A stretch of DNA of 34,184 nt. It comes from Acetobacteraceae bacterium (lineage in GTDB: Bacteria; Pseudomonadota; Alphaproteobacteria; Acetobacterales; Acetobacteraceae). The stretch is taken from the NCBI GenBank assembly GCA_031291795.1, contig JARLIJ010000295.1:1-34184 (forward strand), written 5' to 3'. The notes under the pieces were generated by a model. It was not told the origin of the DNA. It worked only from the letters and a program-made list of their open reading frames with translations, and ran no database searches. Shown here one piece after another: positions 1 through 34,184 of this stretch (position 1 is its first letter; the number at the start of each line of letters is the position of its first letter). The position numbers and the translations under genes were made by a program.

Positions 1-1419
1 GTCGCCATCGAGGTCGAGGGCCGGACCGTCTGGGTGCGGCCATGGCTGCATGTCCTGGAAGGCGTCGGCGGCGGCGCGGTGCCGATCCTGCTGCTCGACA
101 CCGACATCAGCGAGAACGATCCGGCCGATCGCGGCATCACCGGCCGGCTCTACGGCGACGGCGTCGCGCTACGCCTGAGGCAGGAGATCGTGCTGGGGAT
201 CGGCGGAGAGCGGATGGTCCGCGCCCTGGGGTTCGAGATCGCCACGTACCACCTCAATGAAGGCCATGCCGCGCTGCTGACCCTGTCGCTCCTGCGGCGG
301 CATGTCCAGACGACCGGCGTGGAGGGCGGCTTGCCGTACGACGTGGAGCTTGTGCGGGAACGCTGCGTGTTCACCACCCACACGCCGGTGGAGGCCGGGC
401 ATGACCGGTTCGACTACGCGCTGGTCTCCCGCCTGCTGGGCGATTTCATCGAGCCGGCCGCGCTGCGCCGGCTGGCCGGCGATGACGTGCTGAACATGAC
501 GCGCCTGGCGCTCAATCTCAGTTCCTGGGTCAACGGTGTGGCGGAGCGGCATCAAGAGACCGCCGCGCGCATGTTCCCCGGCTATCCGATCCGTGCGGTC
601 ACCAACGGCGTGCATCCGGCGACCTGGACGCATCCGGCCTTCGCCCGGCTTTACACCCAACTCGTCCCGCACTGGTCGCACGAGCCCGAACTGCTCGGAC
701 GTGCCGACCAGATCCCGGATGCGGACATCCAGGCGGCGCATGCCCAGGCCAAGGCGGAGCTGCTGGCGGTGATCCGCGAGACGGGCGGGCAGATGTTCGA
801 TCCGACGCTGCCGGTGATCGCCTTCGCGCGGCGCATGACCGGCTACAAGCGCGCCCATCTCCTGCTGGAGGACCCGGACCGGCTGGCCGCCATCGCCCGC
901 CAGCGACCGTTCCAGGTGGTGTTCGCCGGCAAGGCCCATCCGCACGACGAGCCGGGCAGGGCGCTGATCGCGCAACTGCTCGCCGACATCCAGCGGCTGC
1001 GCGGCGTGGTGTCGATCGCGTTCCTGCCCGGCTACGACTTCGCGCTGGCCCGCAAGCTGGTGGCCGGTGCCGATCTCTGGCTGAACACGCCGCAGCCGCC
1101 GATGGAGGCCTCCGGCACCAGCGGCATGAAGGCGGCGATGAACGGGGTCCCGAGCCTGAGCGTGCTGGATGGGTGGTGGGTGGAGGGGTGCATCGAGGGC
1201 GTCACCGGCTGGGCCATCGGGGTCGAGGGCGATGCGCCGGAAAGCCACGGGGAGGCGCTGCTCGACAAGCTGGAACACGTCGTGCTGCCGCTGTTCCATG
1301 ACGACAAGGCGGGATGGACGCGGGTGATGAAGGGCGCCATCAGCAAGGTCGGGGCGGTGTTCACGTCCCATCGCATGATGCGCCGCTATGCCGCGGAGGC
1401 GTATCTCAGCCGCGGTTGA
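1..1419 (+). CDS. glgP: alpha-glucan (glycogen/maltodextrin) phosphorylase, 5'-truncated by window edge
   Basis: Frame 1 is open from base 1 ([21 protein letters not shown]...). Phosphorylase PLP-site-like motif [25 protein letters not shown], plus [19 protein letters not shown] and [14 protein letters not shown]. Stop TGA at 1417-1419. Confidence 0.9.
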
Positions 1420-1516
1420 GTGGCGCCGGCAGGTCGTTCGGCCACCCAGGCATGCAGCGGGGGGAACTGGACGTTGGCCGTGCGAGGCGCTACGCGGCAG
1501 GTTGGAGGTGCCCAGC

Positions 1517-3370
1517 ATGCCCACTTACCGCTCGCGAACGACCACTCATGGCCGCAACATGGCCGGCCCCCGTGGCTTGTGCCGCGCCACCGGCATGAAG
1601 GACGGCGATTTCGGCAAGCCGATCATCGCGATTGCCAACTCGTTCACCCAGTTCGTGCCCGGCCATGTCCATCTGAAGGACCTCGGCCAGCTGGTCGCGC
1701 GGGAGATCGAGGCAGCCGGCGGCGTCGCCAAGGAATTCAACACCATCGCGGTCGATGACGGTATCGCCATGGGCCATGGCGGCATGCTGTACAGCCTGCC
1801 GTCGCGCGAGCTGATCGCCGACAGCGTCGAGTACATGGTCAACGCGCATTGCGCCGACGCGCTGGTCTGCATCTCCAACTGCGACAAGATCACGCCCGGC
1901 ATGCTGATGGCGTCGCTCCGCCTCAACATCCCGACGGTGTTCGTCTCGGGTGGCCCGATGGAGGCCGGCAAGGTCGTGCATCGCGGTGCCAAGCGTGCGG
2001 TTGACCTGATCGACGCCATGGTGGCCGCCGCCGACGAAACCATGACCGACGCCGAGGTGCAGGTCATCGAGCGTTCTGCCTGTCCGACCTGCGGGTCGTG
2101 TTCCGGCATGTTCACCGCCAATTCGATGAACTGCCTGACCGAGGCACTGGGCCTCGCACTCCCCGGCAACGGCACGGTGGTGGCGACCCATTTCGACCGG
2201 AAGGGCCTGTTCCTCGAGGCCGGCCGCCTGATCGTCGACATCGCCCGCCGGCATTACGAGCAGGACGATTTCTCCGTGCTGCCGCGGTCCGTCGCCGGTT
2301 TCGGGGCGTTCGAGAACGCCATGACGCTGGACATCGCGATGGGCGGCTCGACCAACACCGTGCTGCACCTGCTCGCCGCAGCGCATGAGGCGGAGCTGGA
2401 CTTCACCATGCGCGACATCGATCGGCTGTCGCGCCGGGTGCCGGTGCTGTGCAAGGTCGCACCCTCGGTCGCCAACGTGCATGTCGAGGACGTACACCGT
2501 GCGGGCGGCATCATGGCCATCCTGGGCGAGCTCGACCGCGCCGGGCTGATCCACAAGGAGACCTCCACCGTTCATACCGCGACGCTGGGAGAGGCGCTGG
2601 CGCGCTGGGACGTGAAGCGGACCGAGAGCCGGTCGGTGCAGGAATTCTTCCGCGCCGCCCCCGGCGGGATCCCGACAACCGAGGCGTTCAGCCAGTCGGA
2701 GCGCTGGGACGACCTGGACCTGGACCGCGAGAAGGGTGTGATCCACGACGTGGCGCACGCGTTCTCCCGCGATGGCGGCTTGGCGGTGCTGTACGGCAAC
2801 CTGGCCGAGGACGGCTGCATCGTGAAGACCGCCGGTGTCGACGCCAGCATCCTGAGCTTCGCCGGCCCGGCGCGCATCTTCGAGAGCCAGGACGACGCGG
2901 TGGACGGCATCCTGGGCGGCAAGATCGCCGCGGGCGACATCGTGCTGATCCGCTACGAGGGCCCGAAGGGCGGCCCCGGCATGCAGGAAATGCTCTACCC
3001 GACCAGCTACCTGAAGTCGAAGGGGTTGGGGAAGGTCTGCGCCCTGGTCACCGACGGGCGGTTCTCCGGCGGGTCGTCGGGCCTGTCGATCGGGCATCTG
3101 TCGCCCGAAGCGGCCGAGGGCGGGCTGATCGGCCTGGTGGAGGACGGCGACCGGATCGAGATCGACATCGTCAACCGCTCCATCCGGCTGGCCGTCGCGG
3201 ACGACGTGCTGGCGGCACGGCGCACCGCCATGGAACAGCGTGGCGACAAGGCGTGGCAGCCGGTGGCGCGCGACCGCGTGGTCTCGGCGGCGTTGAAGGC
3301 TTATGCCGCCCTTACCACCAGCGCGGCCCGCGGAGCGGTGCGCGACGTCGACCAACGGTCGCGCCGATAG
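1517..3370 (+). CDS. ilvD: dihydroxy-acid dehydratase
   Basis: [103 protein letters not shown] at 1517 follows GGAGGTG. Confidence 0.97.
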
Positions 3371-4331
3371 GGCCGGGACGCCGATCCTGAAGCATTTCGA
3401 CGGGGAGCGGTTCTTCAATCCGCACGCTCCCGGCGGCAAGACGGCAGACGACCTCCGGCGCTGGCGGCGCGAGCGTGTCAAACTGGTCTGGCCGAAGCGG
3501 GTCGTCGATCCGCTGATGCCGCCGCCGGTCCGGGTCGCGCCCGACCGGATCGCCGTGACGTTCATCGGCCACTCGTCCTTCCTGGTGCAGGTCGGCGGGA
3601 TCGCGGTGCTGCTGGACCCGATCTGGTCCGCACGCTGCAGCCCCTTGCAGTTCGCCGGGCCGCGCCGGGTGCGGCCACCGGGGCAGAAGCTGGAGGCGCT
3701 GCCGGACGTCGACCTGCTGCTGGTTTCGCACAACCATTACGACCACATGGATCTGGGGACGCTGCGTCGCGTGCAGCGGCGCTGGCATCCGCCGGTCGCG
3801 ACCGGCCTTGGCAATGCCCGCCACCTCGCCAAGGCGGGCATCCGGACGGCCGTCGAGCTCGACTGGTGGGACACAACGGAGATTGCAGGCGCGCGGGTGA
3901 CCTACGTGCCGGCACAGCATTTCTCGGCGCGGACGCTGTATGACCGGAACCGCTGCCTGTGGGGCGGCTTCGTCGTGGAGGCGGGCGGGGCGGCGGTGTA
4001 CTTCGCCGGCGATTCCGGCTACTGCCCGCATTTCGCCGAAATCGGGCGGCGGTTCCCGAACATTGACGTCGCCCTGCTGCCGATCGGGGCCTACGAGCCA
4101 CGCTGGTTCATGCGCCAGCAGCACGTGAACCCGGAGGAAGCGGTGCAGGCGCATCTCGACCTGCAGCCGCGCCGCAGCATCGGCATGCATTTCGGAACGT
4201 TCCAGCTGACCGACGAGGCGATCGATGCGCCGGTGCTGGCGCTCCGCGAAGCCCGCGCGCAAGCGGGCATTCCGGAGGCCGATTTCGACGTGATGGCGTT
4301 CGGGGAGACGCGGGACTACCCGACCGGCTGA
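3303..4331 (+). CDS. MBL-fold metallohydrolase (UlaG/NAPE-PLD-like)
   Basis: [25 protein letters not shown] and metallo-beta-lactamase motif SHNHYDHMD, later FAGDSGY and [10 protein letters not shown]. The start is uncertain because this ATG lies inside the 3' end of ilvD. Confidence 0.85.
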
Positions 4332-4334
4332 GCC

Positions 4335-4460
4335 TTACCGGTCGCCGTGGTGGTGCCAGCCCCAGCCCCAACCGTGATGCCCTGGCTCCTCGATCACGCA
4401 GCCGGAGAGCATCGTTGTCGCGAACAGCAGACCGACAAGAAGCAACAGCGAACGAGGCAT
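4335..4460 (-). CDS. small lipoprotein with His/Trp-rich tail (41 aa)
   Basis: MPRSLLLLVGLLFATTMLSGCVIEEPGHHGWGWGWHHHGDR: hydrophobic signal, lipobox LSGC, purine-rich AAGGGG upstream of ATG at 4460. Confidence 0.6.
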   Translation of the reverse strand: MPRSLLLLVGLLFATTMLSGCVIEEPGHHGWGWGWHHHGDR

Positions 4461-4842
4461 CGGTGTAATCCCCTTTTCCCGGGGCAACCGCCCCGCAATG
4501 GAAGTGAGCTTCGTCTTCGAAGCGGGCAAAAGCAGGGCACGAGGTTGGCGGATTGATGGCATCATTGACTGCCGATCATCTTTGCGTGTTTTGATCCGTT
4601 GTTTCATTTTGACATATCGACTCCGTAATAAGAACGCGGCTTTCCCCCTGGGCGGTCGAAGCGTTGCCGCTGCGTGTGCGTGGCGGCGGATGGCGCATCG
4701 GCGCGATGCGCGCCATGGGTGCGCGGCGGCGCGTCCGCAGGTCGCCGCACGGCATTGCCCCAAGCGACCCAGGCCAGCGCGTCCCGGTGGTCGGCCATAC
4801 CGGTAGAATCCATTACGCTGCGCGGCATGGAGGACAACCACA

Positions 4843-6327
4843 ATGACCCGCTACATCGGCGCTATCGACCAGGGCACGACGTCCAGCCGCTTCATCGTAT
4901 TTGACCGCGCCGGCGAGATCGTCGCCCTGGCGCAGCGCGAGCATCGGCAGATCTACCCGCAACCCGGCTGGGTGGAGCACGACCCGATCGAGATCCGCTC
5001 CAATACCCGCCAGGTCATCGCGGAGGCGCTGCACGGCGCCGGTCTTACGGCCCAGGACCTCGCCGCGGTCGGCATCACGAACCAGCGGGAGACCACGGTG
5101 CTGTGGGACCGCGCCACCGGCGAGCCGGTGCACAATGCCGTGGTCTGGCAGGACACGCGGGTCGATTCGCTGGTCGCAGCCTATGCACGTGACGGCGGCC
5201 AGGACCGATTCCGCGCCCAGACCGGCCTGCCGCTCGCCAGCTACTTCTCGGCGCTGAAGCTGCGCTGGTTGCTGGACACCATCCCCGGCGTCCGGCGGCG
5301 CGCCGAGCGCGGTGAGCTGATGTTCGGGACGATCGATACGTGGATCCTGTGGGATCTCGCCGGCCTGCACGTCACCGACGTAACGAACGCCAGCCGCACT
5401 CAGCTGATGAACCTGGCGACCCTGGCGTGGGACGAGTCGCTGCTCGACGCGTTCACCATCCCGCGGGAGGTGCTGCCGCAAATCGTCCCGTCCTCCTCTG
5501 TCCTGGGTGTCGCCGGTGCGCCGCTGGCCAACGTCCCGATTGCCGGCATCCTCGGCGACCAGCAGGCCGCGCTGCTCGGGCAGGCCTGCTGCGAGGCGGG
5601 TGAGGCCAAGAACACCTACGGCACCGGCTGTTTTTTGCTCCTGAACACCGGCACCACGCCGATGCAGTCGCGCCACGGCCTGGTCACCACCGTGGCCGCC
5701 AAGCTGGGCGACGCGCCGGCGACCTACGCGCTGGAAGGCTCCATCGCCATCACCGGCGCCCTGGTGCAATGGCTGCGCGACAACCTTGGCCTGATCCGGT
5801 CGAGCGCCGAGGTCGAGACGCTCGCCGCGACCGTCCCGGACAACGGCGACGTCTACTTCGTGCCGGCGTTCTCCGGCCTGTATGCGCCGCACTGGCGGGC
5901 CGATGCGCGCGGCGTGATCGCCGGCCTGACCCGCTTTGCGACCGCCGGCCACATCGCCCGCGCGACGCTGGAGGCGACCGCCTACCAGACCATGGACGTT
6001 GTCCGCGCGATGGAACAGGACGCCGGAATGCCGCTCCGCACGCTGCGGGTGGACGGCGGCATGGTCCTCAACGAGACCCTGATGCAGTTTCAGGCCGACA
6101 TCCTCGGCGTCCCCATCGTCCGGCCGCGCTGCGTCGAGACCACCGCGCTCGGCGCCGCCTACGCAGCCGGCCTTGCGGTCGGCTACTGGCGCGACCTGGA
6201 CGATGTGCGCCGCAACTGGGCGGTGGCGCGGACCTGGACGCCGGCAATGTCGGAGGTACGGCGCACGGAGCTTGCCGGCGCCTGGCAAAAAGCGGTCGAG
6301 CGGTCCTTCGGCTGGACTACGTCGTAA
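4843..6327 (+). CDS. glpK: glycerol kinase
   Basis: [106 protein letters not shown] upstream. Confidence 0.97.
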
Positions 6328-7081
6328 TCGAGAACCCGCCATCCACCGGAATCGCCGCGCCGGTCACGAAGTCGGACGCCGGACTGGCGAGGAATGCCGC
6401 GATGCCGGCCATGTCGTGCGGCACGCCCCAGCGCCCGGCCGGGGTGCGCTTCTCCACGCTGGCATGCAGCTCCGACACCTGCTCGCGCGCGCGCTTCGTC
6501 AGGTCGGTGTCGATCCATCCCGGCAGCACCGAATTGACCTGGATGTTGTCCTTCGCCCAGGCGGTGGCGAGCGCGCGGCTCATCTGCACGATGCCGCCTT
6601 TGCTGGAGGCATACGGTGCCGCGTAGGGCGCCCCGAACAGCGACATCATCGAGCCGATGTTGATCATCTTGCCGCTGCCCGCCTGCTTCATTGCCGGATA
6701 GGCCGCCTGCGAGCAGAGGAACGCGCTGGTCAGGTTGGTGTCGAGGACGTAGTGCCACTCTTCCTCGGTGTAGTCCTGCGGCATCTTGCGGATCGAGGTG
6801 CCGGCGTTGTTCACCAGGATATCGAGCCGGCCGAACTTCGCCACGGTCTCGGCGACCAGCTTCACGCATTCGGCTTTCTGCGTCACGTCGGCGGCGATGA
6901 ACGCGGCTTGCACACCCAGTGCGCGCAGGATCTCCAGCGCGGCGGTGGCCTTGTCCGCGTTGCGGCCGACGATGACGATGTTGGCGCCGCACGAGGCGAT
7001 GCCCTCCGCCATGCCCAGGCCGATGCCGCCGTTGCCGCCGGTGACGACAGCCACTTTACCGGTGAGATCGAACAGGTTCAT
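6317..7081 (-). CDS. SDR-family NAD(P)-dependent oxidoreductase
   Basis: [29 protein letters not shown] (TGxxxGIG), NNAG, YxxxK (YASSKGGI), C-terminal [10 protein letters not shown]. Confidence 0.93.
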
Positions 7082-7248
7082 GGGACGCCCCGCGTTGTGG
7101 AATGGTCGAGGCGGCGGACTGTGCGGCAGCACGCGGTGCAGGTCAAAAGGGGGCGTGGCTCGCTGGAGCGGTTGCAGGCTGACCGGAAAATCGTCATGGC
7201 CGGACTCATCCCCCCGCGCACCAGGATAAAGTGGCACCCCAGACCGTT

Positions 7249-7275
7249 CTCCCTCTCCCTCAAGGGGAGAGGGAG
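7249..7275. repeat. perfect 11-bp stem-loop CTCCCTCTCCC-tcaag-GGGAGAGGGAG
   Basis: Direct reading of an inverted repeat between the EF-G-like 3' end and the SDR start. Confidence 0.8.
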
Positions 7276-7307
7276 CATTTTGTAGCCACCCCCTCTCACC
7301 TGGACGA

Positions 7308-9281
7308 CTACGCGGCTCCTTTCCTGACTTCACCGCCGCGGGATTCGGCGAGGTGATCGAACCGCCGGCGATATGTGCCGAGGCCCAGCGTCTGCGACCG
7401 CAGCTCGATGATCAGGTCGTGCAGTTCCGCCTCAGGCACCAGCGCCTCGACCTCGTCCCATCCCGACCACCCCGATTTCTCGGCAAAGCCCAGGATCTGC
7501 CCGCGCCGTCCCGTCAGCAGCCGCTGCGCACGGGCGGTGAAATCGTTCGGCACGCTGATCGTCACGCGGTCCACCGGCTCCAGCAGCACCGGGTCGGCCT
7601 TCGCCAGGCCTTCCTTCATGGCCTGGCTCGTTGCGGTCTTGAACGCCATGTCGGAGCTGTCGACCGAGTGGAAGCCGCCATCGACCAGTGTCACGGAGAT
7701 GTCCACCACGGGAAAGCCGAACGGACCTTTTGCAGCAGCTTCCTCCGCTGCCTCGCCCACCGCCGGGATGAAGTTGCGCGGCACGGAGCCGCCCACGACC
7801 TTGTCGATGAACATGAACCCGGCGCCACGCTCGCGCGGGGCAATATCGATCTTCACGTCGGCAAACTGGCCATGCCCGCCGGTCTGGCGCTTGAGCCTGC
7901 CATGTTCGTGCACCGCCTGCCGGATCGTCTCCTTGTAGGCCACCTGCGGCTTGCGGCTCACCACCTTCAGCCCGAAGTTCTTTGCCAAATGCTCGACCGT
8001 TGCCAGCAGGTGCATCTCGCCCTGGCCGTGCAGCACGGTCTCGCCAGTGTCCGCATCATGCACGATGACCAGCGACGGATCTTCCTCGGCCAGCTTCTGC
8101 AGGCTGCTGGACAGCTTGACCGCATCCTTGTGGTCGGTCGTCGAGATCGCCAGCGAATAGACTGGCGGCGGCGCTTCGGGGAACGGCAGCGATTCGGGCG
8201 TCGCACCGGGTGACAGCGTGGCGCCGGTCGCGACCCCGTCGAGCCGCCCAAGTGCCACGATTTCACCGGTTTGGGCCTCGACCGCCTTGGCCGCTTCACC
8301 GGACGGGAACCGGTAGATCCCGCCCAGCCGTGTGCCGCCCAGCACGACACCGTCCTTGATCGGGCCGCGCCAGATGCGGGCATAGGACAGCTTGCCGGTA
8401 TGGCCCGCATAGAAGGTCTTGAAGACCTGCGCCAGCGGCGGCCCTTCGGCGTCGATTGCCCGGCGATCCGCCGTCTCGATCGCCTCGGGCGTGTCGTGGC
8501 GGAGCGCCTTCCAGAGCCGTTGCACACCACCGGCGTTCTCGGCAGAGCCCAGCAGGACCTCGACCACCGACCCGGCCAGCAGGTCCTTGCGCATGTCGCG
8601 GTACAGCTCGGCGGGGGTCGGCTTGACGTCTTCCAGTACTTTTTCCAGCAGGGCGTCGTCGTGGTCGGCCAGGACCTCAACCAGCTTGCCGAGGGCGTCC
8701 TGTTCCTCGAGCAGCATGGCGGGCGGGATCTGCATCAGTTCGGACGGCTGGCCGCGGCGGTAGCGGTAGGCGCGCTCGCTCATCAGGTCGACATAGCCGG
8801 TGACCGCGCCGCCTTCGACGATCGGCACCTGGCGCAGGACGAGCGGCGACCCGGCATAGGCCTGGAGTGCGGCAAGCGTGTCGCCCACGCTGCCGTCCAG
8901 CGTGTCGATCTTGTTGATGAAGAGCAGATGGGGAATACCCTCGTCGGTCAGCCGCTTCAGCAGCGGCGCGACCGTCAGGACCCGTGCGGGCGTCGGCTCG
9001 CACACCACCACGGCGATATCGGCGACGGCCAGTGAGGCGCGGACCTCATGGGCGAATTCGATGGAGCCCGGACAGTCCAGGATCGCCCAGGGGTCGCCCA
9101 GGAATGTGCAATGCCCTATGCGGGTCTCGGTGGTCATCGGGCGGTTGCGCGGGTCGACCGGGCGCTTCACGGGCGCACCGGCGGCCTCCATCAAAGCCTC
9201 GAACAGCGTCGACTTGCCGCTGCTGTACGGGCCCACCAGAGCCACCGAGCGGGGACTTCTGCCGTTTTCCGTTCCTGTCAT
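7308..9281 (-). CDS. elongation factor G-like GTPase (FusA2-type paralogue)
   Basis: MTGTENGRSPRSVALVGPYSSGKSTLFEALMEAAG (atypical P-loop versus EF-G AHIDAGKTT), ILDCPGS (G3), FINKID (G4), full EF-G C-terminal domains (GHGQFADVKIDIAPRERGAGF, YRRRFDHLAES). Strong AAGGAGG before ATG. Confidence 0.9.
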   Translation of the reverse strand: MTGTENGRSPRSVALVGPYSSGKSTLFEALMEAAGAPVKRPVDPRNRPMTTETRIGHCTFLGDPWAILDCPGSIEFAHEVRASLAVADIAVVVCEPTPARVLTVAPLLKRLTDEGIPHLLFINKIDTLDGSVGDTLAALQAYAGSPLVLRQVPIVEGGAVTGYVDLMSERAYRYRRGQPSELMQIPPAMLLEEQDALGKLVEVLADHDDALLEKVLEDVKPTPAELYRDMRKDLLAGSVVEVLLGSAENAGGVQRLWKALRHDTPEAIETADRRAIDAEGPPLAQVFKTFYAGHTGKLSYARIWRGPIKDGVVLGGTRLGGIYRFPSGEAAKAVEAQTGEIVALGRLDGVATGATLSPGATPESLPFPEAPPPVYSLAISTTDHKDAVKLSSSLQKLAEEDPSLVIVHDADTGETVLHGQGEMHLLATVEHLAKNFGLKVVSRKPQVAYKETIRQAVHEHGRLKRQTGGHGQFADVKIDIAPRERGAGFMFIDKVVGGSVPRNFIPAVGEAAEEAAAKGPFGFPVVDISVTLVDGGFHSVDSSDMAFKTATSQAMKEGLAKADPVLLEPVDRVTISVPNDFTARAQRLLTGRRGQILGFAEKSGWSGWDEVEALVPEAELHDLIIELRSQTLGLGTYRRRFDHLAESRGGEVRKGAA

Positions 9282-9406
9282 GGCCGCACCTCCTTCTTTT
9301 TCGAAGGAGCCTGCTGGGCCCGGAGCCCGGCGGGCACCTCGTCAAACGATGTTAGCGGAGAATCGGCGACAGGCGAGTCTTTCGATCAAAAGGACAGGGG
9401 TTGTGC

Positions 9407-9913
9407 CTATTCTTCGTCATCCTCCCCGGTTGCCGCAATTGCGGCGCAATGGGTGTTCAACTTGGCCAGAGCTTTGTTGAGCGACACCCATTCGGCGCGG
9501 CTGAGCCCGTCGGCCAGCGTCGCCTCCAACGCGAGCGCCTCCGGCACGACCTGGGCATGGAGCGCCGCGCCCTTGCGGGTCAGGCGCAGCAGGCGCCCGC
9601 GCCCGTCCGACGGGTCCTGGCTTTGCCGGAGCAATCCGCGCGAGACCAGGCTGGCGGAGGCACGACTGACCTTGACCTTGTCCATTGCCGTCCACTCTCC
9701 CGCTGCGCTGGGCGACAGCGTCTGGAAGCGGCCGACGACTGCCAACACACGCCATTCCGGGATCGTCAGTCCGAAATTCTCTGCGTAGTTTCGTGTGAAC
9801 AATCGTGAGACGTGGGCGGACGCGACGGCCAGCCTGTATGGCAGGAAATCCTCCAACTGGAATGCATCCGCGGCCGTGTCCGGCAGGGCGGTTTCTTTGG
9901 CCCTTGTTTTCAT
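9407..9913 (-). CDS. MarR-family transcriptional regulator
   Basis: LTIPEWRVLAVVGRFQTLSPSAAGEWTAMDKVKVSRASASLVSRGLLRQSQDPSDGRGRLLRLTRKG: MarR winged helix with the DxRxR-like wing. Confidence 0.92.
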   Translation of the reverse strand: MKTRAKETALPDTAADAFQLEDFLPYRLAVASAHVSRLFTRNYAENFGLTIPEWRVLAVVGRFQTLSPSAAGEWTAMDKVKVSRASASLVSRGLLRQSQDPSDGRGRLLRLTRKGAALHAQVVPEALALEATLADGLSRAEWVSLNKALAKLNTHCAAIAATGEDDEE

Positions 9914-9926
9914 TCAGAACTATCTC

Positions 9927-9969
9927 CCCTCGGCAGTCCCCCCATATATCGCCTATATTCCCCCGAGGG
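9927..9969. promoter_or_regulatory. candidate operator: nested inverted repeats upstream of marR
   Basis: CCCTCGG (9927-9933)/CCGAGGG (9963-9969) enclosing ATATA (9944-9948)/TATAT (9954-9958), in the divergent marR/C69-peptidase intergenic region. Confidence 0.35.
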
Positions 9970-10144
9970 AACGGCTCTCTTGCGAGGGCGTTGCCGGGGA
10001 GGTTGCGGGTGCCGTTCTTGGGCAAGATCGTTTCTTGTCGTTCCATACAATCAAAGTATGGCGAGGGATCGCAAATGTGCGGCAGTTGCGTTTGTGCGGC
10101 TGGCCGGTACACTGAAGCGCGCCGACTTTCCGGATGAACGCTGC

Positions 10145-11443
10145 ATGTGTGACACGATCGTTGCCCTTCCGTCCACGACCGCCCGCGGCGCAGTGCTGTT
10201 CGGCAAGAACAGCGACCGCGAGCGCAACGAGGCGCAGGCCGTCGCGTTCGTCCCAGCTGCTGAACATCAATCCGACGCAACGCTGCACTGCACCTATATC
10301 GACATCCCGCAGGCACGCCGCACCCATGCAACCTTGCTGTGCCGCCCGTTCTGGATGTGGGGCGCCGAGATGGGCGCGAATGAACACGGTGTCGTCATCG
10401 GCAATGAAGCCGTGCATGCGCCGACGCCCGCCCAGCAGCAGCCCGCGCTCACCGGGATGGACCTGCTCCGACTCGGCCTGGAGCGCGGCGCGACGGCGGC
10501 CGAGGCGCTGGACGTCGTCATCGCCCTGCTGGAACGGCACGGCCAGGGCGGCAACTGCGGCTACCTGGCACCGCGGTTCTACAACAACGCATTCATTATC
10601 GCCGATGGGCGGGAGGCGTTCGTGCTCGAAACGGTCGCGCGCGACTGGGTCGTGCAGCGCGCGGCGGGGGGACGATCGATCTCCAACGCCTACAGCATCG
10701 GGGTAGCCTATGACCGTGCCAGCCGGGGGATGACGGCTCCGGAGATGATGGCGCGGATGGGCGGGCACGGCGCGCGGGGGCTGACCGACCTGCAACAGGA
10801 CGCCGCCAGCCAGGGCCGCGCGCGATGCGACCGGTCCACCGCCCTGCTGCGCGGCGTGCAAGGGCGGGTCGAGACCGCGGACATGATCGCGATCCTGCGC
10901 GACCACGGCACCGGCGATCCATCGTGGCATCCGCAGGCGGCGTCTGGCCGCACCATCTGCATGCACGCGGCAGATGCCCGGCGCGGCGGCCAGACGGTGA
11001 ACAGCCTGGTGTCGCAGCTCCATGCCGGCCACGCGATGCATTGGGTAACCGGTACCGCGGCGCCGTGTCTTTCGATTTTCAAGCCGGTGCTGTTCGGCGT
11101 CCCCGTGCCCGCGCATGGGCCGTCTCCGGCAGCACGCTGCGATCCCGCAACGTTGTGGTGGCGCCACGAGCAGATGCACCGCGCGATGCTGCCCGACCTG
11201 CCCGGCGCGTTGGACGCGATCCGTGCCGAACGCGACGCCCTGGAAGCCACGTTCCGCGGCCGGATCGCCACCGTCATGGATGCTCCGCAGGCAGAGCGCG
11301 CCCGCGTGGTCGATGCGTGCTGGGCCGAGGCCGCGGCCACCGAGGCGCGCTGGCACCGCAGCATCCGCGCCTCGCGCGTCGCGCCGCTGCCGGCCTATCG
11401 TGCCGCGTGGCAGGAGATGGACCGCCTCGCCGTACTTGGCTGA
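10145..11443 (+). CDS. C69-family (dipeptidase/secernin-like) peptidase
   Basis: MCDTIVALPSTTARGAVLFGKNSDRERNEAQAV. N-terminal Cys (Cys2) and GKNSDR are typical of Ntn-hydrolase C69 peptidases. Start chosen so that Cys is residue 2. Confidence 0.88.
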   Translation: MCDTIVALPSTTARGAVLFGKNSDRERNEAQAVAFVPAAEHQSDATLHCTYIDIPQARRTHATLLCRPFWMWGAEMGANEHGVVIGNEAVHAPTPAQQQPALTGMDLLRLGLERGATAAEALDVVIALLERHGQGGNCGYLAPRFYNNAFIIADGREAFVLETVARDWVVQRAAGGRSISNAYSIGVAYDRASRGMTAPEMMARMGGHGARGLTDLQQDAASQGRARCDRSTALLRGVQGRVETADMIAILRDHGTGDPSWHPQAASGRTICMHAADARRGGQTVNSLVSQLHAGHAMHWVTGTAAPCLSIFKPVLFGVPVPAHGPSPAARCDPATLWWRHEQMHRAMLPDLPGALDAIRAERDALEATFRGRIATVMDAPQAERARVVDACWAEAAATEARWHRSIRASRVAPLPAYRAAWQEMDRLAVLG

Positions 11444-11452
11444 CGCGCGGTG

Positions 11453-12184
11453 CTACCGCAGGCAGCGGTCCCACATCGCCAGCATGTCGGTCCAGGTCTG
11501 TTCGGCGGCAACCGTCTCGTAGACCGCACGTTCGGCGAACGCGAAGCCGTGATGGGTTCCAGGGAAGATCTTGATCGCGTGCTTCACATCGACTTTCGCC
11601 AACGCGGCGCGCAGGTCCGGGATCACATGGTCGGGCACCGACTGGTCGTGTTCGGCAAAGGCGTAGTACAGCTCGCCCCTGATCCGGTCGACCAGCAGAT
11701 GCGGCGAGTCCGGCTGGTCCGTGACGATCTTCACGCCATACAACGACGCGGCAGCCGCCATGCGATGGGGGAACTTCGCCGACACCGTCGTGATGTACTG
11801 GCCGCTCATGCAATAGCCGACGCAGCCCACCAGGCCGGGCTTCACCTTGTCCTGCGCATCCAGCCAACCCAGCATCGCGGCGGTATCATCGGTTACCAAT
11901 GCGTTGCTGAGGCTGTTCATCGACGCCCGCACGACCGCCGACATCGCATCGTCCCGCCGCGGCAGGTCGAACAGGATCGTGCCGAGCCGATAATACATGT
12001 CGGGCAGGATGCAGAAGTAACCATGCCGCGCGATCCGACGCGCCATGTTGCGCAATTCCTCGCGGGTGCCCGGCGCATCCATATAGAAGATGATCGCCGG
12101 GAACGGACCGGTCCCGTCCGGGCAGGCGACGAACGCCGGCATCCTGCCATGCTTCGTGGTGACGACGACATGCTGCTCGAACAT
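11453..12184 (-). CDS. dienelactone hydrolase family protein
   Basis: MFEQHVVVTTKHGRMPAFVACPDGTGPFPAIIFYMDAPG... with Cys nucleophile motif GYCMSGQY and C-terminal GTHHGFAF. AGGAGGACAGG before ATG. Confidence 0.92.
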   Translation of the reverse strand: MFEQHVVVTTKHGRMPAFVACPDGTGPFPAIIFYMDAPGTREELRNMARRIARHGYFCILPDMYYRLGTILFDLPRRDDAMSAVVRASMNSLSNALVTDDTAAMLGWLDAQDKVKPGLVGCVGYCMSGQYITTVSAKFPHRMAAAASLYGVKIVTDQPDSPHLLVDRIRGELYYAFAEHDQSVPDHVIPDLRAALAKVDVKHAIKIFPGTHHGFAFAERAVYETVAAEQTWTDMLAMWDRCLR

Positions 12185-12299
12185 CCTGTCCTCCTGCCCT
12201 GTTGCTTTCACGGCGATACCTTGCAGCCAGTGTCACGCGGCCATGCCGCATAGGCAACTGGCATTGAAGCGCCACATACTGCGCGAGACAAAAGGGGGA

Positions 12300-13490
12300 A
12301 TGACCATGCGAAACACCGCCGACATCGATCGCGTGCTCGCCGAGGCCGTCGCAGCCGGCGGCGTGCCGGGTGTCGTCGCGACCGCGGCCGACGCGTCAGG
12401 CGCCTTCTATGAAGGGGCCCATGGCGCGCGCAGCCTGGGCGGCGAGGGCGCGATGATGCCGGACACGGTGTTCCGGATCGCCTCGATGACCAAGGCCGTC
12501 ACCGCCGCCGCCGCGATGCAGCTTGTCGAGCAGGGCAAGCTGGCGCTCGACCAGCCAGCCGGCGAGATCCTGCCACTCCTCGCCAACCCGCAGGTGCTGG
12601 AGGGCTTCGATGCCGCCGGCCAGCCGAAGCTGCGGCCGGCGCGCGGCACCATCACGCTGCGCAACCTGCTGACCCACACCGCCGGCTTCGTCTACGACAC
12701 CTGGAACGAGCAGATGAACCGCTACGCGGTGGTCACCGGCCTTCCGGCCATGCGCACCGGCAAGCTCGCCGCCCTGGCTGCGCCGCTTGGTTTCGACCCA
12801 GGCGAGCGCTGGGAATACGGCATCAACATCGACATGGCCGGCCAAATGGTGGAGGCCGCCAGCGGCGAAGACCTCGAAACCTACATGCAAGCCCACCTCT
12901 TCGCCCCGCTCGGAATGCGCGACACCGGCTTCCTGGTCCGCCCGGACTGGGTGTCGCGCCTGGCCCAGGTGCATGCGCGCCAGCCGGACGGGACGCTGGC
13001 GCCGATCGAGGTGCCCCTGCCGCCCGACAGGCCCGAGTTCTTCCCCGGCGGCGGCGGGCTGTTCTCGACCGCGCGCGACTACCTGGTCTTCCTGCAGGCG
13101 CTCATGCATGGCGGCGCCTGGCAGGGCCAGCGCATCCTGCAGGCGGAGACCGTGGCGCTGATGGGCTGCAACCACATGGGTGCCCTGGAGGTGCTGCCGA
13201 TGCGGAGTTTCAACGCCCGCATGTCCAACCCGGTGGAGCTGTTCCCCGGCATGGTGAAGAAATGGGGGCTGAGCTTCCTGATCAACACCGAGGACGCGCC
13301 GACCGGCCGAAGCGCCGGCAGCCTGGCCTGGGGGGGGCTCAACAACACGTATTACTGGCTCGATCCGACGAAACGTGTGGCCGGCGTCGTGATGACCCAG
13401 ATCCTGCCCTTTGCGGATCAGACGGTGCTGGGGCTGCTGGATCGGTTCGAAACCGCCGTCTATCGGGCGGCCGCCCAGCCAGGGGGATGA
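12300..13490 (+). CDS. serine hydrolase (class C beta-lactamase/esterase fold)
   Basis: SxxK motif RIASMTKAVTAAAAM, LLTHTAGF, WEYGINIDMAGQMVE, late SLAWGGLNNTYYWLDP. Confidence 0.92.
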   Translation: MTMRNTADIDRVLAEAVAAGGVPGVVATAADASGAFYEGAHGARSLGGEGAMMPDTVFRIASMTKAVTAAAAMQLVEQGKLALDQPAGEILPLLANPQVLEGFDAAGQPKLRPARGTITLRNLLTHTAGFVYDTWNEQMNRYAVVTGLPAMRTGKLAALAAPLGFDPGERWEYGINIDMAGQMVEAASGEDLETYMQAHLFAPLGMRDTGFLVRPDWVSRLAQVHARQPDGTLAPIEVPLPPDRPEFFPGGGGLFSTARDYLVFLQALMHGGAWQGQRILQAETVALMGCNHMGALEVLPMRSFNARMSNPVELFPGMVKKWGLSFLINTEDAPTGRSAGSLAWGGLNNTYYWLDPTKRVAGVVMTQILPFADQTVLGLLDRFETAVYRAAAQPGG

Positions 13491-13584
13491 TGGCTGGGGT
13501 GATGACGGCCGGGATGATGGCGGCTGGGGTGGCGAAGCAGGCTGGAACGTTGGCCTGCCGCTGCGCCAGCCTGCCGGACCGGCA

Positions 13585-14595
13585 TCAATCTGCCACCCGC
13601 ACCTTTTCTGCCTCCTGCGCGGCCTTCTCCCGCCGCAGCCGCCGCATTTCGAGGAGTTGCCAGATCAACAGGATCGGAACCCCCACCGCGATGTCGCGCG
13701 CCCGGCGCACCAGCGACACGCCCAGCGAAAGCTCCGGCGCGATGCCGAAGATCGTCCCGAGGCCGGCATAGCCCGCCTCCTGCACGCCGGCGTTCACCGG
13801 CACCAGGAAAGTAATCGCCGCCGCCGCGGCAAGCAGGGCCTCGATGGCCAGTGCATCGTCGAAGTCGATGTCCACACCCAGCGCCCGGTAGGTGATCCAG
13901 CCGGCGACCCCGGTGCAGATCCAGCCCACCAGATGCACCATGAAACCGAGCGCGAGTCGCCCGGTGCGGCCGTAGATCAGGCTCAGTTCGGCCTGCAGCA
14001 CCAGGACCCGGTCATGGGCGTCGTCGAACCAACTGGCGGCAATCCGGCGCCCCAGCCTGGCGAACAGCGGCGCCGCCCCGCGCTGCAGCCAGACGAACGC
14101 GAAGCAGGCCATCACCGCCAGGCCGATGCCGATTTCCAGCGGCACGGCCAATCCCGAGCGGGGCGCCCTGGCGAGCAGGATCCCGAGGCCGATGGAGGCA
14201 AACGCGATCTGGGCGAGGAATTCCGCCGTGACATCGACGACTGTGGAGGCAGTGGCGGTCTGCCAATCGATTCCGTGCAGCGTGACTGCCCGCGCCCCGA
14301 ACACAAACCCACCCACCTGCGAGAACGGCAGGCAGTTGGCCGAGGCGTCGCGTACCATCCGCCCCCAGGTCAGCACCCAGGGCCGCCGGGCTGCACGGGC
14401 CGGTGCGATCACGTCCCATGCCAGGCCCAGCACGACGAACATGAAGAGCTGCCAGACCAGGATCACGCCAAACTCGGGCCAGCCAACCCGCCCGACGGCG
14501 GCGGCCACGTTGCCCAGCCCGTAATAGCCGACCAGGACCACCGCGATCAGGACGCCGATAAGCGCGAGGAGGAACGAAAGCCGCCGCATGCTCAT
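13585..14595 (-). CDS. hpnL: HpnL-like integral membrane protein (lysylphosphatidylglycerol synthase-TM/flippase-like)
   Basis: Multi-TM protein MSMRRLSFLLALIGVLIAVVLVGYYGLGNVAAAVGRVGWPEF... with LPFSQVGGFVFGARAV and LVPVNAGVQEAGYAGLG. Divergent from hpnABCD. Confidence 0.8.
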   Translation of the reverse strand: MSMRRLSFLLALIGVLIAVVLVGYYGLGNVAAAVGRVGWPEFGVILVWQLFMFVVLGLAWDVIAPARAARRPWVLTWGRMVRDASANCLPFSQVGGFVFGARAVTLHGIDWQTATASTVVDVTAEFLAQIAFASIGLGILLARAPRSGLAVPLEIGIGLAVMACFAFVWLQRGAAPLFARLGRRIAASWFDDAHDRVLVLQAELSLIYGRTGRLALGFMVHLVGWICTGVAGWITYRALGVDIDFDDALAIEALLAAAAAITFLVPVNAGVQEAGYAGLGTIFGIAPELSLGVSLVRRARDIAVGVPILLIWQLLEMRRLRREKAAQEAEKVRVAD

Positions 14596-14808
14596 GCTGC
14601 CGCGCGATCCGAAGCATGCTGCCTCGCCATGTCGAATGTCCCACCCACGGCCCTGCTCTACCCTTCGTGATTGCGTGGCGCAGCTTCTGCCCCCCGTGCG
14701 CATCGCCAGCAAGCCCGGCTGGAGGCAAACCGTGATCGCACGGACCTGCCACCGGTTTCCAGCCCGCGCCCCCTCGTCTATGGAATACCGGCAACGGATG
14801 GAGGCAGA

Positions 14809-15813
14809 ATGACAACGCTGGTCACCGGCGCGACCGGCTTCGTCGGATCGGCCGTCGCACGCGTCCTGGCGGCACGCGGCCACACATTGCGGCTGATGAC
14901 GCGCGCGAGCAGCGATCGCCGCAACCTGGCAGGCGTCGAGGCCGAAATCGTGGTCGGCGACCTGACCGACCATGCCTCCCTCGCACGGGCGGTGGCCGGC
15001 TGCCACTACCTGGTCCACGTGGCTGCCGATTACCGGTTCTGGGTGCCGGACCCGGCGGCGATGCTGCGGGCCAATGTCGAGGGCACCGTCGCGATCATGC
15101 GCGCCGCGCAGCAGGCCGGCGTCGAGCGCATCGTGCATTGCAGCTCCGTCGCGGCCCTCGGCCTGAAAGGGGACGGCAGCATCGCAGACGAGGAATCGCC
15201 GACCAAGGAGGCCGACTTCGTGGGCATCTATAAAAGGTCGAAGTTCCTGGGGGAGCGGGCGGTCGTGGACCTGGTCCGCCAGGAGGGACTGCCGGCCGTG
15301 ATCGTCAACCCGGCCGCCCCGGTCGGGCCGCGCGACATCAAGCCGACGCCAACCGGCAAGATGATCCTGGATGCCGCCGCTGGCCGCGTGCCGGCCTATA
15401 TCGATACCGGGATCAACATCGTCCATGTCGACGACGTCGCGGAAGGCCATGCCCTGGCCCTCGAACATGGCCGCGTCGGTGAACGGTACGTGCTGGGCGG
15501 TGAGAACCTGCTGCTGAAGGACCTGCTGATACTGGTCGCAGATGTGTCCGGCAGCCGGCCTCCGTTGATGCGATTGCCGGAGGCGGCGGTCTGGCCGGTC
15601 GCCCTGGTCATGGAAGGGGTTGCCAAGCTGACCGGCATTCCGCCGATGATGACGCGCGACCATCTTAAGATGGCCCGCAAGAAGATGTACTACTCATCCG
15701 CCAAGGCGATTGCGGAGCTGGGATACCGTCCGCGGCCGGTCCGCCAGGCCGTGGAGGACGCCGTCGCCTGGTTCCGCGCCAACGGGATGCTGCGGGGCCA
15801 GGATCGCACATGA
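14809..15813 (+). CDS. hpnA: hopanoid-associated sugar epimerase
   Basis: MTTLVTGATGFVGSAVARVLAARGHTLRLMTRASSDRRNLAGVEAEIVVGDLTD; YKRSK; first gene of a translationally coupled hpn series. Confidence 0.92.
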   Translation: MTTLVTGATGFVGSAVARVLAARGHTLRLMTRASSDRRNLAGVEAEIVVGDLTDHASLARAVAGCHYLVHVAADYRFWVPDPAAMLRANVEGTVAIMRAAQQAGVERIVHCSSVAALGLKGDGSIADEESPTKEADFVGIYKRSKFLGERAVVDLVRQEGLPAVIVNPAAPVGPRDIKPTPTGKMILDAAAGRVPAYIDTGINIVHVDDVAEGHALALEHGRVGERYVLGGENLLLKDLLILVADVSGSRPPLMRLPEAAVWPVALVMEGVAKLTGIPPMMTRDHLKMARKKMYYSSAKAIAELGYRPRPVRQAVEDAVAWFRANGMLRGQDRT

Positions 15814-16925
15814 TTGGTCTGGTGACCCTCTCGCTGATCATCTGGCTCTATCTGGTGCTGGGCCATGGGCGGTTCTGGCAGGCCGGGCCGGTCCTGCCGC
15901 CGGACCGCCCGGTGGTGGCGCCGCCGGTCGCCGTGGTCGTTCCCGCCCGCGATGAGGCGCCGCTGATCGCCGAGACGCTGCGCTCGTTGCTGGCTCAGGA
16001 CTATCCCGGCACCTTGCGGGTGATCCTGGTCGACGACGGCAGCACGGACGGCACCGGCGATATCGCCCGCAGCCTTGCGGATACCCGCCTGACCGTGCTG
16101 TCCGGTGCGCCCCGCCCGGCTGGGTGGAGCGGCAAGCTCTGGGCCGTCCACCAGGGCATCGCCGAAGCCGGGGAAGCCGCCCTGATCCTGCTCACCGACG
16201 CCGATATTGTGCATGACCCGCGCCACATCGCGGCACTTGTGGCGCAGGCCGAGCGGCGGGATTATGATCTCGTTTCTGAGATGGTCGCGCTGGCGTGCAA
16301 CAGTGCGGCGGAACGGGCGCTTGTTCCTGCATTCGTGTTTTTCTTTCAATTGCTGTACCCTTTCAGTCGGGTAAACGATTCGCTGTCCGCCACCGCCGCC
16401 GCGGCTGGGGGGACCATATTGATCCGCGACCGCGCATTGGTTCGGATTGGCGGGATTGAGGCAGTGCGAGGCAGGTTGATCGACGACGTGGCGCTTGCGG
16501 CCGCCGTGAAACGCGGTGGCAAGATCTGGCTTGGACACTCGGCGCTGGCCCGCTCCGTGCGGCCCTATCCATCGGTCTTGGATATCTGGCGCATGGTCGC
16601 CCGCACGGCCTATGTGCAGCTCCGATTCTCGCCCCTGCTGCTGGTCGCCACGACCATCGGGATGGCTTTGACCTGGCTGGTGCCGCCGGCAGCCGCTCTG
16701 TTCGGCCACGGGCTGGCGCGCAACCTCGGCATCCTGACCTGGGTCCTGCTCGCCGCCAGCTACCTGCCGACCCTGCGCCGTTTCGGCCGCTCGCCGCTCT
16801 GGGCGCCGTTTCTTCCGATCGTGGCAGCATTCTACATGGCCGCAACGATCGGCTCCGCGATCAACCACCATTTGGGACGCGGCGTCGCGTGGAAAGGCCG
16901 CGCCTACCAGGAGGCAGGCGAGTGA
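15810..16925 (+). CDS. hpnB: hopanoid biosynthesis-associated glycosyltransferase
   Basis: GT2 motifs VVVPARDEAPLIAETLRSLLAQDYPG and LVDDGSTDGTGDIA; C-terminal TM segments. ATGA overlap with hpnA. Confidence 0.92.
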   Translation: MIGLVTLSLIIWLYLVLGHGRFWQAGPVLPPDRPVVAPPVAVVVPARDEAPLIAETLRSLLAQDYPGTLRVILVDDGSTDGTGDIARSLADTRLTVLSGAPRPAGWSGKLWAVHQGIAEAGEAALILLTDADIVHDPRHIAALVAQAERRDYDLVSEMVALACNSAAERALVPAFVFFFQLLYPFSRVNDSLSATAAAAGGTILIRDRALVRIGGIEAVRGRLIDDVALAAAVKRGGKIWLGHSALARSVRPYPSVLDIWRMVARTAYVQLRFSPLLLVATTIGMALTWLVPPAAALFGHGLARNLGILTWVLLAASYLPTLRRFGRSPLWAPFLPIVAAFYMAATIGSAINHHLGRGVAWKGRAYQEAGE

Positions 16926-17758
16926 GTCAGGTGGCTGACGTTGAGGTATGGTCGGGCAAGGATCGCGGGGACGAGAACTTCCCGGTCGGCTCCGTAATCA
17001 TCCGGCGTGCCCTGCGTCCGCATGTGCATGCCTATTATTCGTTCGCCCGCAACGCCGACGACATCGCCGACTCCCCGACGCTGCGGCCCGACGACAAGAT
17101 TGCCCGCCTCGATACCATGGAGGACGTGCTGCTCGGGCACCGCGACGGTGGTTCCCCCAGCGCGATCAAGCTGCGCGAGAGCCTGGCGCAGACCGGCGTC
17201 TCGGCGGTGCACGCCACCGACCTGCTGATCGCCTTCCGCCGCGATGCGGTGCAGCGGCGCTACATGACGATCGACGACCTGTACAACTACTGCCGCTATT
17301 CCGCGGTGCCGGTCGGGCGCTACGTGCTCGACCTGCATGGCGAGAGCCATGAATGCTACTCGTCGTCCGATGCGCTGTGCATCGCCCTGCAAGTGCTCAA
17401 CCATATGCAGGATTGCGCCATCGACCTGGCCCAGCTCGATCGCTGCTACCTGCCGCAGAGCCTGCTGGACCATTTCGGGGTGAAGGTGGTCGACCTTCGG
17501 TTGCCGGCGGAAACGCCTGCCTTGCGCCGGGTGTTCGTTACGCTGCTCGACCGGATCGACCGGCTGACCCAGGCCGCCGCGGAGCTGCCCGAGATCACAC
17601 GCGACAAACGCCTGAAGATGGAGACCGCCGCAATCCTCCGCCTCGCCCGCCGCCTGGCTCGCCGACTGGCACTGACCGATCCGTTGGCCTCACGCGTGAA
17701 GCTGACCCGGGGCGACTTCGCCCTCAGCACGCTGGGCGCGCTGCGGCATTTGCTGTGA
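16922..17758 (+). CDS. hpnC: HpnC, squalene synthase-like (presqualene diphosphate-derived hydroxysqualene formation)
   Basis: VGSVIIRRALRPHVHAYYSFARNADDIADSPTL (Asp-rich), LNHMQDCAIDLAQLDRCYLPQSLL. GTG start overlapping the hpnB stop. Confidence 0.93.
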   Translation: MSQVADVEVWSGKDRGDENFPVGSVIIRRALRPHVHAYYSFARNADDIADSPTLRPDDKIARLDTMEDVLLGHRDGGSPSAIKLRESLAQTGVSAVHATDLLIAFRRDAVQRRYMTIDDLYNYCRYSAVPVGRYVLDLHGESHECYSSSDALCIALQVLNHMQDCAIDLAQLDRCYLPQSLLDHFGVKVVDLRLPAETPALRRVFVTLLDRIDRLTQAAAELPEITRDKRLKMETAAILRLARRLARRLALTDPLASRVKLTRGDFALSTLGALRHLL

Positions 17759-18609
17759 CCGCTTCGCTCGCCGCCTCCCAGGCCGACCTCGACGCGGTCG
17801 AGATGGTCGTCCGCAAGGCTGGCACGTCGTTCTATCGCGGCATGCGCGTGCTGCCCCCGGACCGCCGGCAGGCGATGTACGCGATCTACGCTTTCTGCCG
17901 CCTGGTCGATGACATCGCCGATGAAGAAGGCAGCCTGGCCGAGAAGCGCCACGGCCTGGCCGCCTGGCGGGACCGGGTGGCGGGACTCTATCAGGGGCAG
18001 GCCGACGACCCGGTCACGCGCGTCCTGCTTGCCGCCGTCAATCGCTTCGCCTTGCGGGCGGAAGACTTCATCGCCGTGATCGACGGCATGCAGATGGATG
18101 CCGAATCCACCATCGTCGCGCCTGACCTGGCGACGCTGGACCTGTACTGCGATCGGGTGGCTGGTGCCGTGGGACGCTTGTCGGTCCGCGCATTCGGCGA
18201 TGCCTCCTCCGACGCCGATCGCGTCGCGTTTGCCCTGGGACGTGCCCTGCAGCTCACCAACATCCTGCGCGACATCCAGGAGGATGCGGAGCGCGGCCGG
18301 CTCTATCTGCCACGCGAATACCTCCAGGATGCCGGCGTCCCGCTGGATCCGGTTGCAGCCCTGACCGCAGCCGGTCTTCCCGCGGTGTGCGAACGGCTCG
18401 CGATCCTGGCGCACCGGCATTTCGCGACGGCGGCCAACGCGATGCAGGCGTGCGACCGGCGGGCGATGAAGCCGGCGCGATTGATGGGCGCGACCTACGC
18501 CGCAATCCTGTCGGAACTCGAGCGAAGGGGCTGGCGCAGGCTGGGCGAGCGGGTGAGCCTGCCGAAATGGCGGAAGCTCTGGCTGGTGCTACGCTACGGT
18601 CTGTTCTGA
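17755..18609 (+). CDS. hpnD: HpnD, presqualene diphosphate synthase
   Basis: GTSFYRGMRVLPPDRRQAMYAIYAFCRLVDDIADEEG; LQLTNILRDIQEDAERGRLYLPREYL. GTG start overlapping the hpnC stop (GTGA). Confidence 0.94.
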   Translation: MTASLAASQADLDAVEMVVRKAGTSFYRGMRVLPPDRRQAMYAIYAFCRLVDDIADEEGSLAEKRHGLAAWRDRVAGLYQGQADDPVTRVLLAAVNRFALRAEDFIAVIDGMQMDAESTIVAPDLATLDLYCDRVAGAVGRLSVRAFGDASSDADRVAFALGRALQLTNILRDIQEDAERGRLYLPREYLQDAGVPLDPVAALTAAGLPAVCERLAILAHRHFATAANAMQACDRRAMKPARLMGATYAAILSELERRGWRRLGERVSLPKWRKLWLVLRYGLF

Positions 18610-18782
18610 TACCGGCCAGAGTGTGGCAGTGTGCCCACGGTGTGGCGTGGAATGCACGCGGCATCGTGAATTCACTTGATCGGATTAATACCCGGACGCA
18701 GAGTGTTCTCAGTCGATTAGGGCCGATTCCTCGCCCCGACTATAAGCCGAATCCCCTCCCCCCGTTCCACGGAGCATCTGCC

Positions 18783-18965
18783 GTGACCACCTCGCGCACA
18801 CGCCTTTTCGCCGCGCTCGCTTTCGTCCTGCCGGTTGCGGCTCTGGTCGCCGCTCCGGCCGCCTATGCCGCGACGCCGAAGCACCACAGCACGTCGGTCC
18901 ACAAGACCAGCGCGCACAAGACTTCGTCCCACAAGGCGAAGCACACCGTGACCCCGTCCAGCTAA
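18783..18965 (+). CDS. small secreted Lys/His/Ser/Thr-rich peptide (60 aa)
   Basis: GTG start after ACGGAG. MTTSRTRLFAALAFVLPVAALVAAPAAYA|ATPKHHSTSVHKTSAHKTSSHKAKHTVTPSS: signal peptide plus HKTS-type repeats. Confidence 0.55.
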   Translation: MTTSRTRLFAALAFVLPVAALVAAPAAYAATPKHHSTSVHKTSAHKTSSHKAKHTVTPSS

Positions 18966-19020
18966 GCCTGCCGTTACTTGCTGCGGGTGCCCCGCCGGCC
19001 TTCAGGGGGGCCCGCACTGC

Positions 19021-19117
19021 CATCAGTCATCCTCGGGCCTGGCCCGAGGACTCGCGGCTTGAAGCGTTGCCAGCAGCGTAAACCGTGGGTCCCCGTGCCG
19101 AGCCCGGGGTGATGATG
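19021..19117. repeat. palindromic intergenic element with imperfect inverted ends
   Basis: CATCAGTCATCCTCGGGCCTGGCCCGAGG ... CCCCGTGCCGAGCCCGGGGTGATGATG. The outer ends are near reverse complements; internal hairpin CCTCGGGCC-T-GGCCCGAGG at 19031-19049. Confidence 0.55.
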
Positions 19118-19176
19118 CGGATGTTGTTTTGCCGCAGCTGTCTTTGCCCAAACTTTTTTTCTGCAGGGACGCCGCA

Positions 19177-19689
19177 CTAGCGCGCGTTCGCTTCCAGCAG
19201 GGCGCGTAGGCCGGCCAGCAGACGGGCCGGGGTCGGCGGGCAGCCGCTGATCGTCAGGTCGACCGGTACAACCGATCCGGTTCCGGCGAGCACCGCGTAG
19301 CTGCCCTTGAACACCCCGCCATCCACCGCGCAATCGCCGACCGCGACAACCCATTTCGGGTCCGGGGTCGCATCCCATGCCTGTTCCAGGGCCGTGCGCA
19401 GCGTACGCGTCAACGGGCCGGTCGTTACAAGCACGTCCGCATGGCGCGGGCTGTCGACGAACCGCAGGCCGTATCGCTCCAGGTCGTAGAGCACACCGGT
19501 CAGCGCGCGGAGCTCCAGCTCGCAACCACCGCAACTTCCCGCGTTGACATGGCAGATCGCCAGGCTGCGGCCTAGCCGCTGCTGGGACGCGGAGTCGAGG
19601 CGAGCCGCCAGGGACTGGGTGGTTTCCGCGTCCGGCGTCGGGCCTGGGTCGGCCGCATGGCGGCGCCAGAAGCGGCGAGGGTCGATCAC
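19177..19689 (-). CDS. hydrogenase-4/formate hydrogenlyase small-subunit-like protein (HyfI/HycG/NuoB family)
   Basis: GTG start. NAGSCGGCELELRALTGVLYDLERYGLRFVDSPRHADVLVTTGPLTRTLRTAL...VAVGDCAVDGGVFKGSYAV...VDLTISGCPPTPARLL: [4Fe-4S] motif cysteines retained. Confidence 0.88.
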   Translation of the reverse strand: MIDPRRFWRRHAADPGPTPDAETTQSLAARLDSASQQRLGRSLAICHVNAGSCGGCELELRALTGVLYDLERYGLRFVDSPRHADVLVTTGPLTRTLRTALEQAWDATPDPKWVVAVGDCAVDGGVFKGSYAVLAGTGSVVPVDLTISGCPPTPARLLAGLRALLEANAR

Positions 19690-21173
19690 AGGTCGGCTCC
19701 CGAAGCAGTCAGGCCGAACGAACGCTGGATGGCGGGCACGTCTTCCAGGGCTGCCCCCTGCATGGCCCACTCGGCCAGCGGCCACAACGCCCAGCCCGGA
19801 TCCCGCGGGAACGCGGCAGCGATCTGGCCATGGTCGAGACGCAGCCAGTGCCATACGTCGCCGCGTGCCGATTCCGCACAGCCGATCCCTTCGCCGCTCA
19901 GCATCGGCAGCGCGACCGAGGTGCCGCCATCCGGCAGGGTATCGAGCAAGCGGCCAAGCAGGCGCAGGCTGGACTCGATTTCGACGAGTTGCAGGCGGCA
20001 GCGCGCGGCGGCATCGCCCGTGGTGTCGATCGGTGCGGTCACGCTGCGTTCGTCGCGCAATTGCCGTGCATCGAACCGGCGCCCGCTGGCGCGCCCCGCG
20101 ACCCCGCCGGCCGCAAAGGCGTGCACCATCTGGCGGTCGACCCGGCCCAGTCCGACAAGGCGTGTCAGGCATGCGCTGGATTCGAGCAGGCGGCGCAGCC
20201 CCGGCAGCGCCGTGACCACCCGTCCCACTCCGCGTCGCACCGCGCGCATGCCTTCGGGCCCCACATCGGCTGCAACCCCGCCCGGCACGACGCAATCCAT
20301 CATCAACCGGTGCCCGAATGCGATTTCCAGCTCGCGGGCAAGCAACTCGCGCTGCTCTCCACAGGTGGCGGCCACCCCTGGCGCGCCCGCGGCATCGCCC
20401 AGCAGGGCCAGGTCGCCGAGATGCACGGTGATCCGTTCCAGCTCCCCCATCATGCGCCTCAGGGTCGCGGCGCGCGGGGGAGCGGCGACCGCAAGGGCGG
20501 CCTCGGTCGCGAGCGCGAAGGCGAGCGAATGGGCCACGGTCGCTTCCGCCCCCAGCCGTGCCACGAACCGGGCGGCAGTACGCGGCGGTTTGCCGCGCAT
20601 CAGGGCGAGTGTTCCCTTGTGGGTGTAGCCGAGGCGCGCTTCCGCACGCTCGACCGTCTCGCCCCGCAGTGTCAGCCGCAGGTGCCAGGCGTCGTCGATG
20701 CACCCGATGATCGGGCCGATCGGGAGCTGGAACAGCCCGTCCTCTGTGGGGGGCAGGAAGTCGGGCGGCTCCGCCATTGCGGGCGGCGGCACCGGGCGCG
20801 GCGACAGCGGCGCGCTGTGCGGCCACAGGCCGTGGTCCAGCCAGGGCCGGGCATCCATGCCGCCGGTCGCTGCGTGGCCCCACAGGTCGTGGATCAGGCG
20901 CTCGAACCAGGCCGCGCCTGGGCGGGCCGGGGACAGCGCGGTGTAGGCGCCGGCTTCGACCGGGACCGATGCCAGGAGGGGCAGATCCTCCGCCTCGGTC
21001 AGGAAGAGCGCATGCACATGCGTGGTGTCGGCCCAGAGTCCCACCAAGGCGAGGCTCGGATCGGCGACCAGGAAGGCGGCCATGGCGGCCCAATCGGTGG
21101 GTGTCAGGATGTGACGCGGCCAGGGATGGCAGCTTTCGGCGCCGGCCGAGGCGATGATCGCGGCGGCGGTCAT
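19686..21173 (-). CDS. hydrogenase-4 large-subunit-like protein (HyfG/HycE, NuoC-NuoD fusion) lacking the NiFe ligand cysteines
   Basis: NuoC-like AWFERLIHDLWGH, then large-subunit core GYTHKGTLALMRGKPPRTAARFVARLGAEATVAHSLAFALATEAAL...MGELERITVHLGDLALL. RxCGxC aligns with RLGAEA and the C-terminal DPCxxC with GLTASG. Confidence 0.85.
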   Translation of the reverse strand: MTAAAIIASAGAESCHPWPRHILTPTDWAAMAAFLVADPSLALVGLWADTTHVHALFLTEAEDLPLLASVPVEAGAYTALSPARPGAAWFERLIHDLWGHAATGGMDARPWLDHGLWPHSAPLSPRPVPPPAMAEPPDFLPPTEDGLFQLPIGPIIGCIDDAWHLRLTLRGETVERAEARLGYTHKGTLALMRGKPPRTAARFVARLGAEATVAHSLAFALATEAALAVAAPPRAATLRRMMGELERITVHLGDLALLGDAAGAPGVAATCGEQRELLARELEIAFGHRLMMDCVVPGGVAADVGPEGMRAVRRGVGRVVTALPGLRRLLESSACLTRLVGLGRVDRQMVHAFAAGGVAGRASGRRFDARQLRDERSVTAPIDTTGDAAARCRLQLVEIESSLRLLGRLLDTLPDGGTSVALPMLSGEGIGCAESARGDVWHWLRLDHGQIAAAFPRDPGWALWPLAEWAMQGAALEDVPAIQRSFGLTASGADL

Positions 21174-22288
21174 GGGGGTGCCACCGCCATTGCGTGGAAC
21201 CAGGCGGCGATCGGGGCCGGCATCGCGAAGCCGAGCAGCAGGGCCAGGACCAGTGGAAGCCAGGCCGGGCTCAGGTGCGCGGGCCCGACCGCCGCCGGTA
21301 GGCTGGCGACGCAGACCCAGCCCAGGCCGACCAAGCCGACAGCCATCGGCAGCAGCAACCACGGCGCCATCACGGCAATTCCCCCCACGATCAATGCCAG
21401 GCTCGGAAACAGGCCGATCGGCGGCAGGCCGGACAGGCCGAGGAGGCTTGCAAGGCGATCGAGGCCGGCCTCGCCCGAGAGCAGCAGGGCGCTGCGTGAC
21501 AGCGTCAGCAGCGCCAGGTGGACCAGGCCGGCAAACCGCAGGTCCGGGCCGCCGAGACCGAAGCCGCACAAGGCAACACCGCCCTGGGCGAGCGTCGTCA
21601 GGTTGGGGAGCCGGCGCAGGCCGGGCCGCCGCAACAGGAGGACCGCGGCCGACGCCAGCAGCACGCCGAGGCCGCCGGCGACCATCAGGTTACCCACCAG
21701 GTTGCCGTGCGATTCGGCGCCGGTGGCGGCCTGCAGGCGCAGCGCCAGCAGCAGCACCAGAGGCAACAGGGTCGGATCGAGCACGACCAGCGCGCCCCAG
21801 CCGAGCAGCAGGGCCGCACCGCCGATCGGCACCGACCCGGCCTGCAATGCCACCACGCCGAACAAGGCAAGGCCGAGGGATACGTTGCCCGCCAGCAGCC
21901 GCGCGGCGACGGCATCGGTGCGCGGTAGCCGGCGCGCGGCGCCCGCGGTACTCGCCAGCGCCAGGAACAACAGGCTCACGAGCGGGTCGGCGGGCCGCAA
22001 TGCCAGCAGCATGGCCGCGAGGCGGAGCTGGCCGGCCGCCTGGACAAACCGGTGGCGCGAAGGGCCCGCAACGGCATCGGTCAGCGCGCCCGCGGCGAAC
22101 AGGATCGCGAGCAGATCGGCGGCACTCGGCGCGGGCGCGTCCGCCATCCAGGGCAGCACCAGGGCGAGCAGCAGGACCAGCAGGCAGGCGCCCTGGTCGA
22201 CCCGGCGACGCCACGCGGTCGCATGCAGCGCGACCAGCAGCGCTGCAGCCAGGAGCGGCGGGACGGCCAGGCCGGTGCTCGGGATCAC
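21170..22288 (-). CDS. short HyfF/NuoN-like antiporter-family membrane subunit
   Basis: Multi-TM, LPNLTTLAQGGVALCGFGLGG...LSGLPPIGLFPSLALIVGG, operon position between hyfE-like and hyfG-like genes. GTG start coupled to the upstream stop. Confidence 0.72.
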   Translation of the reverse strand: MIPSTGLAVPPLLAAALLVALHATAWRRRVDQGACLLVLLLALVLPWMADAPAPSAADLLAILFAAGALTDAVAGPSRHRFVQAAGQLRLAAMLLALRPADPLVSLLFLALASTAGAARRLPRTDAVAARLLAGNVSLGLALFGVVALQAGSVPIGGAALLLGWGALVVLDPTLLPLVLLLALRLQAATGAESHGNLVGNLMVAGGLGVLLASAAVLLLRRPGLRRLPNLTTLAQGGVALCGFGLGGPDLRFAGLVHLALLTLSRSALLLSGEAGLDRLASLLGLSGLPPIGLFPSLALIVGGIAVMAPWLLLPMAVGLVGLGWVCVASLPAAVGPAHLSPAWLPLVLALLLGFAMPAPIAAWFHAMAVAPP

Positions 22289-22878
22289 GACAGCCGGTCT
22301 CCCTGCGGCCACTCTCCCTCCGGTCGTTCTCCCTTTGGCCGCTCACCAGTGGGCCATCCTCCCGCCGCGTGCAGCAGCAGCGCAGCGAGGGCGAGGGCGG
22401 GGAGGACTGGCACGGCCACGGCGATCGGCAGCAGCGGCGCAGTGCCTGCAAGCCCGCTTGCCGCGAGCACTGCCGCCTGCTGCAGGCTGCACAGCCCCAG
22501 CGCCTGCAGGATCGGGCTGGGACGCGCCCCCACCAGCAGCAAGCCAAGCAGCAGGATCGCCAGCGGCAAGGCCAGCGTGCCGGCGGCCGCGGCCACCAGG
22601 CTGAGCACGGCTGCCGCGGCCAGCGTGACCGGCATGCTCCAGGTTCGGTCGCCTGCCGCCGACACGACGGCCCATTGGCGCGCCAGCCAGGGGACCGCCA
22701 GCACGGAGACCGCATTCAGGGCCGCGGCGGACAGCGCGTGCTGGGCCGCGACGGCGACCGACACCGCCAGCCCCTGCAGGCCGAACAGCAAGAGTGCCAG
22801 ACCAGTCCGGCGGGCGCAGAGCAGCCCGAAGCTGAGGATCAGCGCGAGGCCACCCATGCCCTGTGAGAGCGCGTTCAT
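22285..22878 (-). CDS. HyfE-like membrane subunit
   Basis: MNALSQGMGGLALILSFGLLCARRTGLALLLFGLQGLAVSVAVAAQ (HyfE N-terminal NuoK-like TM region). Hydrophilic repeat tail GERPKGERPEGEWPQGDRLS. Confidence 0.75.
   Translation of the reverse strand: MNALSQGMGGLALILSFGLLCARRTGLALLLFGLQGLAVSVAVAAQHALSAAALNAVSVLAVPWLARQWAVVSAAGDRTWSMPVTLAAAAVLSLVAAAAGTLALPLAILLLGLLLVGARPSPILQALGLCSLQQAAVLAASGLAGTAPLLPIAVAVPVLPALALAALLLHAAGGWPTGERPKGERPEGEWPQGDRLS
22296..22355 (-). repeat. four degenerate 15-nt units encoding the GE(R/W)P(K/E/Q)G-type tail of the HyfE-like protein
   Basis: Plus-strand units GGTCTCCCTGCGGCC / ACTCTCCCTCCGGTC / GTTCTCCCTTTGGCC / GCTCACCAGTGGGCC. Confidence 0.65.
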
Positions 22879-23783
22879 GCGGATGATGCGCTGGACAGGG
22901 CGAAGACAACGGCGATCAGGGCCAGGAGCCCGGCGACCGCCAGCAACTCGGCCGTGGCGCGCGGCCGGTGACGCCCGAAGGTGCGGCGGCAGGCCGCCAG
23001 CGCGAGGGCGAGCACCGTCAGCTTGGCCAGCCAGGCCGCCAGGCCGACCAGCCAGGCCACCAGGCCGCCACCTGCCTCGGCGATGCCGATCGGCAGGAAC
23101 AGGGCACTCAGCAGGTTGAGCCAGACGAGAACGCCGAACGCGTCGGCGAGGCCGGTGACCGCCAAGGTACCGCCGCTCAGCTCGGGGTCGGCCGCGTCCC
23201 GGCTCCGGCTGATCGTCACGGCGACCAGCGCCGCGGCGGCGAGCGCCGAGGCAGCGGCCGGCTGCATCATCCCCTCCCGCTGGAGGGACACGATCAGGTC
23301 GAGGTTGCTGGTGCCGGCCAGCAGCGCCAGGGTGAACACCGCCAGCAGCAAGGCGGGCTCCCCGAACAGCGCCAGCCGCATGCTGCTTGCCGCCACGATG
23401 CCGCCTTTGGCGGTGCCGGCATCCATGGCCGTGAGGGCTGCCGCGGCGCGCGCGACCCCGAGCAGCGCCACGATCGCCAGCAGGTCGGCCAGCGGGCTCA
23501 GGGCCATGCCAAGGGTGAACGAGGGCACCAGGGCCGCCGCGGCGGTCGTTGCGGCAAGCCGGACGACCGGCGCGAACGGGGTCATGGACGAGGCGCTCTG
23601 GGCCAGCAGCGGCCGCTTGCGGGCCAGGCGGGCGAGATCGCGCCAGACTTGCAGGACGGGTGGCCCGTGGCGGCCATCGAGGCGTGCTTCGGTCGCCGCC
23701 AGGACGCCGGCCAAGGTCGGCGCGGTGAGCACCATCAGAACGATGTGGATCCCCTGCGCCAGCAGCGCGGCAAGGATGCTCAC
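22875..23783 (-). CDS. HyfC/HycD/NuoH-like membrane subunit
   Basis: GTG start. GRHGPPVLQVWRDLARLARKRPLL (NuoH-family loop), MDAGTAKGGIVAASSMRLALFGEPALLLAVFTLAL, LNLLSALFLPIGIA. Confidence 0.83.
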   Translation of the reverse strand: MSILAALLAQGIHIVLMVLTAPTLAGVLAATEARLDGRHGPPVLQVWRDLARLARKRPLLAQSASSMTPFAPVVRLAATTAAAALVPSFTLGMALSPLADLLAIVALLGVARAAAALTAMDAGTAKGGIVAASSMRLALFGEPALLLAVFTLALLAGTSNLDLIVSLQREGMMQPAAASALAAAALVAVTISRSRDAADPELSGGTLAVTGLADAFGVLVWLNLLSALFLPIGIAEAGGGLVAWLVGLAAWLAKLTVLALALAACRRTFGRHRPRATAELLAVAGLLALIAVVFALSSASSA

Positions 23784-25693
23784 GTTGCCCCCATGCCGGC
23801 GAGCAAGGTCAGCACCAGCGCGAGCAGCACGAGCAGTGCCAGCGGGACCTGCTGCGGGAGGTGGCGTGCCGCGTGGCGCAGGTATGCCCTGCGGCGGGCA
23901 ATCCGGAGCGACGGAAGCCGGCGGACATCCAGGCGAATCAATGGCCTCGGTGGAACGAGGTCCGGCAGGAATCCGACGCCGGTCGCCTGGGTCAACGGAT
24001 CGCCGAACGGCATCCAGGCGGGGGGCGGCGCGAAACCGTCCTGCCAGGCCGGGACGGCCTCCCCGGGCGGAAGGCCGCGGCGACGCTGCAGCCATACCAC
24101 CATGCCGCCGCACAGCGCGACAAGGGCCGCCAGCGGCAGGGGGGCATAGCCTGGGGCATCGGTCACGGCCGAGAGTTGCAACAGGCCGGCGCGGCCTCCG
24201 AGGTCGGCGCCGGTCAACTGGCGGATCGCCGGATCTGCCAGCAGCCGCAAGACGCTGCCGGGCACCAGGCCCAGCATGGCGGACACGCCGGCCAGCGTCA
24301 GCAGTGCGGCCCGGACCGGGCGCGGGGGATCCTGTGCGGCCGTGGCCCGGGGCGTGCGCGGGCGGCCGAGGCAGGCGACGCCGACCAGCCGGACCAGCGC
24401 GGTGCCGCTCAGCGCGGCGGTGAGCGCGAGGACCAGGGCCGCTCCGGCGAGCACCAGGGAAGGCGCCAGGCCGGTCGCACGCGGCGCCGACAGGATCGCC
24501 TGGAACAGCAGGTAGACGCTGGCAAAGCCGGCTGCGGGCGGGAGTGCGGCCAGGCCAAATACGCCGGCGAGCAACGCGATGGTGGTAAGCGGCATGAAGT
24601 GGCCCAGGCCACCGAGGCGATCGAGCCGGCGGGTGCCCGCCCCGTTGCGGATGAACGCCGCCGCCAGCGTGGCCAGCGTCCCGCACACTGCCTGGGTCGC
24701 CAGCAGGAGCAGCATGGCGGCCACGGCGAGGGCGGCCAGGTCCGGCAGGTCCGCCGCTTTGGCGAGCAGGACCAGCCCGAGCGCCATCGCGGCGAGGCCG
24801 GTTTGCCGATGGCTGATGGCGGCGACGGCTGAATCGAGTTCGGTGGCGCGTGCCGCCTGCCAGCCTCCGACGAGGGCGGTTGCGGCACCCAGGGCGAGTG
24901 GCAGCAAGGCCCACCAAAGTGGTGCCGGGCCGGTCAACTCCGCCGCGATCCGCAGCAGTATGCCGTGCGCGATCGGGACCACGCCGCCGCACAGCATCGC
25001 CGTGGCCGGCGGCGGGCTGTCGCAGGCCGCCGGGACAAGCCAGGCATGCAGCGGCACGAGCCCGGCAAGGGCACCGGCCGCGGCCAACGCGCATACGAAC
25101 CCGGCACCGGCGCGCCATGGGTCGGGCGGCGTCGCACGGATCGCCTCAAAGGTGCTGGCGGCGCCGGAAGGCGACAATAGGGCCAGAGCGACGAACAGCC
25201 CGGCCGCGGCGAACAGCATGACCACGAGCTGGATGGTGCGGGCACGTCCGGGTTGGGCGCAGGTCCACAGGGCTGCGCCGGCCACGGAGAACCCGATGGC
25301 CAGGGTGACCGCGTCGGCTGCGAGCACGGCCAGCCCCAGACCGGCGAGGCTGATGGGGAGGCCCGCCCCACCGGTGGTTGCCTTTCGTTCGGTTGCCTCG
25401 GCGATCACGGCGATGGCGGCTCCGGCGATGAACAACAGGCAGAGGAGGCCGGCGGCCAGCGGGTCCAGGGCCAAATGCATGGCCTGGTCGGCCGGGCCGA
25501 AAGGCAATTCCAGCGTGGTCGAGGGATTGCCGGCGGCGAGGGCGAGCAGGGCCAGCATGCCGCCGAAGCCGGCCAGGCCGGCGCATCCCAGATCGACGGC
25601 GCCCTTTATGCGCGGAACGACGGCGCCCAGCACGCCAAGGCCGAACAATGCGACGAGCAGGACGGCGAGTGCCGCAAGGATGGGATCGCTCAC
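23780..25693 (-). CDS. HyfB/HycC/NuoL-like antiporter-family membrane subunit
   Basis: GTG start. GLVPLHAWLVPAACDSPPPATAMLCGG, ELDSAVAAISHRQTGLAAMALGL, RLDRLGGLGHFMPLTTIALLAGVFGLAALPPAAGF. First gene of the operon. Confidence 0.82.
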   Translation of the reverse strand: MSDPILAALAVLLVALFGLGVLGAVVPRIKGAVDLGCAGLAGFGGMLALLALAAGNPSTTLELPFGPADQAMHLALDPLAAGLLCLLFIAGAAIAVIAEATERKATTGGAGLPISLAGLGLAVLAADAVTLAIGFSVAGAALWTCAQPGRARTIQLVVMLFAAAGLFVALALLSPSGAASTFEAIRATPPDPWRAGAGFVCALAAAGALAGLVPLHAWLVPAACDSPPPATAMLCGGVVPIAHGILLRIAAELTGPAPLWWALLPLALGAATALVGGWQAARATELDSAVAAISHRQTGLAAMALGLVLLAKAADLPDLAALAVAAMLLLLATQAVCGTLATLAAAFIRNGAGTRRLDRLGGLGHFMPLTTIALLAGVFGLAALPPAAGFASVYLLFQAILSAPRATGLAPSLVLAGAALVLALTAALSGTALVRLVGVACLGRPRTPRATAAQDPPRPVRAALLTLAGVSAMLGLVPGSVLRLLADPAIRQLTGADLGGRAGLLQLSAVTDAPGYAPLPLAALVALCGGMVVWLQRRRGLPPGEAVPAWQDGFAPPPAWMPFGDPLTQATGVGFLPDLVPPRPLIRLDVRRLPSLRIARRRAYLRHAARHLPQQVPLALLVLLALVLTLLAGMGAT

Positions 25694-25884
25694 GCGGGCA
25701 CGCTAGCAGAGTGCGGCGGAGTCGGAACGCGGCAGGAGGCAGCAGATGTTGCGGAATGTGGCGCACGATCCTGCGACGAGGAGAGTCCCGTCACGACCGA
25801 AGGCGCACGCAGGGATGGTGCGAACGGTCTCGCGCGCCAGCCGGTGTTACGCCAGCCGCCGTTGACACTGACCTTCCCCACTCA

Positions 25885-25960
25885 TCATAGCCGGCCCCTG
25901 TGCCGGCCATCCATGAGGCAGCATGCCGCGACAGATGGCCGGCACGGTGGCCGGCCATGA
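25885..25960. repeat. 76-bp palindromic intergenic element, 27-bp inverted arms (24/27 matched)
   Basis: TCATAGCCGGCCCCTGTGCCGGCCATC (25885-25911) versus reverse complement of GATGGCCGGCACGGTGGCCGGCCATGA (25934-25960). Confidence 0.8.
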
Positions 25961-25996
25961 CGAAGGCAGGAGGGTCACTGTCTTCGTCGGCTGGTA

Positions 25997-26839
25997 TTAC
26001 AGCAGGTCCAGCGGCTGCTTGCGGGACGGCGGGCGATGCGCGGCATCGATCTCGGCCAGGTCCTGCGGCGTCAGCTGCAGCGCGGCCGCCGCGGCATTCT
26101 CCCGCACATGCTCCGCCGACGACGCCTTGGGGATCGAGATGACGGTCCCGGACCGCATGCTCCAGGCGATGGCGACCTGGGCGGGCGAGACCCCATGCCG
26201 CCGCGCGACCGCCACCAGCGCCGGGGCGTGCAGCAGCCGCGCCGGGCTATGCCCGAGCGGGGAGTAGGCCATGAGCGGGATGGCGCGTTCGGTGCACCAG
26301 GGCAGCAGGTCGAACTCGATCCCGCGGCTGTTCGGATGGTACAGCACCTGGTCGACCGCACAGTGCCCGCCGTCCGGCACGCCGGCCAGTTCCTCCATGT
26401 CGTCGGTATCGAGGTTCGATACGCCCCAATGGCGGATCTTGCCCGCCTTGCGCAGCGCCTCGAACGCCGCAACCGTCTCGGCCAGAGGATGGCTGCCGCG
26501 CCAGTGCAGCAAATAGAGATCGATCCGGTCGGTGTTCAACCGTTTCAGGCTGCGCTCGCAGGCCGCCGGCACGCCGCTGCGGGAGGCATTGTGGGGATAG
26601 ACCTTGCTCACGATGAACAGCTTGTCGCGCTGCCCGGCGATGGCCTGGGCGACGACCTCCTCCGAACCGCCATCGGCGTACATCTCGGCCGTGTCGATCA
26701 GTGTCAGGCCGAGATCGATGCCGCAGCGCAACGCCGCGATCTCCTGCTTCGCGTGGCCTGGGTGCTCGCCCATGTACCAGGTGCCCTGGCCCAAAGCGGG
26801 GACGGCCTCGCCGCCCGGCAGGCGAACGGTCGGGATCAT
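25997..26839 (-). CDS. aldo/keto reductase
   Basis: GQGTWYMGEHPGHAKQEIAALRCGIDLGLTLIDTAEMYADGGSEEVVAQAI; RIDLYLLHWRGSHPLAETVAAFEALRKAGKIRHWGVSN; SIPKASSAEHVREN. Confidence 0.94.
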   Translation of the reverse strand: MIPTVRLPGGEAVPALGQGTWYMGEHPGHAKQEIAALRCGIDLGLTLIDTAEMYADGGSEEVVAQAIAGQRDKLFIVSKVYPHNASRSGVPAACERSLKRLNTDRIDLYLLHWRGSHPLAETVAAFEALRKAGKIRHWGVSNLDTDDMEELAGVPDGGHCAVDQVLYHPNSRGIEFDLLPWCTERAIPLMAYSPLGHSPARLLHAPALVAVARRHGVSPAQVAIAWSMRSGTVISIPKASSAEHVRENAAAAALQLTPQDLAEIDAAHRPPSRKQPLDLL

Positions 26840-27864
26840 TCCGCAGCCTCCTCCGCTGCACGCAGGACGCGCAGGAAGTTGCCGCCCCACAGTTTTGTCA
26901 TTGCGTCCCGGTCATAGCCGCGGCGCACCAGCTCGATCGTCACGTTGGCGCTGTCTGCGGCATTGCGCCAGTCGCTGAAGCCGCCGCCACCGTCGAAGTC
27001 CGACGAGATGCCGACATGGTCGATGCCGATCCGCTTGACGGCATGATCCACATGGTCCGCAAAATCCGCGACCGTCACCTGGTCGGGCTTGGCGTTCGGG
27101 CGCAGGAACGCGGCGACGGCGGTGATCTGGATCACGCCCTTCACGTCCCGCAGCACGTCGAGCTGCCAGTCCATCATGTTGCGCGGGTGGTCGCAGAACA
27201 CGCTGACGCAGGAATGCGTCGAGACGATCGGGGTGCGGGAGGCCTCGGCCGCCTGCAGCATCGAATCGCGCGACACATGCGCCACGTCGACCACCATGCC
27301 GACCCGGTTGAGCTCCGCCACGGCCGCGCGGCCCAACGTGGACAGGCCGCCATGTTCGGTGTCGCGGTCGCCCAGGTCGCGCCTGGGATTGCAGCTATCC
27401 GCCAGCGCGTTGTGGCCGTTATGGGTCAGGGTGAGGTAGCGGGCGCCCAATTCCCGCAGCCGGGCGATGCGGCCGAGGTCGGCGCCGATGGCGAAGCCGT
27501 TCTCCACCGCCGGGATGACCGCCAGCACGCCGTCGCGCTTGGCCGCCTCGATCTGGTCGGCCGTCTGGGTGACGCGCGCGGTCAGGCCGCCCTCGGTGCG
27601 GCCCATGGCGTTGATCGACTGCAGCATCGCGCAGGCGCGGGCGAACGCGGCGTCCTCGGCGGCAGGGCTGCGCTGGGCCTGCGGGACGTAGGCCACGAAG
27701 CAGCCGGCGGTCAGGCCGCCGCGGTGCATCTTGGGGATATCGACGCAGCGAGTGCCATCCTGGAACGCGTCCGGCCCAGTCGGCCAGGGGATGTCGATAT
27801 GGGTGTCGATGGTCAGCAAGGCGCGATGGAGCGCCAGGGCATCCGGGGCAAGGGCATCGTTCAT
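26836..27864 (-). CDS. membrane dipeptidase (peptidase family M19)
   Basis: TIDTHIDIPWP; YLTLTHNGHNALADS; VVDVAHVSRDSMLQAAEASRTPIVSTHS; HVGISSDFDGGGG. ATGA overlap with the downstream AKR. Confidence 0.94.
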   Translation of the reverse strand: MNDALAPDALALHRALLTIDTHIDIPWPTGPDAFQDGTRCVDIPKMHRGGLTAGCFVAYVPQAQRSPAAEDAAFARACAMLQSINAMGRTEGGLTARVTQTADQIEAAKRDGVLAVIPAVENGFAIGADLGRIARLRELGARYLTLTHNGHNALADSCNPRRDLGDRDTEHGGLSTLGRAAVAELNRVGMVVDVAHVSRDSMLQAAEASRTPIVSTHSCVSVFCDHPRNMMDWQLDVLRDVKGVIQITAVAAFLRPNAKPDQVTVADFADHVDHAVKRIGIDHVGISSDFDGGGGFSDWRNAADSANVTIELVRRGYDRDAMTKLWGGNFLRVLRAAEEAAE

Positions 27865-28292
27865 GGCCGCGCACGCTCGCAGATATCGGCCCGCCACGGA
27901 AGGGCCCCCGGGAAGGGGCTGGCCGCGGCGGCCTACCGCGTGCCGCCCGCACCATGCCGGCCATGGATCGGTCAGCGCGTCCGAACCGGTTTTTTTGTTT
28001 CGCCCGGCCTCCGTTTCGCCCGGACACCCGGGGCGATCGCCGCATGCGGGCTGCGCCCTCCGGGCGCTGGGCGGGGCTGCGATCGGCGACCGACCAAAGT
28101 CACCCTGATACAAATAATAACGCTCGCCACCACGATTGTACATAAATTGTTGATGTGGTCGAATCCTGTTGGAATCCCCGTTCCAGGTCGGCTTAGTCGT
28201 ATCCTCGATCAGAGGCGACCATCAGCGCCAAAACAACGGTGCGACCGTGCACGACGCCATCTCGGCTGCAGCGGTCACGCCATGGGGGAAAA

Positions 28293-29270
28293 ATGACAGC
28301 GGCGACCGCCTCGTCAACGGATCGGCAGACACGCCCCGCTCGTTCGAGCTTGCAACGATTTGGCACGTTGCTCTACGCCCTCAAGCGGGCACGCAACGAC
28401 AAAGAGAAGTATCGCAAGATATTTATCGAACGACTGACGGAACCTCTTCATCTCAACCTCATTGCTTGCGGCGTCCTGCTGTTTGGCAAGCTCCGTCATC
28501 GGATTGCATTCGATCTTGTTGTGCGCCAGCAATTCGCGTTTCCCATCCTTTATGCCGCCGAACAGGCCGCCGCCCGGAACATCCGCCGCATCTCGATCGT
28601 CGAATTCGGCGTCGCAAGCGGTTCGGGTCTGTTGAACATGTGCACCATCGCCGCCGATGTCATGCGCGCCACCGGCGTAGAGATCGAGGTCTATGGCTTC
28701 GACTCCACCACCGGCATGCCGACGCCGATCGACCATCGAGATCATCCCGAGCATTGGCAGGAGGGCGACTTTCCGATGGATGTCGACCGCCTGCAGCAGG
28801 CTTTGCCTCCGTTCGCGCACCTGCTGATCGGCGACGTCGAGAGTACCATCCCCGCCTTCCTGGCGACGCTTTCGCCGGAAGCACCGCTGGCGTTCGTCTC
28901 GCTCGACCTGGATTATTATTCTTCGACGAAGAAGGCGCTCGAAGCGTTCAAGGGCCCACCAGGGCTGTACATGCCGTCAGTGGTGGTCTATCTGGACGAT
29001 ATTGTCGAGGACTCGACGAACCCATGGTGCGGCGAGAACCTGGCAATCCGGGAGTTCAACGAGGAGACCGAACTCCGGAAGATCGCACCGTTTCCACTTC
29101 TGCGGACGAAACGGATTTTCAAGAACGCGCGCTGGATCGACCAGATCTACCTGCTGCAGGTATTGGACCATGAGGAGCGCCGCCCGAAGATCCGCCGGCA
29201 AGGGCATACGCTGCCAAACGAATATATCGCCCTGCGGCCGCGTGCGGGTCAGGTGATCGACGCAGATTAG
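28293..29270 (+). CDS. class I SAM-dependent methyltransferase-like protein
   Basis: IVEFGVASGSGLLNMCTIAADVMRATGVEIEVYGFDSTTGMP; LAFVSLDLDYYSSTKKALEAF. ATG preceded by GGGGGAA. Confidence 0.7.
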   Translation: MTAATASSTDRQTRPARSSLQRFGTLLYALKRARNDKEKYRKIFIERLTEPLHLNLIACGVLLFGKLRHRIAFDLVVRQQFAFPILYAAEQAAARNIRRISIVEFGVASGSGLLNMCTIAADVMRATGVEIEVYGFDSTTGMPTPIDHRDHPEHWQEGDFPMDVDRLQQALPPFAHLLIGDVESTIPAFLATLSPEAPLAFVSLDLDYYSSTKKALEAFKGPPGLYMPSVVVYLDDIVEDSTNPWCGENLAIREFNEETELRKIAPFPLLRTKRIFKNARWIDQIYLLQVLDHEERRPKIRRQGHTLPNEYIALRPRAGQVIDAD

Positions 29271-29431
29271 GCGCCGCGTGCCCCATCGGCAGTGAGCTGC
29301 CGGACCGGCCTGGCGCGACCGGCAGTGAATCGGCCGACGCTCGGCCGCCTGACCAAGCTGCAACGCAATCGGTGATTGTTGCGGCATGTAAGCGTATATC
29401 CCCGGACATCTCTCTCCAGGGAAACGGCCCG

Positions 29432-30100
29432 ATGAGGCGGTGGACATTTCCGATCTGGCTGGTGCTGGCCGTCCCCGCCGAGATGGCGGCGGCGTCCGGA
29501 CCGGGCCGCCCGGCCGAGGAACGGATCGGCACCTGGGTCCTCACCTGCGCTCCGGCGCCGGCCCCCTGCATGCTGCGGCACGCGACCGCCCTTGTCCGAT
29601 CCGTGGCGGGCATCGATGCCAGCCTGGACATCGAGCGGCGCGGGAATGCTTTCGTCCCGGTGGTGACGCTGCGGGGATTGAAACCGGCCGCGATGGTCGC
29701 CGCGATCGCCATGCCGATGGTGTCATTGCGCTTCGACGATGGCGCGTGGATTCCGCTCACCTGCGATGCCGGCGAGGCGATGCTTGCCTGCGCCCCGGAC
29801 GGCTCCGAGGCTGAGACCGCGGCCGACGCGCTACCGGTGGCGCGCAGCATGACGCTGCAACTGCGGTCGGGAGTCCCTGGCGTGGCGCTGCCGCCGCTCA
29901 GCCGGACGCTTGCACTGGCCGGGACGTCCGACGCGCTGGGGCGGTTGCGCGCACGGGGGGCGGTTGGCGAGGACGCGTCGTCCTCGCCCGGCCTGGATTG
30001 GCGCGACATGCTCGACCGTGTGCTGCGGGCGGTGGGGTTTGCGCACGGGACGGCCGACCTGCCGCCCTGGGCGGCGCAACTGATGCGGAACCGGGTGTAG
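29432..30100 (+). CDS. invasion-associated locus B (IalB)-like secreted protein
   Basis: N-terminal signal-like segment; WVLTCAPAPAPCMLRHATAL and AAMVAAIAMPMVSLRFDDGAWIPLTCDAGEAMLACAP resemble IalB-family layout. Confidence 0.55.
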   Translation: MRRWTFPIWLVLAVPAEMAAASGPGRPAEERIGTWVLTCAPAPAPCMLRHATALVRSVAGIDASLDIERRGNAFVPVVTLRGLKPAAMVAAIAMPMVSLRFDDGAWIPLTCDAGEAMLACAPDGSEAETAADALPVARSMTLQLRSGVPGVALPPLSRTLALAGTSDALGRLRARGAVGEDASSSPGLDWRDMLDRVLRAVGFAHGTADLPPWAAQLMRNRV

Positions 30101-30109
30101 CGCCGGCGG

Positions 30110-31036
30110 TCAGAAACCGACCCGATCGCCGCCCTTCAGGCGCAGGATTTCGCGGGCTTCCGCGGGCGTGGCGATCTCCAGGCTCAGATCCTCCAGGATC
30201 CGACGAATCTTCGCGACCTGTTCGGCGTTCGACTTCGCGAGCTGGCCTTTCCCGATATAGAGGCTGTCCTCCAACCCGACGCGCACGTTCCCGCCGTTGA
30301 TCCCAGCCATGGTGGTGAACGCCATCTGGTGACGCCCGGCCGCCAGCACCGACCAGACATAGGCGTCACCGAACAGCCGGTCCGCCGTCTCCTTGGCGAA
30401 CAGCAGGTTGCGCGGCTCCGCGCCGATACCGCCCAGGATGCCGAAGATCGACTGCACGAACAGCGGCGGCTCCACAATCTTGCGGTCGAGGCAGTAGGCC
30501 AGGTTGTAGAGGTGGCCGATATCGTAGCACTCGAACTCGAAGCGGGTGCCGTGGCCTTTCCCGAGTTTCTCGACGATGCCTTCGATGTCCTTGAAGGTGT
30601 TGCGGAAGATGAAGTTTTCGGTGTTGTCGAGGTAGGGCTTCTCCCACGGGAATTTCCATTTCGCGATGCGGTCGCCCGCGCGCGAGATGTTGAAGTTCAT
30701 GCTGCCCATGTTGAGGCTGCACATCTCCGGCTTCGCCGCCAGGGGTGCTGCTAGCCGCTCCTCCAGCGTCATGGTCAGGCCGCCGCCGGTGGTGATGTTG
30801 ATCACCGCGTCCGTGCTCTGCTTGATCGTGGGCAGGAACCGCATGAACACGGACGGATCGGGGGTGGGCGAGCCATCGATCGGGTCGCGGGCGTGCAGGT
30901 GGATGATCGCCGCGCCGGCTTCGGCCGCCTCGATCGACGACCTGGCGATTTCCTCGGGGGTGATCGGCAGGTAGTCCGACATGCTGGGCGTGTGGATGGC
31001 GCCAGTGACGGCGCAGCTGATGATGACCTTGGTCAT
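30110..31036 (-). CDS. BKACE family (DUF849) beta-keto acid cleavage enzyme
   Basis: MTKVIISCAVTGAIHTPSMSDYLPITPEEIARSSIEAAEAGAAIIHLHARDPIDGSPTPD; INITTGGG; GGNVRVGLEDSLYIGKGQLAKSNAEQV. Confidence 0.95.
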   Translation of the reverse strand: MTKVIISCAVTGAIHTPSMSDYLPITPEEIARSSIEAAEAGAAIIHLHARDPIDGSPTPDPSVFMRFLPTIKQSTDAVINITTGGGLTMTLEERLAAPLAAKPEMCSLNMGSMNFNISRAGDRIAKWKFPWEKPYLDNTENFIFRNTFKDIEGIVEKLGKGHGTRFEFECYDIGHLYNLAYCLDRKIVEPPLFVQSIFGILGGIGAEPRNLLFAKETADRLFGDAYVWSVLAAGRHQMAFTTMAGINGGNVRVGLEDSLYIGKGQLAKSNAEQVAKIRRILEDLSLEIATPAEAREILRLKGGDRVGF

Positions 31037-31076
31037 GTATGACGTTTCCCGGTTCGCAGCGGAGCGGCCCGAGTCT

Positions 31077-31118
31077 GCACCGGCCTGCGCCGGCAGGCAA
31101 ACCGGGGAAGGCCGGTGC
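31077..31118. repeat. inverted repeat GCACCGGCC ... GGCCGGTGC with inner CTGCGCCGGCAG palindrome
   Basis: 9-bp perfect arms (31077-31085/31110-31118), intergenic between the BKACE start and the response-regulator 3' end. Confidence 0.6.
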
Positions 31119-31302
31119 GAGGGCGTGCAGGCCTTGGCGCCGTTCTCATTGCCGCTGCGAAAACCAGCTCGGAACTGGTCGCGCAGCCCGATCTTCTGCG
31201 CGGTCGGCTATTACAACCCCCGACATCGTACGGGGCCGGCGAGGGATCCTGTCACCGCCGAAGGCTCCCCGTCAGGGTAAGCACCGGTGCCGGCCGCCAA
31301 GG

Positions 31303-32025
31303 TCAGGCGTCGAGCGCAGTCACCAGCGGCGTGAAGACGTACCCGCCGTTGCGGACCGTCTTGATGAGGGTCGGCTGACCCGCATGCGGCTCGATCTTGC
31401 GTCGCAGCCGGCTGATCTGGACGTCAATGCTGCGATCGAACACGGCGGCCATGCGGGCATGCACCAGCCCAAGCAGGAAGTCGCGGGCCAGGACCGTGCG
31501 CGGATTCTGGCAAAATGCGGCCAGGATGTTGAACTCGCCGCTGCTGAGCGGGCGGGGTACGCCCGACGGGTCGAACAGGTCGCGACGCGCTAGGTCAAGT
31601 CGCCACCCATCGAAACACAGCACGCTTGGATGCTGCGCCGGCACGAGCGTGCCGTGGTGGCTCCGACGCAGGACCGCCCTGATCCGCGCGACCAACTCCC
31701 GCGGGTTGAACGGCTTCGGCAGGTAGTCGTCCGCCCCCATTTCCAACCCGACGATCCGGTCGGTCTCGCCGTCGAGGGCCGTGACCATGATGATCGGCAC
31801 GCCCGACTGGACCCGAATGCGGCGGCAGATGCTCAGCCCATCCTCCCCCGGCAAGCCGAGGTCGAGGACCACGAGATCGATCCTTTCCCCCGCCAGCAGC
31901 GTGTCCAGCTCGTTGCCGGTGCTCGCTGCCGAGGCCACGAAGCCGTGCTCCCCGAGGCATTGCCGCATCATCCGGCTGATGGCCGGATCGTCCTCGACAA
32001 CCGCGATATGCGTCAGGCCTTGCAT
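31303..32025 (-). CDS. OmpR/PhoB-type response regulator
   Basis: IAVVEDDPAISRMMRQCLGEHGF, VVLDLGLPGEDG (phospho-Asp), ADDYLPKPFNPRELVARIRAVLRR, C-terminal winged helix LSSGEFNILAAF...RSIDVQISRLRRKIE...LIKTVRNGGYVF. Confidence 0.95.
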   Translation of the reverse strand: MQGLTHIAVVEDDPAISRMMRQCLGEHGFVASAASTGNELDTLLAGERIDLVVLDLGLPGEDGLSICRRIRVQSGVPIIMVTALDGETDRIVGLEMGADDYLPKPFNPRELVARIRAVLRRSHHGTLVPAQHPSVLCFDGWRLDLARRDLFDPSGVPRPLSSGEFNILAAFCQNPRTVLARDFLLGLVHARMAAVFDRSIDVQISRLRRKIEPHAGQPTLIKTVRNGGYVFTPLVTALDA

Positions 32026-32211
32026 GGGTTCTCCTGCCCCAGACCCTGCAACGGGCGGGACACGCGGGACAAGCCTTGTCCGGGGTGTGTAACACGTTGA
32101 CACATTGACTGGGACATATTGTCGGGACACGGCGGCCGGCCATGACGGGCTGGCGCGGCTTGCGCAAGGACGTCGCCCGGGGCTACTCCCGCCCCAAGGG
32201 CTACTCCATAA

Positions 32212-33462
32212 ATGGCTGAAGGACCGCGGACCATGCGCGTCAAGGATGTGAAGAAAGTCGTGCTTGCCTACTCGGGCGGGTTGGACACCAGCGTGATCCT
32301 GCGCTGGCTGCAGACCACCTATGGCTGTGAGGTCGTCACCTTCACCGCCGACCTCGGTCAGGGCGAGGAGCTTGGCCCGGCCCGCAAGAAGGCCGAGATG
32401 TTCGGCGTGAAGGAAATCTTCGTCGACGACCTGCGCGAAACCTTCGTGCGGGACTTCGTCTTCCCGATGTTCCGCGCCAATGCGCTGTATGAGGGGCAGT
32501 ACCTCCTGGGCACCTCGATCGCGCGTCCGCTGATTGCCCAGCGCCAGATCGAGATCGCCGAGCAGGTGGGCGCCGACGCGGTGGCGCATGGCGCGACCGG
32601 CAAGGGCAACGACCAGGTGCGGTTCGAGCTCAGCTACTATTCGCTGAAGCCGGACATCAAGATCATCGCGCCCTGGCGCGAATGGGACCTGACCAGCCGC
32701 ACGAAGCTGATCGAGTTCGCCGAACAGAACCAGATCCCGATTTCCAAGGACAAGCGCGGCGAGGCGCCGTTCAGCGTCGATGCCAACCTGCTGCACTCGT
32801 CCTCCGAGGGGAAGATCCTGGAGGATCCGGCGGTCGAGGCCGACGAGATCGTCTACCAGCGCACCATCCGCCCGGAGGACGCGCCAGACCAGGCGACGGT
32901 GATCGCCATCGATTTCGAGCACGGCGACCCGGTGGCGATCGACGGCGTGAAGCTGTCGCCGGCCGCGCTGCTGACCCGGCTGAACGAACTCGGCAAGGCC
33001 AACGGCATCGGCCGGCTGGACCTGGTGGAGAACCGCTTCGTCGGCATGAAGTCGCGCGGCGTGTATGAGACACCCGGCGGCACCATCCTGCTGGCAGCGC
33101 ATCGCGGCATCGAGAGCATCACGCTCGACCGCGAGGCGGCCCACCTGAAGGACAGCCTGATGCCGAAGTATGCGGAGCTGATCTACAACGGATTCTGGTT
33201 CAGTCCGGAGCGGCGGATGCTGCAGGCGCTGATCGATACCAGCCAGCACAGCGTGACCGGGCGGGTGCGGATGAAGCTGTACAAGGGCAATGTGACGTGC
33301 ATCGGGCGCGAGAGCCCGAACAGCTTGTATTCGATGAAGGTGGTGACATTCGAGGATGACCAGGGCGCCTATGATCAGGTCGACGCACAGGGCTTCATCA
33401 AACTGAACGCATTGCGGCTGCGGCTGGGGGCAGCGGCGGGGCGGCGGGGCGGAGCGCTGTGA
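32212..33462 (+). CDS. argG: argininosuccinate synthase
   Basis: [73 protein letters not shown]. Start may instead be the ATG at 32233. Confidence 0.97.
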
Positions 33463-33549
33463 TATTGGACTGATCGAGAGGATGCGAACTGATCCTTCCG
33501 TTTGGACCGATATGCGTTAGCCTCGAGGTGTTTCGCGAAGGATCCGGCC

Positions 33550-34155
33550 GTGTATATCCCTGCCCATTTCAACGAAGACCGCGTTGGCGTTTTGCATGAT
33601 CTGATCCGGACGGCGGGGCTTGCCACGCTGGTGTCGATGACGGCGGACGGACTGATCGCGAGTCATGCGCCGCTGATGCTGGACCCCGATCCGGCGCCCT
33701 ACGGCACGCTGATCGGGCACCTGGCGAAGGCCAACCCGCATGTGCGTTCGGCTGATGCTGGGGTGCAGACGCTGGTCATATTCCAGGGGCCGGAGGGGTA
33801 TATCACCCCGTCGTACTATGCGGCGAAGCGCGAGCATGGCAAAGTCGTTCCGACGTGGAACTACGCCGTGGTCCATGTGCGGGGGCGGGGAAGAGTCTTT
33901 GAGGATCGGGGCGAACTGATCGAACATGTGACGGAACTGACGGCTTCCCTGGAGTCGGCTTTCGAAAAGCCGTGGGGAGTGGGCGACGCGCCGGCGGGTT
34001 ATGTGGAAGGCCTGGCGGGAGGAATTGTCGGGATTGAGATTGGCATCGAGTCGATTGAAGGGAAGTGGAAGATGAGCCAGAACCGGCCGGAAGCCGACCG
34101 GCGGGGAGTGGTGGCCGGGCTGGTCGCGGAATACGGCCGGAAGGAGCGCCCGTGA
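33550..34155 (+). CDS. FMN-binding PaiB-family protein
   Basis: VYIPAHFNEDRVGVLHDLIRTAGLATLVSMTADGLIASHAPLMLD...GHLAKANPH...YITPSYYAAKREHGKVVPTWNYAVVHVRGR...KMSQNRPEADRRGVVAGL. GTG start inferred. Confidence 0.92.
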   Translation: MYIPAHFNEDRVGVLHDLIRTAGLATLVSMTADGLIASHAPLMLDPDPAPYGTLIGHLAKANPHVRSADAGVQTLVIFQGPEGYITPSYYAAKREHGKVVPTWNYAVVHVRGRGRVFEDRGELIEHVTELTASLESAFEKPWGVGDAPAGYVEGLAGGIVGIEIGIESIEGKWKMSQNRPEADRRGVVAGLVAEYGRKERP

Positions 34156-34184
34156 AACGGGATGCCGACTGGTTCGAAGGGCAC
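34152..34184 (+). CDS. start of a downstream coupled ORF (MKRDADWFEGH...), truncated by window edge
   Basis: GTGA overlap with the paiB-like stop; frame open to the window end. Product not identifiable. Confidence 0.35.
   Translation, partial: MKRDADWFEGH

Follow-up and report, generated by a model that had tools for sequence, protein, structure and literature searches.

Loss of channel residues, coupling loop and NiFe ligands in an Ehr-type operon of the Acetobacteraceae

The six-gene operon and its large subunit

The window, that is the whole 34,184-nucleotide stretch of DNA analysed (contig JARLIJ010000295.1 of assembly GCA_031291795.1, from an Acetobacteraceae bacterium), contains an operon with the gene order B-C-E-F-G-I on the reverse strand (25693-19177, Table 1). 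HyfA, HyfD and HyfH were not found in this six-gene operon, nor was an electron-input subunit of the HyfA, HyfH or NuoI type. The GTG start of hyfI overlaps the hyfG stop by four bases.

Table 1. Positions of the operon genes and of the vestigial ligand motifs in the window
Feature	Position	Strand	Evidence
HyfI/NuoB-like Fe-S subunit, 170 aa, GTG start	19177..19689	(-)	Pfam Oxidored_q6 3.1e-30
HyfG-like large subunit, 495 aa + stop	19686..21173	(-)	Pfam, PDB, alignment, AF2, Foldseek
Vestigial second ligand motif DVPAIQRSFGLTASG, 3 residues before C-terminus	19698..19742	(-)	
Vestigial first ligand motif ARLGAEATVAHS	20526..20561	(-)	
HyfF-like antiporter subunit, shortened, 380 aa	21170..22312	(-)	alignment, composition, AF2
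HyfE-like membrane subunit, 197 aa, strongly diverged	22285..22878	(-)	
HyfC/NuoH-like membrane anchor, 302 aa, GTG start	22875..23783	(-)	Pfam NADHdh 5.2e-14, alignments
HyfB-like antiporter subunit, 637 aa	23780..25693	(-)	NCBIfam, Pfam, residue tables

When the HyfG-like protein was aligned with E. coli HycE, HyfG and NuoCD, the positions of HycE C241, C244, C531 and C534 were found to be occupied by G, A, T and G, respectively. The claim of the original prediction that all four NiFe ligands have gone from this protein was thus borne out. The loss is also genuine, as had been argued, and does not reflect a frameshift or a misassignment: both motifs are present and in register within the 21173-19686 frame (stop codon included; 21173-19689 without it). 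The lower coordinates of the two motifs had been placed correctly, but the upper ones had not: ARLGAEATVAHS had been given as 20526-20558 and extends to 20561, whereas DVPAIQRSFGLTASG had been given as 19698-19715 and extends to 19742. Seven other cysteines remain in the protein (positions 15, 158, 271, 294, 335, 392 and 432), none of them in a ligand column. The terminus, SGADL, lies three residues beyond the last ligand position, whereas HycE runs for 35 more, hence there is no tail for a maturation protease. With these residues the protein cannot hold a NiFe centre, and it is nearly certain that hydrogenase activity is absent. The GPxH histidine, the equivalent of the quinone-site histidine of NuoD, is replaced by isoleucine; the positions of NuoCD H220 and Y273 hold I and A.

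The homology of the large subunit with HycE is secure, and its fold appears to be preserved. Its best PDB sequence match is HycE (7z0s, 2.7e-31), Pfam reports Complex1_49kDa and a weak NiFeSe_Hases match, and the best NCBIfam family is NuoD, below cut-off. The AlphaFold2 model is confident (pLDDT 89.9, pTM 0.92) except in residues 155-162, 182-184 and 491-495, which correspond to the beta1-beta2 loop and the surroundings of the former metal site, and Foldseek matches the model with HycE over the full length (TM 0.91).

A genome-wide search yielded 80 related loci in Alpha-, Beta- and Gammaproteobacteria. In each of the about 75 examined no more than one of the ligand cysteines is left, so that no orthologue with four cysteines is available to suggest a local sequencing artefact; the ligand columns of the aligned clusters contain mainly S, S, S and G. 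Absence of the NiFe ligands is the condition known from Ehr (energy-converting hydrogenase-related) complexes (PMC6349859), whose description by Marreiros et al. 2013 is taken here from its citation in PMC6349859 and PMC6728331. Being universal among the related loci and already known for Ehr, ligand loss is unremarkable by itself. As had been anticipated, annotation misleads: relatives carry names such as 'nickel-dependent hydrogenase large subunit', 'NADH-quinone oxidoreductase subunit C' and 'hydrogenase expression protein HypE', and in dozens of genomes a name of hydrogenase or NADH dehydrogenase given by homology would be in error. The original prediction was right about the residues and the link to Ehr, yet the finding as worded there is ordinary. 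The novelty lies in the other losses of the operon, which it overlooked: those of the channel residues, the coupling loop and the quinone/proton histidine.

In the window's own genome (G000) this type of cluster occurs a second time (contig C231, L004), there with SSSG in the ligand columns. This cluster (L004:5394-12887) is a canonical Ehr with every channel residue intact. The genome also bears a separate nuoD on contig C411 and, on a short contig (L179, G000:C122), a third HyfB-like gene with EKKE residues.

Membrane subunits and the Fe-S subunit

To define the losses, 46 canonical Ehr clusters were compared with 26 clusters of the window's clade, called gutted below. The HyfB-like protein matches Pfam Proton_antipo_M and the NCBIfam family hydrogenase 4 subunit B (6.4e-73, but far under the family cut-off). 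The Glu/Lys/Lys/Glu set of HyfB (NuoM 144, 234, 265 and 407) is intact in all 46 canonical clusters, whereas the window's clade has lost all four in each of its 26 clusters; the window protein has S, L, P and V there, and its lateral-helix region is shortened. HyfF, with no lysine and two glutamates, is 25.5% identical to canonical HyfF, and the canonical channel residues EKNE have become A, L, P and L; the other clusters of the clade have likewise lost these HyfF residues. Thus the conserved ion-translocation residues kept in the window number 0/4 in both HyfB and HyfF. From HyfF the TM7-8 segment LHAWLPDAHAEGPTPISAVLSG and two other stretches are missing throughout the gutted clade, and the boundaries of the deletions are shared. 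The AF2 model of HyfF is confident (pLDDT 91.6), though its alignment included canonical rows; the nearest solved fold is NuoN (TM 0.75-0.78).

The best PDB match of HyfC is HycD (7z0s). Its acidic coupling loop between TM5 and TM6 has shrunk from about 26 residues to nine (DAADPELSG) in the window; RIPVDNPATHLELTMVHEAMVLEYSG is missing from the gutted clade, most members of which have 9-12 residues left. The equivalents of HycD E203 and E206, present in 46/46 canonical clusters, are gapped in 26/26 and 22/26 gutted ones, and E130 is lost in 26/26. The GPxH histidine of HyfG follows the same division (46/46 canonical clusters vs 1/26 gutted). Since gutted HyfC retains R108 (26/26) and E138 (19/26), and an arginine at the HycC K433 position of HyfB is kept in 26/26, some polar path could survive, and alternative channels are conceivable. 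The HyfE-like protein gave no match in a Pfam search; it shares 33% identity over 72 aa with its HyfE-like counterpart from the genome's canonical cluster.

HyfI retains its four cluster cysteines (C53, C56, C120 and C150), which are present in every HyfI found in the window's clade, and it aligns without gaps, CxxC included, with the hydrogenase-type subunits MbhJ (6cfw) and HycG (7z0s). Among relatives, three of the four cluster cysteines are replaced in L175 and L177 (SGGGSAC, GDG, GSPP; frames open), and one in each of L167 and L191. In the canonical clusters L145, L146, L149 and L150 the HyfI gene lies elsewhere in the genome, apart from HyfG, and the impression that HyfI is missing from some canonical clusters was therefore rejected.

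Distribution, ancestry and selection

Gutted HyfG occurs in 26 of the 33 genomes of the window's genus, most of which also have a canonical copy; the remaining seven have the canonical form alone. The idea that the gutted complex is an obligate helper of canonical Ehr was rejected because four near-complete genomes (G012, G016, G022 and G028, 97-100% complete) hold only the gutted one. Gutted clusters were found in about a dozen further Acetobacteraceae genera and canonical ones in others (160 genomes sampled, about 40 more loci read), the HyfB alignment of some of these further clusters being gapped at key columns. A cluster of the gutted Acetobacteraceae type is also borne by L011, labelled Nitrosovibrio sp., a label that is probably wrong. 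L055 (Rhodoferax sp. UBA5149) has a pair of Ehr clusters, different in type, that stand back to back in opposite orientation. HypD was not found in the near-complete gutted carriers G001, G003, G011, G012 and G016, nor in G000, a bin 69% complete; it is missing from most genomes of the window's genus.

In HyfG trees the gutted forms are nested within canonical Ehr, beside the canonical clusters of Limobrevibacterium and of Roseomonas type. The tree requires only one gutting, and several independent ones need not be assumed; as the support is modest (75/97, 74% of bootstraps), a single origin is likely but unproven. One locus (L039), whose HyfF keeps Glu144 and has lost Lys234 and Glu407, looks from these residues like a form halfway between canonical and gutted. 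Apparent HyfE-HyfF fusions in some relatives were dismissed, the long stop-to-stop frames being GC-rich frame read-through.

Hopanoid/squalene genes lie at 14671-18609 (+), convergent to the gutted cluster; named by eye, they are an HpnA-like reductase, a glycosyltransferase and two squalene/phytoene synthase genes. These neighbours are conserved in 17 of 28 window-type clusters, but because they are convergent a functional link was not accepted: the conserved synteny probably reflects shared ancestry and fits old vertical inheritance.

Selection on B, C, F, G and I was estimated as dN/dS by the NG86 method, comparing the most closely related members of the gutted clade in pairs; the estimates are simple ones, and the synonymous sites are GC-biased. 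The values were 0.08-0.29 for HyfI, 0.15-0.28 for HyfG and 0.23-0.47 for B, C and F, and mostly about 0.05-0.3 for canonical pairs, the membrane subunits of the gutted clade lying above those of canonical clusters. Such low values indicate purifying selection on all five genes, and constraint is strongest on the soluble core and weakest on the membrane arm. In the L175/L177 pair, which represents one genus with single-contig or near-single-contig genomes, dN/dS was.12 (G),.22 (B),.23 (F),.35 (I) and.36 (C), each significantly below 1 (Fisher p from 1e-20 to 0.003). The reading frames are open in about 45 clusters. A canonical-type HyfB with two in-frame TGA codons was seen in L195 (G144), possibly a recent pseudogene or an assembly error. 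Residues newly fixed in the gutted clade are few, mostly hydrophobic infill near the vestigial pocket (A162, L165, L167 and A177). They were rejected as proof of a new function, for which positive evidence is consequently weak.

Possible role of the complex and comparison with known systems

With moderate confidence we interpret the operon as a derived, non-pumping pseudo-Ehr, whose role is most likely structural or regulatory, perhaps with HyfI in redox sensing. It would encode a membrane complex of Ehr descent that has kept its folding, and probably its assembly, while the means of energy conversion have been lost: the acidic loop of HyfC, which couples the soluble arm to the membrane, is gone, as are the channel residues of HyfB and HyfF. 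Because selection retains the genes despite these losses, in many relatives of acetic-acid bacteria, they probably serve some job other than energy conversion, and the complex may act as a scaffold docked at the membrane or as a partner in regulation. Redox sensitivity could come from the HyfI cluster in the window's clade, as a one-electron relay or a sensor; in the most reduced relatives, where the cluster is also gone, the protein assembly alone would remain, and persistence of the complex in the cluster-less genus favours a protein-assembly role. A precedent is known from the Acetobacteraceae themselves, where a bc1 complex that does not function and a COX1-like protein devoid of cofactor ligands have been kept, and a structural role is proposed for them (PMC10715153). 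The original prediction had envisaged an Ehr-like redox or conformational module. Ehr descent is upheld by the HyfG tree and the ligand loss, whereas the sense of Ehr as a redox-driven ion pump does not fit a complex without channel residues, coupling loop and histidine; a conformational or structural module may still fit.

Judged by the residues lost, redox-driven proton pumping is very likely absent from the gutted complex. An ordinary Ehr, transferring electrons and pumping protons via unconventional residues, would account for the gene set and order, for the retained HyfI cluster ligands and for the arginines at the HycD R108 and HycC K433 positions, but we consider it highly improbable, because all eight antiporter positions of the canonical form have been lost together with the coupling loop and the TM7-8 segment. 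The three-loop system is a coupling element (PMC7684303). In formate hydrogenlyase, with its E-channel and antiporter path, substitutions of HycD E138 or of E199/E201/E203 reduce H2 production by 98-99% (PMC9474812), and in isolated antiporter modules, where the broken helices and the middle lysine matter, key-residue substitutions stop proton conduction (PMC11496545). A membrane-docked enzyme that does not pump and uses its Fe-S cluster for catalysis, as archaeal MBS does in reducing sulfane sulfur, is also quite improbable, if a little less so. HyfI is the most constrained subunit, and MBS shows that the proximal cluster can become catalytic after NiFe loss (PMC7684303). The MBS motif, however, is three residues shorter, leaving one cysteine unable to ligate, and the ungapped alignment with MbhJ and HycG predicts a fully ligated cluster for HyfI, which makes an MBS-like catalytic cluster less likely. 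The missing electron-input subunit and the related lineages that lost the cluster and kept the complex speak against catalysis as well.

That the complex is a dying relic, its function lost in an ancestor and decaying slowly since, seems unlikely rather than far-fetched. The membrane subunits do evolve faster than canonical ones, the adjacency of HyfI or its cysteines have been lost on some branches, and some strains of the genus are without the gutted cluster. Against decay stand the open frames, the prevalence within the genus and dN/dS values well below 1 in all five genes, even in the recent cluster-less pair. An artefact of sequencing or assembly confined to this genome, for which one might cite the low completeness of the host bin and its 417 contigs, is refuted by the same replacements in 25 other clusters of the clade, among them those of the isolates Rhodopila globiformis DSM 161 (L015) and Acidisphaera sp. 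S103 (L008).

If the preferred reading as a non-pumping pseudo-Ehr is true, these clusters would form a natural deletion series (canonical, partly degraded as in L039, gutted with cluster, gutted without cluster), in which the needs of the fold for assembly could be separated from those for pumping, and would offer natural non-pumping controls. The function of Ehr is itself an open question, also for the hyc genes of M. tuberculosis, for which hydrogenase has been excluded (PMC6728331). If a family drops pump and active site yet retains the complex, some of what Ehr does would seem to lie outside energy conversion. Among open-licence papers none was found that names a gutted Ehr variant.

With Ehr the window cluster shares the six-subunit B-C-E-F-G-I set, the ligand-less HyfG, the NuoB-type Fe-S subunit with four cysteines and the antiporter-like subunits; canonical Ehr, however, keeps the channel Glu/Lys residues, the acidic loop of HyfC and the GPxH histidine of HyfG, all of which the window cluster has lost. 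The folds and the order of the subunits are those of E. coli Hyc/Hyf (formate hydrogenlyase, hydrogenase-3 and -4), from which the operon differs in lacking the NiFe ligands, the maturation tail and the ferredoxin subunits HyfA and HyfH. Group 4 [NiFe] hydrogenases have two NiFe-binding CxxC pairs and a cleavable C-terminal extension, whereas the window HyfG has neither. The subunits are homologous to those of complex I (NuoB/C/D/H/K/L/M/N), but the quinone-site His/Tyr, the NADH module and the antiporter residues are absent. The deranged bc1 and COX1-like proteins come from the same family and likewise represent a respiratory complex kept after loss of cofactor ligands; they belong to another complex, and a term search of PMC10715153 gave no mention of Ehr or Hyf. 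MBS and MBX of Pyrococcus are, similarly, complex I relatives without a NiFe site, but both have kept their ion-pumping subunits. In MBS two of the four ligand cysteines remain, and the cluster motif is shortened, unlike that of the window HyfI.
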